Program-made: the position numbers and the translations under genes
NCBI GenBank assembly: GCA_001310415.1
Contig: BAXE01000024.1
Span: 1 to 64,000 of the forward strand
Direction: 5' to 3'
Length of the DNA stretch: 64,000 bases
From: Enterovibrio sp. JCM 19048
GTDB lineage: Bacteria; Pseudomonadota; Gammaproteobacteria; Enterobacterales; Vibrionaceae
Notes under the pieces: model-generated
The model's database searches: none
What the model saw: only the letters and a program-made list of their open reading frames with translations
Told to the model about the DNA's origin: nothing
In this document: positions 1 through 64,000 of the stretch, in pieces
Numbering within the stretch: position 1 is the first letter of the stretch
How the letters are laid out: every line of letters starts with the position of its first letter

Positions 1-1285
1 AGGTACGAAACCACCGTGCAGCGCGATACCGTTGATGATCGCGGTCATACCGAACTCACGCACACCGTAGTGGATGTAGTTACCGGCGAAATCGTTCGCT
101 TCCAGCGACTTCGAACCAGACCACATGGTCAGGTTTGACGGTGCCAGGTCAGCAGAGCCGCCCATGAATTCTGGCAGCATCTTACCGAACGCTTCCAGCG
201 CGTTTTGTGATGCTTTACGTGATGCGATGTTCGCTGGGTTGGCTTGCAGATCAGCGATGATTTGGTTCGCTTTCTCTTCCCACTCAGCTGGCAGGTCGCC
301 GTTTACGCGGCGTTTGAATTCTGCAGCCAGCTCTGGGTGTGCAGCTTCGTACGCAGCCAGTTTCTGGTTCCACGCGGCTTCTTTTTCAGCGCCCGCGGCT
401 TTGGCATCCCATGCGCCGTAAACGTCTGCCGGTATTTCAAATGCTGGGTGTTCCCAACCGAGGAATTCACGCGCGGCTTTGATTTCGTCTGCGCCAGTGG
501 TGCGCCGTGACAGTCGTGAGAGCCGCTTTGTTTGGTGAACCGAAACCGATGATGGTTTTGGTACAAATCAGGGTAGGACGGCCTGTTTCTGCTTTCGCTG
601 CTTCAATCGCTGCGTTGATAGCATCTGCATCGTGACCGTCTACTGCTGGGATAACGTGCCAGCCGTATGATTCGAAACGCTTCGGCGTGTCGTCAGTGAA
701 CCAGCCTTCAACGTGACCGTCGATAGAGATGCCGTTGTCATCCCAGAATGCGATCAGTTTGCCCAGACCCAGAGTACCTGCCAGTGAACATGCTTCGTGG
801 GAGATGCCTTCCATCAGACAGCCGTCGCCCAGGAACACGTAAGTGTTGTGGTCAACGATGTCGTGGCCGTCGCGGTTGAACTGTGCAGCCAGTGCTTTTT
901 CCGCAATCGCCATACCCACTGCGTTGGTGATGCCCTGACCCAGAGGACCGGTCGTGGTCTCTACGCCTGGCGCATAGCCGTATTCTGGGTGACCTGGGGT
1001 TTTAGAGTGCAGCTGGCGGAAGTTTTTCAGATCGTCGATAGACAGATCGTAACCGGTCAGGTGCAGCAGGGAGTAAATCAGCATAGAGCCGTGACCGTTA
1101 GACAGCACGAAGCGGTCGCGGTCTGCCCACGCAGGGTTCTGCGGGTTGTGGTTCATATGGTCGCGCCACAGCACTTCGGCGATGTCCGCCATGCCCATTG
1201 GGGCACCTGGGTGACCAGAGTTAGCTTGTTGTACACCGTCCATGCTGAGTGCACGGATCGCGTTGGCAAGAGTTTTACGTTCCAT
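1..1285 (-). CDS. tktA: transketolase (C-terminal part outside the window)
   Basis: Thiamine-diphosphate transketolase of the non-oxidative pentose phosphate pathway; it moves two-carbon units between sugar phosphates in the cytosol. The N-terminus [17 protein letters not shown], the [10 protein letters not shown] substrate motif, [18 protein letters not shown] and the ThDP/metal motif [12 protein letters not shown] (about residues 150-170) are diagnostic. Two frame breaks lie near 490-530: the expected [12 protein letters not shown] then [17 protein letters not shown] are each recovered by adding one G to a short G run. After that the frame is open to the window edge, ending in ..ALHGGFVP. 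The gene lies downstream of talB on the same strand, 109 bp away with a hairpin between. The breaks look like sequence errors. Certain as a family call. Confidence 0.95.
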
Positions 1286-1351
1286 CTTAGGCTTACCTTG
1301 TTAAAAGTGTGTTCAGACCTGATATCAATCAGCGGAATAATATAGGAAATA

Positions 1352-1375
1352 AGAGAGCGGCAATAGCCGCTCTCT
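1352..1375 (-). terminator. talB-tkt intergenic hairpin
   Basis: A perfect 9-bp inverted repeat AGAGAGCGG / CCGCTCTCT with a 6-nt loop lies between talB and tkt. In the direction of transcription it is followed by only a weak U-rich stretch (TTATTTCC), so it is more likely a partial terminator or mRNA-stabilising hairpin that lowers tkt relative to talB than a full stop. Confidence 0.6.
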
Positions 1376-1394
1376 GTAATTGTGTTTTGCGAGG

Positions 1395-2345
1395 TTACAG
1401 TTTTTCGCGGATCATGACTTCCAGCTTGCCCTGATCAACCGCGAAATTACGGATACCTTCAGCCAGTTTTTCAACCGCCATTGGGTCCATATTGTGCTCC
1501 CACAGGAACTCAGCGTGGTTCATTGGCGCTGGGCGCTCTTTCACTTCAACGTCATCATTCAGCTTCTGAACCACTTCGCCAGTCGCTTCTGACAGCTCTT
1601 GCAGCAGTTGCGGGCTGATGGTCAGGCGGTCACAACCTGCCAGTTCCAGAATCTCGCCCGTGTTACGGAAGCTCGCACCCATCACCACGGTGTCGTAACC
1701 GTGTTCTTTGTAGTAGTTGTAGATGGTGGTTACTGACAGTACGCCTGGGTCTTCAGCTGGTGCAAAGTCACGGCCTTCTTTCGCTTTGTACCAGTCCATG
1801 ATGCGGCCAACGAAAGGAGAGATCAGGTAAACGCCAGCTTCTGCACACGCACGCGCTTGTGCGAAAGAAAACAGCAGGGTCAGGTTACAGTTGATGCCTT
1901 CTTTTTCTAGCACTTCTGCAGCGCGGATACCTTCCCAGGTTGATGCCAGTTTGATCAGGATACGGTCGTTGCTGATGCCTGCTTCGTTGTACATGCTGAT
2001 CAGCTTACGAGCTTTCGCTACGCTGCCTTCGAAATCGTAAGAGAGGCGCGCATCAACTTCTGTAGAAATGCGGCCAGGGATCACTTTCAGGATCTCTTTA
2101 CCGATGTTCACTGCCAGACGGTCACCTGCATCTGCCACTTGCTGTTCAGTGTCGTTGCTTTTTGCTTTCGCGTAAGCAATCGCTTCTTCGATCAGCGGAG
2201 CATATTGTGGGATTTCGGCAGCTTTCAGAATCAGTGAAGGGTTGGTAGTTGCGTCTTGTGGCTGGTATTTGGCGATCGCATCGATATCACCCGTGTCAGC
2301 GACCACGGTAGTGAGCTTGCGTAGTTGTTCCAGTTTCGTGCTCAT
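1395..2345 (-). CDS. talB: transaldolase B
   Basis: Transaldolase, 316 aa, the normal length for the TalB class; it transfers dihydroxyacetone units between sedoheptulose-7-phosphate and glyceraldehyde-3-phosphate. Visible hallmarks are the start [20 protein letters not shown], the [11 protein letters not shown] motif, the Schiff-base lysine segment [12 protein letters not shown] (about residue 132) and [16 protein letters not shown]. The reading frame is intact, unlike its neighbour. It is the first gene of a talB-tkt unit and lies beside a SorC-type regulator, the arrangement known from the second chromosome of Vibrio. Its upstream region carries copies of the TGAACAAATG word found in the regulator's own promoter. 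Confidence 0.97.
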
Positions 2346-2447
2346 CTTCTAAACCTTTTATTGACGTTTCACTCTGGCTTTTGGGAAGCCGTAGGGGCTC
2401 AGCATGAAGCATTTGCCTGCATTTTGTATCGGGGTAATGAAACGCGA

Positions 2448-2476
2448 TGAACAAATGCAACGGTGCTGAGCAAATG
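2448..2476 (-). promoter_or_regulatory. candidate SorC-family operator in the talB promoter
   Basis: Upstream of talB there are two direct copies of a 10-mer, TGAACAAATG (2448-2457) and TGAGCAAATG (2467-2476), starting 19 bp apart, about two helical turns. An inverted core CATTTGC lies at 2410-2416. The same word forms a near-perfect palindrome in the promoter of the adjacent regulator (3663-3695). Shared words in the only two promoters of this locus make this the likely binding site of the 2614-3609 product; binding is inferred, the repeats are seen. Confidence 0.6.
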
Positions 2477-2613
2477 ATAGGGTCATATTTGTGTTTTTGA
2501 GCGCTAAAGTCAACGGAAGGATCCGATAAATCTCACCGCGATCTCACACAAACGTTTGCTATTTACTGTTTCTGTTGAAGTGTAGTCGGTTTGCGGGCGA
2601 ATCTTTGTCGCGA

Positions 2614-3609
2614 TTACGCGTTATTGTCCACCATGTTGAGCAGTGCCATGGCGCAACTTGCGCTGGTTGCCAGTACATCAATCGTACCGGTTTTCAGGGC
2701 ACCTAAAATGGACAGAGCCTTGCGGCTTTCACTGGCCATGGCGATGACGTTTGGAATCCGCGTCAGATCCGTCATTTCAAGGCCTACAACACGGTCGCGC
2801 ATCAGCGTATTGGCGCGGCTTCCATCCAGTTTAAAGAAGTCGAAACCGCCAATGTCACCCACAATGCCGTCGTTCACACGCGCTTCCACAAATTCTCGGG
2901 CAGAGAAGCAGCCCAGTTTTACCATGTGGCTGTTTTCATCCATGTCACCGATACCGACCAAAGCAAATTCTGCTTTGCGTGCCTGGTTCAGGGTTTCATT
3001 AATGTTCGGGTGGCTAAGGAACACATCACGGATTTGCGGGGTGTCCACATACGCCGGTGCGTACAGGGTTTCACTGCTGCCGCCAAACTTTTTCGCCAGG
3101 CGGCGACAGATGTGGTCTGCGTTGATGATGTCACCGCTGCGGTGCGTGCCACCAATAGCGCAAACAAAGCGGGCATTGCGATGGGAAACAATGCCGGGGT
3201 GGTCAGCCACTGCTGCCACGTTCTGACCCTGACCAACAGCCACCACCATACCGTCTTGCAAGTTGCCATCCAAAAAGGATGAAACCAAGGTGGCAACCTG
3301 AATGCGCTGCTCCTGCACACTGGGCTGATCTAAGGCTATCAGCGCGCGTTTTAGGTTGAAGCGCTCCATCAAACGCTGCTCCAGCTGCGCACTGTGGACG
3401 GGGTGGAATTTTACGGTGATTTCCACGATCCCTTCTTCGCGGGCGCGGCGCAGCAGGCGGCTGACTTTGGCTCGGCTAATGCCGAACTTTTTGGAAATCT
3501 CTTCCTGTGTCGTGTTTTGCTGGTAATAGAGAATGGCAATTTCAGTGAGAAGGTTGGTGTCGTCGAGCAGACTTTCAAAGTTGCTGCTTAACGTACGGGT
3601 AATGGTCAT
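2614..3609 (-). CDS. SorC/DeoR-family sugar-binding transcriptional regulator
   Basis: Regulator of about 331 aa. The N-terminal helix-turn-helix is seen in NTTQEEISKKFGISRAKVSR (about residues 38-57) followed by LLRRAREEGIVEITV, and the long C-terminal sugar-phosphate-binding domain has SorC-type segments (GDIINADHICRRLAKKFGG, VGIGDM, GDIGGFDFFKLDG). I start it at ATG 3609, behind an AGGAT Shine-Dalgarno; an in-frame ATG 14 codons earlier lacks one. It is transcribed toward talB-tkt but separated by talB's own promoter. Shared TGAACAAATG repeats suggest it controls both itself and the pentose phosphate genes, probably in response to a phosphorylated sugar. The effector is unknown. Confidence 0.88.
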   Translation of the reverse strand: MTITRTLSSNFESLLDDTNLLTEIAILYYQQNTTQEEISKKFGISRAKVSRLLRRAREEGIVEITVKFHPVHSAQLEQRLMERFNLKRALIALDQPSVQEQRIQVATLVSSFLDGNLQDGMVVAVGQGQNVAAVADHPGIVSHRNARFVCAIGGTHRSGDIINADHICRRLAKKFGGSSETLYAPAYVDTPQIRDVFLSHPNINETLNQARKAEFALVGIGDMDENSHMVKLGCFSAREFVEARVNDGIVGDIGGFDFFKLDGSRANTLMRDRVVGLEMTDLTRIPNVIAMASESRKALSILGALKTGTIDVLATSASCAMALLNMVDNNA

Positions 3610-3662
3610 GAAGGTATCCTGCCGCAAAGTGATGGCGAACAGTTTACGCATATTTCATACCG

Positions 3663-3702
3663 TGAACAAATGTACGGGTTAAATTCATTTGTTCACATGT
3701 GA
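3663..3702 (-). promoter_or_regulatory. palindromic operator upstream of the SorC regulator
   Basis: TGAACAAATG (3663-3672) and its exact reverse complement CATTTGTTCA (3686-3695) flank a 13-bp spacer, giving a 33-bp operator with perfect 10-bp arms. The right arm overlaps a second palindrome TCACATGTGA (3693-3702), which also resembles a CRP half-site pair. It sits about 55-85 bp before the regulator start, so autoregulation is likely. The rest of the 3610-3976 interval is AT-rich divergent promoter sequence with no other gene that I can support. Confidence 0.65.
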
Positions 3703-3976
3703 GCATGGCCTCATTACCGCAAGCGCGGTCACTTTGTCGAAGAATCACAGATTCCATGCCTATAAAACTTGTAAAACAATACGATGTGATGTTTGAAAAA
3801 GTAGTCATCTGTATCTACTTTGAAACATGTAGATATAAAAAATAAAAGGGGGTGAGCGTGTTCCACACGAACAGTATTACCCCTAACTTTTTCGTGACGG
3901 TTGGCTGGTATATGAATCATTACTCGAACGGTTTAGATGGTGTCCTAATGCGTGTTGTTTGCTTCCGGGTGATGCG

Positions 3977-6563
3977 ATGAGATTCCATCTCTTGGCGCCG
4001 AGCAAGAAGGTGTGGTTCTCGGCGACGCTTCTGATTTTGGTGTTGATGGCCTTCACCGGTACCCGCTTCGCCGGTCTGTTTCCTTCATTTGGCCATCACC
4101 CAGATTATGTAGAAGTCGATTATGGTTATTTTATCGACTCCAGTAACAGCCACATCCTTAAATACGTCCGCGAGTCTGCCATTTTCCGGCACATCGACAA
4201 CCCAAACGATATCCCTTGGGAGCTGGGGAAAAAATCTTACTGGGTCAAACTCGATGTGACCAACCTTGAGTCCCAACATCGTCATCTCTCGCTTTACTTT
4301 GATACCCCGATGATCGACCGCCTCAATATCTATCATTTCAACGGCAATGGCGTGGAGGTGAACCATTGGGTGCTGGGCGATAGCGTCGAGCGGGGCTATA
4401 AAATCGGTGACATGCCACCTGCGGTCAGCTTCATGCTTGATGGGTTTGAGAACGCAACTGTGTACATGCAGGTGTTTTCTGCTGGTTATCCCGCCATGCC
4501 TATCTGGTTGATGGACCGGCATGAGTACCATTCCCTGACTCAGTTGCTTCATGCGGTGTGGGGTGGATTTGTGGCGGTAATGCTGCTTGTCGCGACTTAT
4601 ACGTTTGCGGTGTATGTATCCCTGAAAGAGCGTGTTTATCTTGTCTATGGTTGCTATGTTCTAACCTCTTTCATTTTGCTGGGAGCTGTTCACGGGTTTG
4701 GGATTTATATTTTCCCTGAGCCAGTGCAGATCTTTTTCAGCAACAACACCATTAGCCTCACCTTTGGCCTGTTCCTTCTGGCTTTGCTCTATGCCCACCT
4801 TTATTTGCGTGTTCACCAGATGAACACCATGCTGCGGCAAGTGGTGATTTACTCGCTGATGGTGCTGTCAGGCTTAATGATGATTACGTTGGTAGTGCCT
4901 GAGCACGTAGGCGCAATATTCCTGCTGACCACACAGCCTCTGTTCTATTCCCTTATTGCCGTTTTGGTTTGGAAGCGTTGGAAAGTCGCCCAAAAGTGGA
5001 GTTGGATGTTCTCATTTTCCTGGTTGCCGCTGGTCATTGCGGGCATATTCCCGCCCCTGCTTTTAACCGGTCATTTGGAATACACCCTGCTTTCCCGCTA
5101 CGCATTTCTGATCGGCACGGTAACGTCAGTGCTGTTAATGGCACTCGCTCTGGCGGAGCGTTTCCGCCAGCAGCGAGAGACGATCGTCTATGAACTGACC
5201 CACGACAACCTGTCGTCAACGCCCAATGCGAATGTACTTTCTGTGGTGATGGATTCACTGATTCGATCCAACAAGCCCTTTAGCTTTTGTTGCTTCCAGA
5301 TCGACAGGTTCCGCGCTTGGCACCTTACATGTCACTGGAAGAAAAACAGTACTTTATCGGACAGGTCTGCGAGCGCCTGGACAGCGCTCTCGACAGTGAC
5401 AGTGTGATGGTGTTGGAGGTGAACAAAAGGGTTCAGCACCGTATCGCCAACATCAAAGAGGGGCACTTTGGGTTTATTGTGCTCTCATCCAACGAAGCGA
5501 AAATTTCCCTGCTGCTGAATTCGGTGCTGGATGAGATAGACAGCTTTGTTGATATCAACAGCCTGAGTTTCCGCATCCAAGGCACCATAGGGTCAAGCCA
5601 GTTCCCTAAAGATGGCAGCCACACAGACTCCATCCTGAACAAAGCGATGCAGGCGGTGGTAGAAACGTCAATCAGTGAAAAACGCATCAATGCCTATGAC
5701 TCACTGAACAACTTTAACCAAACCCTCAACATGTCGCTGGTGACTGATTTGAAGCGCGCCATTGAGCGCGATGAACTCGAGCTTTACCATCAGCCCCAGA
5801 TTGATCTCAGAACCGGAAATATCCATGGTTCGGAAGTGCTGTTGCGTTGGGAGCATCCGCGTTTTGGCAACGTATCGCCTGAAGTGTTTGTCAAACTGGC
5901 GGAGCAGGTTGGCTGATCAATGACTTGACCCTGTGGGTGATAAAACGTGCTTTCTATCAGCAAAGTAAACTGATCGAAATGGGGTACAGCCGCCGCTTAT
6001 CGCTGAATATCAGTGCCTGTGACATTACTATTCCCAACTTTGTTGAACGCATTGCGGAGGTGGCGGAGCAGTATCGCGTGCCTACCGGGCTTCTGTCACT
6101 GGAGCTGACCGAGTCGGCGCTGGTGTCTGATTATGAACGGCTACATCAGGTGATTGAAACCTTGTCAGGACATGACATTGAAGTCTCGATAGATGACTAC
6201 GGAACAGGCTATTCCTCGCTGACTTATCTGTCGCAATTACCGTTTACCGAGCTGAAGATCGACCGTACCTTTATCATGGCGGTAACCTGTAACCCCAGAA
6301 AGCAGAATATTGTCCGGGCAACGACTGAAATGGCGAAATCGCTGGGCTTAATGGTGGTAGCAGAAGGGGTGGAAGATCTTGAAACCGCCTCATTGCTGAA
6401 GCGGTACGGTGTTGATATTGCGCAGGGGTATCACTATTCCCGTCCGCTGAGTTTCAGTCAGTATGTGCTCTATCTGAAACGTACCTGCAACCAGATGCCA
6501 GCGCCGGTAAAACGTCCACGGCAGTTCGGTGCCAATACGGCTGATATACCCAAACGACCTTAA
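3977..6563 (+). CDS. 7TMR-DISM membrane sensor with degenerate GGDEF and EAL domains
   Basis: About 862 aa after repair. An N-terminal membrane anchor leads into a periplasmic 7TMR-DISMED2-like beta domain (about 40-180, NSHILKYVRESAIFRHIDNP, KKSYWVKLDVTN), then seven membrane helices (about 190-400), a GGDEF-like region without a GG[DE]EF motif, and an EAL domain. The EAL signature is EVLLRW and the catalytic set is present (NISA, LELTES, DDYGTGYSSL, KIDRTFI, VAEGVE, QGYHYSRP), so c-di-GMP phosphodiesterase activity is likely while cyclase activity is not. Two single-base losses break it, near 5310 and 5910 (AEQVGLINDLTLW is restored by one C). Start ATG 3977 follows GGGTG; an earlier in-frame TTG exists at 3959. 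Confidence 0.85.
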
Positions 6564-7652
6564 TCGGGGTAATAGATTACGCCCAGGCGACACAGGCGCG
6601 ATGCCCCGGTCACTTCCGGAAGGTTGCCCGGCTTCCCTTCCAATGCTTGTTTTGCCAGCCAGGCAAACGCCAGCGCTTCAAGTGAATCACCGTCGACGCC
6701 TTTGTCATCGGTTGTCATCACAGTCCAACCCGGCAATGCCTGCTTCAGCGCTTCCATCAACGCCGAGTTCTGAGCCCCGCCACCACAGACGAGAAGTTCT
6801 CCCGCTGAGTACTTTTTCACATCGTTGGCAATCGACATCGCTGTCAGGGCAAGCAAAGTTGCCTGAACATCCTGCCCAGCAAGGGGAAGACCAAATGTCG
6901 CCAATTGTTGATCCAGCCATCCACGGTGGAACAGTTCCCGTCCGGTGCTTTTCGGTGCGGGCTGAGAGAAATAGGGCTCCGCCAGCATTTGTGCCAGAAG
7001 CTGGGTTGACGGTTCCCGACGCTGCCCATTGGCCGTCTTTGTCATACGGTTCACCGCAATGCTCTGACACCCAACTGTCCATCAGCATATTGCCAGGGCC
7101 AGTATCGAAGCCCAGCACCGGCTTGCCGGTTTCCAGAACGGAGATATTGGCAATGCCGCCAATATTCAGCACAACTTTGGTGTTACCCTCGGTGCCGAAA
7201 AGAAAACGGTGAAAAGCAGGCACCAGCGGCGCGCCTTGACCACCTAGCGCCATGTCCTTTCGGCGAAAATCCGCCACGGTCGTGATCCCCGTCAGTGCCG
7301 CAATAATGTTGGCATCACCGAGCTGCATGGTGAACGGCATTGGACCGCTGGGTTTATGGAAGACTGTTTGGCCATGACAGCCTATGGCAGTGACCGCTTC
7401 TGGGCTCAGGTTATGTTCAGCCAAAAAGCGGTTTACGGCCTCTGCGTAGGTTTTGCCAAGAAAATGGTCGATGGTGCCGATTTCATCAAGGGTGATGGGT
7501 TCACCCTGACTCAGGGCAATCAGCTTTTCCTTCAGCTCTGACGGAAAGGAATACATCGCTTGATGGTGAATGGTTGCGCCGTGGTCGCCAAACGTGGCGG
7601 CGACCATATCAATCCCGTCCAGGCTGGTGCCGGACATAATACCGATATACAT
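6560..7652 (-). CDS. anmK: anhydro-N-acetylmuramic acid kinase
   Basis: AnmK phosphorylates and opens 1,6-anhydro-MurNAc, returning it to MurNAc-6-phosphate during peptidoglycan recycling. Diagnostic segments are MYIGIMSGTSLDGID at the start, GCHGQTVFHKP, NIGGIANIS, GFDTGPGNMLMD, SQPAPKSTGREL and LLVCGGGAQNSALME. Repaired length is about 364 aa, as expected. One break near 7015 falls where a run of three C should probably be five (AASGTVNPQLLAQML). The neighbouring nagZ is divergent and acts in the same pathway: NagZ releases GlcNAc and AnmK handles the anhydro-sugar partner. The final codons overlap the end of the convergent EAL gene by 4 bp. Confidence 0.93.
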
Positions 7653-7803
7653 AGCGAAAACTGCCTTGGTTGTCTGTTGCTACTGGCTGTAAGTCTCTCA
7701 CAGGAATAGAAAAGCGGGCATCAAATTTCGTGCTTCAGACTTTCTAGAGTGTGCGTCAGCGCGTACTATGTAGCCGGATCTGCATATTTAATAGGAGCGA
7801 ACC

Positions 7804-8805
7804 ATGGGCACTGTGGCTTGATGTTGAGGGATGCGAACTGGACGCCGAAGAGCGTGAGTTGCTGGCGCATCCGTCTGTTGGCGGCTTGATTTTGTTTGCC
7901 CGCAATTACCACGATAGCCGACAACTGGCGGCATTGACAGAATCAATCCGCAAAGCGGCCAAACGTCCCATCCTGATTGGCGTTGACCAGGAAGGTGGAC
8001 GGGTTCAGCGCTTCCGTGAGCATTTCACAATCATTCCGCCTGCACAGTCTTATGCTCAGATGGAAAATGGGGAAGCGCTGGCACAGGATGCGGGCTGGCT
8101 GATGGCCGCTGAACTGATGGCGCATGATATTGACCTGAGTTTCGCACCGGTTCTCGACCGTGGCTTTGATTGCAAGGCCATTGGTAGCCGTGCATTCGGT
8201 GACGACAACGACACTGTTATCCGCTTCTCTACGGCTTTTATGGCCGGTATGAAACAGGCAGGCATGGCGACTACCGGTAAGCATTTCCCTGGCCATGGCG
8301 CAGTGATTGCTGATTCCCATTTCGAAAGCCCGAAAGACGAACGTGACAATATCTTCGAGCAGGACATGGCGATCTTCACAGCACAGATTCAGGCGGGTGT
8401 GTTGGATGCCATGATGCCAGCGCACGTGATTTATCCTCACTATGATGATCTGCCAGCCAGTGGTTCACCGTTCTGGCTGAAGACCGTGCTGCGTGACCAA
8501 TTGGGCTTTAAGGGAATCGTGTTTTCAGATGACCTGAGCATGGAAGGGGCGACCGTGATGGGTGGCCCTGCTGAGCGTTGCAAGCAGGCATTGGCGGCGG
8601 GCTGTGACATGTTGCTGATGTGCAATAACCGTCAATCCTCGATTGAACCTTGGACAACTTGCCGATCATCGACGTGCCCCAGGCTGCTTCACTGACGAAG
8701 AGACACACGCTAACGCTGCGTGAACTGCAAAGCGCCCAGAAATGGCGTGATGTGAAAAAGCGTGTCGAGCACAGCCTTGCCGTGTGGCAGGAAACGCAAA
8801 ACTAA
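7804..8805 (+). CDS. nagZ: beta-N-acetylglucosaminidase NagZ
   Basis: Cytosolic family-3 glycoside hydrolase that removes GlcNAc from anhydro-muropeptides. The family motif [16 protein letters not shown] is complete, including the His/Asp pair, and [33 protein letters not shown] and [10 protein letters not shown] match NagZ. Two breaks: at the very start, ATG at 7804 (after AGGAGCGAACC) is out of frame with WLDVEG and is joined by restoring two C (MGPLWLDVEG); and near 8645, where IEPW becomes [15 protein letters not shown] with one extra A. The C-terminus then runs to the TAA at 8803. Repaired length is about 334 aa. A terminator follows directly. Confidence 0.93.
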
Positions 8806-8808
8806 CAG

Positions 8809-8834
8809 AAGCAGGGCAATCGCCCTGCTTTTTT
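8809..8834 (+). terminator. nagZ rho-independent terminator
   Basis: AAGCAGGGC-aatc-GCCCTGC is followed by TTTTTT, a textbook intrinsic terminator just after the nagZ stop. Its T-tract runs into the stop codon of the convergent ArsR gene. Confidence 0.85.
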
Positions 8835-9147
8835 ATCCTTGGGTCTCAGTCCCACCGAGTGATTCATCGGCGCAGCATTCTTCCTGCAAAAACGCCAGCA
8901 CCCCATCTAATTGCTCATAATTCGGGACGCAATACAGCGTACGCCCTTCTCGCCGCTGCTTAATCAGGTTGGCAGACATCAAACTGGAAAGGTGATGGGA
9001 AAGGGTTGAACCCGGTATGCTCAACTCTTCTTGTACTTCTCCAACGGCAATACCGGCGTATCCACTTTTGACCAACCGCTTGAAAATAGCCAAACGGGTA
9101 GGGTGGCCCAACTCTTTCAGGGCTTTAGCGACAGTTTCGAGTTCCAT
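8833..9147 (-). CDS. ArsR-family winged-helix repressor
   Basis: A 104-aa ArsR/SmtB-type regulator. KALKELGHPTRLAIFKRL is the typical first helix, SIPGSTLSHHLSSLMSANLI is the recognition region and KQRREGRTLYCVP the wing. The C-terminal tail carries an adjacent cysteine pair (EECCADES) that could bind a soft metal or arsenic species; the classical alpha3 ELCVCDL metal site is absent. It is divergent from a permease of the ArsP-like family, with two palindromic operators between them. I infer that it represses both genes until an effector binds. The inducer cannot be read from sequence: arsenicals, thiol-reactive metals or reactive sulfur are all possible. Confidence 0.88.
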   Translation of the reverse strand: MELETVAKALKELGHPTRLAIFKRLVKSGYAGIAVGEVQEELSIPGSTLSHHLSSLMSANLIKQRREGRTLYCVPNYEQLDGVLAFLQEECCADESLGGTETQG

Positions 9148-9168
9148 TGTGTCTTCCGGTCGAGAATG

Positions 9169-9192
9169 ATATTTCGATAATAACAGAAATAT
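9169..9192. promoter_or_regulatory. ArsR operator copy 1
   Basis: ATATTTC and GAAATAT, perfect 7-bp inverted arms, are separated by 10 bp. The site lies 21 bp upstream of the ArsR gene start and would cover its promoter. Confidence 0.72.
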
Positions 9193-9217
9193 CTTGCATG
9201 AGTGAAAGTGTGAATCT

Positions 9218-9241
9218 ATATTTCGAATATTCTAGAAATGT
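9218..9241. promoter_or_regulatory. ArsR operator copy 2
   Basis: ATATTTC and GAAATGT with the same 10-bp spacer repeat the first site with one mismatch, 49 bp downstream centre to centre. It ends 12 bp before the permease ATG and overlaps its ribosome-binding region. Identical arm length and spacing in both copies mark this as a true operator pair for the divergent regulator. Confidence 0.72.
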
Positions 9242-9253
9242 AGAGATTGTAAA

Positions 9254-10162
9254 ATGAACACAGACACACTCCAGTCCACGTTGGGTATGTTTTTCTTTTT
9301 GGCGGCGGAGATCACTGTGCTGTTTTTGGTGATCAGCTACCTGGTTGGGGTATTGCAGCTTTATGTGCCGCCTGAAAAAATACGGAGCATCCTCAGTAGC
9401 AAGAATGGCAAGGGCTACGTGATGGCAGCGTTTCTTGGCGCGATCACCCCGTTCTGCTCCTGTTCGACTATTCCGTTTCTCAAAGGTCTTATCAGAGCGC
9501 AGGCAGGTTTTGGCACCATGATGGTGTTTCTGTTTGCCAGCCCCCTGTTAAACCCAATGATTATTGGGCTGTTCGCTTTAACCTTTGGTACACAAGTCAC
9601 CGCCTACTACTTTGGTTCTGCGCTGTTTATTTCGATCGCTGCAGGCTATCTGCTGGAGAAGGCAGGGTTTGAAAAGTATCTCAGGCCGATTGCCCATGAA
9701 GAGCCGGCTAAAAGTTGCTGTGGGACAACCTGTGGGGCAAAGACAACGCAAGAAAACAAGTGGGTAAAAATCTGGCGCGGTGTCTGGCAAGACTACAAAT
9801 CAGCGATGCCATATATCCTAATTGGCGTGGCGGTGGGCTCAGTGATTTACGGAGCAATGCCTGCAGAATGGATTGCGTCGGTTGCCGGGCGGGAAAACCC
9901 ATTTTCCGTGCCTTTGGCCGCCGTTGTTGGCATTCCGCTATACATTCGCGCAGAGGCGGTGATTTTATTAAGCGCCCCTTTGTTGGCAAAAGGAATGGCT
10001 GTTGGCACGGTGATGGCCCTTGTCATTGGCAGCGCAGGCGCCAGTATCACAGAGGTAATTATGCTCAAATCGATGTTTAGAAACCCACTGATACTATCGT
10101 TCCTTGTGGTGGTGTTGGGGATGGCAATCGCGACGGGGTATAGCTACAACCTCTTCTTCTAA
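9254..10162 (+). CDS. ArsP/DUF318-type permease with FCSCS motif
   Basis: A 302-aa inner-membrane protein of the COG0701 permease family. About eight hydrophobic segments are visible, with the family motif TPFCSCSTIPFLKG near residue 70 and a second half with GIPLYIRAEAVILLSAPLL. ArsP members export trivalent organoarsenicals and use related cysteines; other members handle unknown small thiophilic solutes. A cytoplasmic loop carries another cysteine cluster (KSCCGTTCGAK, about residue 155), which would suit metal or metalloid sensing or handling. The gene is divergent from an ArsR repressor, with one operator next to its start. It is intact. The family call is firm; the substrate is open. Confidence 0.87.
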   Translation: MNTDTLQSTLGMFFFLAAEITVLFLVISYLVGVLQLYVPPEKIRSILSSKNGKGYVMAAFLGAITPFCSCSTIPFLKGLIRAQAGFGTMMVFLFASPLLNPMIIGLFALTFGTQVTAYYFGSALFISIAAGYLLEKAGFEKYLRPIAHEEPAKSCCGTTCGAKTTQENKWVKIWRGVWQDYKSAMPYILIGVAVGSVIYGAMPAEWIASVAGRENPFSVPLAAVVGIPLYIRAEAVILLSAPLLAKGMAVGTVMALVIGSAGASITEVIMLKSMFRNPLILSFLVVVLGMAIATGYSYNLFF

Positions 10163-10184
10163 CGGCAACCAAACCACCAGATAC

Positions 10185-10211
10185 AAAAAAGCCAGCGTTT
10201 ATCGCTGGCTT
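10185..10211. terminator. bidirectional terminator
   Basis: AAGCCAGCG-tttat-CGCTGGCTT is preceded by an A-run (AAAAAA), which gives the minus strand a T-tract. It separates the permease from the convergent small gene at 10218-10397 and can stop that gene's transcript. Confidence 0.75.
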
Positions 10212-10217
10212 AAGTCA

Positions 10218-10397
10218 TCAATCGAACGGGAATTCGGTTTGAGATGTGCGACTCGGTCGCGACTTACGACGCCCTTTCTTTCCTCGCTGGGCATGATCGT
10301 CGTATTCGTCATGAAATTTAGAATGAAATTTCACTTTTCTATTAGTGTCGTCTTTCAGCCACTGTTCCATTTGGCCATTATATTTAACCCTGTTCAT
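10218..10397 (-). CDS. small basic hypothetical protein (59 aa)
   Basis: A 59-codon frame reads MNRVKYNGQMEQWLKDDTNR, then a His/Lys-rich middle and a strongly basic segment GKKGRRKSRPSRTS, ending in EFPFD. It ends directly before a hairpin with a T-tract on its strand, as a real gene would. Upstream of the ATG is GAAGT, a modest Shine-Dalgarno. The composition suggests a nucleic-acid- or ribosome-associated protein, but I recognise no family. The frame is supported by the terminator position and by codon choice, not by homology that I can name. Confidence 0.6.
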   Translation of the reverse strand: MNRVKYNGQMEQWLKDDTNRKVKFHSKFHDEYDDHAQRGKKGRRKSRPSRTSQTEFPFD

Positions 10398-11020
10398 TTA
10401 CATTACTTCAGTCGGCGTATCCGTTCGCTGCGCTTGCCGCGTTTCCGGTTACATCATGTGTCTCTATGAATATAGCCGACGTAATGTGATTTATTGATGA
10501 AAGTTCGTTTGCACTCTGATGACGGCAGTGCCAGCCAAGCATAAATCTTGTGCATCAAATAAATACAACGAAAAAATTCGCGCTGTTTGATTAAAAAAAT
10601 GATTGTCACGAGTAGAAAGTTGAGCTCTGTCGCATCCCACTGCCAACTCGACGACGTGGGATTGTCAATCGGGGCTGCAGGCCCCTGTTTCTGTGACTTT
10701 CGACACAAGGGTGAGATTTTCTAACTGAAGCCAAATGTCGATAATTTGGGCAGTCAGACGCAAAAAAAGATTCACAGAATGATGTTTTTCACATTATTAC
10801 AACGAGTTGCTACCTGATGACTCGACCAATGAATAAGTGTCGGCTACCTTACCTATAAATTTTAGTGAATATCTGGTGTAAAGAACTCGACAGAATACGA
10901 AATCACCGCTATAAACCGCATTAAGAATTAATTTTCTTAATCGTCAGATCAACAATATTTTGCTTTACACCTTAATGGTTTAATGAAGAATATTGCGCAA
11001 ATTTGTTAAGGAGCTAAATA
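10398..11020. other. 620-bp gene-free interval upstream of the DUF413 gene
   Basis: AT-rich sequence with no frame that looks coding; an 84-codon minus frame at 10454-10708 has no family resemblance and poor composition. A palindrome-like TTAAGAATTAATTTTCTTAA lies near 10920-10940. The length suggests a long 5' leader or complex promoter for the gene at 11021. Confidence 0.4.
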
Positions 11021-11349
11021 ATGTTTAGTGGTCAAAAGTTTTTGATGACAAGCATTTTCCAAAAGGTTTCGCCCGATCCGGCTATTTCACTATTAAGGAA
11101 GCGCAACTTTTGGAAACCTGTGGTCGTACAATGAAAGCATTGTTCGAAGGTACGATGGTTCCACAGGACGAAGAACAGCAGAAGTTTGTCGACGAAGTGA
11201 ACGGTCGTCGTGCTGCAGACTCACAATATGCGCTTTGCTGGTTGAAATACCTTAAAGAAATCAATCACAAGCACGTAGTTTACAACCTGTGTTCTACCTC
11301 TCGTAGTGGCGCAGTGGAAGACTACTCAGAAGCAGAAGCTGACGAGTAA
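11021..11349 (+). CDS. maoP: MaoP-like DUF413 protein
   Basis: About 109 aa after repair. The start MFSGQKFFDDKHFPKGFARS is followed by GYFTIKEAQLLETCG and an acidic tail EDYSEAEADE, matching the DUF413 family (E. coli YifE/MaoP), where MaoP organises the Ori macrodomain of the chromosome. A strong TAAGGAG sits 8 bp before ATG 11021. A single break near 11040 is repaired by extending a run of five T to six. Two cysteines and a longer central segment distinguish it from E. coli MaoP, so chromosome organisation is inferred only from the family. Confidence 0.8.
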
Positions 11350-11370
11350 TCGGAATTGCCTATGCTGGAA

Positions 11371-11396
11371 AAGCGAGCGTTTAGCTCGCTTTTTTT
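11371..11396 (+). terminator. terminator of the DUF413 gene
   Basis: AAGCGAGC-gttta-GCTCGCTT followed by a run of T just after the stop codon. Confidence 0.85.
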
Positions 11397-11430
11397 GTAT
11401 CTGTTAGTCAGACACCGTTTTCGTTGGCGC

Positions 11431-11454
11431 TAAAAAAGGGCGCATTGGCGCCCT
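11431..11454 (-). terminator. terminator of the zinc-ribbon gene
   Basis: AGGGCGC-attg-GCGCCCT with an A-run on the plus strand, so a T-tract on the minus strand. It lies just downstream of the gene ending at 11477 and convergent with the previous terminator. Confidence 0.8.
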
Positions 11455-11476
11455 AAAATATTACGTCATCAAATAA

Positions 11477-12942
11477 TTACGCTAACAAATTGGCCAATGT
11501 GTAGGGGTGTCGAGCCAATCCCAGAGACTGTGCTGGGGTGAAACCTTGGCTGTTTTGGCGGCAAAGGTTATGCCACGCACGGTAGATATCCAGCAAAGGC
11601 AGCAAGCCACCGGGCGTAAACGCCTTCTCGGCTCGTCAATCAATGAACGGAACTGGAGATGGAACCGGTTCTGGTACTCGTCCATTTCATGGGTTGTTGC
11701 GTGTTGCAGCCAGTGCGCTTCATTGCCGGTATCGCGCCCCAGATGGGAGATCGCTTTACTGGCTTCGCCTTTGGTGCTGAATGCCCAACGGTCACGCCAC
11801 CAACTCAACAGCATAATATCGATGTTTTCCGGTGAATCCTGCTCTTTCCATGATGGCGACTGCACAACATAAACGGGATGGCACAGCCGGTCACCCAACC
11901 TGTCTTTAAAAATACTGATAATGGCTGAACGCAGGAGAGTCTCTTGCGGTAGGTAAAGCGTGACTGTCTGCCAGGATTCAGTCAGTTCTTTAAGGCGCAG
12001 GTACTGGGCATAGGCGGCGTATTGCGGTCGGATCAAACACCCTTTGGTTGGATAGTCGATGTTTACCGGGCGAGTGTAAGGATCTTCCACGTTGCTTCGG
12101 GAAAGGATTTCCTTGTATTTGGCATTCACCTGGCCGAGTAGATCTTTAGGCTGGTGGTGATGGGATTCCGCCGCGTAAGGGAAACCGTCAGGGACGAGAC
12201 GCGCCTCCGCCTGATAAGCATCAGCGGTGTTTTCAGGGGCTTCTTCGTCGGCCGAGTAGTTGATGCTTTGCAGCAACACATACCCGTGACCGGCATGTCC
12301 GGTTGCCAGCCAAAATACACCGTTGTTACTTTGGGGTTGCAGCGCACGCATTGATGACGCCAGTGGCTGCTCTTTACACATTTGCAGGTAACGGGCATCG
12401 ACACTGGCGAGTTTATTACGGCAGCGGGCAGCGATCTGATCCAGATGATCGTAAAACGTTTTGGGATTAATGCTGAGTTTACGGCAGATCTCGCGCACGG
12501 GATGGCCGGTAAACAACAACCCTAACAGACGTTGCTGTATTTCACTTTTCGGGTTGCTGCTCGACCATTTATCAACGAAGGTTGATTGGCAGTGTTTACA
12601 GCGATAGCGCTGCCGCTCACCGCTGTAACCGAAGGCATGATAATACTCACGGTTGGTAAGAACCGGGCGACCCTGCGCCACGCAGCCTTCTGTATGGCAG
12701 GCGGCAAGGTTGCCGGTGTCTTGCTGCTTTAGACGGTTGAGTTCTATCAGCACTTCTTGGTTATTAAGGAGAGGAGGAAAAGCGCCACACTCTCGGCATA
12801 CCAAACCCGGACGGGACGGATCAGAGTCTTGAAGCAGGTAGTGCTTCGCATCACTCAATCCAAAGTTTCGACACGCCAATGTTTTACAAAAGTTGAGTTG
12901 TAATCCATCTGCCGCCGGCGGTAGCTTCCCTGTAGACACCAA
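11477..12942 (-). CDS. large two-zinc-ribbon, HTH-containing protein of unknown function
   Basis: About 488 aa after repair. Two cysteine modules are visible: CKTLACRNFG with CRECGAFPPLL (about 20-55), and CHTEGC with RYRCKHCQSTFVDKW (about 80-125), the latter like the zinc ribbon of InsA/IS1595-type transposases (COG3677). A homeodomain-like helix-turn-helix follows (HPVREICRKLSINPKTFYDH). The remainder, about 330 residues, has no DDE or HUH signature that I can see. A single G loss near 11630 replaces the true C-terminus; in the repaired frame it reads LLPLLDIYRAWHNLCRQNSQ and ends ARHPYTLANLLA. The start is GTG 12939 or TTG 12942 behind GAGGAGG. No terminal repeats flank it, so it is probably a stand-alone regulator derived from a transposase-like module. 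Confidence 0.65.
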
Positions 12943-13027
12943 TCCTCCTCGGAATTTTCACGTCAAATTTAGAAAGTCGAATTCAATGCCGTTTTCAGCA
13001 AGAAAGGGCAAATAAAAGAAAAAGGGC

Positions 13028-13197
13028 TTATGAGAAGAACTTTTCAACCACTAACTGATAAGCCTGACCGCCAATATAGATACCTACAATCCCCATGATG
13101 CCCGAGATAACTGGCGGTGCGGGGAGTGGGAGTTTAATGGCGCTGAAGACAAAGCCACCAACACGCCAGCAAAAACTGCTAAAAGTACTTCACTCAT
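13028..13197 (-). CDS. XapX-domain membrane protein (56 aa)
   Basis: A very short gene. In the repaired frame it reads MSEVLLAVFAGVLVGFVFSA then IKLPLPAPPVISGIMGIVG and ends with AYQLVVEKFFS, which is the XapX (DUF1427) pattern of two hydrophobic helices joined by a proline-rich LPxPAPP turn. One G is missing near 13153 (VLVGFVF). A good AGAGGG lies 7 bp before ATG 13197. XapX proteins are small inner-membrane proteins of unknown role. The gene is upstream of, and on the same strand as, the zinc-ribbon gene, with 85 bp between. Confidence 0.82.
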
Positions 13198-13374
13198 CGA
13201 TTTACCCTCTGTGTTTGCATCAGTCGCAGCAATTTTTCGTTGTTGGTATGTCATTGCTGTCAATGTTTTCGGAACCAGTCTATGTAACCTGCAACATGCA
13301 ACTGCCGATCGGGATCACATTCATCACCATTTCGTTTCACAATTGAACTGGTGATTACCAAATATGTTGAAAGG

Positions 13375-13419
13375 GTGATTTTAATCACTTAATGGTGCGC
13401 TGCTCAATGGTTGTATAAA
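13375..13419 (+). promoter_or_regulatory. CRP-like site and -10 element before the small lipoprotein gene
   Basis: GTGATT-TT-AATCAC (13375-13388) is a CRP-like palindrome. A TATAAA at 13414-13419 would place the start point near 13426 and the palindrome centre near -44, a class II activator position. This is the only regulatory signal that I can read in the 13198-13634 interval. Confidence 0.4.
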
Positions 13420-13634
13420 AATACCCACTCAAACTATAAGTGTATGAAGTGTAATGTGAGTTTCCGGTTTTCGGCGAAATCATGACTTAATGATTCCAAT
13501 AAAAACAAGATGTTACGGAGGCTGTTCGGATAGTGTCTAGTGTTATCTTCGTCACAATTATCACCCAATAGTGACTATGCTTTACGTGTGACTCAAATGT
13601 GAGACAGCACAGAAAGTGTGTTAGTGAGGTGTTT

Positions 13635-13775
13635 ATGACGATTCGGATGATATCGGTACTCGTGTTACTTGGTGCGATTTGGGGATGTTCAGATAACGGT
13701 AGCAGTGCGACTACCTCGACTAGCAGCTTGCAACTGCCCCAACAATTGGAGGTCGTGACCAATGAAACTGAATAA
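13635..13775 (+). CDS. tiny lipoprotein overlapping the secreted protein gene
   Basis: A 46-codon gene: MTIRMISVLVLLGAIWGC is a compact lipoprotein signal peptide with lipobox GAIWGC, leaving a mature peptide of about 29 residues that is rich in Ser, Thr and Gln. TGAGGTG precedes the ATG. Its last 14 bp overlap the start of the 13762 gene, whose TTGGAGG Shine-Dalgarno lies inside this frame, the layout expected for translational coupling. The product could be a lysis- or entericidin-like lipopeptide or an accessory of the large secreted protein. I recognise no family. Confidence 0.62.
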   Translation: MTIRMISVLVLLGAIWGCSDNGSSATTSTSSLQLPQQLEVVTNETE

Positions 13776-15941
13776 GGTTATCGCGGCTGTATCGGTTCTT
13801 ACGAGCGTCGGCATCGCCCAGGCTGCATTTAACGACGCAGGCACTGACTATACCAATGCACCCCAGAAACGTTATGTGTGGAACGAAGCGTTACAACCCA
13901 TTGAACTGGTAAACAGCATCCTTTGTTTTACTGCGCAGTTTAATACCACGGAATTTGCCAATCAGGGGCCATATCTGGTGCTGGCTGACGAAGGAGCCTG
14001 TTTTGATGATACGGATGATGGCTCTACCGGACAGTCAGCCGGGGCGGCAAACACGGTTTCTTATGTGACCGCAGTTGCGGATGTCACCCGCGAGTCTACC
14101 AGCAGCCCGTTGATTGTGAATGTCTGGCTGCCTGAAATGGGGGGCGGGGATGGCGAGCAGGCGATCAAGTTCAAGGCGGTGATCTCCGAAGGCGCCAGCG
14201 ATACCAATCCATTTGGCCAGTTTCAGTTCAACTTCGAGTTTTTCGACAACTTTGACAATTTAACACCAAGGGGTGGCGGTGAAGTGATAACCCTGGACTC
14301 GGTGCCGGGTTCGATCGGGTTTACCCTCTACGAGTCCAGCTCCAATGGTTCCAATTCCTATACCCAAAGCGCCAGCGTGGTCATGGATGCAGACCGCAGC
14401 AACGGGATTGCCCTGACATCGTCGGATGAAAGCGGTGCGTATGCCTTGGCATTTAACGCTGACAATGTGTTGGTGCAAAACGCCAGCAGCTTTGGTTCAT
14501 TGCCTTACAAATCCGGCAATAACAGTGGTACCTGCCTTAGCCGTACCCAGTTTAATAATGACGTACATCGATATGATCTCTTTAACAAAACCACCGGCGC
14601 TGCGGTTTCAGTAAACAGCGGATTCCCTATCAAATATGCCAGCCAGAACAACGGTAACTATGACAGCTTTGGTTACATCGGCTATTGGGGGCTGTGGACG
14701 GAAGTCGACAATGCGGTGACCAACGGTGAAACAGTGGTACGCAGTGATGATGGGGTGACAATTCCGTACACCGTGATTAAAGCGCCGGGAAGGTTGGTCA
14801 AAAATTCGGTGAAGACATTGGCGCTCGCCAATGCCCGCGGTATCGCGTTTTCCTACTGGGACGATGCGCTGTTCAGCGACGGCACCTTTGACCAGTGGGT
14901 GGTCAAATACCTCACAGCCGCTGCTGACAGTGTCGGGCAGGACGGATTCTATAAAACCGGCAAGCTAACTTGGGGAAATAATGGACCGACAGTCGCGGCT
15001 TATGGACCAACTCTGATTTCGCTCAGCACTAACGAGTCTCTGTACATGTATTCCGAGCAGTTGGGTGGGGAAGTGAAGTATTTAGAGGGGAAAACCTCTC
15101 TGACCTACTATGAGCAGAAATTCATCAACGGCAGTGAAACCGGAGCGGGTGAGGAACTCAACGGCGGCTCATTGACTCTCTACTGTTACGATAATTGCCC
15201 GCTGGGAACGCTGGATGCCGGTGAGCTGACAAACTGGAGTGGTGCTGGCAGTCCGTTCGAAAGCGGATCCGGCCCACACCAGTTTACCTTCAGTGTTTCG
15301 GGTGGGAATGCGTTGACCCTGGTGAGCGTGAACAGCTCAGAACCGGTGCAGTTTAACGGTTCACTGACTTCGTCCAGTCTCAGTAACTCTCCTTGGAGTT
15401 GGGGGGTGAGATCTGGCCCTATGGTGACGTCAACGGTCAGCAATGCCTATGACATTTACGACCCTACCATTGTGACGGAATATTATGTCTGGGAGACAGG
15501 GCTGTCGTCCTGGAACCAGCTAACGGCGGTAAAAGACGGTAATGGCGACATACTGAGCTTTGATAAGCCGTTGCAATTTACCTACACCCATACCAACGCC
15601 AATGACAGAACAGGCAGTGCGGGGACATTTGCAGGACAGACCTATTTGGTCAACTACGGCGGAAATGGGGATTTCTGGGGTCTTCCTTACGTACAAACCG
15701 GAAACCGCTATGCCCCTGAGTTTTCCATTGCTGATGGTGTGGTGATGGGGGATCTTCGCAGTATGTAATAAAGGCGCGGGAAATCGAGCAGACCATGCAA
15801 AGCGCAAGTGGGCAGTGCACCTCTCTGACTTTGTCTGATCCGTCAGTACCGGTACCGACATCAGTCAGCGGCGATGCGGATATCGGTGATATGCCGGTCA
15901 TAGACGGTGACCCGTCGGTTATTGCCGGTGTAACGCAGTAG
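13762..15941 (+). CDS. large secreted protein of unknown function
   Basis: About 726 aa after repair. The signal peptide is MKLNKVIAAVSVLTSVGIAQA with cleavage at AQA. The mature protein is rich in Asn, Ser, Gly and aromatic residues and has a few cysteines (SILCFTAQF, EGACFDD, LYCYDNCPLG), consistent with a disulfide-bonded extracellular beta-rich protein. One break near 15750, where a run of five G should be six, cuts it early; the repaired tail reads YVIKAREIEQTMQSASGQC and ends SVIAGVTQ. It starts behind TTGGAGG within the small lipoprotein gene. It lies next to, and convergent with, a chitinase, but nothing in it shows a carbohydrase domain. Similar proteins are known to me only as uncharacterised. 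Confidence 0.6.
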
Positions 15942-15964
15942 CTGCGCAATACCGTAGATAAACA

Positions 15965-15989
15965 AAAGCGCCGCAAACTGCGGCGCTTT
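15965..15989. terminator. bidirectional terminator
   Basis: AAAGCGCCGC-aaact-GCGGCGCTTT, perfect 10-bp arms between the convergent secreted protein and chitinase genes. Confidence 0.8.
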
Positions 15990-16016
15990 GTCGTCAATGG
16001 TTTCTAAACCGGCAGA

Positions 16017-18227
16017 TTAGAGTTGATCCCAAGCATCTGACCAGTACAGGCTGTCGCCCGGTGCGTAAGAAACGCTCGAACACCAGCCAGTGTAAGGCCA
16101 TGGTTTACACTCATAAACGTTGCCGTCAGCACCGGTAACTCGGTCACCTTCCGCGTAGTTGGTGCCAGCTACAAATGCTGGGTATTCGCCACCTGGCGGA
16201 GGGGTCACAGAGCCTGTCTTCACGGTGAATGCCGCATTCTGGGACAGGATTTTGCCGTCTTCAGTCTGCGCAGTTGCCAGTACGGTGTAAGCACCTTGCT
16301 CGACGCCGCTCAGTGCCAGAGACAGATTTACTGTGCCATCCACCATCACCTGCGCTTCACCGCCAGAGATAACCGATGCGCCTGCGACGGAAACATCTAC
16401 CGTCATGGCTTCATTGGTTTTCAATGTCAGGTCAACCGTGATGGAACCGTCGTTGGTGGTGTAGCTTGGGTTCACACCAGACAGGCTTAGGGTTGGCGTT
16501 GGAATGCCCGGGCCTGTGTCACCACAGTCACTGTCACCAACCACGCGCCAAACGCCCCATTCACCGGTAGTGCCAGGCTCGTCACCACGGGTCCACCATT
16601 CTGCGCGCCATTGTTTGCCAGCATGGTTCACGATGTCGCCACCGTTATAGGTTGCGTCTGCGCTCCAAGCATTGGCACAGGTGCTGCCATCTGTAACCGA
16701 CACGCGGCGCTCAACAGAGACAGTCTGGAAAGCGCTGTCTGAAACGGAGTACGTCAGTGTGTAGTTGCCAACCAAGTTAGTGTTTACGATGCCGTCGACA
16801 ACAATGTCGTTTGTCAGTACGCCATCTTCTGCGTCAGTGGCTGTAACACCTGCCAGTGGATCAAAAGCTGTGTCGACTTTTACGCTTGTATTTTCAACGC
16901 CGCTGAATACCGGTTTCTGGCTGTACACGTCCACTTTACGTGGGGCTTTGGTTTCGTTGCCATCAGAGTCGATGACACTGTAAACCAGCACGGTTTCACC
17001 CAGCACAGAGGTATCAACGCTGCCTTCAACGGTAATGTTGTAGGTCAGATCCAGATCTTCTTTATCGAATGCTGTGATGCCGGCCAGTGCATCAAAGTTG
17101 GAGCGATGCAGTACACGTACATCGTTCACGCCACTGAATACAGGCTTGCCTTCTGATGGAGGTGGTGGCGTTTGTCCGTGAACGAACGGGCCGTAATCTT
17201 TGATGAACTGCTCATTGTATTGGCTGCCAGCTGCGTTGGTACCCATGTCCCAGTTCACAGACCAGGTCATGACACCGCGCAGAGGCTGGCCTTGGTCACG
17301 CAATTGACCGAACGCTGCGTACAGCTTGTTCGGGTCCTGCACAAAACCGGTTGCTGCGGCATCGATGTTGGTTGGAATACCAAACACCAGTTTGTCGTGT
17401 GGGATCTTATGGAAACCGCGGGTTCCGTTCGCCAGCGAATCAGAGATGTAGTAAATGAATTCCTGCTTCAGGTTGTCGTTGTTTTGGGCAATCCAGCCCA
17501 CACTGTCAACGTAAACCCCGTCACCGCCTTGGTTGTAGAACTGCGGGTTGATCCAGTCGTAGTAACCTTCCAGCGAGGTGATGTATGGCACATACTTACC
17601 GCCTTGGGTCAGGTACGGGAACTCTGGCGCCATGGTGATCAGGAAGTTTTTGCCCTGCGCTTTATAGTGGTCTTTTACGATACGCAGTGCCGCCGGAATA
17701 ACGGTTTGGTTATCTGCAGCGGTAACTGCTGCTTGCTCCAGGTCGATGTCCAGACCGTCAAAGCCATAAAGGTCAGTCACGCGGATGATTTCATCTGCAA
17801 ATGCCTGTTCGTCACCGGCTTTCATTTCCACGTGCGCGTCAGCGCCGCCCAAAGCGATCAGTACTGCGCGTCCCTGACGGTTCAGTTCGCTGATTTGGTC
17901 AGTGAATGCCTGCTCAGAAAGGCCGACTGCTGGGTCGAGACGGAAAGTCGGAATGCGACCCTCTGCGGTGTCGAAAACCTTCATGAAGGAGACGTTAACC
18001 ACGTTGTACATTGGGTTGACTTCTTCCAAGGTGACACACGGTGCGTTACCGCCTTTGTAGCCGCCGCCGTCACACCAGTTGTGCCAGTAACCGACCACAA
18101 CACCCGCTTGAGGGTTGACCATATCGTCACCGCTGGTTGGTGCAACAGCGGCCTGAGAAGTAAAGCTCGACAACCCCAGGAAAAGGGCAGCGCAAATTGC
18201 ATTTGGCTTGAAAGTCATGGCCGTCAT
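16017..18227 (-). CDS. secreted GH18 chitinase with Ig-like and chitin-binding modules
   Basis: 736 aa, intact. A signal peptide (cleavage near SQA-AVAP) is followed by a GH18 barrel with AGVVVGYWHNWCDGG at strand 1, the catalytic motif DGLDIDLEQ (acid Glu at its end), APEFPYLT, NPQFYNQGGD and GVMTWSVNWD. Next come two DUF5011/HYR-like Ig repeats (each PVFSGV..DPLAGVTA..TYSVSDS), a CBM5/12 segment (CANAWSADATYNGGD with AEWWTRGDEPG), another beta domain and a second chitin-binding-like C-terminus (YAEGDRVTGADGNVYECKPW). It hydrolyses chitin outside the cell, a core Vibrionaceae trait. Of two nearby ATGs the second (18218) may be the real start; the first is only 2 bp from AAGGA. Confidence 0.95.
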   Translation of the reverse strand: MTAMTFKPNAICAALFLGLSSFTSQAAVAPTSGDDMVNPQAGVVVGYWHNWCDGGGYKGGNAPCVTLEEVNPMYNVVNVSFMKVFDTAEGRIPTFRLDPAVGLSEQAFTDQISELNRQGRAVLIALGGADAHVEMKAGDEQAFADEIIRVTDLYGFDGLDIDLEQAAVTAADNQTVIPAALRIVKDHYKAQGKNFLITMAPEFPYLTQGGKYVPYITSLEGYYDWINPQFYNQGGDGVYVDSVGWIAQNNDNLKQEFIYYISDSLANGTRGFHKIPHDKLVFGIPTNIDAAATGFVQDPNKLYAAFGQLRDQGQPLRGVMTWSVNWDMGTNAAGSQYNEQFIKDYGPFVHGQTPPPPSEGKPVFSGVNDVRVLHRSNFDALAGITAFDKEDLDLTYNITVEGSVDTSVLGETVLVYSVIDSDGNETKAPRKVDVYSQKPVFSGVENTSVKVDTAFDPLAGVTATDAEDGVLTNDIVVDGIVNTNLVGNYTLTYSVSDSAFQTVSVERRVSVTDGSTCANAWSADATYNGGDIVNHAGKQWRAEWWTRGDEPGTTGEWGVWRVVGDSDCGDTGPGIPTPTLSLSGVNPSYTTNDGSITVDLTLKTNEAMTVDVSVAGASVISGGEAQVMVDGTVNLSLALSGVEQGAYTVLATAQTEDGKILSQNAAFTVKTGSVTPPPGGEYPAFVAGTNYAEGDRVTGADGNVYECKPWPYTGWCSSVSYAPGDSLYWSDAWDQL

Positions 18228-18674
18228 ATTCCTTAATAAATGATGTAAAAAAGTTTTGCACCCAATCTAAAGAAGACAGTCATATTTGGTCGATTGGGTA
18301 TCAGCGCTAAATTAACTGAATGCGTGACGCTGGGATAAGCGAAATAGACATCCAGGTTACCGACATGGAAGTGCGATCACGGAGAACTCATGTCTTTTTA
18401 GCGGATATACAAATTGCTTGAAGGTAACTCACTGAAATTTTGGAGGATTGTAGAGTCGTTTTTGTGCTTGAATATCAGCGTGCGGACTGCGATTTGTCAG
18501 GAAATTGTCAGCGCTTGCAACATGGGGTAATAATCTGGACAGGGTGCCGATTAATTTGTTTTCTGGTTTTAAAATGAGAGATTCATTATCACCGCCGCCT
18601 GATATGCCTACTCAACTGGCATTAAAAAGCGCCATTAAAATTGGCGCTTAATAATTGATAGGTTGATTCCAGAT
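18228..18674. other. chitinase upstream region
   Basis: 447 bp with no coding frame. It must hold the chitinase promoter on the minus strand and, at its left end, a terminator for the gene to the left. I see no clear operator in it. Confidence 0.4.
18623..18650 (-). other. hairpin in the aspartoacylase leader
   Basis: AAGCGCCA and TTGGCGCTT form an 8-9 bp stem. It lies in gene-free sequence 25 bp beyond the stop codon of the minus-strand aspartoacylase, that is downstream of that gene, with an A-run on the plus strand giving a T-tract, so it is best read as the terminator of that gene. Confidence 0.7.
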
Positions 18675-19563
18675 TTATTTAATTACCTGAATGTCTACCT
18701 TCTTACCCAGTGACATCGCGAGGTTGTTGTCATAGTAGGCGGCCTCATTAATAAAATGCGGATACGCCTCATAGTCGCCCTGCCACAGGATTTCAGTACC
18801 ATCGAACAGGGTATAAATCGGGTCGCCTTTTATCAGAGGTTTGAAGTCGGCGTCCTGCACGTTTTTATGCACCATGCCGATTCGTTCACCATTCTCGTCT
18901 TCCGGCAACTTCAAGGTTTCCACATAGCGATAAGCACTGACGGTGTCAGGCAGTGGTGGCACGTCGCCGTTGTTATAGAGTTCAACGAAATCAAGAATGT
19001 GCAGAGTCATGGTTTCCATCCATTCCAACACATCCTGGCGAACCACGGATTGGGACTGGGGACCGACTTCAATAATGATGCCTTGCTCGGCAATGGAGCA
19101 GAGGAAGTAGTGCTCTTCCATGGAGCAGTGATCCTCAAACAGGATGACCGCGTTGTCCATACGCTCTGCCACATAAGCAGCCAACTGGGTGTTGAAAGCA
19201 TCATTTTTCAGCAAGATAAGGGTTGGGCCCATGTTGCTGGTGGTGTTGTGTAAATCGATGACAAGATCGGTACGTGCGTCGCCCTTTGGCCCCAATTGTA
19301 GGTTTATCGCTTTGGCGCGGCTTTGCTCGTAGTTGGCCAATGCCGGATTAGCCAAATCGGCCGGAACAAACTGGCGGTTCAGATCGCAGTCAAGATAGCG
19401 TTTGTTGTCGCGGAATGCATTTGGGTTGGCAAACAGGGTTTCCGTTTCGAAAGACGGACGGGAAATGGTACCCAAAGACTGTTCCCATTTTTTAGAAGAT
19501 AGATCCGCTGAATTCGTTGCCATGGGTGCCGCCTACAATGGCCACACGATTGAAAGTGCTCAT
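18675..19563 (-). CDS. aspA: aspartoacylase
   Basis: Zinc hydrolase that splits N-acetylaspartate to aspartate and acetate (AspA/AstE family). In the repaired frame the N-terminus holds the zinc motif VGGTHGNEFSG, followed by YLLKKWEQ, the substrate arginine region DLNRQF, LVIDLHNTTSNMGPT (zinc His) and EVGPQSQ (catalytic Glu region). Length is about 296 aa. Two losses near 19495-19510, one at GGA-TC and one in a run of A, separate the start from the rest. I place the start at ATG 19563 after GGAGAGGACAAGG. Together with the AstE-like gene at 62 kb, two enzymes of this fold occur in the window. Confidence 0.87.
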
Positions 19564-19660
19564 CCTTGTCCTCTCCTGAAGGTCGAAAAATCAATATATC
19601 AGGGAGACAGGCATTCCCCAAGTGCTTCAAACGACTTGGGGTTTGCATATTTACTCAAGG

Positions 19661-20317
19661 TTATTCATACCAACGGCCAGGGTAGGCCGCTGAATAGTCA
19701 GGTGCATTTTCTACCTGGTTATCTGCCGTGGGCTCAAGCGGGCCAACAACCGTGCGAAATGGCATGATCCCGGCCCATACGGGTAAATCCATGTCTTCCT
19801 TGTCATCATTGACACCATGGCGACCAATTTTGACCGAGGTTTCTGTCAGTGGTATGCGGAGCACTTCGGTGGCAGTCAGTTCTTTTTCATTGCTGGGTCT
19901 GGCTTCGGTGCCTCTTCCGGGGGCAATTTGCTCAAGAAATGCATCCAACACTTCAAACTTTGTCGCGTTGTCTTCCACTGTCTCAAACTGTCCAAATACC
20001 ATGGCGCAGCGGTAGTGGGCGCTATGGTGAAAGGCAGAGCGTGCCAATACCCAGGCGTCGAAAATCGTGAAGGTCAGGCAACAGGGCTCACCTTTTTTAA
20101 GGTGACGGATGAGCTGGCTGTTCCTGGCGCCGTGGATGTAGACACTATCGCCAACCCGCCAAGCCAGCATGGGGATCACTGTTGGGCCACGGTGATCGCT
20201 GAACGCCACATGGGCAATTTTTACCTCGTCGATGATGGCATGCAGTGCTGCGCTATCTTCGACGGCTTTGTGGGCGGCTTTCTTAAGGGTTGTTCTATTG
20301 GTTGCACCGGGTTCCAT
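19661..20317 (-). CDS. flavin-nucleotide-binding PNPOx-like protein
   Basis: 218 aa, intact. It matches the pyridoxamine 5'-phosphate oxidase-like, FMN-binding family (COG3467, NimA-related): ALHAIIDEVKIAHVAFSD, PTVIPMLAWRVGDSVYIHGA and HHSAHYRCAMVFGQ are typical strands of the split barrel. Start ATG 20317 follows AAGGA. It is divergent from a MocR/PdxR-type regulator 82 bp away, and MocR proteins often control vitamin B6 genes, so a role in B6 or flavin-dependent oxidation is inferred. The reaction is not known. Confidence 0.85.
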   Translation of the reverse strand: MEPGATNRTTLKKAAHKAVEDSAALHAIIDEVKIAHVAFSDHRGPTVIPMLAWRVGDSVYIHGARNSQLIRHLKKGEPCCLTFTIFDAWVLARSAFHHSAHYRCAMVFGQFETVEDNATKFEVLDAFLEQIAPGRGTEARPSNEKELTATEVLRIPLTETSVKIGRHGVNDDKEDMDLPVWAGIMPFRTVVGPLEPTADNQVENAPDYSAAYPGRWYE

Positions 20318-20399
20318 CGCGTTGTCCTTCTGTTTGCTTCCCTGAATAACTTGCAATTTAGGGGAGAAGTGGCACCTTAAATAGAGCCAATTTAGATAA

Positions 20400-21892
20400 A
20401 TGGATGGATCCAAAATGCAGCCAATCGATATCGGGGATCTGGAGCTGGATGGGCGACACAGCACAAAGCAGCAAGCCTTGTATGAAGCGGTTCAAGCCAA
20501 GATATTGAGCGGTCAGTGGCCGAGAAACGGCAAGCTCCCGGCATCCCGGCAGATGGCGACGGAACTGGGTGTTTCCCGCAATACCGTCACGGCCGTGTAT
20601 GACCAGTTAAGAGCCGAAGGTTATATAGACAGCCGCCCCGGTGCAGGGTTTTTCATTCAGGTGTCGACGCCGGATAAGTACCTGCAGGCCGCGCCGAAAG
20701 CCTTGGCTGAAAGCCGACAAGTACCCGCTAAATCAGCCGCGGTTTCAAGCGACGACACCCAGACAATTGTTGAGCGTAACCGTCCGTTTTCTACCGGCGT
20801 GCCGGATTTGGTCAACTTTCCCTACAAAAAATGGGCGAGGGCAATGCAGGAGCAGTTTCAGCGCCCGTTGATTTCAGGACAAAACACCACACAGGGCAGT
20901 GCCGCTTTGCGAATGGCGTTAAGCGACTATCTCTCATCCAGCCGGTCGGTTTCTGCACCACCTCACCGTATTATTCTGACATTGGGTGCGCAACAGGCGC
21001 TTTACATTGCTATGCAGGCGCTATTGAAACAGGGCGACGAAGTGATGACGGAATTGCCCGGCTATGTGCAGATGCATAAAGTGCTCAGGCAAAGCGGTGC
21101 GGCCATAAAACACATGGCGGTCAGCCCAGATACAGGCACAGATATTAACGCTTTGGCGCATTTTCACGGTAAGGCGCTCTATCTGACGCCCAGCAACCAC
21201 TACCCCATGGGAACCAGTATTGATACACATTGCCGGATGCATTGTATTGAGTGGGCTTCTAAAAATGATCGCTGGATCATTGAAGACGACTATGACAGTG
21301 AATTCCAGTTTGCCAGTCGGCCATATCCTTCCCTTCAGGGGCTGGCGACGACATTGCATGGTGACGATGCGCGTGTCATTTATATCGGCACTTTCAGTAA
21401 AGCCTTCCTGCCTGCGGTGCGCGTGGGCTACATGGTAGTACCCGACTTTCTGGTTGATGACTGTCTTGCTGTGAAAGACACCATAGGTGGTGATACGTCG
21501 CCCTATGTGGAAGAGGCACTGGCCGCGTTTATTGCGGAAGGTCATTACCTGCGCCATATCCGCAAAATGCGTCATCTCTATCAGCAAAAACACCGCTTGT
21601 TTGTCGAATTACTGGAAAAACAACTGGGTAACAGGGTCTGCGTTATCAGCCAACCGGCAGGGCTGCACGTTACCTTCAGCTGGAAAGATGGCCCATTGGC
21701 GAAAGATGTCCAGCGGCGACTGGCAAAGGTGGGTATCTCAATCCGCACGCTGGCTACTATTTCAACCCGGCAGACAACTCAGCGATGCCGCCATGGATGA
21801 CGCGCGCACTGGTGGCGGGATTTGGCAACAGCTCGCTGAAAGATATCGAAAACGGTGTGGCAAAAATTGCGGCGGCACTGTCCGCCGCCTAG
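20400..21892 (+). CDS. pdxR: MocR-type GntR/aminotransferase regulator
   Basis: About 497 aa after repair. The N-terminal GntR winged helix is clear (LYEAVQAKILSGQW, LPASRQMATELGVSRNTV, YDQLRAEGYIDSRPGAGFF). It is joined by a linker to a fold-type I aminotransferase domain with GAQQALYIAMQALL, EDDYDSEFQF and the PLP lysine motif GTFSKAFLPAVRVGY. One lost G near 21750 disrupts the tail, which then reads YYFNPADNSAMPPWMT to the TAG at 21890. PdxR-type members sense PLP and control B6 synthesis. It probably regulates the divergent FMN-binding gene and itself. The start may be ATG 20400 or ATG 20415, where the spacing to GGAT is better. The pdxR name is by type, not proven. Confidence 0.88.
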
Positions 21893-21893
21893 C

Positions 21894-22488
21894 TTAATCG
21901 ACCAGCTCTATCCCAAGCTTTCCAGCAATGCCAGTGCTTCGAAGCGGGAAAATTTTGCATCGGTAACTTTGTTCTCCAGCACATTGATATTGAATGACGT
22001 GGAGTCAGTCAGGTCGGCTTCGTTCAGATCGGTGCGCTGGAACAGGGCATTAGTGAAATCACAACCTGTCATGACAGATTCCGTCAAATCACTCTCACGA
22101 AAATCTGCGTCATGCAGCTTGCAGTCCGCGACTTTCAGCCATGCAGGGTCAGCCCAAAGAAACTGTTGTCATTCATGATGCAGCGTTTGAATGTCAGCTC
22201 GGCATCGCGCCGGTAAACGGGCCAGTCTGCTTGAGTCCAGTCACTGCCAACCAGCTTGCAGTCGACAAATTCAAGCTCTGAGAGGCGGGAGTAATGCCAT
22301 TTTACCAGGCTGAGGTTGCATTGTTCGAAGGTACAGTTGAGAAACTTACAGTTGCGGAAAACGGCTTCTGATAACTGGCAATGACGAAACAGGCACTCCT
22401 CAAATTCAATGTCGCTGAACGACATGCCGGAAATATCAACGTCTGAAAATACGTCGTCGTAATACTGTGTCTGCTCACCAAAATTCAC
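21894..22488 (-). CDS. McbG/Qnr-like pentapeptide-repeat protein
   Basis: About 198 aa after repair. Repeats of the A(D/N)LXX type fold as a right-handed quadrilateral beta helix: FEECLFRHCQLSEAVFRNCK, FLNCTFEQCNLSLVKW, and after a frame break at about 22138, ADCKLHDADFRESDLTES and FQRTDLNEADLTDS. A second break near 21910 precedes the natural end GIELVD. Family members such as McbG and Qnr mimic DNA and protect gyrase. Whether this one lowers quinolone or toxin sensitivity is not visible. Start GTG 22488 follows AGGAAG. It converges on the MocR gene with 1 bp between stop codons. Confidence 0.85.
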
Positions 22489-23237
22489 GCCACACTTCCT
22501 ATTTGATTTTCGCGATGGGTATTAAAACCGTTCGCGACTGTCAATTCCATGCGTTTGAACATTTCCCGATAGATTGACGGTTTATCGCGCTGTTTTTTGC
22601 CTAAAAGTGCGCGATTTAACCTTACTTTTTATGCTGCCAATTTGGCATAAGCATTGGTATTCACGGATCGTCAACATTTAAAATCAGAGAATGTGCCTAC
22701 AAAATAAGAATTATTGAGATTTCCTTCTTTCGCCGGACAAAGAGAATCCGCTCCCCTGCTAGAGTGATCGTCGAGTGAAGAAAAACCTTACGCTTGTGCA
22801 TACGATTTACGCCAGTTCTGTAAAAGTATGCACAACGCCACCGACAACTAAAATCAAGCGTTGAATAGCCGCCGATTTTTCCATGTACTCAAATACGTGT
22901 CAGCCACAAGGTATTTCCCTGATTTGAGAGTCTGGTAATACACAGCAAGGTTTTTAGCAGGGTATGGACCCCCGTTTTAGTGACGTTAAAGCGCTGTGTT
23001 TTAGAAAGTGAATACCCATGTGGCTTTAAAAGATCCTGACAGGTAACTCGCTAGGTAAGGGCGAAATATTCGGTGTCCATCCCGGCAACTTAGGTTTAGA
23101 CAGTCAGGTCTGCAACGCCTAAAGGCAACAAACACGATTCCCATTCGTGTTGCATCCGCACTCGTGCCGCGTTGTTCGCGGGCACAAAGGCCGAAGGCAA
23201 GTTCACTACACGATGTTTACAGTCAGAGGAAAGATCC
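22489..23237. other. 750-bp gene-free region upstream of the VpsR-like gene
   Basis: No coding frame that I can support on either strand. A minus frame at 23096-23560 is antisense to the regulator and rejected. A TTGGCATAAGCATTGG near 22639 resembles a -24/-12 promoter but lacks the GC of the -12 box. I looked for a c-di-GMP riboswitch and for Qrr-like sRNA and found neither. The length suggests a long leader or several promoters for the regulator. Confidence 0.4.
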
Positions 23238-24592
23238 ATGGTTGAAGTCCAACAACAGGCAGCATCACGACGCCAAGATGCTGTGCTGATCATATCGGAT
23301 GATGCAGATGCCCAAATACGGGTAAGCCGGGCGCTGGGGGACGAAACAGCAATTGTTACGGCGCAGGCACAAGGCATATCCAATGCTCTCCACCAGTTAC
23401 TGACCACGGTTGCGGTGATTGCCGAATGCAATGCCGTGACGCTGGCAGCCCTCAAAGACATTCTTTCATATTCCCCGCGAACCAAAGTTATTGTTGTTGT
23501 CGATAGTGAAAACAATGGCGATGCCGTGTTGGCGCTGGAAGCGGGCGCGACAGATATCATCGAGCGTCCTTACAGTGACGATCTGTTAAGGATGATGGTC
23601 AAGCGTGCGCAGCACATTGCTTCGCTGGAAAGTGAAGTGGAAAGGCTCAAAACCTATGAGCGTCAGCAACATGCGATATTGGGCGGAAGTGCCCCAATGG
23701 TTCAGTTGCTCCGTATGGTGGATAGGGTCGCCAGTACCGACGTTAACACCTTGGTTTACGGAGAAAGCGGCACCGGTAAAGCCCTGATGGCAAGGGCTAT
23801 CCATGACCGCAGCACCCGCAGCAACAAACCTTTTATTACGTTGAACTGTGCGTCTTTGCCCGAAGATATGCTGGATGCTGAGCTGTTTGGGATTGAGCGC
23901 GGCAACTTCGATTCCCGCCAAATCAAAATCGGTAAAATTGAAGCGGCCCATGGTGGAACTCTGTTTCTGGATGAAATTGGCGACATGCCCCTCTCCATTC
24001 AGGCGAAAGTACTGCGGTTTTTCCAGGAGCGCGTTGTTGACCGTATCGCGGGAGAGCGCTCCATTCCGGTTGATGTCAAAGTAGTGTCAGCGACGTACCA
24101 CGATTTGGGCGCGCGGGTAGCAGAGAAAAAGTTCCGGGATGACCTTCTCCACCACGTCGGCGAAGTGACGATCAATATTCCCCCTCTCAGAGACAGGGGC
24201 GACGATGTGTTGCTGCTGGCAAAAACCTTCCTGCTGCAATTCAACCAAACCATGAACCGCAAAATCAACGGCTTTACAGACGACGCGGTTAACGCGCTGA
24301 TGACTTATGCCTGGCCCGGCAACGTGAGAGAGCTGCAAAACAAAGTGAAATCAGCGGTGATCATGGCGGACGGCACGCAAATCTCAGCGGCGGATCTGGC
24401 TTTGACCAAAGAGCATCAAAAAGACAGCGGGTTACCACTGAACCTGAGGCAAGTAAGAGAGGAAGCTGAGCGCAATGCCGTTACCCGGGCGCTCGCGAGG
24501 CAGAGGGCAATATGTCGCAGTCTGCCAACTTGCTGGGAATTTCCCGCCCGACACTCTACACGCTAATCGAAAAATACTCGTTGCAGCGGTAA
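23238..24592 (+). CDS. degenerate NtrC-family regulator, VpsR/PrsR-like
   Basis: About 451 aa after repair. Residues 1-130 form a receiver-like domain without the phosphoacceptor aspartate (VAVIAECNAV where a D is expected). The AAA+ domain keeps Walker A GESGTGKALMARAIH and Walker B GGTLFLDEIGDMPL, but the sigma54-contact loop GAFTGA is replaced by GNFDSR (in ELFGIERGNFDSRQIK). The Fis-type helix-turn-helix MSQSANLLGISRPTLYTLIE is recovered by restoring one base near 24495. Loss of GAFTGA and of the phospho-Asp is the known pattern of VpsR, which acts with c-di-GMP at sigma70 promoters. I infer an exopolysaccharide or biofilm regulator. Start ATG 23238 follows AGAGGA. Confidence 0.82.
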
Positions 24593-24627
24593 CGAGGGGC
24601 GCTGGTTTGCTTCATGTTTGAGACTGG

Positions 24628-24641
24628 TGGTCAATTGACCA
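24628..24641. promoter_or_regulatory. perfect 14-bp palindrome between the regulator and the PqqD-like gene
   Basis: TGGTCAATTGACCA is exactly self-complementary and lies 36 bp after the regulator stop, in the presumed promoter of the gene at 24809. A candidate operator, possibly for the regulator itself or for a dimeric repressor. Confidence 0.5.
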
Positions 24642-24808
24642 TTTACTTAATAAGGTTTTTTGGCAGCAGCATATAGAGTTAATTTGTGAATCAATATTAC
24701 GCATGCCGGGGGCAATATTCTCAGGTCTTCCATCAGGGAGTTTGGGTTTTCATAGTCAGGCAAAATAAATACATCATCAGCCTTATGCAGTATGGTCAGG
24801 TGGCACAG

Positions 24809-25123
24809 ATGAGAATGAATGAACTGATTGATAATAATCTGGTTTTAAGGGCAGAAGTCGACGTTAAGCTTGCCAGCAATTTTTCCCTTGAGTTATGCAG
24901 TTACGAATCCGGCGATCAGCTGATTATTTTCAGCCCCAATACCGGCGATGTCATGCTCTGCGATAGTGCTGCCAGCGTCTTTCTCTCACTGTTGGAAAAG
25001 AAATTGCCCTTGGGTGCCGCGCTCTCCGCGCTTTCAGTGTGCGAGCCTGAATATGCCAAGCGTCTCTTGCATGAGTTGGAGCGTATGGAAATTATTCACC
25101 TTGCAGGGATACGCTGGCAATAG
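24809..25123 (+). CDS. PqqD-like peptide-chaperone domain protein (104 aa)
   Basis: From ATG 24809, behind CAGGTGG, the product is 104 aa. QLIIFSPNTGDVMLCDSAAS followed by VFLSLLEKKLPLGAALSALS resembles the PqqD fold (a conserved 'xxGxxxxLNxxAxxIxxLL' pattern and a C-terminal helical pair), as in the HPr-rel-A subgroup of PqqD proteins found near polysaccharide and PEP-CTERM loci. PqqD domains bind the leader of ribosomal peptides. No precursor peptide, radical-SAM enzyme or HprK-like kinase is visible nearby. A longer reading from GTG 24686 adds 41 residues without a family match and is less likely. The family call is moderate. Confidence 0.5.
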   Translation: MRMNELIDNNLVLRAEVDVKLASNFSLELCSYESGDQLIIFSPNTGDVMLCDSAASVFLSLLEKKLPLGAALSALSVCEPEYAKRLLHELERMEIIHLAGIRWQ

Positions 25124-25177
25124 TCGCAAACGTGGGTGTTTTGGTGGGAAGAGAATAAAGCTGCGAAGTAAAAACGT

Positions 25178-25587
25178 TTAGAGTTGTTGCTTGTCAGCTT
25201 CGCCCCTTTCCGCTGCCAGTTTTTGCTGGCGTTCAATACGTTGAATTTGCTTATGCAGGGTTACGCCGTTAAATGGCTTTACGACAAAGCCGTTTACGCC
25301 GTAGCGGATAAGTTCTTTTACCCTGTCTTTGTCCTGCTCACAGGAAACGATCAGTACGGGCATGGCTTTGAGTTTGTTGTCTGCCGGATTTCCTTGAGCA
25401 ACTCTCTTCCGTCCATTTTCGGCATATTCAGGTCGGTAATGAGTAAATCATACCGGCTTCGCTGCATCATCTGGAATGCCTGCCAACCGTTGGTTGCCTC
25501 TTCCAACTCCAAATAGCCGATGCTTCTCAGCAGGTTAAGCATGACGTGGCGCATCGAAGTCATATCGTCCACGACCAAAATTTTCAT
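25178..25587 (-). CDS. CheY-like single-domain response regulator
   Basis: About 136 aa after repair. MKILVVDDMTSMRHVM carries the acidic pair, LLITDLNMPKMDG has the phosphoacceptor Asp (about 57), VLIVSCEQ has the Ser/Thr position and VVKPF the conserved Lys. A lost A near 25361 splits it (NSKAMPVLIVS). It is a stand-alone receiver and would act through protein partners, for example a motor switch or a kinase relay. It follows the glycosyltransferase on the same strand by 109 bp. A signalling role within the 23-29 kb island is inferred. Confidence 0.85.
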
Positions 25588-25696
25588 CGGAATAAGACAT
25601 CCTGTCTGTTTATTAGATATTCAAAATATAGCCAGAAATTCCCGCTTCGGTGACGAAAAGGCAGCAAATTTGTGTGTGTTTACCACCAAAGTCGAA

Positions 25697-26914
25697 TCAG
25701 GGCTTAAAGCGGGTAGGGGATGGCGGGTAACGGGTTACCGAGGTAGGCATCCTTGGTGGAATACGGTGTTCGAGGAGTTGGTAGAGCTTCTCATAACGCG
25801 CTTGATGCTCGGCGTGGTGGTAGCGTTCCAGCACATAGTTGCGCGAAGCTTGTCCGAGGCGAATACGTTTCCTGGCATCAGAATACAGGGTGAGCATTTG
25901 ATACTGGAATTGGTGAGATCCGTTATCAGTGAGCCAAAGCAGGGGGTGGTTATCATCCTTTGGTGAATCATCTCCACGTCCCGACATCACCGGCAGTCCC
26001 ATCGACATGGCTTCCAGCAAAGCAAACGAAGGCTGCATTCCGTCATCAAGGGTGACAATGGTATCAAGCAGGTGGAAAAAACGTTCACTTTCAGCGTGAT
26101 GGTTACAGAAACGCGCCTGACTGTCGCTGACATCGTGTTGTTCGAGAAAGCGGCGGTAAAATGACAGGTAGGGGCTGTTCCCTATGATCAGCAGCAATGC
26201 CTGGGCAGAAAACGCCGTAGAGTGTTTCAGCGCGGCCACATACTCTGCTAAAAACTGCTCTACCGCCTCCCTCCCCATGCCAGTGACGGGCAAACCAATA
26301 ACAAAACGGTTCGCGGGTACCGGTAAAGTGCCGATAAAAGCGGTGCGGTTTCTGAGGCTGACATCCTGCAGCGGCGGGCGGTGCGTTTTGATGTCTATCC
26401 CTGCACGTACACGTTTGATTTTACTTTCTTCAATACTGGCATTTGTCTTGAGCCAGGCCTCCTGCGCTTTATCCGCTGCGATGACAAAATCACAGGAGTG
26501 TTTGAAGATCTTGTGTGACCACACCCGCCCCTTACGGGATACCCAATTCGCAGCACCGTTACCTTGCCCAGCGATATGCAACCTGAGCGGGATGCCGGCC
26601 CGGTGAGCAAGCCACTGGACGGGCAGGGTTTGATCGCCATAGGTCTGGCAAACATCAGGACGGATGGCGCGCAGTGCCTGTTGGCAGGTTCGGATTTTGT
26701 TAAGAAGAGAGCCGTCAAGCGACAACTCCAGACAACTGGTGTGGTGTGGCAGGCGCAGGGGAGGCTTTTTCGCCTTGTGCAAAACGATAAGGGTATGTTC
26801 GTAATGGGGTGAAGGGAATTGTCGGATGTTGGCAAACACCTGCTCATTCTGCGCCGCATCACCTAGGGACACCACCACATGGCAGATATGCCTCGGCGGC
26901 CTGACTGACAACAT
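25697..26914 (-). CDS. GT4-like glycosyltransferase
   Basis: About 405 aa, intact. The GT-B fold type is indicated by HICHVVVSLGDAAQ at the N-terminus, LRLHIAGQGNG and KRVRAGIDI in the middle, and the donor-site region DDGMQPSFALLEAMSMGLPV near residue 320, with its E-x7-E-like acidic spacing. Such enzymes add a sugar from a nucleotide donor to a polysaccharide or lipid acceptor. I prefer ATG 26914, preceded by GGGG at 6 bp, over ATG 26932. The gene lies between a diguanylate cyclase and a CheY-like gene, which suggests a signal-controlled polysaccharide function. Acceptor and donor are unknown. Confidence 0.82.
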   Translation of the reverse strand: MLSVRPPRHICHVVVSLGDAAQNEQVFANIRQFPSPHYEHTLIVLHKAKKPPLRLPHHTSCLELSLDGSLLNKIRTCQQALRAIRPDVCQTYGDQTLPVQWLAHRAGIPLRLHIAGQGNGAANWVSRKGRVWSHKIFKHSCDFVIAADKAQEAWLKTNASIEESKIKRVRAGIDIKTHRPPLQDVSLRNRTAFIGTLPVPANRFVIGLPVTGMGREAVEQFLAEYVAALKHSTAFSAQALLLIIGNSPYLSFYRRFLEQHDVSDSQARFCNHHAESERFFHLLDTIVTLDDGMQPSFALLEAMSMGLPVMSGRGDDSPKDDNHPLLWLTDNGSHQFQYQMLTLYSDARKRIRLGQASRNYVLERYHHAEHQARYEKLYQLLEHRIPPRMPTSVTRYPPSPTRFKP

Positions 26915-27041
26915 ACAAAACCCCATGCACATGCAAAACTTCGTTGGTTAATCTTTGCATAGAAGAAATCGCCGGGGTTTCCGATTTCAGAGACAAACCG
27001 GGAAAAACTTAGGGAAGGAATTCATGGTGGTGGAAGAAGCG

Positions 27042-27064
27042 TTACCGGCACAGGAAAGCGCCGG
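27042..27064. repeat. short inverted repeat
   Basis: TACCGGC and GCCGGTA, perfect 7-bp arms about 9 bp apart, lie in the gap between the cyclase and the glycosyltransferase. There is no T-tract on either side, so it is an mRNA hairpin or operator more than a terminator. Confidence 0.4.
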
Positions 27065-27094
27065 TAGCATCTTCAGGTCGTTTGAGTATAGGTA

Positions 27095-28939
27095 TCAGAA
27101 TACGTCTTCGGTAGCAGCGTTGTATTGTCTCAGCTCAGCGCGGTTACGACCGCCACGTTTGGCTTTATAGAGGGACTGGTCAGCGAATTCGAGTAGTTGG
27201 TTTGGTTGGGTTAAACCGTCTGGCTCGCACACCACACCGCCAATACTGATGGTGATAATGCCACTGTTCTGGCTGCCTTGGTGGGGAATACACAAGTCAC
27301 GCACGGATTGGCAAAGCTGCCAGGAAACCTCTTGTGCCGCTGCCAAATTGCTTTTAGGCAGCAGCAGTGCAAACTCTTCGCCGCCAAAGCGGGCCAACGG
27401 TGCATTGAACTGACGGGCGACATTGGCCATTGCACGCGCCACATACTTCAGTGCTTTGTCACCCTGAAGGTGCCCATAGATATCGTTGTAGGCTTTGAAA
27501 TGGTCAATATCCACCATCATGACAGTCAGTGAATCACCTTCTTCGACAGCTTGATAAAGGGCATTGCTGAGTTGACGGCTGAAAGGACGTCGGTTCAACA
27601 GGCGTGTCAATTCATCGGTTTCCGCTTCCAGACGCAGGCGCTCGTTTGCCATGATCAGCTCTTCCTGCAACTCTGTCATCGCCTGATGGTCGCGCTCGCG
27701 GATGGTCAATTCACTGAGCATGGTCGCGTAGCGTTTAAGGAGCAGGCTCTTATTCTCATTCCACTGCAGGGATTGGTTGTTACGGGTGACCGCCAACAGG
27801 CCAAAGCTCTTTCGCCCATCAGACAGTGGGAACATAGCCAGGCTGTGAATGCCCATCTCTTTCAGGAAATGTGGCTCAATAATCGCGTTTTCATTGGCTG
27901 TATTCATATCCAGCAGCGCCACTTCCTGTGCTTCCATCAACCAGCGTTTCACCAGATACATGTCGCTGATGTCGATGGTCGGCTCATCACTGTTTTCCGG
28001 ATAAGAGACGCGGTAGAGAACCTTTTCCTGATCGAGAGACAGCCAGAAAATGTGGTCAGCTTCGAACAGCTTTGCCAGCTCCGGCATACACAGGCGAACA
28101 TCAAACTCGACGCTGGCTTTGTGTCCTTTGATCAGGCGAAGTGACAACGCGGCCAGCAGTTTATTGGATCTGTTTTGCCATTCCAGTTCCTTGGCACGCA
28201 GTGATACCTCTTCCGCCAGCAAGGTTTTGTGTTGTTTCAGCGTGCGTTCTTTGAGTTTGTTATGGACAAAATCAGCACGGATCCGCATGTACAGCTCTTG
28301 TATCGAGCGGGCGACCTGTCCGATTTCATCCTTGCTGTTGGTCAACTCATCCGGAATCGCGAATTTGCTGACCTTGTTCAGGTCAATACGATCGACACTG
28401 TCCACCAAGCTAGAAATCCGGCGGGTAAACGTCTTTTTAAGCAGAACTAGAATAAGCAGTGCGACCAGAACGGCTTCGGTCAGGAAGAACAGCGCAGAAG
28501 GAATCGCACTTTCAAGTGCCGTCATTTCAACGGACGTGTAGTCCAGATACACTTCTAACGTACCCAGCGTTTCGCCCTGGGATGTCAGCGATTGTGTGAT
28601 GATTCGCTCAGCGCGGTGCGGAAGGGTGAGGTTATCAGCATAAGTGCGAATTGCCTTCGTAGTTGAGGTGCACATTGCTGATATGGGCATGCCCGCCAGG
28701 CTTTTCAACTGACGAACCATCAGGGACAGATCATCGTGCTGAATCGCGTGCACCAGATTATCGCTGGCCGCGTCGATACGTTTTTCCAGCGATTGGGTCG
28801 TCCACTTTACGGTATTGGCGTAATTGACACCCAATTGCATGCAGACTGACACCCCGGCGAAAAGCAAACTAACGCCGAGAACCAGCACGGAAAGCTTGGT
28901 TTGTAGTCTTTGACCCGATTGAAGAAAACGTTTCAGCAT
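27095..28939 (-). CDS. membrane diguanylate cyclase (TM-periplasmic-HAMP-GAF-GGEEF)
   Basis: 614 aa from ATG 28939. A first helix (LSVLVLGVSLLFAGVSVC), a periplasmic domain to about 150, a second helix (ALFFLTEAVLVALLILVLL), a HAMP region with coiled coil, a GAF-like domain (about 340-460), and a catalytic domain with DELTRLLNRRPF, DIDHFKAYND and the active motif RFGGEEFALLL. The inhibitory RxxD five residues before GGEEF is missing (RQFN is one position off), so product inhibition is probably absent. Inside the periplasmic domain, around 28625-28680, the current reading is odd and a shifted frame (HISNVHLNYEGNSH) fits better; two compensating errors are likely. Confidence 0.88.
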   Translation of the reverse strand: MLKRFLQSGQRLQTKLSVLVLGVSLLFAGVSVCMQLGVNYANTVKWTTQSLEKRIDAASDNLVHAIQHDDLSLMVRQLKSLAGMPISAMCTSTTKAIRTYADNLTLPHRAERIITQSLTSQGETLGTLEVYLDYTSVEMTALESAIPSALFFLTEAVLVALLILVLLKKTFTRRISSLVDSVDRIDLNKVSKFAIPDELTNSKDEIGQVARSIQELYMRIRADFVHNKLKERTLKQHKTLLAEEVSLRAKELEWQNRSNKLLAALSLRLIKGHKASVEFDVRLCMPELAKLFEADHIFWLSLDQEKVLYRVSYPENSDEPTIDISDMYLVKRWLMEAQEVALLDMNTANENAIIEPHFLKEMGIHSLAMFPLSDGRKSFGLLAVTRNNQSLQWNENKSLLLKRYATMLSELTIRERDHQAMTELQEELIMANERLRLEAETDELTRLLNRRPFSRQLSNALYQAVEEGDSLTVMMVDIDHFKAYNDIYGHLQGDKALKYVARAMANVARQFNAPLARFGGEEFALLLPKSNLAAAQEVSWQLCQSVRDLCIPHQGSQNSGIITISIGGVVCEPDGLTQPNQLLEFADQSLYKAKRGGRNRAELRQYNAATEDVF

Positions 28940-29623
28940 GCAAGGCTCATTATCATTCTGGTGCTGTCTTGTTGTTGGTTTTCTGACGACAGCACACCGC
29001 AGTTTTAGGGATATAGCGAAATCGCCATTTTCATGTTCCAGTAAATTGACTGGCTTTCCCTCTGCCTGCGTCAAAAATCCGTGCCTCTGAGGCTTTTCAC
29101 ATCTTGTGAACCGGTCTTTCTTGGCCGCACGTTATTGCGTTGAGTGCCGTTCTAAGTCCGCCATCTCCGTCTTATTGTTATATTTTTTAGACGGTTAGCG
29201 TTCTTTTTTAAGCGGTTCTTCGCGTCAAACTGGCTGTGTAGGGGAGCCTGTTATTGATGTATAAGCAAATTCCAGGCCGGGAGCTAATTTATAGTGTGCA
29301 GTGTACCGCAAAAAAATCAGAGTAATGGTTCATAAAGTAACCACTTAGGTGTAATTTGCACCGTTCGGTTAGAAAGGCAGCAACTCCGTGGTGAATGTTA
29401 TCAAAGCGTAGTGTTCACCGGATTGATTAGTGGGTTTTCTGTTGAATATTAATATACCCAAACAACTTGAAGGCAGAAGGCTCAGGATTCGGAGAGTATC
29501 TCCTGGTTGTTTGGGTAAACCCCCAAACAAGAGGAAGTTGTCAGTTTTCCGGGGATATAGCCAAGGCAGGTATTGCGCCAGGATAAGAGTGGTATCAACG
29601 CATTATCAAAAAGGGGTCAAGGC
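28940..29623. other. gene-free interval with promoter and a dispersed repeat
   Basis: Contains the presumed promoter of the diguanylate cyclase near its left end and one copy of an inverted repeat at 29451-29516. A plus-strand frame at 29430-29702 runs through the repeat and is not a gene. Confidence 0.4.
29451..29516. repeat. dispersed inverted repeat, copy 1
   Basis: TACCCAAACAAC at the left end and its exact complement GTTGTTTGGGTA at the right end enclose about 40 bp. The whole unit folds as a long hairpin. The related copy at 29861-29910 shows that it is a repeat family, of the type scattered between genes in Vibrionaceae. Confidence 0.7.
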
Positions 29624-29788
29624 TCAGTTTTCTTTGCTGACACAAATGCGGTGGTCACCGATGGTCGTTTCCTTACCAACTTCGAGGCATGCATCGAAAT
29701 AGGTAAACTTCTGGTATTCGATACCCAGTAAAAATGCGCCAATCACCAGCACGACGACGATAACCCATCGGAAAAGCTGCAATTTCAT
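29624..29788 (-). CDS. small membrane-anchored protein (54 aa)
   Basis: From ATG 29788 the product begins MKLQLFRWVIVVVLVIGAFL, a single transmembrane helix, and continues with a short periplasmic tail holding two cysteines (FDACLEVG and HRICVSKEN), which may form a disulfide. It has no family that I recognise. A weak AGG lies 13 bp upstream. It sits between the two copies of the dispersed repeat. Confidence 0.55.
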   Translation of the reverse strand: MKLQLFRWVIVVVLVIGAFLLGIEYQKFTYFDACLEVGKETTIGDHRICVSKEN

Positions 29789-30122
29789 GTAAACTGCCTG
29801 ACCTTTAAAAATGAAGGTGCGATTTTCACGCAAACCCAAAGTGTTTAACCCGGCGCCAATATATCCAAACAACCTGGATGCGAGCATATTCAGGTCATAT
29901 GGGTATAAGTAAAAACGCATCGAACGCTTGGGTCAAATACTGAAGCTTTGAATGGCGGCAAAATAATATTCTGGCGAATGCTATATGTTTGTGATTGCAT
30001 ACTTCCACTTAGACCGGGATTGCTAAAAAAGAAAGCACTGAATGCAGTAAAAACAATCATTTATTTGTGTTTGTTTTTGTGGCGGCGTTGAAAACTGCTC
30101 TATACTGAAAGCTGTATGCATC
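29789..30122. other. gene-free interval with repeat copy 2
   Basis: Apart from the repeat at 29861-29910, this AT-rich stretch shows only a likely plus-strand promoter near 30085-30110 (TTGAAA with CTATACT) for the gene at 30123. Confidence 0.4.
29861..29910. repeat. dispersed inverted repeat, copy 2 (degenerate)
   Basis: ATATCCAAACAACCTGGAT at the left and ATTCAGGTCATATGGGTATA at the right are diverged versions of the ends of copy 1 and pair imperfectly with each other. Confidence 0.55.
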
Positions 30123-30500
30123 GTGTTTTCACATCGAAGAAGAGTAACGACATTGAAAACGATTAAACGACTCCGCAAGTTCTTCCCTCTCGACTTTTAT
30201 GGCGAAGACAGAGGCTGGCGGTTTGTCATCAGAGCGTACAATGCCACAGAAGTGTTTGATGCCTTAATGTGGCGCTCTTATCTCTCTGTACGCAGACAAG
30301 ACTTTAATCTTCTCCATTTAGCCATTGAAACCTTCCAGTATGAAAGTGACTATTCAGAAGGGCGGTTTGCGGAAGTTGCTGGCTCTCACGGCACACTGAT
30401 GCGTGTCAAAATGTTGGGACCAGTGGTTGAAGTTGAAGCATTGAATAAAGCGTATTTAGAGAAAAAGCTGCTTGCTGACAACCTTTGTTCTGTTGCCTGA
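30123..30500 (+). CDS. hypothetical protein
   Basis: Up to 125 aa. LRKFFPLDFYGEDRGWRFVI, VFDALMWRSYLSVRRQDFN and FQYESDYSEGRFAEVAGSHG look like a compact soluble alpha/beta protein. The start is either GTG 30123 or, better placed behind AAGAAGAG, TTG 30153. The frame ends before a terminator, and codon use matches its neighbours, so it is probably real. I recognise no family. Confidence 0.6.
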   Translation: MFSHRRRVTTLKTIKRLRKFFPLDFYGEDRGWRFVIRAYNATEVFDALMWRSYLSVRRQDFNLLHLAIETFQYESDYSEGRFAEVAGSHGTLMRVKMLGPVVEVEALNKAYLEKKLLADNLCSVA

Positions 30501-30513
30501 AATTCAATGAAAA

Positions 30514-30546
30514 GAAAAGCCGGAGCTTAACGCCTCGGCTTTTTTG
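30514..30546 (+). terminator. terminator of the 30123 gene
   Basis: AAAAGCCGGAG and CTCGGCTTTTTT form a stem with one bulge followed by T residues. Confidence 0.72.
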
Positions 30547-30986
30547 TATCCGCACCCCGGTTTTTCTACCCCTTCCTGCAAGTGCACGGTGAGCCGCACC
30601 TTTTATCTCCATGATTCAATCCTATGCGCCAATACTCTGTGCGAATCTGGATTGCAGGCGGAGATTTGATGACATGGGTGATTTGGAAAAAGACGGAAAA
30701 TACGTGCCAGCGTTAAAAAATATGTTTTCCATTGAATAATTTGCACGCACATTCGTAACAAAATGTTTCCATTTGTAATCATATAACAGGAAATTAACAC
30801 CAACGGTATCAGGTAAGTCACGGGATTCATGATGAAATCGGCACAATAAGCTCATGAATTAACGATTTAATGTTTTTAAATTGTTAAATTATCGTGTTTA
30901 GCACTCGCCGAGAAATTGTGCAAAAATAGCCCATTAGAGCAATTATTGTTCGTAACGTTGGTTTAACCTTGGTTAATGAGGTAGAA
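30547..30986. other. gene-free interval
   Basis: AT-rich; overlapping 75-77 codon minus frames (30603-30855) share no family and poor composition. It holds the promoter of the membrane protein at 30987. Confidence 0.35.
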
Positions 30987-31355
30987 ATGGCCTTTTTCGT
31001 GGTTGTTTTTCTTTCTGTTGTTGGTGGCATCCTGGCGGGTGATCATTTCCATTCCTACATGGTTGGATTTTCATTGGCAACGGTTGCTGTTGGTTGTTGT
31101 TACTGGCTGAGCTTCCGCCACACAAAATACCCACAGCTCGCACTGCTACTGCTGATCTCAGGCTTTGCAGTAAAACTCGGCATCACTGTATTTGGTGTGA
31201 TGTGGAGTATGGAACGTGAATTGATCACATCGCCGTTTGTGTTTGCGCTGTCGTATCTGTTCTTTTCCATTGCATCTACTTACGCGTACTTCAAATACCG
31301 TGAGTTTTGGAACAAACGCATTGATGCGGTAAAAGCACGCCTTCAGGCGAGCTGA
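30987..31355 (+). CDS. small integral membrane protein
   Basis: 122 aa from ATG 30987, which follows GAGG at 5 bp. About four hydrophobic helices are visible: MAFFVVVFLSVVGGILAG, FSLATVAVGCCYWLSF, LALLLLISGFAVKLGITVFG and FALSYLFFSIASTYAYF, with a basic C-terminal tail. The shape recalls small AtpI-like four-helix proteins, but I cannot support a family. A terminator follows. Confidence 0.62.
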   Translation: MAFFVVVFLSVVGGILAGDHFHSYMVGFSLATVAVGCCYWLSFRHTKYPQLALLLLISGFAVKLGITVFGVMWSMERELITSPFVFALSYLFFSIASTYAYFKYREFWNKRIDAVKARLQAS

Positions 31356-31379
31356 TCTAAACCTTCCCAGATTTTTTAC

Positions 31380-31401
31380 AAAGGCGGCGTATGCCGCCTT
31401 T
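31380..31401 (+). terminator. terminator
   Basis: AAAGGCGGC-gtat-GCCGCCTTT, perfect 9-bp arms, 24 bp after the membrane protein gene. Confidence 0.78.
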
Positions 31402-31467
31402 GTCGTCTTTCACGCCTACCTCGCCAGTCTCAACTACAATACATAGTGACTGTAAATTCGTATACGA

Positions 31468-32990
31468 GTGGCGGGAATGTCTCACAGGTTTCTCAATATT
31501 ATTCTGGCGGTACTTTGCGTATCGGTGCTTGCTATTTCTGTTTTGGTCAATGTGTGGCAGGCCGACTACGTCAAGAAGCTCAATGAAGAGTGGAACCGCA
31601 AATCGCTGGAGAGTGTTAAGGTCGCGCTTGATTTGGCGGCGCTGGAGCGTTCTTTTGGTTATGTCGGTTTTATCCACCATTTCAAAAACTATGTTCTGAG
31701 AAGAAAAGAAACGGACTTTATTGACGCCACGGCCGCCTATTGGGAAGCAAACAACGCATTGTTGAACCTACTGGTGGCGGATCTCGACGATAAGGATATG
31801 AAGCAGATCCTTGTGGTGCAGGACACACTCAACGAATACTTCCGCAACCTTAACAAGGCGAAACTGGAATTCTACAATTTGCCGGTACTGGAACTTGACG
31901 CCCTGGTGAAGGTAGATGACCGATCCGCACGCGAGGCACTAATCTCACTGAGAAAAACCTGCTCCCCAGTATAGAAGGTCAATATTTCGACACCAGCTTC
32001 AGCAACCGGAGTAACGGGCTGTTGATGGCAGTTGGCAGTTCGTATCCCGCATTTATCATCATCGCATTTGCTTTGGCGATTTCTATTATTGCCCGCAGAT
32101 TGCTCAAGCGTGCTGATGAGGTCAACGTGTTGTTTGATGCATCGCCAGATGCGTTTATCTATAGCGATCCCAAAGGCAGGATCATTCGCACCAACAAAAC
32201 CGCGTCGTCGATCTTCGGTTATAACCAAGCCGAACTGAAAAATATGACCGTCGAAGATCTGATTGAAGACGGGTTAAAGAGCAAACACCAACAGCTGCGT
32301 AAAAATTTCATCAAAACACGCGGCTCCCGCTTGATGCTGAGTGACAACACCGAAATTCGCGGGGTGACCAAAGCGGGTGGACTGGTGCCTTTGAGTATCG
32401 CAATCACCACCACCAAAGAGGGTGTGATTGCCATTGTGAGGGATATCTCCCAGTACAAACGTCTGCAGACGGAATCTACCCATGATGGTTTGACCAAACT
32501 ACTTAACCACAAGGCCATTAAAGAGCGTCTGGATGAAGAGGTGAAACGCGCCAAGCGCTATAACCGCCAGCTTTCAGTGTTGCTGATAGATTTGGACCAC
32601 TTTAAAGCGCTGAATGATTCAGAAGGCCATGCTGCCGGGGATCAGGGGTTGTTGATGGCCGCTGAACACCTCAATGCTGAACTACGCAAACATGATCACA
32701 TTGGGCGCTGGGGCGGTGATGAGTTTCTTGTGGTATGTCCGGAGTTGGGTATCGAGGATTCGCTGGAACTGGCTGACCGCATCCGTCGACGCTTTGCCAG
32801 CTTGCCGTTCCCTTGGTCTCAGCAACTGACCATGAGCATTGGTATCTCGTCCCTGGTTGTTTCTTCTGGCTATTCCTCATCACAGAATATGTTTGAAGAA
32901 GCAGACGGTGCCTTGTACCTCGCAAAAGAACTGGGGCGTAACCGTCATGAGCACTACATCAATACCAAACGTCCACGCCGGGTAAAATAG
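31468..32990 (+). CDS. membrane diguanylate cyclase with four-helix sensor and PAS domain
   Basis: About 507 aa after repair. A first helix (FLNIILAVLCVSVLAISVLV), a helical periplasmic domain (about 35-175, with ALDLAALERSFGYVGFIHHF), a second helix (YPAFIIIAFALAISIIA), a PAS domain (VNVLFDASPDAFIYSDPKG, RTNKTASSIFGYNQAEL) and a GGDEF domain. STHDGLTKLLNHKA, DLDHFKALNDSEGH and RWGGDEFLVV indicate an active cyclase, and RKHD at the correct distance gives a product-inhibition site. One lost A in a run near 31960 splits the gene (RKNLLPSIEGQYF). The start may be GTG 31468 or ATG 31477. No partner gene is evident. Confidence 0.88.
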
Positions 32991-32993
32991 CCT

Positions 32994-33583
32994 TTACTGC
33001 CTGGCGCTGTTATCAGGGTTTAAGGTGGGATCCGGGGCAACTACCGCTTTGCCATCATCTCTGAAAAACGGTGTGGGCAGATTGGCGCCTTTCAGCTTGT
33101 TCTTGAGCATAAAGCCCAACACGACAACCAAAGACTTGAGGGAAAACTTCGGGTGCGGGTGTGTTGGCGGCTGCCCTTTGGCATAAGTCCCCATGACATA
33201 GCAGCGCACAGGCCCAAGTGCCGCTTCTTTGTCGTTGCCATGGATAATGCGGCTTGGAATACCGGCAAAAGGCATTTTCCTGCTCACCGTATTGGCAAGC
33301 GGGGTACGACAGCAAGATGAATAAAAACGGAATATGCCGCCGGGTTTGACTCTGACACAGCGCAGTTTATCGCTGCCTTTCAGGAAAGTAATACTCGCAG
33401 GTGTCACCTGAAAGATATCCGTGCCACCCCACTCATCCAGCCATTTATCTTCATCGCCCAAATAAGCAGCGTAAGCTTGGCAGTCATCGCAGTAGCAGAC
33501 CATGTGATTGCCTGTGTGTGGAGAAGCATTTCTGAGCGAGCTTCTACCTGACCGCATTCGCATCGAAAAGTGAGATTTGTCAT
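32994..33583 (-). CDS. Cys-rich GFA/DUF6151-type zinc protein
   Basis: About 196 aa after repair. The N-terminus MTNLTFRCECGQVEARS and the motif HMVCYCDDCQAYAAYL give a CxC..CxDC zinc-binding pattern like GFA-fold proteins; a further pair lies in YSSCCRTPLANT. DUF6151 has this layout. A single loss near 33535 separates the first 17 codons. Start ATG 33583 follows AGGGAAAGG. The family is assigned by its cysteine pattern; a reaction (glutathione- or thiol-adduct chemistry) would be a guess. It converges on the cyclase gene with 3 bp between stops. Confidence 0.75.
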
Positions 33584-33651
33584 GCGCCTTTCCCTCAAAA
33601 GTGGGCTGACGTTATCTTTTAAGCGTAGCGCCGGTTAATGTTTCCCGGGGC

Positions 33652-34789
33652 TTAGATTTGTTTGAAAGGAAGATGATTAAGGGCGTCAGCATGGTATTGC
33701 TCAATCAGGGAATGTTCGCGCAGTAGATAGTCGGCAATGGCCTGATGAAAGCCTTGATGGCGCAACAGGTGGGCAGAATAGGTAAAAACGGGCTCAAACC
33801 CACGTAACAGTTTGTGTTCGCCCTGCGCGCCAGCATCAAACTTCGCAATTTGGTGGTGGATGCAATACTCAATGCCCTGATAATAGCAAAGCTCAAAATG
33901 CAGCTTTTCGTATTCCCCAAGACAACCCCAGAACCGACCGAACAGGATCTCTTTCGAACGGAAATAGAGCGATCCTGCCACGTACTGTCCGGCGTCTTTA
34001 GCGAGGATGAGTACCAGCTGCGTGTTTTGTTCCGCGAGGGAGAGGAAGAAATCCCGGTTGAGGTATCCCGTGTGGCCAGAACGCTTCAGGTAAGTTCGCT
34101 GGTAAAATTTGTACATAAGGGCGAGGTGTTCGGAAGTCACCATTTCACCTTCAAGAACCTCAACCTGCAGGGATTGCTGTTCAATACACGCCCGCTCTTT
34201 TCTGAGCGTTTTGCGCTTTCGCGCTGTCAGCGTGGCAAGGAAATCATCGAATGATGCGTAGCCACGGTTAAACCAGTGAAACTGCACAGCGCGGCGTTCC
34301 AGAAAACCATGCTTTGTCAGAGGTCGCATACCTGTTTTGTCCGGAAACAAAACGTGGGCACCGGAACAGTCCAGTTGCGCAGCCAGGGATTGAAGCCCGC
34401 CGATTAGATAATCCGTGGCCGCTTCGAAATGGTCTGTATCCCTGACCAGCAGGCGTGGGCCGGTTGCTGGGGTAAAGGGTATGGCGCAAACCAGCTTGGG
34501 GTAATAATCCAGATCAGCATCTTCGTAGCTTCTGCCAAGACCAGTCAAACACGTATTCGCCGTAAGGGTGGAGTTTGAGAAAGCAGGGTGCTGCCCCCAA
34601 CAGCGTCTCGCTGTCAAATACCGCCAGATATTGAGGAAGCCAGCCACTTTTGCCTCCCACGGCGCCGCTTTGTTCCAATGCATGCAGAAAGGCATATCGG
34701 ACAAACGGGTTATCGTCTGGCAGCAGGGCATTCCAGGCGAGCTCGCCCAACTCTTCAATGGTTGCCACCACGCGGCATTCCAGCGTCAT
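33652..34789 (-). CDS. COG3146/FemAB-like acyltransferase
   Basis: About 379 aa after repair. The conserved stretches DDNPFVRYAFLHALEQSGAV, PCFLKLHPYGEYVFDWSW, LDYYPKLVCAIPFTPATGP, HWFNRGYASFDDFLA, RKRKTLRKERACI and FDAGAQGEHKLLRGFEPV belong to the COG3146 GNAT-like family, thought to be related to FemAB peptidyltransferases; the substrate is unknown. Two adjacent lesions near 34527 (one G and one T) break it within VFDWSWAEAYEDADLDYYP. Start ATG 34789 follows GGGGAAG. Confidence 0.85.
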
Positions 34790-35178
34790 TGCTGATCTTC
34801 CCCAATCCGTTTGTTTGTCTGTCTGGGTATATAGTGGCTGACCAGAGGTAAAGATCAACCTGCAAAGCGTGGGGAATACATCAAGAGAAAGCAGCGCAAT
34901 CCACTCATCAGTGATTTGAGCGAGGTTGAATACTCCGTGATCGAAACCTAAACCAATCGAATGTTTCAGAGTTTAACTTTGGCGAGATTAAATACTGGAA
35001 TAAGAATCTTTATTGGTTTTTTGCTGTTGCTGAAAGCAAATATTATGGCATAAGATTTCATTAACAATCTGCTAACAGATTGCATTTTGTATGACTCAAC
35101 AGTTAACAGCGTTTGCCCACGGGTTCCGAGAGGAATCCCCGGATGGGCAGGCGGGTATCGGTTCAAAAGGAATGAAAG
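34790..35178. other. gene-free interval and leader of the dioxygenase operon
   Basis: Divergent promoter region. Two hairpins stand out: CAATCTG-ctaa-CAGATTG (35065-35082), perfect 7-bp arms, and a longer one at 35114-35149 with outer arms TGCCCA/TGGGCA and inner arms GGGTTCC/GGAATCCC. The latter ends 29 bp before the ATG of the dioxygenase and is therefore in its leader RNA. Confidence 0.5.
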
Positions 35179-35814
35179 ATGCAAAACAAGTTTCTGATTG
35201 AAGCCTTTCAAACACCGGACAGTGTGGCAAATACACTGCTGCCTTACTTCTCTGTCCTCCCACAAGATCCCTACGTAGACAGCGATGTCCGATTTCGCAG
35301 CTATGCCCGTTTTTCCATGAATCAAACTGGGGAAATTACCCGTCTGGAACACCGCCCCTTTATGCAGTCTTCCGAGGTAAACCGCGTGGCGGGCGATGTG
35401 GAACGCCACTTTGCCCCTATGTCTGAAGAGATGGTGGCATTGCCGGAATTTGACCACCTGATCCGCTCATTTGCGAGTGCGACAGGGCTGGATGTGGCAG
35501 GCGGCCAGATTGATGTTCACCAAATCCGGGTAACCTGCTCAGAAAGCGACACCAGCGCGCCGGCACCGGAAGGTATTCATCAGGATGGTTTTCGCTTTGT
35601 GGGGATCTTTTGCGTTCAGCGCAGGAATATTGCCGGAGGCTTTACCCAGATCTTCTCGTCGCCTGTGGATCAACATCCGCACCTGAATACGGTACTGGAA
35701 CCCAACCAATTCATCATCCTTGATGATCAACGCTACTACCACCACATATCAGAAACGCTTTCGAGCAAAGCCGGCGAGGAGGGCGTGCGCGATGTCTTCG
35801 TATTTACCGCTTAA
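35179..35814 (+). CDS. 2OG-Fe(II) dioxygenase family protein
   Basis: 211 aa, intact. It matches the 2OG-Fe dioxygenase family that includes bacterial L-isoleucine 4-hydroxylase. RFRSYARFSMNQ is the N-terminal family signature. The iron ligands are in GIHQDGFRFVGIFCVQRRN (HxD, about residues 134-136) and a distal His in DQRYYHHISETL, with the 2OG-binding Arg probably in GVRDVFVFTA. The next gene, a PLP enzyme, overlaps its last 23 bp. Known relatives hydroxylate free aliphatic amino acids; the substrate here is inferred, not shown. An ATG at 35179 after AAAGGAATGAAAG is well placed. Confidence 0.85.
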   Translation: MQNKFLIEAFQTPDSVANTLLPYFSVLPQDPYVDSDVRFRSYARFSMNQTGEITRLEHRPFMQSSEVNRVAGDVERHFAPMSEEMVALPEFDHLIRSFASATGLDVAGGQIDVHQIRVTCSESDTSAPAPEGIHQDGFRFVGIFCVQRRNIAGGFTQIFSSPVDQHPHLNTVLEPNQFIILDDQRYYHHISETLSSKAGEEGVRDVFVFTA

Positions 35815-37029
35815 CAGTGACAATGTGAACCAATTACGGGCGCAATTTCCGGCGCTTCAACGGTCGGTGAATGGGCAACTGCCCCTCTACCTTGACGGTC
35901 CTGGCGGCACGCAGTTACCAGACAGTGTGATTGACGCATTCAGCGCCTACCTGAAAAACGGCAATTCAAATCTCGGTGGAAAATTTGCCGTGAGCCAGGA
36001 AACGGTCGATTTGGTGGGCGATGCCCGCAGGCACGCGGCTGCGATGTTGGGCGCTGCGCCTGAAGAGATCTTCTTTGGTGCAAACATGACGTCAGTGACC
36101 TTTTCATTCAGCCGTGCACTGAGTCAGCAATGGCAGGAAGGGGATGAAGTGATTGTCACCCAGGCGGATCACGGTGCGAATCGATCGAGTTGGATCATGG
36201 CAGCGAAAGATCGCGGCGTCACAGTTCACTATCTGCCTGTCAAAGATCATACCGGTGCATTGGATCTGGATGCGCTCGACAGGCTCCTGAATGATAAAAC
36301 CCAGCTGGTGGCCGTCACCGGTGCCAGCAACATCACTGGCACCATCACAGACCTTTCCAGTGTTGTCGCTAAAGCCACGCTGTCGGTGCCAAAGTCTTCG
36401 TGGATGCTGTGCACTTGCTTCCCCACCAACTGGTAGACGTAAAAGCGCTGGATGTGGACTTTCTAGCGGGCTCCGCTTACAAGTTTTATGGCCCACATCT
36501 TGGCTTCCTCTACGGGAAGAAAGAGTATCTGTCGACAATCACGCCTTACAAAGTGGAACCCGCACCCTCTGCGGCTCCAAATTGCTGGGAAACGGGGACG
36601 CTGAATTTCGAAGCGCTGAGTGCGTTTGTTGCCGCAGTGGAATATCTGGCTTCTCTGGGTGAGGGTGATGATCTGCGCACGCGCCTAGCGAGCAGTTACG
36701 ACAATATCCATCAGTATGAAACCACCTTGTCAGCATACTTTCTCGACAAACTGAAAGCAGTCAAAAATGTACAGTTATACGGCGTGGAAAGTGTAGAAGG
36801 ACGGACTGCCACATTCGCATTGCGTTTTGGCGAGCGTGATCCGTTAGAAATCGCTACCGCTCTGGGCAAGCAGCAAATCTACGTCTGGAATGGCCATTTG
36901 TATGCAGACAAACTGACCGATGCATTTGGTGTGACCGACAAGGGCGGCATTTTGCGTGTTGGTTTGATGCACTACAACACGCGGGAAGAGATCGACCGCT
37001 TTTTCAGTGCGCTGGAAATTATCCTCTAA
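35792..37029 (+). CDS. VC1184-type cysteine-desulfurase-like aminotransferase
   Basis: About 412 aa after repair. A class V PLP enzyme: YLDGPGGTQLPDSVIDAFSA, GNSNLGGKFAVSQET, FGANMTSVTFSFSRALSQ and TQADHGANRSSW match the VC1184 subfamily of cysteine-desulfurase-like proteins; the PLP lysine is in LAGSAYKFYGPHLGFLYG. One C lost near 36378 breaks it (AHAVGAKVFVDAVHLLPHQ). The canonical active-site Cys loop of IscS/SufS is not seen. Start ATG 35792 lies behind GAGGAGGG inside the dioxygenase gene, so the two are translationally coupled. A shared amino-acid substrate is an inference. Confidence 0.88.
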
Positions 37030-37034
37030 AAACA

Positions 37035-37063
37035 AAAGCCCGCAGCAAGGTGCCGCGGGCTTT
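37035..37063 (+). terminator. terminator of the dioxygenase/PLP operon
   Basis: AAAGCCCGC and GCGGGCTTT, 9-bp arms with an 11-nt loop, 6 bp after the stop. Confidence 0.85.
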
Positions 37064-37099
37064 CTTCTGTTCGGCAAATCGCTTTGCGCTGCTCGCGGC

Positions 37100-37432
37100 T
37101 TACTTGGCTGAGCCTTCGACCAGCGAATAGCTGATCACATAGAAATCTTCATCGTTCGGATAAATTTCGCGGATCAGTGGTTTCAGCTCTTCCAGTGGGA
37201 TGAACTCCTGCGCGGCGTGTTCTTCATTGATATCGTCAAAGCCAATCTTTTCAACAGCAAGGATATCAATCTGACACACATAAGTGTCTTGCTCCAGGGT
37301 ATGAACGTCTACGCGCGTTCCCGGCACGTAGTGGCTTTCAGACTCGTCACGGATAGTGATCACTTTTTTGCCTGAAGCAACAAGCGGCGTCAGCCACTCG
37401 AAAAAGGTAATTTTGGTTGGAGCGCTTTGCAT
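37100..37432 (-). CDS. yqfB: N4-acetylcytidine amidohydrolase (YqfB-like ASCH protein)
   Basis: 110 aa, intact. ITFFEWLTPLVASGKKVITI followed by RDESESHYVPGTRVDVHT is the YqfB signature, with the Lys, Thr and Glu of the ASCH active site; HAAQEFIPLEELKPLIREIYP and DFYVISY also align with E. coli YqfB, which hydrolyses N4-acetylcytidine to cytidine. A nucleoside salvage role in the cytosol is expected. It is a single gene, convergent with the PLP operon. Confidence 0.9.
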   Translation of the reverse strand: MQSAPTKITFFEWLTPLVASGKKVITIRDESESHYVPGTRVDVHTLEQDTYVCQIDILAVEKIGFDDINEEHAAQEFIPLEELKPLIREIYPNDEDFYVISYSLVEGSAK

Positions 37433-37617
37433 GGGAATACCCGAATATTTGATGCTTGGAAACAGCGCGCATTAAAGCACAGTTTTCGTATTCAGCATCA
37501 TATTTCTCACGCCGTAGCTATTAAATCAATTGATGCAAATGATCTCATAAACCGTACATCGGCTGGCAAAACTGTTTCTCATACTTTCGACTCCAGTGGT
37601 CAAGTAAGGAAGACAAC

Positions 37618-38165
37618 ATGAAATCGAAACTGCTGTTTTGTGCCTCGCTATTGATGGCTGCACAGGTTTCAGCAATGAATCTGGAAAGCCCCCAGGTCGT
37701 AGAAGGTGAATCGTTCAACAAAGGACAGATCTTTAACTCGTGGGGATGCGAAGGCGACAATGTTTCACCGGAACTGAAATGGGACGACGTTCCAGAAGGC
37801 ACGAAAAGTTTTGCGGTCACCATGTACGACCTGATGCACCTACAGGCAGTGGCTGGTGGCACTGGGTGATGATTGATATCCCCGCGGATGTTCGCCATCT
37901 GTCGCTGAATGCTGGCGAAAAAGGCGGCGAGAAGATGCCAAAAGGCGCGCAAATGCAGCGCAATGACTTCGGCTATATCGGCTTTGGCGGCGCTTGTCCT
38001 CCACCAGATGCACCCAAGCACAATTATGAAATCACCGTTTATGCCTTGGATGTTGAAAGCTTAGGCGTACCTGCCGATGGCGCCCCTGCTCTGGCTGGCT
38101 ACTATATTCTGCAACACCGTATCGGTGAAGCGCAGTTGATTGCGCCCACCAACGCACGTAAATAA
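37618..38165 (+). CDS. secreted YbhB/YbcL (PEBP-like) protein
   Basis: About 182 aa after repair. A signal peptide MKSKLLFCASLLMAAQVSA precedes a PEBP-fold domain: VSPELKWDDVPEGTKSFAVT, then [21 protein letters not shown] (ligand-site residues, restored by one C near 37832), GGACPPPDAPKHNYEITVYA and a final HRIGEAQLI. Bacterial members are probably phospholipid or small-molecule binders of the periplasm; function is unknown. ATG 37618 follows AAGGAAG. A terminator follows. Confidence 0.9.
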
Positions 38166-38183
38166 CCTTTTCACTGTCTACTT

Positions 38184-38212
38184 CAGCGCCCTAGAAAGGG
38201 GCGCTGCTTTTG
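38184..38212 (+). terminator. terminator of the YbhB-like gene
   Basis: CAGCGCCC and GGGCGCTG arms, then a TTTTG tract. Confidence 0.8.
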
Positions 38213-38331
38213 TTTCATATCAGTTTGCTCACGGTATTTTAATGTCACAGAACCGGATAAGCGGGTATTTACACTCAACCTGAATGCGCTACCTTTTAGC
38301 TTCATTGCGTTTTCAGGAAGAAACCATCGAT

Positions 38332-39784
38332 ATGGAAATCCAGTTCGACCAGCTTAAGACAGCGGGCAGTAGTACGCCGCTGACAATCGAAAAATGGCAC
38401 ATTACGCCAAACCAGTCATGGGCGGTGTTCAGCACGGAAGGGGATGTGGGTTCTCTGCTGGGCGGCGTACTGTGTGATACCTTGCCTTTCGAAGGCACGT
38501 TGACCAAAAGCGTCGGTAAAATTGTGCAGGTTTCCTTGCGAGAACAGCAAAAACTGCTGGAGCAGGAACTGGCCAATGATGACACGGATTTCCTCGACCG
38601 CATTGATACCGGCACCACGGTACATGATCTTATCTTTGACATGTGCGGCGATGAAACGCTATGCGATACCCTGATTGCCGAGCTTGATCTCGACCACCTG
38701 AAAAACAGTGGATTCCGCGTGCTTTCAACCGGGGAAACCCGCCGTTTGATGCTGGCGCGCGCCTGGCTACCCAGCCGGATTATCTGGTGTTGGACAACCC
38801 GTATGAAGGATGGACGTTGCACACCGCCAGTCACTTTCTACCTACCTTGGCAAACTGGCGGAAGCCGTTCAGATGCTGGTGGTGCTTTCCCGTGAGGCAG
38901 ACATGCCAGATTGGGTCGATAACGTTGCCCTGTTCAGTCAGGGTGAACTGGTTGAGGTGATGAACAAGGCGCGTTGGGATGCCCACCCCGTGATTGCACA
39001 AATCGCTGCCCAATCTGAGCAGCAAAGTGACGAGATGATGGATCTGCTTCGTCGTTACCAACATTCCACGCCGTTCGAGAATCCTATTTTTGCGCTAACA
39101 GACGGACGGGTGGAATACACTGAAAAAACCATTTTTACCGACGTTAACTGGCGTATCAACAAAGGCGAGCACTGGCAAATCAAAGGCCCCAATGGCGCAG
39201 GGAAAAGTACCTTACTGGGTATGATCTTTGGCGATCATCCACAATGCTACAGCAACAATATCCATATCTTTGGCAAACAACGCGGCAGCGGCGAAACCGT
39301 TTGGGAAATCAAAAAGCATATCGGCATGGTTTCTTCGGCGCTACACCTGCAATACCGTGTTAACTGCAAAGCACTGGATGTGATTATCTCCGGCTTCCAT
39401 GACTCCATTGGCCTTTACACCCAGCCCAGCATTCAGGAGCGGAAAATCGCCAATGAATGGCTGGATATCCTCCACATGCGCCAATATGCCAACACCCCGT
39501 TTCGCCGCCTCGACTATGGTCAACAACGCTTGCTGTTAATTGCCCGCGCAATTGTCAAACAGCCAACCTTGTTGATCCTCGATGAACCTTACCAAGGGTT
39601 GGATTTCCTCGGTCGCAGGCTGATGAAACGTACACTGGAAATGATCGCCCGTGAAAACCTCAGCCAGCTTCTTTATGTTTCCCATTACCAGGATGACGAG
39701 CTGGAAAGCATCAAGAATACTCTGACACTGGTGTTTGATGATAGTCAGGAGTGTTATGTGGCAGAGGTTGTTCGAGGGGAGTAA
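38332..39784 (+). CDS. modF: ModF-like tandem ABC ATPase
   Basis: About 484 aa after repair. The second half is a complete ATPase (GPNGAGKSTLLGMIFGDHPQ, RRLDYGQQRLLLIARAIV, LLILDEPYQGLD) and is close to E. coli ModF over GEHWQIKGPNGAGKS, GSGETVWEIKKHIG and SALHLQYRV. The first half is unusual: at the Walker A position it reads STEGDVGSLLGGVL, with no GKS/T, although LSTGETRRLMLARA remains as signature. Two lost bases break it near 38773 and 38815 (YLVLDNPYEGWDVAHRQSL). ModF is linked to molybdate handling by name, but no modABC genes are present, so the role is uncertain. Confidence 0.85.
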
Positions 39785-39793
39785 TTGAACGAA

Positions 39794-39821
39794 CAAGCGG
39801 ATGTTTTATTTCTTCCGCTTG
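39794..39821. other. hairpin between convergent genes
   Basis: CAAGCGGA and TCCGCTTG, perfect 8-bp arms around a T-rich loop, lie between modF and the convergent nuclease gene; there is no T-tract after it. Confidence 0.45.
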
Positions 39822-39884
39822 TGCCGAAGGAACCAAAGTACAAAGGGGTAAAGCTATTTGCCCCAGCCTGATTTGAACGTGATG

Positions 39885-40852
39885 TTAAAGGGATCTTTCA
39901 GCCTCGCTGTGCAAAGCCAATATATGTCCAAGCGCAGTTTCAATTTCGGTCATGGATGCTTCAAATGGCTGCACCGCGATGTTTATTTTAGGTACGGAGA
40001 TTTCAACGTTGACGGATTTGCCTGACTTTACAATGCGAAAGCCTGATGTCTCCAAACCATTAAATTGCGCACGAGCTTGTTCGAAGTTTTCCGCTTGCCC
40101 CAATAGCTGCAACTTGACCGATTTCCCGTAAATTTGGTGGATGATGCGAACCTGCTTATTTGATGGAATCGGGTAGAAGTGAATCCAGTTGTGTCCTGCT
40201 GCGCGTGGCTTTGAAGGCTCTGGATTGAGTTGTGGGAAATTTGCGGCCACGTAAGCGAGATACTGTCGCGCAAACTCAGTCGTCTTCGGACAGATGGTTG
40301 CACAATAGCCGCGGCGGTTTTTATCTATTGCATCTTTGATTGTCTGCGCGCGGTATAAACTGCGTCGGTCACCCTGTGCCAAAAATAAGCCATGATTTCT
40401 TCGTAGGTGATATAAGCATCGTAGCACTCAGCGTTTTTATTGATATAGGCCTTCGGTGCTACCAGGCAGGTTCTGAAATCCTGCCATAAACCTTCATCAA
40501 CACCTTTCTGTCCGCGTCGCTGGTAACGTTCTCCCTGCGCAGGTTGGGCTCCAGCATCAATTTTGTTCTCAATCAGGACAGCTTGGTTGGCGAGATCATC
40601 CAATTGGTAGATAAACACCAAATCTGACTCACCCAACAAAGTATCAACGACAGAATGCCACGCACCGACGATATGGGGGGAAATGGCTTCCTCTTTGACC
40701 CGGCAGACAAACCAGTGTGCAAATGCGTCAGATACATTGAGTTCTTCGAGCACCAGCAAATCGATGTCGCGTTCAGTGATACTTTGGAAGGTGTTGAGGT
40801 TGTGCATTCGGCGGGTTTTTCTCTGAAAATTTGTGTGCGACATATTGTCCAC
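39885..40852 (-). CDS. PD-(D/E)XK nuclease-family protein
   Basis: About 322 aa after repair. ITERDIDLLVLEELNVSDAF, LLGESDLVFIYQLDD and AVLIENKIDAGAQPAQGERY place the catalytic Asp and the ExK motif (IENKID) of a PD-(D/E)XK nuclease in the N-terminal 100 residues, with Gln-x3-Tyr after it. The C-terminal part (HNWIHFYPIPSNK, GFRIVKSGKSVNVEISVP) is a separate beta domain. One loss near 40345 joins the two halves. Stand-alone proteins of this type occur in defence islands and as uncharacterised genes. There is no methyltransferase or helicase nearby. Confidence 0.7.
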
Positions 40853-40931
40853 AATGTCAGGAAAAAATATGCGAAATGAACGACATATTGCATGCTGGAT
40901 GATGAGTGTCTATTTGTTACTGCAAGAAAGA

Positions 40932-40957
40932 AAAGGCCAGCTACAACGCTGGCCTTG
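40932..40957. terminator. bidirectional terminator
   Basis: AAGGCCAGC-tacaac-GCTGGCCTT, perfect 9-bp arms with an A-run on its left, between the LysE gene and the nuclease gene. Confidence 0.75.
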
Positions 40958-40977
40958 GTGATTCACATTCAGACAAA

Positions 40978-41603
40978 TCACTTATCAGTTAACGCAATTT
41001 TCCCTGCCAAACCTACCAGCAATATGCCTGACGACGCTCCAAGCCGCGCGTAAAACGCTGGGATGAAGATGACGCAAAGAGCCAGCTTCCGGCAATAGCG
41101 TAAGAAAGGTTACAGACTGTCGCCGTCACACTGAACAGCACACCCAGCATCAACAACTGTATTTCCGGCGCGGCAGTATTGGCATCAATAAACTGCGGCA
41201 GGAAGGAGAGGAAGAACAGGGCAACTTTCGGGTTGAGCACCGCCACCATCACACCTTGTTTGAACACGTTTTTGGTTTTGGCGTCTGTGGCACTCACAGA
41301 TATGGTCGATTTCCCTTCGTAAGCATTTTTCAGTGCACAAATGCCAAGGTAGAGCAGATAAGCCGCGCCAAGATATTTCACCACAGAAAAAGCGAATGCA
41401 GAGCTGACAATAATCGCGGAAAGGCCAAATACGGCGGCCAGCGTGTGAATAAAGTAGCCAACACCCAGCCCCATTGCAGCGCGTAGTCCCATTTTGAGTT
41501 TCCCCGCCATGGTGTTGGAGACGATGTAAATCACATCCGGCCCCGGGATAAGGTTGATGGACAGTGAAGCAATCACAAAGAGTAAGAGGGTCTGAAGTTC
41601 CAT
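40978..41603 (-). CDS. LysE/RhtB-family amino-acid exporter
   Basis: About 208 aa after repair. LINLIPGPDVIYIVSNTMAG carries the family's N-terminal GPD motif; about six membrane helices follow, with AAMGLGVGYFIHTLAAVFGL and GVMVAVLNPKVALFFLSFLP. One lost base near 41035 spoils the tail, which repaired reads GILLVGLAGKIALTDK. LysE/RhtB proteins export amino acids or homoserine lactones out of the cytosol. The solute cannot be told. Start ATG 41603 follows CAGGAA. Confidence 0.88.
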
Positions 41604-41765
41604 TTCTGTTCCTGTGGCGGTTTAGCGTCAATGTTGGTCGAATATCCTGAACAACACTATCAAAAATGCTCAGTTATTAAACGCTAAAGATAGCCCTATA
41701 GTCTGTTTAACAAAAACGGACATCGATAAATGTGGTGGCGTTTGGATAATTCAGGAGATAGAGAA

Positions 41766-42553
41766 ATGGAAAACTCAACCCAACCCGTGCTGTTTGTTTC
41801 CCACGGCGCCCCGACCATTGCACTCAGCAACAGCCCAGCGGCGCAGTTTTTGTCCACTTTGGGTGAAACGCTTCAAAAGCCCAAAGCGATTGTGGTGTTT
41901 TCGGCTCATCTTGATACCCGCGACAACATCGAGATTTCAGCGGGGCCGTCACCAGAATTAGTGTATGACTTTTATGGTTTTCCACAAAAGCTGTATGAAA
42001 TCGAATATCCAGCAAAGGGAGCACCTGAGCTGGCGGGAAAAATCGCGGGCATGCTGGAAAGCGCCGGGATTGCGGCATCACAAAAGCCTGATCTAGGCTG
42101 GATCATGGCGTCTGGATCCCGCTTTCATTGATGTACCCTGATGCGGATATCCCTGTTGTTGAAGTTTCTATCAGCAGCCGTCTTGGTGCGGCATTCAACT
42201 TCCAACTCGGTGAGGTGCTGGCACCTTTGCGTGAAGAAGGCGTGTTGATGATAGGATCCGGCGGGATCAGCCACAACCTGCGGGAAATCTTTGCATCACC
42301 CCGAGATCCGTCTGGCGTGCAAAAAGTGGAAGTCTTTACCGAATGGGTGGCTGACAAGCTCATCAGTGGCGATTATCAATCCGTCGTTGAATATGAATCT
42401 TCAGCGCCACACGCCAGTTACAATCACCCGACGACAGAGCATTTCTACCCCTTGATGACAGTATTGGGGGCGAGCGGGAATGCGAAGGCTGAGCGTTTAC
42501 ACCACAGTGTGGAATACGATCTGTTGGCGATGGATGCGTATCGTTTTGGCTAA
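41766..42553 (+). CDS. DODA/YgiD-type extradiol ring-cleavage dioxygenase
   Basis: About 262 aa after repair. PVLFVSHGAPTIALSNSPA, AIVVFSAHLDTRDNIEISAG, DHGVWIPLSLMYPDADIPVV, IGSGGISHNLREIF and a final HHSVEYDLLAMDAYRFG match 4,5-DOPA-extradiol-dioxygenase-like proteins of the LigB class; the three metal His positions are the ones in SHG, SAH and DHG. A G lost near 42108 hides the DHGVW motif. Bacterial YgiD opens catecholic substrates, but the physiological one is not known. The gene is divergent from the exporter. Confidence 0.9.
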
Positions 42554-42575
42554 TGGATTGCAGGACAACAGAGCG

Positions 42576-43410
42576 CTAAGACGCATCCACAAAATGTGAC
42601 TGGTAATACTTCGGTGTGACAGCCAGTTTCTTCTTAAAATGGCGTTGAAAGTGGGCTTGGTCAGAAAAGCCCAGTGTCATCGCCACGTCTGCTATCTCTA
42701 ACCCTTCTCTCAGCAATACTTTGGCACGTTTGATTTTCTCATCCATCAAATAGGCATGTGGCGGCAGGCCAAAGCTTTGCCTGAATGCACGGATAAGCTG
42801 GTAGCGGCTCATGCCTGCTTCGTTGGCGAGGTCGTCAAGCTGGTGGAGTTGGGTAAGTTCGTCGAGCATCTTGTCACGCACGCGCAGTACATTGGCTTCT
42901 TTCGCCGTGTCGGGGGTGTTTGTCGTTTCCCGTTGCCAGAAACAAGCCTCGACAAAATCATAGAATGCGACCTGCGCCTGAAGCGGGCTTGTGTCTGAAA
43001 CCAGTGCATTGAACAGAGTGATAAAGCGCGACTGAATATGCGGGTTGCGTTCTACATCATTCATGAATGGGGTGTAATCCTGACTGTATCCGCGCACTTT
43101 ATCGCTCAGGATATCCCGCTGGATTTCGCCCATCCGGAGGGTGTCCGCAAACAACATGCTGTAAGACCAGGTTTCGCCCGTTGGATTACAGGAATGCACA
43201 TCGGCAGGATTATTGTGACAACGTCACCGACTTGAATCGGGTGGTGTCTATTACGGTTTTATATTCAGACCGACCTTGTTCGATAATGCCGAAGGAAAAC
43301 TCATCGTGCGAATGCGCTTCGTAACAGGCGCGGCTTTGGCAGGCGACACGCATTTCCACCCAGGGTAGCAAGGTGCTTTGTTTGAAGTGCGTAGACGTAT
43401 CCTTTTTCAT
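42576..43410 (-). CDS. AraC-family transcriptional regulator
   Basis: About 278 aa after repair. The N-terminal cupin domain includes YEAHSHDEFSFGIIEQG and VVTIIPADVHSCNPTGET; the C-terminal two-HTH domain has LHQLDDLANEAGMSRYQLIR, FRQSFGLPPHAYLMDEKIKR and DVAMTLGFSDQAHFQRHFKK. Two lost bases near 43205-43225 split it. It ends 22 bp from the dioxygenase gene end and lies 8 bp downstream of a LysE-type exporter, the common arrangement for a regulator and the exporter that it controls. Confidence 0.92.
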
Positions 43411-43418
43411 CGCGTGCC

Positions 43419-44012
43419 TTATATCCAGATGATGGCCACGGACAGCGCTAAAACCGTCGCCATGAACCGATTAAACTGGCGCTGTTTCGTGGGATTTTCA
43501 AGCTTGCTGGACAAAATATGCCCAAGCACCGCCCAAAGCCCAATGCTGAAAAGGCAAACCAGCAAAGAAACCACGGTGTAAATCACCAGCCAGCCAGATT
43601 CATCTTCTTTGCCAATCACGTAAATACTTACGCCAGAAAGGGCATAGAGCCACGCTTTGGGGTTGAGCAGTTGGGTAACCGAACCCGTCAGCCAGCCTGA
43701 TTTTGCCTGCTGGCCTTTTTCGAATTTGGACACGGGGGCAGTGAAAATTTTGTAAGCGAGGTAAAGCAAAAACGCACTGCCCAACACCTGCATGGTAGTT
43801 TCAAGGGAAGGGATTAAGGCCAACAGGGATTGCATCACCCCACCGCACAGAACCACCACCAACGCATAAGCAAAGGATGCGGCGATTACATGTTTAATCG
43901 CTTCACGCAGCCCTTGAGTGACCGCGGTGCTGGTCGCCAACAAGTTCACCGGCCCCGGCGTTACTGCACCCACAAAAGCAAACGTGACCATGGCTAGAAA
44001 CACACTGTTCAT
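43419..44012 (-). CDS. LysE-family exporter
   Basis: 197 aa, intact. AFVGAVTPGPVNLLATSTAV has the GPxxL motif of LysE/RhtB exporters; six helices are visible, with LYLAYKIFTAPVSKFEKG as the cytoplasmic loop and TQLLNPKAWLYALSGVSI in the second half. AGGAGA lies 6 bp before the ATG. It is followed by the AraC gene on the same strand, which is probably its regulator. The exported solute is unknown. Confidence 0.9.
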   Translation of the reverse strand: MNSVFLAMVTFAFVGAVTPGPVNLLATSTAVTQGLREAIKHVIAASFAYALVVVLCGGVMQSLLALIPSLETTMQVLGSAFLLYLAYKIFTAPVSKFEKGQQAKSGWLTGSVTQLLNPKAWLYALSGVSIYVIGKEDESGWLVIYTVVSLLVCLFSIGLWAVLGHILSSKLENPTKQRQFNRFMATVLALSVAIIWI

Positions 44013-44142
44013 GACTTTCTCCTATGTAACACGGAGAAATTAGCGCAGGGCAGAGCAGAAGTATTGAATGATATTGCGCCCCTTTGAAGGGTGGAGGGGA
44101 TTTTTATCCTCAAGGCAGAAGCGGACTGTGTGCTCTTGGTTC

Positions 44143-44161
44143 TTCCCCTTTTCAAGGGGAA
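44143..44161. repeat. short palindromic REP-like unit
   Basis: TTCCCCTT-ttc-AAGGGGAA followed by GTTAGATGGGG, a pattern often dispersed in bacterial intergenic regions. Only one copy is in the window. Confidence 0.45.
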
Positions 44162-44239
44162 GTTAGATGGGGTTGGCTTTTGATCTTTGGGACGGCTTTG
44201 TTGTTCGAGAGTATTGGAGTACCTGTCTCTGCAAGCGCG

Positions 44240-44967
44240 CTAAAACTTATACGCCCCGCCTACGCAGATTTGCCAAGCAAGGTCGTTTTGAATCAGCGGG
44301 CTATTCGAATCGTGATGTTCAAACTCTACTTTGGCAATGGCTAACCACTGCTCGGTGATGTCGTAGAGTGAAATTAAACCAGCCTTGTAAATCCAAGTCT
44401 CATCAGCATCAAATTGTACCAAACCGGAAGCGGCAGATTCTTGCGCAGAAACGCTGTAAAGATGCTGCGAGAGTTTTTTGGAGCGGTAATCCACTTCAAC
44501 ATAAGGGGAGAGTACCCACTGATCAAACGGGGTATCAAAAGCGCGACCAAGGTGAAGTTGAATCTCGTAACCGCCGTGAACATTGGTGACATCTTGTAGG
44601 TAGGTGAGGCGTGCGCCAACTGTGCCCACGGAGATGCCAAGATCGGCATTGCCATCACGGTTGTTGATGCCGCGGGGGATGTCATCAAAATCGTCCGATA
44701 CTTCGGCAAAACGCAGGTTGCCCGACAAACCCAACCAAGGGGTGAGTGAGTAATTGGCTAAGCTGCCATCAATAAAGCCGTATTTTCCGTTGTAAAACAA
44801 AGAGGCTCAATGCCAATTTTGGCTCCGTCCGTTGAAAATGCGGATTCGCCGTAGGTCACACCCGCGCCAACAAACGCATAATCCTGGTATTGCTCTTGTG
44901 CCAACACAGGAGCAGACAGTACCAGCAAGGGAATAGACACGCGCATGCCGCGCACAAAATTTTTCAT
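44240..44967 (-). CDS. MipA/OmpV-family outer-membrane protein
   Basis: About 242 aa after repair. A signal peptide (MKNFVRGMRVSIPLLVLSAP, cleavage near LAQ) is followed by beta strands typical of MipA/OmpV: FVGAGVTYGESAFS, GIEPSLFYNGKYGFIDGSLA, NLRFAEVSDDFDDIPRGINN, AGLISLYDITEQW and a C-terminal GGAYKF ending in Phe for outer-membrane insertion. One base is lost near 44800. MipA can scaffold lytic transglycosylase complexes; in others it is only a porin-like barrel. AAAAGGAAG precedes the ATG. Role is otherwise unknown. Confidence 0.85.
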
Positions 44968-45142
44968 GGCTAACTTCCTTTTCCTTTTCGTTTTATAAAA
45001 GAACGGGTAAGTAGCGGTTTTCTTACGTCAGGGTGGGGTTGTAGTGGTCAACTAATTCCGGGCGGTAAGTTAAGCCGATTCTCGCTTCCTCCGAAAATCC
45101 GCCTCCACAAGCACTCAGTGCCAGAGCATGCATGACTTCTGA

Positions 45143-45307
45143 ATCGATACCCATATCGCAAACAGTGACTTTCCTGTTGCACAGAGCTATTTGGCTGATT
45201 TTAATCAATGGATTGCAGCGTTGAGTGGCTTCCTTATCCCGACTGATGACGTCGAAGCAATGACAGCTAAAGCCAATGAAGCGATTGAAGAGCTTAATGC
45301 GATGTAA
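45143..45307 (+). pseudogene. possible C-terminal remnant of a lost gene
   Basis: On the plus strand, before the membrane protein gene, an open stretch without start codon reads ..IANSDFPVAQSYLADFNQ and WIAALSGFLIPTDDVEAMTA, ending with EAIEELNAM and a TAA at 45305. Composition and amphipathic helices look like a true protein end, as in a periplasmic solute-binding protein. It follows a stop at 45140 and has no upstream partner, so it may be a relic. A 61-codon minus frame at 45023-45208 overlaps it; only one, or neither, is real. Confidence 0.3.
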
Positions 45308-45354
45308 GCAATATCTGCATTGCCTTTAGGCGCGTAATCTCAGGGAGACCGGTT

Positions 45355-46032
45355 GTGGTGAAAATGACAGAAAGCCAATGGATGCTGCTTTTTATGTCAC
45401 TGCTGCTGGTCTCTTTTCTTTATTGGTTTGGGCTTCAATCCAAAGTGGGCGAATGTATTCTGTTGACCATTCTTGGTTGCGGCACCCCGGCTTACCTTTG
45501 TTACTTCCTTAAACGACTCTGCCCGCAACGGTCACCATCCTTTGTCCTCGCTATCGCAGCTGTGACAGTGATTAGCCTGCAGGCATTGATGGCGATATTT
45601 TACGGAAGGGGAGGCGATACCATTGGAGTATTGACGGCTTTTACTTTCTTGGCGGTTTTACTGTTGTTGGGGATGGTCTTCGCAGCCACATCTAAAGATC
45701 TCTATCCTGTCATTATCAAACATCCCATATTCTCATCCGCCGCGCTGATTTTTGGCGCCATTCTGGCGGTTATCTTTAAAATTCCTCACGCCATTGGCAG
45801 CATCATTCTTCTGGCTGTGCAAGATAAATCGATTTCGCTGCAATGGTATGAGCCACTCTCGCTTATTTTTCTGGTTCAACTATTACTGGCGGGTTTCCTC
45901 TTGCCTTGGTGGGTGGGAATGGCGTGGATAACGAAAAAGCGGGAAACGAAAATGTCGCTATCCGTTCTTACTGCCATGGGGATTAATGGTTTAGTCGGTG
46001 CCATGACAGTGTTCGCACTGTATTTCCGATGA
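45355..46032 (+). CDS. multi-spanning membrane protein of unknown function
   Basis: About 225 aa, intact. Six or seven hydrophobic helices, including WMLLFMSLLLVSFLYWFG, AIAAVTVISLQALMAIFY, LTAFTFLAVLLLLGMVFAA and LIFLVQLLLAGFLLPWWVGM, alternate with short charged loops. There is no motif that identifies a transporter family. AGGGAG lies about 7 bp before GTG 45355; ATG 45364 is an alternative start. It is a single gene. Confidence 0.6.
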   Translation: MVKMTESQWMLLFMSLLLVSFLYWFGLQSKVGECILLTILGCGTPAYLCYFLKRLCPQRSPSFVLAIAAVTVISLQALMAIFYGRGGDTIGVLTAFTFLAVLLLLGMVFAATSKDLYPVIIKHPIFSSAALIFGAILAVIFKIPHAIGSIILLAVQDKSISLQWYEPLSLIFLVQLLLAGFLLPWWVGMAWITKKRETKMSLSVLTAMGINGLVGAMTVFALYFR

Positions 46033-46036
46033 ATGG

Positions 46037-46061
46037 TTTGCGGTACTGAAATACCGCAAAA
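46037..46061. terminator. bidirectional terminator
   Basis: GCGGTA-ctgaaa-TACCGC with flanking TTT and AAA, between the convergent membrane protein and ABC-F genes. Confidence 0.65.
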
Positions 46062-46100
46062 CCAAGCCAGACTTTTACCCAGCTTGGCTTGCTTACGTCC

Positions 46101-47669
46101 TCAAATCTCAATCTGTCTCACTACCCCTGATTCCTCCGCAAATTCGCCATCGTGGCTAATCAAAATAAACCCGCCCCGATAGGCATTCAGCGCCTGAGCG
46201 AGCATGATTTTTGAATCAAGATCCAGATGGTTATCGGGTTCATCGAGCAGCAGGAGAGATTGGGTTGGCTGGTGGCTGACGATCAGCATTGCGAGCTTCA
46301 TTTTCTCGCCGCCGCTGAGCATATTTCCTTTCCGAAATACGCTATCACGGCGAAAACCGATGCCTGCCAATAACGTTCTTGCATCGCTTTCGATCATGCC
46401 TTTGCAGTGGTGCAGTATGTTCTCCAAGGCTGATAGGTTGGGGTTAATTGCGCCAAAATGTTGATCGAGGTAGTAGAGCGGTGTGTTGACCTGCAATTCG
46501 CCACTGTTGAGCGTTAATTCCCCAAGAATGGTTTTGAGCAGGGTAGATTTTCCGCTGCCGTTTTTGCCCGTCAGGTGCACTTTGTCGTTGGCGAAAATCT
46601 GGAGCGTGATGGGCGCTTTGCATCCAAACGGCAACACGCCATCCAGTATGGAAATCACTTTGCGCGAACGGCTTTGGCTGTCTGCCAGATGAATTTTCTG
46701 GTTTTTGAGCTGTTCTTTTCTCGACTTGAGCGCCTGTTCTTTCTCGTTCAAGTGAGCTTGCCGGAGGTGCTCATTTTTGTTGCGGTTTGATGCGCGGGCG
46801 GTCGCTTTGTCTTTCATTGCATCCATCAGGATTTTGGGTTGCGCCCCTGTTTTGCGCAGTTTGTTGCCTTGGGCGGCGCGTTGCTCGGCTTTCTCGCGGT
46901 TCCGTTGGGCTTGCTCTTCAAGCTGCTTCTTCTGCTTGTCGATGTGGTTTAACTGACGCTCGACAGCCTGCAGTTCAGTACGCTTTCTCTCTGCATAGAA
47001 GTCGTAGTTCCCGCCAAAGACTTGTAGCCCGAGGCTGGATAACTCCCATATCTCCTCGACTTCACGAAGCAGTTCCCTGTCGTGGCTGATAAGGAGGATT
47101 GCGCCGGCATATGCCCGCATGGACGCTGTCAGCCACTGTTTGCCTTCTGCATCTAGGTGGTTGGAGGGTTCATCGAGGATAAGGAGTTCTGCATCGGTTC
47201 CGAACAGTTGCCAAAGCTGTAAGCGGGTCAATTGACCGCCGCTGAGTTTGGCGCAGGGGAAGTGCGGCTCTGGTGACAACCCCATGTCTGTAAGTTGCTG
47301 CGCTAAGCGGGTTGTAAAGTCCCAGTTATCGCCCACTGTCTGAAACCAGTGCTCGGCACAATCGCCGGATTCAATGTGTTTGAGAGCTTCCAGAATGCGG
47401 TCTTTTCCCAGGTACTGAGCGATGGTGTGTTGGCTCTCAAGCAGTTGAGAGGGCTGCTGGCGATATACAGCGACGGATGTTGGCGGCGTGACGGAACCGC
47501 TGGATGGTGTCAGCTCGCCACTCAAGATTGAAGCAAGAACGGATTTGCCCGCGCCATTTCGGCCAACCAAACCCACTCGTTTCTTGGTCATGGTGCAGGA
47601 AAGGTGTTGGAACAGTGTCTCGCCATTGTCGAATTGATGGCTGATGTGAAGCGCGCGTAAAACTGGCAT
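46101..47669 (-). CDS. ABC-F family ATPase
   Basis: 522 aa, intact. Two nucleotide-binding domains with Walker A GRNGAGKSVLASIL and GKNGSGKSTLLKTIL, signatures KLSGGQLTRLQLW and MLSGGEKMKLAML, and Walker B LLILDEPSNHLD and LLLLDEPDNHLD. A charged linker (about 245-340) lies between them, and there are no membrane helices, which is the ABC-F layout. Such proteins act on ribosomes, some giving drug resistance. AGGAGG 6 bp before ATG 47669 settles the start; a longer reading from 47696 does not have it. The specific subgroup cannot be told. Confidence 0.9.
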   Translation of the reverse strand: MPVLRALHISHQFDNGETLFQHLSCTMTKKRVGLVGRNGAGKSVLASILSGELTPSSGSVTPPTSVAVYRQQPSQLLESQHTIAQYLGKDRILEALKHIESGDCAEHWFQTVGDNWDFTTRLAQQLTDMGLSPEPHFPCAKLSGGQLTRLQLWQLFGTDAELLILDEPSNHLDAEGKQWLTASMRAYAGAILLISHDRELLREVEEIWELSSLGLQVFGGNYDFYAERKRTELQAVERQLNHIDKQKKQLEEQAQRNREKAEQRAAQGNKLRKTGAQPKILMDAMKDKATARASNRNKNEHLRQAHLNEKEQALKSRKEQLKNQKIHLADSQSRSRKVISILDGVLPFGCKAPITLQIFANDKVHLTGKNGSGKSTLLKTILGELTLNSGELQVNTPLYYLDQHFGAINPNLSALENILHHCKGMIESDARTLLAGIGFRRDSVFRKGNMLSGGEKMKLAMLIVSHQPTQSLLLLDEPDNHLDLDSKIMLAQALNAYRGGFILISHDGEFAEESGVVRQIEI

Positions 47670-47947
47670 AAATTGCCTCCTGTGTAACAGGGACAACAGC
47701 CGTAGCCGGGAAATATTCTATGATGCGTTCAATGCTGACCGTTGCGCCAAAATGGCGTGATTTGACCCGATTGTGGTTGCCAGCAAAGAATGATCGGAAA
47801 GTGAGCTACGCCTACTAACCCTGTGTATCCAAAAATAAAATGAAAGATGGATGACAGGTTTAGTTGTTCATTTCGGCGTAATCTCCTGGGGAAGTGATGG
47901 CCAATGTTAGTCGGCGGAACGTGAGAAAGTCAATTTCAGGGTGTGCA

Positions 47948-48415
47948 TTATGCCGCGTATACCACTTCAAACCGTTCCAGTACCAACAAGATATCTTCGC
48001 GCATCTCAATGCCTAGCTCTTCGCATTCCCTGCTGAAAAATGCCCAATGGGCTTCTCGCCACCATTCGTAGCTTTTATCGCCTTCACCCTCGGCGGCTGC
48101 AAATTCGGCGGTCACTTCATTGAAAGGGCAGGTTGATACGTCGGTGATTTCAATAATGCAATGGGGTGTGCCGTTCCAGTCGGTGACAACGTGCAGGTGG
48201 CCGGTTTCTGGGCGTTCTTCGCCTTCCTGGCTGTACCAAATGTCCATGCTGCAACTGGCGCGTTTTTCGCCCTGTTTGATGAGCTGGGCACAAAGGTTGG
48301 CATTGTATTCGTCCGCGCAGAAATAGTCGGCGGAAAAGCGGGTGTATTGTCGGCGCTGTTCAGGCGACAGGGTATTGAGAAAGGTATCGAGGTACTGTTG
48401 GGCGCGGGCATCCAT
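47948..48415 (-). CDS. ASCH-domain protein
   Basis: 155 aa, intact. GEKRASCSMDIWYSQEGEER, WNGTPHCIIEITDVSTCPFN and EGDKSYEWWREAHWAFFSRE are typical of the ASCH/PUA-like fold in its longer YhfF-like form. ASCH proteins bind or modify RNA, or act on modified nucleosides. It lies just after mtlR on the same strand (60 bp), but a functional link with mannitol use is not evident. Confidence 0.85.
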   Translation of the reverse strand: MDARAQQYLDTFLNTLSPEQRRQYTRFSADYFCADEYNANLCAQLIKQGEKRASCSMDIWYSQEGEERPETGHLHVVTDWNGTPHCIIEITDVSTCPFNEVTAEFAAAEGEGDKSYEWWREAHWAFFSRECEELGIEMREDILLVLERFEVVYAA

Positions 48416-48475
48416 GCGTTTCTATCCTGATAATGAGTCGCCGCGCAGTATATCGACTCATCTGTTTTTCCGTCG

Positions 48476-49005
48476 TTAGAAGGGACTTTCTTTGTTAAGT
48501 TCGTTGCAGATTTCGACAATGGCGAGGGAGAGACCAGAGGCAATCATTTGCTGCTGGCGTTTAAGTTGGAGCTGGTAAAACTCCAAATCCACGTCATCGT
48601 CCGGTTGCATTACTTCAAGTTTGACCATGCCCATTTTTCCACCAGATTCAGGTTCTTAATCGCACTGATGATAAAAGGGTCGGTGAAGGTGTATTCTTCG
48701 CCATCGCTGTTGAGCTGGTTGCGAAGCTTGATGATGTCGTTGATGTCTTGATAAATCGGGTCTGGCAAGACGCCAAGGCCATAAAGCAGTTTGAGACGGA
48801 CGGAAAGATCGCCCAACGGGCCCGTAGAATCGAGAAGGGGGCCCACGACGGATTTCACCGCGAAATCGTCTTTGCGGAAAATGCGTTGGATCAGCTGATC
48901 AATCGCATCGTTAAAAACGTCAACCGAGGCAATAAAGAACCCTCGCACAGTCGGTGCGGCGTTCAACTTTTCCAATATGAGTGTTTCGTTTACCGGCGCT
49001 ACCAT
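48476..49005 (-). CDS. mtlR: mannitol operon repressor MtlR
   Basis: About 176 aa after repair. LEKLNAAPTVRGFFIASVDV, DQLIQRIFRKDDF, LLDSTGPLGDLSVRLKLLYG and DIIKLRNQLNSDGEEYTFTD are hallmarks of MtlR, the helical repressor of the mtl operon. A lost A in a run near 48640 changes the end; the repaired tail reads VEKMGMVKLEVMQPDDDVDL and ends NELNKESPF. MtlR has no obvious helix-turn-helix and may act by binding other proteins. It is the third gene of mtlA-mtlD-mtlR. Confidence 0.93.
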
Positions 49006-49079
49006 TTTTGCCTTAGTTGATTTTATCTTCAGGGAGGCTTTCGCCCTCCGTTTGTGCTGCCTTCTTCAAGCAGAAGGGC

Positions 49080-50226
49080 TTATAGCTGGCTGTAGATTGA
49101 CTCAATGCTCTGCGCCTCTTTGCTGGTTTCTGCCAAGCCACAATAGTGCGCCAGCGTTTTCGTCACGCCATGTTGTTGCAAATAGTCCTGCAGTTCAGTG
49201 GCTTGCGGGTCTGTTGCATTTTTATACTTCAGGGCTGCCGCAATCCCTTTGAGCAGGGCGTCATTTGCTGTGCCGTACTCGATTGTACCGAGTAACGGTC
49301 TGATTAATCTATCATTCTTACCCAGTTTTCTGATGGGTTCGCGCCCAACGCGTGAAACTTCATCAATCAGATACGGGTTAGCAAAGCGTTCAATGATCTT
49401 GTCGATATAGGCGTAGTGCGCATCTCGGTCAAAACCATAACGCTGGATCAGCACTTCGCCGCTTTCCATCATCGCTTGCATCACATCGGTGCGGATCACC
49501 GGGTCACCAATGGCTTCACGAATGGTGCGATATCCTGCCAGACAACCCAGATAGGCGGTAATGCAATGTCCGGTATTGAGCGTGAAAAGCTTGCGCTCTA
49601 CGTAGGCCATCAGGTTACTGGTGCGCTCCATGCCGTTAATGGCAGGGATTTCACCTTTGAATTGCTGGTCATCCACAATCCATTCGCTGAAGCTTTCTAC
49701 CGTTACTTCAAGTGGGTCTCGTTCGCCGCATCCATTGGGGGAACAATACGGTCTACGGCGGAATCGACGAACCCGACTAGCGTATCAGCTTGGCCTGCTC
49801 ATCTTCGGTAAGATGCTTGTAAACCTCGGCTTTGAGGTGCGTGCTGCCGCGCACCATGTTCTCACAGGCAATGATGTTCAGTGACGCTTCATTACCCTGT
49901 TCAAAACGTTTTTGCAGCCCCTGCGCGATGGTGCGCGCAATTTTATCCAGTACGTTAGGGCCAACAGCGGTAGTCACCAAATCCGTGGTGGCGATGCGCT
50001 CAATCACGTCTTCACTGAGGGCATTCACCGCGGAAATGTGGCGGACTTCATCCACGGTACTTTCCGTCCCGACCACCCGCACTTTGTATTTCTGTTCATG
50101 GCTCAACTGGTCAATCAGTGGGTCGTTAACGTCGGCAAATGTGACGGCAACGTCTGAATCTGCCAGTAATTTACCGATAAAACCGCGGCCGATATTGCCT
50201 GCGCCAAAATGGACAGCTTTTTTCAT
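49080..50226 (-). CDS. mtlD: mannitol-1-phosphate 5-dehydrogenase
   Basis: 382 aa after repair, exactly the E. coli length. [20 protein letters not shown] is the NAD-binding Rossmann start; [39 protein letters not shown] and [20 protein letters not shown]-like [18 protein letters not shown] are MtlD motifs with the Lys and Asn/His active-site residues. Two lost bases near 49790 and 49712 break it ([34 protein letters not shown]). It oxidises mannitol-1-phosphate to fructose-6-phosphate. GAGGA 7 bp before ATG 50226 favours this start over 50229. Confidence 0.95.
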
Positions 50227-50290
50227 CATCTATTCCTCACCAACTTTGTTAGGTGGAGCCAGAAACACTCTGGCTCCAATCTTCCGGGGC

Positions 50291-52235
50291 TTATGCGGCC
50301 TCGGTCGCAGACAGAATTTCCAGAACTTCATCGATGCTTCCCGTGGAGGCGAGGCGGTCAATGGCGTCTGGGTCGTCCAGCGCGTTGGTGATGGCGGTGA
50401 TGACCTGAATGTGCTCGTCGTTTTTGGCGGCAATGCCGATAACCAGTTTTGCAACGTCGTCATCGTCTTCGGTGAACTGCACGCCTGCTGGGTATTGGCA
50501 GATCACGATGCCGGTTTTCTTCACTTTGTCTTTTGCTTCAATGGTGCCGTGCGGAACCGCGATGGATTCACCCAGGTAGGTGGAAACCAGCTTTTCACGT
50601 TCAAACATGGCATCAACGTATTCTGGCTCTACGTAGCCCAGCGCCACCAGTTGTTCACCGGCGTAGCGGATTGCATCCTGTTTGTTGCCAGCTTGCAGGC
50701 CAAGGTGAACGTTTTTGCGGTCTAGCTGGAATACCGGCGTTGGTTTTGGTTCCAGTGACTCGTCATTCGCTGCCAACAGTGGCTTTTTAATGTACTCAGG
50801 GTCGTTAGCAGCCTTTGGGCCTTGCGCTGCCAAAAGTTGGGCAACCAGCGAGCTGTAAACTTCGCCGTCGAGGAAGTTTTTCAGCGAAATGTGGTGCGCA
50901 TGCTCAGCGTGTTTGCGGGCACGGTCAGTCAGGTCTGAGTGGGTGATAACGATATCAACGTCCTGTGGCAGGTTGTTGATAGCCACATTGGTCACTTTGA
51001 TGTCTAACCCAGCATCCTGCACTTTTTTGCGCAGCAGGCCTGCACCCATGGCGCTTGAGCCCATACCGGCGTCACACGCTACGATGATGCTTTTCACGTT
51101 CGCCATGTCGATGCGGTTGTTTTGCTTTTCCGCCACCATGCCTTTTGAGGCGGCTTTCATGTCTTTCATTTGCGAGGTGGCTTTGGTCAGCGCATCGCCG
51201 TCGCCTTCTTCATCTTCTGTGCGTTGTGCTTTCAGCAGCAGGGAAGCGACGAAGAATGACACGCCGGTTGCACCTGCGACAGAGAGCAGCACACCCACCA
51301 GAGAGCTTTTCGGAGTCATCAGCAGGATAGCGAAGATAGAGCCGGAGATGCTGGAGAGACCAGACCTGCGTTAAAGAGAGTCAGGATAAACACGCCAGTC
51401 ATACCGCCTGCGATGGTTGCCAGCAGAAGGCGCGGGTTCATCAGCACGTAAGGGAAGTAGATTTCGTGGATACCACCGAAGATCTGGATGATAGACGCGC
51501 CACCGGCAGTTTGTTTCGCGGTGCCTTTACCGAAGAACATGTACGCCAGCAGTACACCAAGACCTGGGCCCGGGTTCGCTTCAATCAGGAAGAAGATGGA
51601 TTTGCCGGTTTCCGCTGCCTGTTGGATACCCAGTGGCGAGAAGATGCGTGGTTGATCGCGTTGTTCAGGAACAGGATTTTCGCGGGTTCAACAAGGATAG
51701 AGGTCAATGGCAGCAAGTGCGCTTCAACCAGGAAGTTAACGCCGGAAGCCAGCACGTTGGAGACGATTTTGACAAATGGGCCAATCAGGAAGAAGGCAAC
51801 AATCGCACACAACATACCGATGATGCCGGAGGAGAAGTTGTTAACCAGCATCTCGAAGCCGCTTTTAACGCGACCTTCCATGTACTTGTCGAAGGTTTTG
51901 ATGGCAAGGCCACCCATTGGGCCAACAATCATGGCACCCATAAACATAGGAATGTCGGAGCCGACAATCACACCCATGGTGGTGACTGCACCCACAACCG
52001 CGCCACGCTCGCCGCCAACAAGGCGTCCGCCGGTGTAACCGATAAGCAGTGGCAACAGGTAAGTGATCATAGGGCCAACCAGTGCTGCCAGCGTTTCGTT
52101 AGGCCACCAACCGGTTGGAATGAAAAGGGCTGTGATTATCCCCCAGGCGATAAACGCGCCAATGTTGGGCATAACCATATTTGAGAGAAACCGACCAAAA
52201 TTTTGTACTTTGATCTTCGCATCTGGTGATATCAT
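50291..52235 (-). CDS. mtlA: mannitol PTS permease IICBA
   Basis: About 648 aa after repair. The IIC membrane domain ([60 protein letters not shown]), the IIB domain with phosphocysteine in [20 protein letters not shown], and the IIA domain with phosphohistidine in [13 protein letters not shown] are all in order. Two lost G residues, near 51650 ([20 protein letters not shown]) and 51350 ([12 protein letters not shown]), break it. It takes up mannitol and phosphorylates it to mannitol-1-phosphate for MtlD. First gene of the operon; promoter region rich in CRP-like sites. Confidence 0.96.
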
Positions 52236-52600
52236 AAGTGTACCCGTCTGAAGTTTCTTTAGATTCGTGTGGAGCGGTTCGCCAAAACCGCCGTTTGTTT
52301 GAGTTCAATTACAAATTACCACACTCTTTTCTAAAGGCATTGATGACGGGTTTTTTGTGATCTGAATCACTTAAATCTCACGCTTCCCGCCGCAAAAAGT
52401 GAGAGCAATCCCACATTTCTCATGTAGTTTTCTTTCAAACTGCAACAATCTTAAAAGTCAATTCTTTTCTGTTAATTTAAGTTTGCTCAATGTCACGAAT
52501 TTGTAATTAGTGATCGTGATATTTATTGTGATTGCGATCACTAATTTGCTCAATTGTCGCCTTTGCCGAAAATTTAAAGTGATTTAGATCACTCTAAATT
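52236..52600 (-). promoter_or_regulatory. mtlA leader and CRP-like site array
   Basis: Three good CRP-like sites are read directly: TGTGA-tctgaa-TCACT (52356-52371), TGTGA-ttgcga-TCACT (52527-52542) and AGTGA-tttaga-TCACT (52578-52593). A weaker one, AGTGA-gagcaa-TCCCA, lies near 52398. E. coli mtlA also has a multi-site CRP array. In the leader a hairpin GCGGTT-cgccaa-AACCGC (52274-52291) precedes the mtlA start by about 40 bp; V. cholerae has the antisense sRNA MtlS over this part of the locus, so a homologue is possible. The remainder to 52812 shows no gene. Confidence 0.7.
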
Positions 52601-52812
52601 TGTTATTTGTCGAGGCGAATTAATTGACCTCGCTCGCACTGTGCTTTTGTGTAATTTTTTGTACATGACAGGAGTGTGATCAGGCACGTTCTTTTTGCAG
52701 CACATCGCAACCGTGAAAGTGTGCCTTTGAATCTGTTTGAAACGTGCTTTTTGAGACCTTTTATTCCAGTGCGTTCTGCTATGCTGGCAAAAATGATGGC
52801 TGGAGTCCTTAC

Positions 52813-53076
52813 ATGAAAAAAATCAAACACGAAGCACAGTTGCTGAAGAAGGCACTGAGTATTGGTGAGCAGTATGCGAAAAAACGTGGCTTTGCGACTT
52901 TTGATGAAGGGACATCCAACAAGGTGAAAATTGAATGTATTTATCGCCTGTTGGTAGAGGACAAGGTACTGACTCCATTAGCGTCTGATAAGGAGGATGG
53001 GCCAAACATGAAACACAAACTGGTACTTTGGATTCATAAGCAGTTGCCGGAAGGGCATCCATTGCTTCAGGACTGA
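52813..53076 (+). CDS. DUF5062 family protein
   Basis: 87 aa from ATG 52813, which follows GGAG at 7 bp. MKKIKHEAQLLKKALSIGEQ, YAKKRGFATFDEGTSNKVKI and LVEDKVLTPLASDKEDGPNM match the small DUF5062 proteins of Vibrio. Helical and soluble; function unknown. It is divergent from mtlA and followed by the DUF3429 gene with 54 bp between, probably one transcript. Confidence 0.82.
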   Translation: MKKIKHEAQLLKKALSIGEQYAKKRGFATFDEGTSNKVKIECIYRLLVEDKVLTPLASDKEDGPNMKHKLVLWIHKQLPEGHPLLQD

Positions 53077-53130
53077 TCAATTCCCACACCGGTCGCGTAC
53101 CGGGAACAAACGAATACAGCGAGTTGAACT

Positions 53131-53593
53131 ATGAAAAAACTGCGTTGATTTACGGTTGTCTGGGTCTTATCCCTTTTATTGCGTTTGGTGTTTTACTGCC
53201 GCTTTGGCGGATGATTGGCATCACGGCTTGCTTTATGCCTTCAATAATTACAGCGCCATGATTCTGGCTTTCCTTTCGGGTGCGGTGTGGGGCATGACGA
53301 TCAGCGGTGCCAAACCGGACAAATCCACAAATGGCCTGACCGTGGGGATTGTCTTTTCGCTGGTGGCCGTGGCTTCGTTAATGATGCCGCTGCCTTATTC
53401 GCTGTATCTGCTTATCGTGGCGTTTGTGGTGCTGTTGATTCTGGAAGTGGTACTGATGTTCAAGGGCATCTACCCTTTCTGGTACACCCTGATGCGGGCA
53501 GCGTTGACAGCAGTCGTGGTGATTTGTCACCTGTTTGTCCTTTACTGGCTGAACGACCTTACCACCTTCGGTATGCCGGTCGACCATATATAA
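53131..53593 (+). CDS. DUF3429 membrane protein
   Basis: About 154 aa after repair. LIYGCLGLIPFIAFGVLLPL, WADDWHHGLLYAFNNYSAMI, LAFLSGAVWGMTISG and four to five helices match DUF3429. Two losses split it: an A in the first codons (MKKTALIYG) and a G near 53207 (LPLWADDWHHG). DUF3429 proteins are small inner-membrane proteins of unknown function. A strong terminator follows. Confidence 0.82.
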
Positions 53594-53610
53594 CGTCGAC
53601 GCCTGAAACG

Positions 53611-53636
53611 AAAAAACTCCCCGCGGGGAGTTTTTT
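53611..53636. terminator. bidirectional terminator
   Basis: AAAAAACTCCCC-gc-GGGGAGTTTTTT, a perfect hairpin between convergent genes. Confidence 0.9.
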
Positions 53637-53637
53637 A

Positions 53638-53910
53638 TTAATCGTCCAAATCATCCTGCCACGGCATTTCCGGCAGCATATCCAGATGTTCTTCGTAACG
53701 TTTCAGGTTGAACTCACCTTCGCCTTTTGCAACGTCATAAATCTCGACCATCAGCGCACAGGCAATGTACTCAAGCGCTTCTTCCTGCGTTGAACCTGTC
53801 ATACGCAAGCGCATCAGCGTCTCTTTCACTTTCTTCGGGTTATTGTCTTCCAGTTGGTTCTCTACGATTTCGATGAGATTTTCACTGGTCAGGATATCGT
53901 CGTCATTCAT
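53638..53910 (-). CDS. small acidic hypothetical protein
   Basis: 90 aa, intact, strongly acidic. MNDDDILTSENLIEIVENQL and LRMTGSTQEEALEYIACALM look like a helical protein, with a tail PEMPWQDDLDD. Codon use matches its neighbours and it ends at a terminator, so it is a real gene. No family is recognised. It is divergent from fumC. Confidence 0.68.
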   Translation of the reverse strand: MNDDDILTSENLIEIVENQLEDNNPKKVKETLMRLRMTGSTQEEALEYIACALMVEIYDVAKGEGEFNLKRYEEHLDMLPEMPWQDDLDD

Positions 53911-54043
53911 TGCTCTGAGCCTTGCGTTTGCATGGAAATATGCGCGTTATGGTACGGCATCTTACCTACTACGCGCCACTGAGACAGCGCAATTTTATTT
54001 TCAAGTACATACTCATGTAGTAGCTCAGCAAATGGATCAGCGG

Positions 54044-55428
54044 ATGAAAAACGAAACAACACGGATTGAAAAGGACAGCATGGGCGAAGTGGCTGTGCCA
54101 CATCATATGTTGTACCAAGCGCAAACCCAGCGTGCCGTAAATAACTTCTCTGTCAGTGGCCGTCCTATGCCAGCCCCCTTTATTCGTGCGCTGGCGATGG
54201 TGAAATACTGCGCCGCCAGCGTCAACACCAGCCTTGATTTGCTCGACCCCCAAATAGCACTGGCGATCACTGAAAGTTGCGATGAGGTGATTGGCGGCGA
54301 TTATCTCGCCCACTTCCCGGTCGATGTCTACCAGACGGGCTCCGGTACCAGCTCCAACATGAACATGAATGAGGTGATTGCGACGCTGGCGTCCAGCAAG
54401 TGTGGTGCGACTGTCAGCCCGAATGATCATGTCAATATGAGCCAGAGCAGCAATGATTCGGTGCCCACCGCAATCCAAATCAGCGCTGTGCTGGAATGCG
54501 AAACCCGGCTGCTTCCCGCGATTGAAGTATTGATGGAAACCTTGCGCCGGAAAGAAGGTGAGGTAGGCCACATCGTAAAAACGGGGCGTACCCATTTAAT
54601 GGATGCAATGCCAGTCACGTTCGGTCAGGAATTAGAAGCGTGGCGACGCCAGTTTGAGGCTTGCTCGCTGGGAATCACTTATAGCTTCATGGGCTGAAAA
54701 AGCTGGCGCAGGGCGGCACGGCAGTCGGGACGGGTATTAACGCCCATCCACAGTTTGCTTCTCTATTCGCGACCGAGATTTCCGCCCTGACCGGCATCAG
54801 TTTTGAAGCCAACCCGCATCCGTTCAATGCCATGGGCAGTCAGGATGCGGTGCTGGCGTTATCTGGGCAGCTGAGAAACCTGGCAGTAGCTGATGAAAAT
54901 CAGCAATGATTTGCGTTGGATGAACTCCGGGCCGTTGGCGGGGCTGGGGGAGATTGAACTGGAAGGGTTGCAACCGGGTTCGTCAATTATGCCGGGAAAA
55001 GTGAACCCGGTTATTCCTGAGTCGACGGCGATGATTGCCGCACAGGTGATGGGCAATGACGCCACCATCGGTATTGCGGCGCAATCCGGTAACTTTGAGC
55101 TGAACGTGATGCTGCCGCTGCTTGCAGACAAACTTCTCGAAAGCATTAACCTGCTCAGCAATGGACTGGTGATGCTGGCTGAAAAAGCAGTTTCCAGCTT
55201 CACGTCCGGGAAGACAGGGTTCAGGATGCTCTGGCGCGTAACCCGATTCTGGTGACGGCGCTCAACCCAGTGATTGGTTATCTGGAAGCAGCGAGAATCG
55301 CCAAAAAAGCTTATGCAGAAAACCGCGCCATCATTGATGTGGCGGAGGAAGAAACGGATATTCCCCGCGCTAAACTGGAAGCCCTGTTAAACCCTGGGCT
55401 GCTGACCCAGGGCGGCATTGCAGAATAA
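54044..55428 (+). CDS. fumC: class II fumarate hydratase
   Basis: About 462 aa after repair, the usual length. [13 protein letters not shown] is the class II start; [57 protein letters not shown] and the signature [12 protein letters not shown] are all present, the catalytic Ser being in that loop. It interconverts fumarate and malate and does not need iron. Three breaks lie near 54692 (GLKKLAQGG), 54888 ([12 protein letters not shown], two bases) and 55200 ([12 protein letters not shown]). The start is ATG 54044, but in-frame ATG 54032 is possible. A class II enzyme serves when iron is low or oxidants are high. Confidence 0.95.
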
Positions 55429-55434
55429 ATGAAT

Positions 55435-56808
55435 CTAGCCGATCAGGGTGCGGTTTCGCCCCTGTTCCTTGGCCAGATAGAGCAAGCTGTCGGCACGCCC
55501 CATCAGGGCATCTTTTGATTCTTTGGGTTGGTATACCGCTGCGCCGATACTGAGGGTGACCGTTATATCGATCTCCCCAAAATGGAATACGTGTTTTTCA
55601 CACTCCATCCTCAGTCTTTCAAGCGCGCGTTCAGCCTGCAGCTTATTTCCCCCGGGGAAGATAATGGCAAATTCCTCGCCGCCAACCCGGGCAACAATAT
55701 CTGAATCTCTTACCGCGTCCTGCATCAGCACTGCGATTTGTGCCAGCACTCTGTCACCGGTGGCATGACCATAGTTGTCGTTTACGGACTTAAAGTGGTC
55801 GACGTCAATCATAGCTACCACCAGTCTCTGATCCCCGATTTCTGTATGGTGGAAGATCCTGGCGAGTTCAGGGAAAAAGGCGTAGCGGTTGGGCAGGCCG
55901 GTGAGTTGGTCGGTACGTGCCTTGGACTGCCAGATATCCCGTGAGCGGGAAACCATGTGCAATCGCCTGACATGCAAACCGATGGAAAGTGGTGTGATGA
56001 TACTGACCAATACAAAGGTAAGCAGAGAAGTGTGTCCTTCCAGTTTATCGGGCAGATCAAACGGGCCCAGATTGTAGGGCGCAATAAAGGAAACAATCAG
56101 CCCATACCAAACAGCGCCGCCAGTGCCGCCAGTTCTTCGCCTCTAAATGCCAATAACACCGGGATTATGGGCCGACAAAGATAAGGCCGGGAATAAACAC
56201 AAACGCCATAAACGTCAGCAGCAAATAAAGTGCAATGAGTAACAGGCCCCGTGCTGAGAAATACTGCAGCGGTTTTTCTGTCGCAATCCAGAGGTGATAA
56301 AAGGCACAACCAATAGAATACTGAGCGTGTATGTAGAGGTCAGCTCATAGACATCATATAGGTAGCCGTCGATACCGTTGTAGAAGCCGTAAAGCGAATC
56401 AGAGGCGGCGATCAAGGCAAACAGTAAACCGGGGAAAATGCCGATCAGGAGAACAAACTGAATGAGGTTTTCGAACTTGAGGCCGCCGGGGTTAAACAGT
56501 TGGCGCCAAAGGAAGGCGGAAAGATAGCTGGCAAAAGGCACCAATGCTCCGGTGATGAAAGCGGGCAGGAGCGGCATATCCGATTCCCAGCGGTAGATTG
56601 CGGCGGTGTAGGCAATGGAAGAGGCGACAATCAACGTAGACAGGGCACGCTTGCCACCATAGAGGCAGCCTATCATGCCTATGCCGGATGCGACGCTGAT
56701 TTGGACGATATTGGTTTCATGGAAGCTGAACGGTGCAGATCCCAGATAGGAAACCAGAAAATACAAAGTAACGAGTGCAGTTATCCAGAGGTTAGAACCA
56801 CGAACCAT
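55435..56808 (-). CDS. MASE1-type membrane diguanylate cyclase
   Basis: About 458 aa after repair. The first 300 residues are a MASE1-like domain with many helices (TALVTLYFLVSYLGSA, RALSTLIVASSIAYTAAIYR, GALVPFASYLSAFLWRQLF, LIQFVLLIGIFPGLLFALI). The cyclase domain has RTDQLTGLPNRYAFFPEL, DVDHFKSVNDNYGH and the active RVGGEEFAIIF, with RDSD at the right distance for product inhibition. Three lost bases between 56090 and 56270 disrupt the last helices. I start at ATG 56808, though GGAGG is 11 bp away. It converges on fumC with 6 bp between stops. Confidence 0.87.
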
Positions 56809-56837
56809 ACGTTGGTAAACCTCCAATTATTTTTAGA

Positions 56838-56996
56838 TTGAACACATTTATCTCCCAAGTATTGTGTTGGCGGGTACAAAATTCACGAAATAGGGGGAAT
56901 TTGTTTGCTGTCAGACGGGGTTTGTCGGGGTTGTCATACAACGATGAGGAAAAGGCCAGCAGTCATTATGTCGGGTGCACAGGCACCCGACTTTTT
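56838..56996 (+). ncRNA. candidate small RNA with its own promoter and terminator
   Basis: GTCGGGTG-cacagg-CACCCGAC followed by TTTTT (56970-56996) is a strong plus-strand intrinsic terminator, yet no plus-strand gene precedes it. About 130 bp upstream, TTGAAC (56838-56843) and TATTGT (56860-56865) with a 16-bp spacer resemble a sigma70 promoter. Together they predict an RNA of about 125 nt starting near 56872. Both flanking genes (msrB, cyclase) are on the other strand. No sequence homology is claimed. Confidence 0.4.
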
Positions 56997-57001
56997 AGTG
57001 G

Positions 57002-57443
57002 CTATTTCTGTTTAGCCAGCGCGATAGCGTTAATGCAGTAACGCAGTTTTGTGGGTAGCGGCCCGTCAGGAAAAACATGTCCCAGGTGGGCGTCACACAC
57101 ATTGCAGGTCACTTCCACGCGCGTCATGCCGTGGGAAATATCCATGTTGTAGGCGACAACGTTATCTTCCAATGGTGCAGTAAACGATGGCCAACCTGTC
57201 CCTGAATCAAACTTTTCCTGTGCGTTGAAAAGAGATGTATGGCAACAGACGCAGCATAAATGCCGGGCTCAAAAAGCGCACACATTTCAGAGCTGAAAGG
57301 ACGCTCGGTACCGTGCTTGCGCGTCACGTAAAATTCTTCGCTGCTCAGCTCGGCCTGCCATTGCGCCTCAGATTTTTCAACCCGACGCGGAGTTCAGGGT
57401 TACCTTTTTTGGCTGTATTCAGAACAGTTTCCCAGTTAAGCAT
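57002..57443 (-). CDS. msrB: peptide-methionine (R)-S-oxide reductase MsrB
   Basis: About 147 aa after repair. [20 protein letters not shown], the zinc cysteines (CVCC and [16 protein letters not shown]), [15 protein letters not shown] and the catalytic RYCINA are complete in the repaired frames. It repairs the R-epimer of methionine sulfoxide in proteins. Two losses break it, near 57385 ([16 protein letters not shown]) and 57253 (YACVCC). Start ATG 57443. It is a single gene with the candidate RNA just downstream on the other strand. Confidence 0.93.
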
Positions 57444-57594
57444 GGTGTTCACCTTATAGTTATTAACATCGACCAGTGACCAATTTGTCTCCAGCGGGGT
57501 AATTGACCGACCAACCTTGGTTTCCCTTTCACTGTCTTTTCATGATTAAGCTAACTATCGGGAACTCATACAGTTTCTGTACTAAGGTTGAGGC

Positions 57595-58248
57595 ATGAGA
57601 TTGCAAAACTTCTGCCAAAACAGACATTCTGATTTTTCACCGGGACGTGTTCTCCGCGCACTGCGAGGTGGCGTGCTGTTGTTGTGCCTGACTATTGTGG
57701 TGGGTTGTTCACGTTCCGGATCAGGATCTGATACGCCATCGGATATGTCTGAGATCAATGCCGATCAGGTGTTGTTGGTGGGATCCATCTCCCGCCTGAA
57801 AGCCGTCACGGCTTCAGCGCTGAAAGAAGAAACGGACAACTTCATCCCTTTTGACCGTGAACGGGTGCTGCTTTGGCTGAAACCGTTGAAGCAGCAAGCC
57901 AAGGATGGGGAGCGTCTGGGGCTTTTGGTAGACTGGGGGCGCGCATACTATTTTGCGGTACCCAAAACCTCCATGCGGCTGACTGAACTGGAAAGGGCGT
58001 TTTACGAGGATGAAACGCTGCAATACCGCCCCTTGGGCTTACCTGAGCCGATGCGGTATCTGGTGCGGGTGGATGACAGGGTGGTCTACATCGGCCATTT
58101 GCGTCTGTATGTGAATGAGTTTGATGATGTGGTGGCAGTGGAAGTCGTGGACGATGCCAAGTCTGCAAAACAGACCATTGAAACGCAGTTTGGCGAAGGC
58201 TTGAGATTCCGGGTTTCCCTGCTTACTCCTGAAGAATATTTACGCTGA
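57595..58248 (+). CDS. lipoprotein of unknown function
   Basis: 217 aa, intact. VLLLCLTIVVGCSRSGSGSD is a lipoprotein signal with lipobox VVGC; the start is ATG 57595, giving a rather long N-region with several basic residues. The mature part (LLVDWGRAYYFAVPKTS, LVRVDDRVVYIGHLRLYVNE, VVAVEVVDDAKSAKQ) looks like a small mixed alpha/beta domain. There is no known family. It precedes an HAD phosphatase on the same strand by 82 bp. Confidence 0.72.
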   Translation: MRLQNFCQNRHSDFSPGRVLRALRGGVLLLCLTIVVGCSRSGSGSDTPSDMSEINADQVLLVGSISRLKAVTASALKEETDNFIPFDRERVLLWLKPLKQQAKDGERLGLLVDWGRAYYFAVPKTSMRLTELERAFYEDETLQYRPLGLPEPMRYLVRVDDRVVYIGHLRLYVNEFDDVVAVEVVDDAKSAKQTIETQFGEGLRFRVSLLTPEEYLR

Positions 58249-58330
58249 CGTCCCACTTCGCAGGGATGTGTCATGAAACTGCGGTAATGCTGTGACAAGA
58301 TACGTCTTTCACCTGTGGAAAGGACATCCC

Positions 58331-58990
58331 ATGGCTTCACACCTCGCCGTATTTGACCTTGATGAAACGCTTGTCGCGGGTGATTCAATGTCGCGCTGGC
58401 ACCAATATTTGGCTGATAAAGGATTTGCCGATTCTTCGTTTGTCACCCGTGATATCGAATACATGCATGATTACACCGCCGGTACTCTCAATCTGGATGA
58501 CTACCTCGCATTCAGTCTCTCACCCTTATCTACCCACTCATACAAAGATGTGAAAACGCTGGCGTCACATTGTGTGAAAAGCCGTATGCTTCAGCATGTT
58601 TTCCCCCAGGCCCGTGAGCGCATTGCCGAGTTGAAAAAGGAAAAAGCCACGGTTGTGATTATCTCTGCGTCACTGTCGTTTCTGGTGATTCCGCTGGCAA
58701 AACAGCTGGGGGCCGATTTTGCTATGGGTATCGATTTGGTGGTCGAGAACGATCATTTCCAGCCTGTAACGGATGGGATCCCAACGTTCAGGGAAGGCAA
58801 AGTGCAGCGGCTGGCACAGTGGATAGCCGCACAACCCCATGATTTTGACCACGTCAGTTTTTACACAGACTCTATCAATGATCTGCCGATGTGCCTGTTT
58901 GCCGATGAAGTGCTGGTGGTAAACCCTTGTCCGCAGCTTTTCAAAAAAGCGGGGGAGTACCAGTGGCCTGTACTGCGTTGGGGGCGATAG
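58331..58990 (+). CDS. HAD-superfamily IB phosphatase (SerB-like)
   Basis: 219 aa, intact. The three HAD motifs are clear: HLAVFDLDETLVAGDS (nucleophile Asp, DxDxT-type), VVIISASLSFL and SFYTDSINDLPM (DSxxD), with TFREGKVQRLAQW supplying the Lys. This is the HAD-IB type, close to SerB and YfhB-like phosphatases with a helical cap. The substrate may be a phospholipid or phosphoserine analogue; it is not known. Start ATG 58331 follows GGAAAGGA. Confidence 0.9.
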   Translation: MASHLAVFDLDETLVAGDSMSRWHQYLADKGFADSSFVTRDIEYMHDYTAGTLNLDDYLAFSLSPLSTHSYKDVKTLASHCVKSRMLQHVFPQARERIAELKKEKATVVIISASLSFLVIPLAKQLGADFAMGIDLVVENDHFQPVTDGIPTFREGKVQRLAQWIAAQPHDFDHVSFYTDSINDLPMCLFADEVLVVNPCPQLFKKAGEYQWPVLRWGR

Positions 58991-58994
58991 AAAA

Positions 58995-59022
58995 CAAAAA
59001 AGCACCCTGAGCAGGGTGCCTT
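58995..59022 (-). terminator. terminator of the 59044 gene
   Basis: GCACCCTG-ag-CAGGGTGC with an A-run to its left on the plus strand, giving a T-tract for the minus strand. Confidence 0.78.
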
Positions 59023-59043
59023 GAATTCGCGAGAGAAGCGCAA

Positions 59044-59823
59044 TTAGTGCTGAACTGGTGTGCTGATATGCAGTGTTTTGTTCAACGTAGTGGTGTTTGG
59101 CTCCAGCTCAAAGTTCCAGTTGCCTACGATTGGCGTGTGGTAACCACCTTCAACAATAAACTCGACCGTTTTGCTGGTCTTGTTCCAAATCTTCACCAAA
59201 CCGGAAATATTGCTGGTGCGAATAATGCTGTGTGCGATTGGGTCTGAACAGCCTGGTAAGAACTCACCGTCATTCAGTGTGATTTTGTAAAGCGTACGGT
59301 TTGAGTCGATCAGGAAATCTTCAGTTTTCACGCTATTCACGTTCAGGCTGGCGATTTTGTTTGCCTCTGGATCTGGCGTGTCTGGCGGTGTTACGTCAAT
59401 TTCTACAGGGATACGGATAGTCATATCGTGATCAGTAGAAAGCACGCTTTTATCAAGTGTGAAGTCAATGAAGTTCACTGCGCGGTGGTCGAGTTCACCG
59501 GAAATGCGATAGCTAATGGTGTTTGCACTTGCGCGGTAAGGGCGGACAACATTGTGCGTAGAAAGGGTAGTCGCGTCGCGCAGTGTGTTTACGTTCGTGG
59601 TGTTTAACGTAGCGCCTTGCAGCTCAACATGCAGTTGGAAGCCGTAAAGAATGTGCTGGTAAGGCAGAATATCATAGTTCACTTTGATGCTTGGTACGCT
59701 GATGCCGTAACGCTCGGCGTCTTGCACAGAAAGCGTATATTCGTGAGCCATCGCTGGCTGAGCCACACCGAGAGACAACGCAGAAGCAATAAATACGGCC
59801 GTAAGCGACTTATTGATTTTCAT
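59044..59823 (-). CDS. secreted protein of unknown function
   Basis: 259 aa from ATG 59823. Signal peptide MKINKSLTAVFIASALSLGV with cleavage near AMA-HEY. The mature part (YTLSVQDAERYGISVPSIKV, LYGFQLHVELQGATLNTTN, FIVEGGYHTPIVGNWNFELE) is rich in beta strands and has one Cys. There is no family I can name. It lies upstream of the lipase genes' end on the same strand with a gap of more than 200 bp, so it is probably its own unit. Confidence 0.65.
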   Translation of the reverse strand: MKINKSLTAVFIASALSLGVAQPAMAHEYTLSVQDAERYGISVPSIKVNYDILPYQHILYGFQLHVELQGATLNTTNVNTLRDATTLSTHNVVRPYRASANTISYRISGELDHRAVNFIDFTLDKSVLSTDHDMTIRIPVEIDVTPPDTPDPEANKIASLNVNSVKTEDFLIDSNRTLYKITLNDGEFLPGCSDPIAHSIIRTSNISGLVKIWNKTSKTVEFIVEGGYHTPIVGNWNFELEPNTTTLNKTLHISTPVQH

Positions 59824-60050
59824 GATCACACCTTTGTTTGGGATTGATTATTTTAATTGGAGAATCCGATCGGGAAATTGCGGTAAAACCCTTGATTTGG
59901 CAAGGTTTTATAGTGGTGTGATCTTAGATATGAGACGTTGCTGCAAGATGTTGTCAGGCAGTGGCTGCGCTACCCAAATTGCCATTGAAGCAATCTCATA
60001 CACTTTGGTGTGGTGGGTGTTACCCGAAGCGGTGTTTGTAAAATCCATGG

Positions 60051-60923
60051 CTAGCTTTTTGTTTGTGTCAGCTGCATTGCATCCAGGGCTTCGACCCGGC
60101 GATGTTGATCCTCGCCGAAGTAACTTTTCCGCAGCGTCTGAAGGGCGTCTTCGCGCTCGTGCTCGGTGAGATGGTCTTGCCCTAATAATGTTTCCCGCTC
60201 TATCAGGTAGCTGGAATAGCCTTGCTGGAAGGCGGCTTCTTCCTGCTCATAAGCTTGTAAGCGCAGGGCTGCTTCTTCCCCGATCAAAGCAACAACCTGC
60301 GAATGACTTGCCGGTTCTTCTCTGTTTTTGAGCGTATTCAGGTGATTGATGAGCGCGGCATTGCGGTAACTCTCTTTCGTGTTTGGCGGTAACCTGTCGA
60401 GCTCTGCCTGCCAGAGTGCCTGTTTGCTTTCCGGATCCAGTCCCGAATCGTCAAGTTCCAGCTTCCGGATAGCCATTTCCCTTGTCAGGTTTTCCTCGTA
60501 AAACAGGCGTTGCTGTTCATCTTCCGTGAAATGGGCAGCTTGAAGCGCTTTCATTTGCCTGTGCAGGGTGGTGAGAAGATCGACATTGATCTCTTCGTAG
60601 GAAGGTGTTGGCAATTCACCGAGTGCCTGGCGGTAATTTTGGTATTTCTCAAACAGCGCCTGTTGCTGTTCGCCGAAACTGAGCGTGTTGGCAAAGCGGG
60701 CATACTGCACTTGAATATCATCCAATGAACGTTCACCCAAGGTGGAAAGAAAATACTCAAACGTATCGCGGTCTGAAGCGATATCGACCTGTGTTCCCTG
60801 CTGGGATTGGACGTTTGGCGTAGAAGGGGACGGCTTGCCTTCCAACAGATAAACCGTAGCGGCGAACAACACACCAGCAGCCAAAACTGTCGCAACTTTT
60901 AGGTGGGAAAGATGGATTAGCAT
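60051..60923 (-). CDS. lifO: lipase-specific foldase (lipase chaperone)
   Basis: 290 aa, intact. An N-terminal membrane anchor VATVLAAGVLFAATVYLLEG is followed by a helical periplasmic domain with DTFEYFLSTLGERSLDDIQV (family motif around F-x5-GE), LQAAHFTEDEQQRLFYEENL and EHEREDALQTLRKSYFGEDQ. LifO-type foldases fold the cognate lipase in the periplasm before type II secretion. It lies 16 bp downstream of the lipase gene, the usual order. ATG 60923 follows AAGGAG. Confidence 0.92.
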   Translation of the reverse strand: MLIHLSHLKVATVLAAGVLFAATVYLLEGKPSPSTPNVQSQQGTQVDIASDRDTFEYFLSTLGERSLDDIQVQYARFANTLSFGEQQQALFEKYQNYRQALGELPTPSYEEINVDLLTTLHRQMKALQAAHFTEDEQQRLFYEENLTREMAIRKLELDDSGLDPESKQALWQAELDRLPPNTKESYRNAALINHLNTLKNREEPASHSQVVALIGEEAALRLQAYEQEEAAFQQGYSSYLIERETLLGQDHLTEHEREDALQTLRKSYFGEDQHRRVEALDAMQLTQTKS

Positions 60924-60939
60924 GTGTTCGCTCCTTGCT

Positions 60940-62009
<1,070 letters not shown>

Positions 62010-62012
62010 TCA

Positions 62013-62040
62013 AAAAAGAGCGCAACGCGCTCCTTTTTTG
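62013..62040. terminator. bidirectional terminator
   Basis: AAAAAAGAGCGC-aa-CGCGCTCcTTTTTT, between the AstE-like gene and the lipase gene, both on the minus strand; on that strand it ends the AstE-like/rimK unit. Confidence 0.85.
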
Positions 62041-62053
62041 GCGGGGTGGTGGC

Positions 62054-63124
62054 TTACGCCACGCCAATACCCCATTTTATTTCGTTGTTGGAATCATCCA
62101 CCACTTCATCCAGGTAGTTTTCTACCTGCTGCTCAACATGCTTGTCTGGCTCTTCGAAGAACGCAATGTGATAAATCGCGTCGCCTTCGTTAACCAGCGG
62201 AAGGGTTTGCTGACCAATGATGATACCGCCTTGTGGCGCGTAGATTTGGATCTCTTCGCTGCCGACTGGACTGCTGATCGATGCCAGAGACTGGCCTTTG
62301 CTGACACGTTGGCCCAAAGACACGTGTGAACGCAGGATACCGTCCGCTTCAGCACGAACCCAACGGGTCGCGCGGGCGATAACAGGCTCTACGGCGGTCT
62401 TACGGCTGCTGCTCTTGCGGATCATGCCAAGGAACTGCATAACGCGCTTCACGCCTTTCACACCCGCGGTGATTGCGTACGGTTCAAAACGCAATGCTTC
62501 GCCCGCTTCATAGGTGATGACAGGAATACCGATCTTCTCAGCCTCTGAACGAAGCGAGCCTTCACGCAGTGCAGCATCAATAACCACAGGTGTACCAAAG
62601 GCAATGGCCATGTCATTGGTCTGTTCGTTATCAAGGTTTGCACGGATTTGCGGGAGGTTGGTGCGGTAGATGGCAGCGGTGTGCAGGTCAACAATGTGGG
62701 TACAACGGCGAACGATCTGTTCAAAGATCTGGTAAGCCATGCGGCCGGCAATTGACCCACGCTCAGAACCTGGGAAACAGCGGTTCAAGTCGCGGCGGTC
62801 AGGAAGGTAACGTGATTTGTGAATGAAGCCGAACACGTTAACCACAGGGATCGCGATAATGGTGCCTTTCAGTGTGGCCGGGTTAATGCTTTCCAGCACC
62901 TGACGCACAACTTCAACGCCATTCAGCTCGTCGCCATGGATAGCCGCGTTAATCATCATAACAGGGCCGGGCTTCTTACCGTGAAGCACTTCCGCTGTCA
63001 CTGACAGCGGAGAGTGGGTGTACAGTTTCGCAACCTCAAATTCAACGCTTGCACGTTGACCTGGCGGGATGGTCACCCCGCCAATTTCGAATGCTTTATT
63101 TTTGTTGTTATTGGCTTTTGACAC
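62054..63124 (-). CDS. AstE/aspartoacylase-like zinc carboxypeptidase
   Basis: 356 aa, intact. MMINAAIHGDELNGVEVVRQ holds the first His and Glu ligands, HIVDLHTAAIYRTNLPQIRA the second His, and VITYEAGEALRFEPYA the catalytic region, as in succinylglutamate desuccinylase/aspartoacylase proteins. A lipoyl-like C-terminal part (GDGIL-type RAEADGILRSHVSLGQRVSK) is attached. It starts with GTG or ATG at 63124 inside the end of rimK (16 bp overlap), and in related genomes it accompanies rimK, suggesting that it acts on the glutamate tails that RimK adds. The substrate is not proved. Confidence 0.88.
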   Translation of the reverse strand: MSKANNNKNKAFEIGGVTIPPGQRASVEFEVAKLYTHSPLSVTAEVLHGKKPGPVMMINAAIHGDELNGVEVVRQVLESINPATLKGTIIAIPVVNVFGFIHKSRYLPDRRDLNRCFPGSERGSIAGRMAYQIFEQIVRRCTHIVDLHTAAIYRTNLPQIRANLDNEQTNDMAIAFGTPVVIDAALREGSLRSEAEKIGIPVITYEAGEALRFEPYAITAGVKGVKRVMQFLGMIRKSSSRKTAVEPVIARATRWVRAEADGILRSHVSLGQRVSKGQSLASISSPVGSEEIQIYAPQGGIIIGQQTLPLVNEGDAIYHIAFFEEPDKHVEQQVENYLDEVVDDSNNEIKWGIGVA

Positions 63125-64000
63125 GTGTCCTTGTCCTCGGAGAAGAGACTATTTTCTCTATATGGTCAATGATCATCCTGCCACGTCTTTACCGGTAGCA
63201 GTTTCGATCCCTTCTAGACCTGGTGAGGAGTTCACTTCCATCACCAGAGGCCCGCGCTCTGAGCGCAGCAAATCAACGCCTGCAACGTGAAGGCCCATCG
63301 CCTTGGCTGCTGCAATCGCTGTTTTACGTTCTGCTGGTGTAATACGAACCAGTGATGCACTGCCACCACGGTGTAGGTTCGAACGGAACTCACCTGGTAG
63401 CGCTTGGCGTTTCATCGCCGCGATCACTTTGTCGCCGATAACGAAACAACGAATATCCGCACCGCCAGCTTCTTTAATGTATTCCTGCACCATGATGTTG
63501 GCTTTCAAGCCCATGAATGCTTCGATAACACTTTCTGCCGCTTTGCGGGTTTCTGCCAGAACCACACCGATACCTTGGGTACCTTCCAGCAGTTTGATAA
63601 CAACCGGTGTACCACCAACCATGCCCAGCAGGTCTTTAATATCACCCGGTTTGCTCGCAAAACCTGTGATTGGCATACCAATATTCTTACGGGACAGTAA
63701 CTGGAGTGAACGCAGTTTGTCTCGTGAGCGTGAGATCGCAACGGAATCGTTTACAGTGTAAACACCCATCATTTCGAACTGACGCAGCACGGCACAGCCG
63801 TAGAATGTCACTGATGCACCAATACGTGGGATCACGGCATCAAAACCCACCAGATCTTCACCCATCAGGTGAATAGACGGTTGGGTCGAGTTGATGTTCA
63901 TGTAGCAACGCAGCGCATCAATGATTTTGTATTCGTGACCACGTTGCTCACAAGCTTCAATCAGGCGACGGGTGGAGTATAGGTTTGCGTTGCGAGAGAG
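63108..64000 (-). CDS. rimK: alpha-L-glutamate ligase RimK (N-terminus outside window)
   Basis: ATP-grasp ligase that adds glutamates to the C-terminus of ribosomal protein S6 and can make poly-alpha-glutamate. Motifs: [80 protein letters not shown] and [20 protein letters not shown], all RimK-type, including the ATP and Mg residues. A lost G near 63182 moves the tail; repaired it reads [15 protein letters not shown] and ends at 63108 within the next gene's start. The true N-terminus (..[17 protein letters not shown]) runs off the window end. Confidence 0.93.

Follow-up and report, generated by a model that had tools for sequence, protein, structure and literature searches.

What does a small divergent gene pair, annotated only as 'ArsR/SmtB family transcription factor' and 'permease', sense and export? 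The pair in question lies in a 64,000-nucleotide stretch of DNA from Enterovibrio sp. JCM 19048, analysed here as a whole and referred to as the window. A first-pass annotation of this DNA had seen twin ArsR operators between a Cys-tailed repressor and an FCSCS permease, and had offered three kinds of inducer—an organoarsenical, a soft metal, or a sulfur species. Here we argue that the locus serves organoarsenical detoxification as a module like SpArsR/ArsP, a reading to which we give a probability of about 80%. By the open reading frame list of the window, the two genes diverge from a shared control region of 106 bp (9148-9253); the coordinates of all features discussed are collected in Table 1.

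Table 1. Features of the arsR/permease locus, with positions numbered along the window.
Feature	Position	Strand	Description and basis
arsR	8833..9147	minus	104 aa ArsR/SmtB winged-helix repressor; open reading frame and profile matches
Putative operator 1	9169..9192	strand-neutral	ATATTTCGATAATAACAGAAATAT; conserved in relatives
Promoter-like site for arsR	9177..9206	minus	TTCACT, 18 bp, TATTAT; consensus match only, 9/12
Inferred permease promoter	9194..9222	plus	TTGCAT (9194-9199), 17 bp, TATATT (9217-9222); sequence and consensus of relatives
Putative operator 2	9218..9241	strand-neutral	ATATTTCGAATATTCTAGAAATGT; conserved in relatives
ArsP_1-family permease gene	9254..10162	plus	302 aa; PF03773 match
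Codons of F67-C-S-C-S71	9452..9466	plus	invariant in alignments A2 (18 rows) and A3 (35 rows)
Codons of CC..C cluster (Cys155, Cys156, Cys160)	9716..9733	plus	linker, pLDDT under 50

The two palindromes in the gap are exact matches to ATATTTC-N10-GAAAT(A/G)T and start 49 bp apart, just as the first-pass annotation had described them. No third exact match occurs in the 64-kb window, and 100 dinucleotide shuffles of the window produced none at all; allowing two mismatches brings in two further places, at 3650 and 41746. When a tighter consensus with one mismatch is applied to the organism's own genome assembly (5.27 Mb in 70 contigs, 87.5% complete), exactly these two sites are recovered, and a reversed control pattern has no match in the same assembly.

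Conservation of the palindromes in relatives was one of the two points on which the first-pass proposal had been said to stand or fall, and it is extensive. Sites were counted in divergent repressor/permease pairs with gaps of -60 to 700 bp, leaving out co-directional pairs; merging identical gaps reduced 138 pairs to 117 distinct gaps, with L001-L003 skipped. At most one mismatch to ATTTC-N10-GAAAT being allowed, at least two sites are present in 101 of the 117 gaps, one in 14, and none in 2; with exact arms, at least two are found in 71, one in 39, and none in 7. Control searches of these gaps gave far less—with the arms set at other distances, 0 to 10 of them held a site, and with reversed arms 1 did. 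The distance from first to last site is 49 bp, as in the window, in half of the multi-site gaps (50/101).

Operator-type sites, some of them weak, also stand upstream of permease genes that have no arsR match in their 1.5-kb flanks (L025, L028, L029, and L032), and upstream of the permease at L021, where only an apparent arsR start is visible; these loci suggest control of the permease in trans. Three alphaproteobacterial loci (L184, L207, and L179) have divergent gaps in which palindromes with other half-sites, ATTAC...GTAAT-like, accompany TTGAC, as though operator and repressor had changed together.

The twin sites are placed closely around a putative promoter of the permease gene. A single base separates operator 1 from the candidate -35 hexamer, and the left arm of operator 2 overlaps the candidate -10 hexamer; the candidate -10 of arsR, in turn, lies inside operator 1. 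A simple promoter scan does not list the window's permease promoter, the -35 of which is weak. Among the 84 gaps with a site pair 48-52 bp apart, TTG follows the right arm of operator 1 at 3 bp in 64; in 74, the left edge of operator 2 holds a TATATT-like hexamer. For the 50 gaps spaced at 49 bp, the window among them, the consensus reads ttATATTTCGATAtTActAGAAATAtcTTGatc, 17 bp, TATATTTCGA.tAtTCtaGAAATataG, and its promoter core is TTGatc-17-TATATT. Since TTG and TATATT keep their positions beside conserved sites, the constant spacing is best read as the spacing of a sigma-70 promoter framed by an operator on either side—an architecture whose conservation across many species possibly goes beyond what is known.

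Turning to the repressor, the protein is an ArsR of the metalloregulator type (NF033788, 67.1 bits with a cut-off of 55) and also matches the profiles HTH_20 (2.3e-12) and HTH_5 (1.2e-5). Its cysteines are Cys73, Cys91, and Cys92, with 12 residues after the last. The Cys tail that gave the repressor its first description is thus real; however, that description overlooked Cys73, a residue no less conserved than the CC pair, all three cysteines being invariant in alignment A1 (24 rows). The missing ELCVCDL site had been presented as a departure from the usual. There is indeed no ELCVC motif, and the As(III) site of the R773 type is absent because no Cys precedes residue 73, but the arrangement is not unusual—it is the design of AfArsR and SpArsR.

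AfArsR of Acidithiobacillus ferrooxidans (PDB 6j05, 2.3e-10) is the best solved relative by sequence, and the CC pairs align on each other, Cys91-Cys92 of the window repressor with Cys95-Cys96. AfArsR is reported to bind As(III) through Cys95, Cys96, and Cys102 (PMC11868830, PMC13236881). The CC pair is common to both proteins, but the place of Cys102 holds no Cys in the window repressor; with this third ligand absent, the As(III) site of AfArsR is not reproduced. Across 123 family members (117 from arsR/permease pairs, 6 next to arsH), the CC pair and a Cys 18 residues upstream are found in 122, L047 being the sole exception, and just 2 of the 122 with a CC pair have a Cys at the third AfArsR place. 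A tree of 130 repressor rows groups the arsH-linked, AfArsR-type, and R773/Smt-type rows; because it leaves the deep forks unresolved and joins long branches to each other, no kinship of the window protein with SpArsR is drawn from it.

A switch responding to sulfur species (persulfide or sulfite), like BigR or SqrR, could be argued from the match of the repressor to BigR at E 1e-11, and from the relative at L245, where the BigR match reaches residue 102 and so runs through the CC pair. The match of the window protein, however, stops at residue 74, and its score on the BigR sulfur sensor model (NF040642) is 44.8 bits when the curated cut-off is 155; we regard such a switch as exceedingly improbable.

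A comparison that bears on the inducer is with SpArsR of S. putrefaciens 200, a repressor whose CC pair is given as Cys101/Cys102 in a paper citing the original work (PMC13236881). The arsR gene of this strain is Sput200_1227, and the biosensor made from it carried the 222-bp stretch that precedes arsP, Sput200_1226 (PMC12124457). In the same report, 1 uM MMAs(III) brought the biosensor to 73% of the no-repressor control and 50 uM As(III) brought it to 9%, while neither MMAs(V) nor DMAs(V) elicited a response (PMC12124457).

Among 13 Shewanella loci examined, two (L245 and L249) have cysteines numbered 83, 101, and 102 from the first Met. The ArsR of L245 is 105 aa long from its first Met, and its gene diverges from the permease gene across a 221-bp gap; the Cys101/102 pair and the gap length fit the Cys101/Cys102 of SpArsR and the 222-bp arsP promoter. 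The island at L245 contains arsC, arsB, a eukaryotic-type glutathione synthase gene, the permease gene, arsR, and a second arsC-type gene, and continues with an R773-type arsR and genes for a second ArsP_1 protein, an ArsJ-associated GAPDH, and ArsJ. Judged by the numbering of the cysteines, the length of the gap, and the order of the genes, L245 is probably a locus of the SpArsR/arsP type.

Against L245, the window repressor is 65% identical (62/95) and the permease 54% (180/331). The window pair resembles SpArsR/arsP in its C-terminal CC pair, in the absence of the third AfArsR Cys, and in the divergence of the genes (as in L245), and it probably belongs to this already known SpArsR/ArsP kind of system. 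There are also differences: the linker of the window permease is shorter, ars genes stand beside L245 and none beside the window pair, and the two sites are 49 bp apart in the window but 108 bp apart and less exact in L245. L242, L246, and L252, from the Shewanella group of L245, have a single site each, at one mismatch—the group keeps its operators less well, which is a point against equating the window pair with SpArsR.

With Cys73 conserved alongside the CC pair, a site of three cysteines that would accept As(III) as well is conceivable. One could accordingly propose a three-coordinate sensor, built from Cys73 of one subunit and Cys91-Cys92 of the other, with As(III) or Sb(III) as the inducer and arsenite or antimonite as the cargo of the permease. 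The antiparallel last helices of ArsR dimers could join these places, the Cys 18 residues ahead of the pair occurs in 122 of the 122 CC-pair members, and some relatives adjoin arsD-arsA or arsB-arsC. Yet the SpArsR-like protein of L245 has its own upstream Cys83, while the Sp biosensor gave so slight a response to As(III). Moreover, at L102 and L103 the pair stands beside a separate repressor of the AfArsR type, with the AfArsR Cys spacing, next to arsD-arsA and with arsC, which suggests a division of labour. We consider a three-coordinate sensor of this kind unlikely.

The permease scores 165.7 bits on the Pfam family ArsP_1 (PF03773, curated cut-off 32.3), which is named after the ArsP of Campylobacter jejuni. 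The latter is described as an MAs(III) efflux permease in a citing paper (PMC6205960). The C(S/T)C motif of ArsP homologues follows a tPF in those of 'cluster 2' (PMC4435449); the window permease has TPFCSCS at residues 65-71 and so carries both parts of this signature, a likeness by family and motif. Alignment A3 was made without L150, L171, and L174, which contain a stop codon or N. The first-pass picture of twin ArsR operators and a Cys-tailed repressor, here with an ArsP-type permease, is supported by the PF03773 match and by the conservation of the sites. One diverged pair, at L047, combines a permease with FCSAS in place of FCSCS and a neighbouring repressor without the CC pair, and a joint change of specificity in the two proteins is possible.

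The CC..C cluster that had also been picked out in the first pass is present, and an AlphaFold2 model (mean pLDDT 77) puts it in a low-confidence linker that may be cytoplasmic; in the same model helices 53-64 and 69-81 are separated by a break, where Cys68 lies. Cys156 and Cys160 are nearly invariant among the 35 permeases of A3. In wider relatives the linker cysteines vary from none, in L110, to many, in long forms of 355-400 aa, and are thus unlikely to be essential for the permease. The long permeases (about 355-400 aa: L033, L048-L054, L102, and L127) have an expanded linker, and most are rich in CC pairs.

Foldseek of the predicted permease structure against the PDB returned no match at E 0.001, and a search for a solved sequence relative gave none, with a best E of 0.27. 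The top-ranked solved folds for the model are elevators of the ion-transporter superfamily (the ArsB, INDY, NaS1, and Pho90 superfamily), although unrelated helical bundles may score alike; VIA-align gives Z 12.2 to ArsB 10tp_A (rmsd 5.2, 259 aligned) and Z 13.0 to Pho90 8r35_A, levels that helical bundles can reach without kinship. No claim is therefore built on the elevator fold match.

A soft-metal exporter (Cu, Zn, Cd, or Hg) under an ArsR sensor, like SO_0444, is a further candidate, one that finds favour in the E value of 3e-24 given to the permease by the Cu/Zn exporter model SO_0444, in the CC..C of the linker, and in the wealth of CC pairs among long-linker relatives. The score on that model (NF033936) is nevertheless 85.8 bits when its curated cut-off is 300, the linker of L110 has no cysteines, and the named resistance-type neighbours in relatives are mostly arsenic genes; pco copper genes near the arsR-arsH unit on one Klebsiella plasmid are the exception. 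An exporter of this sort strikes us as very unlikely. The SaoE exporter model (NF040736) was likewise rejected, at 82.6 bits against a curated 325.

The pair has no ars company in the window, as had been noted at the outset: queries with ArsH, ArsB, ArsC (two types), ArsD, ArsA, and ArsJ found no match within the 64 kb. Searches of the 87.5% complete assembly of its own genome found neither ArsH nor Acr3, and all ArsM matches fall under the cut-off; this isolation counts against reading the locus as an organoarsenical module. There is an arsC match on contig C45, with neighbours that, read by eye, are presumably a BepA-like protease and a WrbA-like flavoprotein. Judged by this synteny, the match is presumably of the housekeeping YfgD type, and it was not counted as an arsenic gene. 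A second ArsP_1 match in the genome, at C5:112547-113772, is spread over two overlapping frames. Adjoining the pair in the window, at 6560-8804, are what we take to be anmK-like and nagZ-like genes; their frames overlap or are broken, which suggests indel errors of the draft assembly, or decay.

Solitude is, however, the common state of such pairs. Another ars gene was found, within the stretch examined, in 11 of 131 loci (a set in which the same genome may count twice and which comprises no plasmids), so the pair mostly stands alone, as it does in the window. ArsP as the sole transporter of its ars operon is common too, at 20 of 49 (PMC4435449). The permease is matched at E 1e-20 or better in 43 of 80 genomes, its own included, and the repressor is present in 90 of the 295 genomes searched in the order. 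Counting distant matches, the permease is matched by 990 plasmid records and the repressor by 3460. Many marine bacteria have the pair or relatives of it.

Where ars neighbours do occur, they include arsH. An arsR of this family precedes arsH on Klebsiella, Enterobacter, and Pantoea plasmids and at L107, and arsH adjoins the repressor gene at L109; ArsH is a trivalent-organoarsenical oxidase (PMC6205960). The Citrobacter plasmid L057 has the order arsA-arsB-arsC-arsC-permease-arsR-arsH, and L127 has arsD-arsA-permease-arsR. Compared with the arsR-arsH and permease-arsR-arsH units of Enterobacteriaceae plasmids, the window repressor is 56-60% identical over the alignment and has the same Cys pattern, but arsR is co-directional with arsH there and arsH is absent from the window.

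The fit to SpArsR, together with arsH, arsB, arsC, arsA, or arsJ beside some relatives, makes trivalent methylarsenic the likeliest inducer and cargo by analogy. Of the three inducers first offered, the organoarsenical is hence favoured; the soft metal and the sulfur species are left without positive support, since the scores of the permease on SO_0444 and of the repressor on BigR both lie far under the curated cut-offs. In the organoarsenical module that we propose, a repressor dimer on each palindrome would, when the inducer is absent, cover both hexamers of the permease promoter, -35 and -10, as well as the arsR promoter, and would in this way block RNA polymerase. Binding of trivalent methylarsenic, or of a similar soft RAs(III), to Cys91-Cys92 would release the DNA, and the permease would then export the same compound, with the FCSCS cysteines helping to bind it. 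As the inducer falls, repression would be restored, and arsR would be autoregulated.

Sites of the same type may reach beyond the permease in Shewanella. A eukaryotic-type glutathione synthase (PF03917) is present in 39 of 126 Shewanella genomes, and 39 of the 40 genes found lie in genomes that also have a repressor of this family, itself present in 69 of 129. Thirteen of the 40 are within 5 kb of that repressor; linked copies near the arsR/permease module (L245-L249, L098, L105, L128, L135, and L056) are mostly without sites of their own. Of the 27 unlinked Shewanella genes, 19 (L266-L284) were examined, and 10 of these have operator-type sites upstream. Twin sites 49-51 bp apart occur in 6 of these 10—both exact in L276, L281, and L282, and with one mismatch in one site in L272, L278, and L284. 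All six twins frame TTGACA and TATATT (TACATT in L278), upstream of the first ATG. Arm-distance controls at the glutathione synthase loci gave 0.03 sites per locus. Among the glutathione synthase genes of other relatives, one weak site was seen in 20 examined (of 25), and the gene of the window's own genome has no operator-type site upstream.

These sites raise the tentative idea, to which we give rather less than even odds, that a wider thiol-arsenic regulon is under the SpArsR-type repressor, with one twin-operator promoter design shared by the permease gene and, in some Shewanella, by an unlinked glutathione synthase gene. If so, the cargo of the pump would be a glutathione-bound trivalent organoarsenical, or export would be coupled to an extra supply of glutathione. 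In the window's genome, as far as its sequence tells, the permease arm alone shows twin-operator control. The glutathione synthase arm in Shewanella possibly goes beyond what is known, and with the sites before these genes, a connection of thiol supply to the sensing of organoarsenicals can be put to a direct test. For the window itself, a gene pair annotated only as a regulator and a permease gains a testable inducer, and the operator consensus is usable for methylarsenite biosensors.

The pair is also carried on plasmids (loci L054, L056, L063, L065, and L060): in Escherichia and Salmonella it is found on IncX1 and IncN plasmids, amid IS26 and partly among drug-resistance genes. An IncX3 plasmid has a truncated arsR, and in an IncHI1A plasmid the permease reading frame falls into two pieces.
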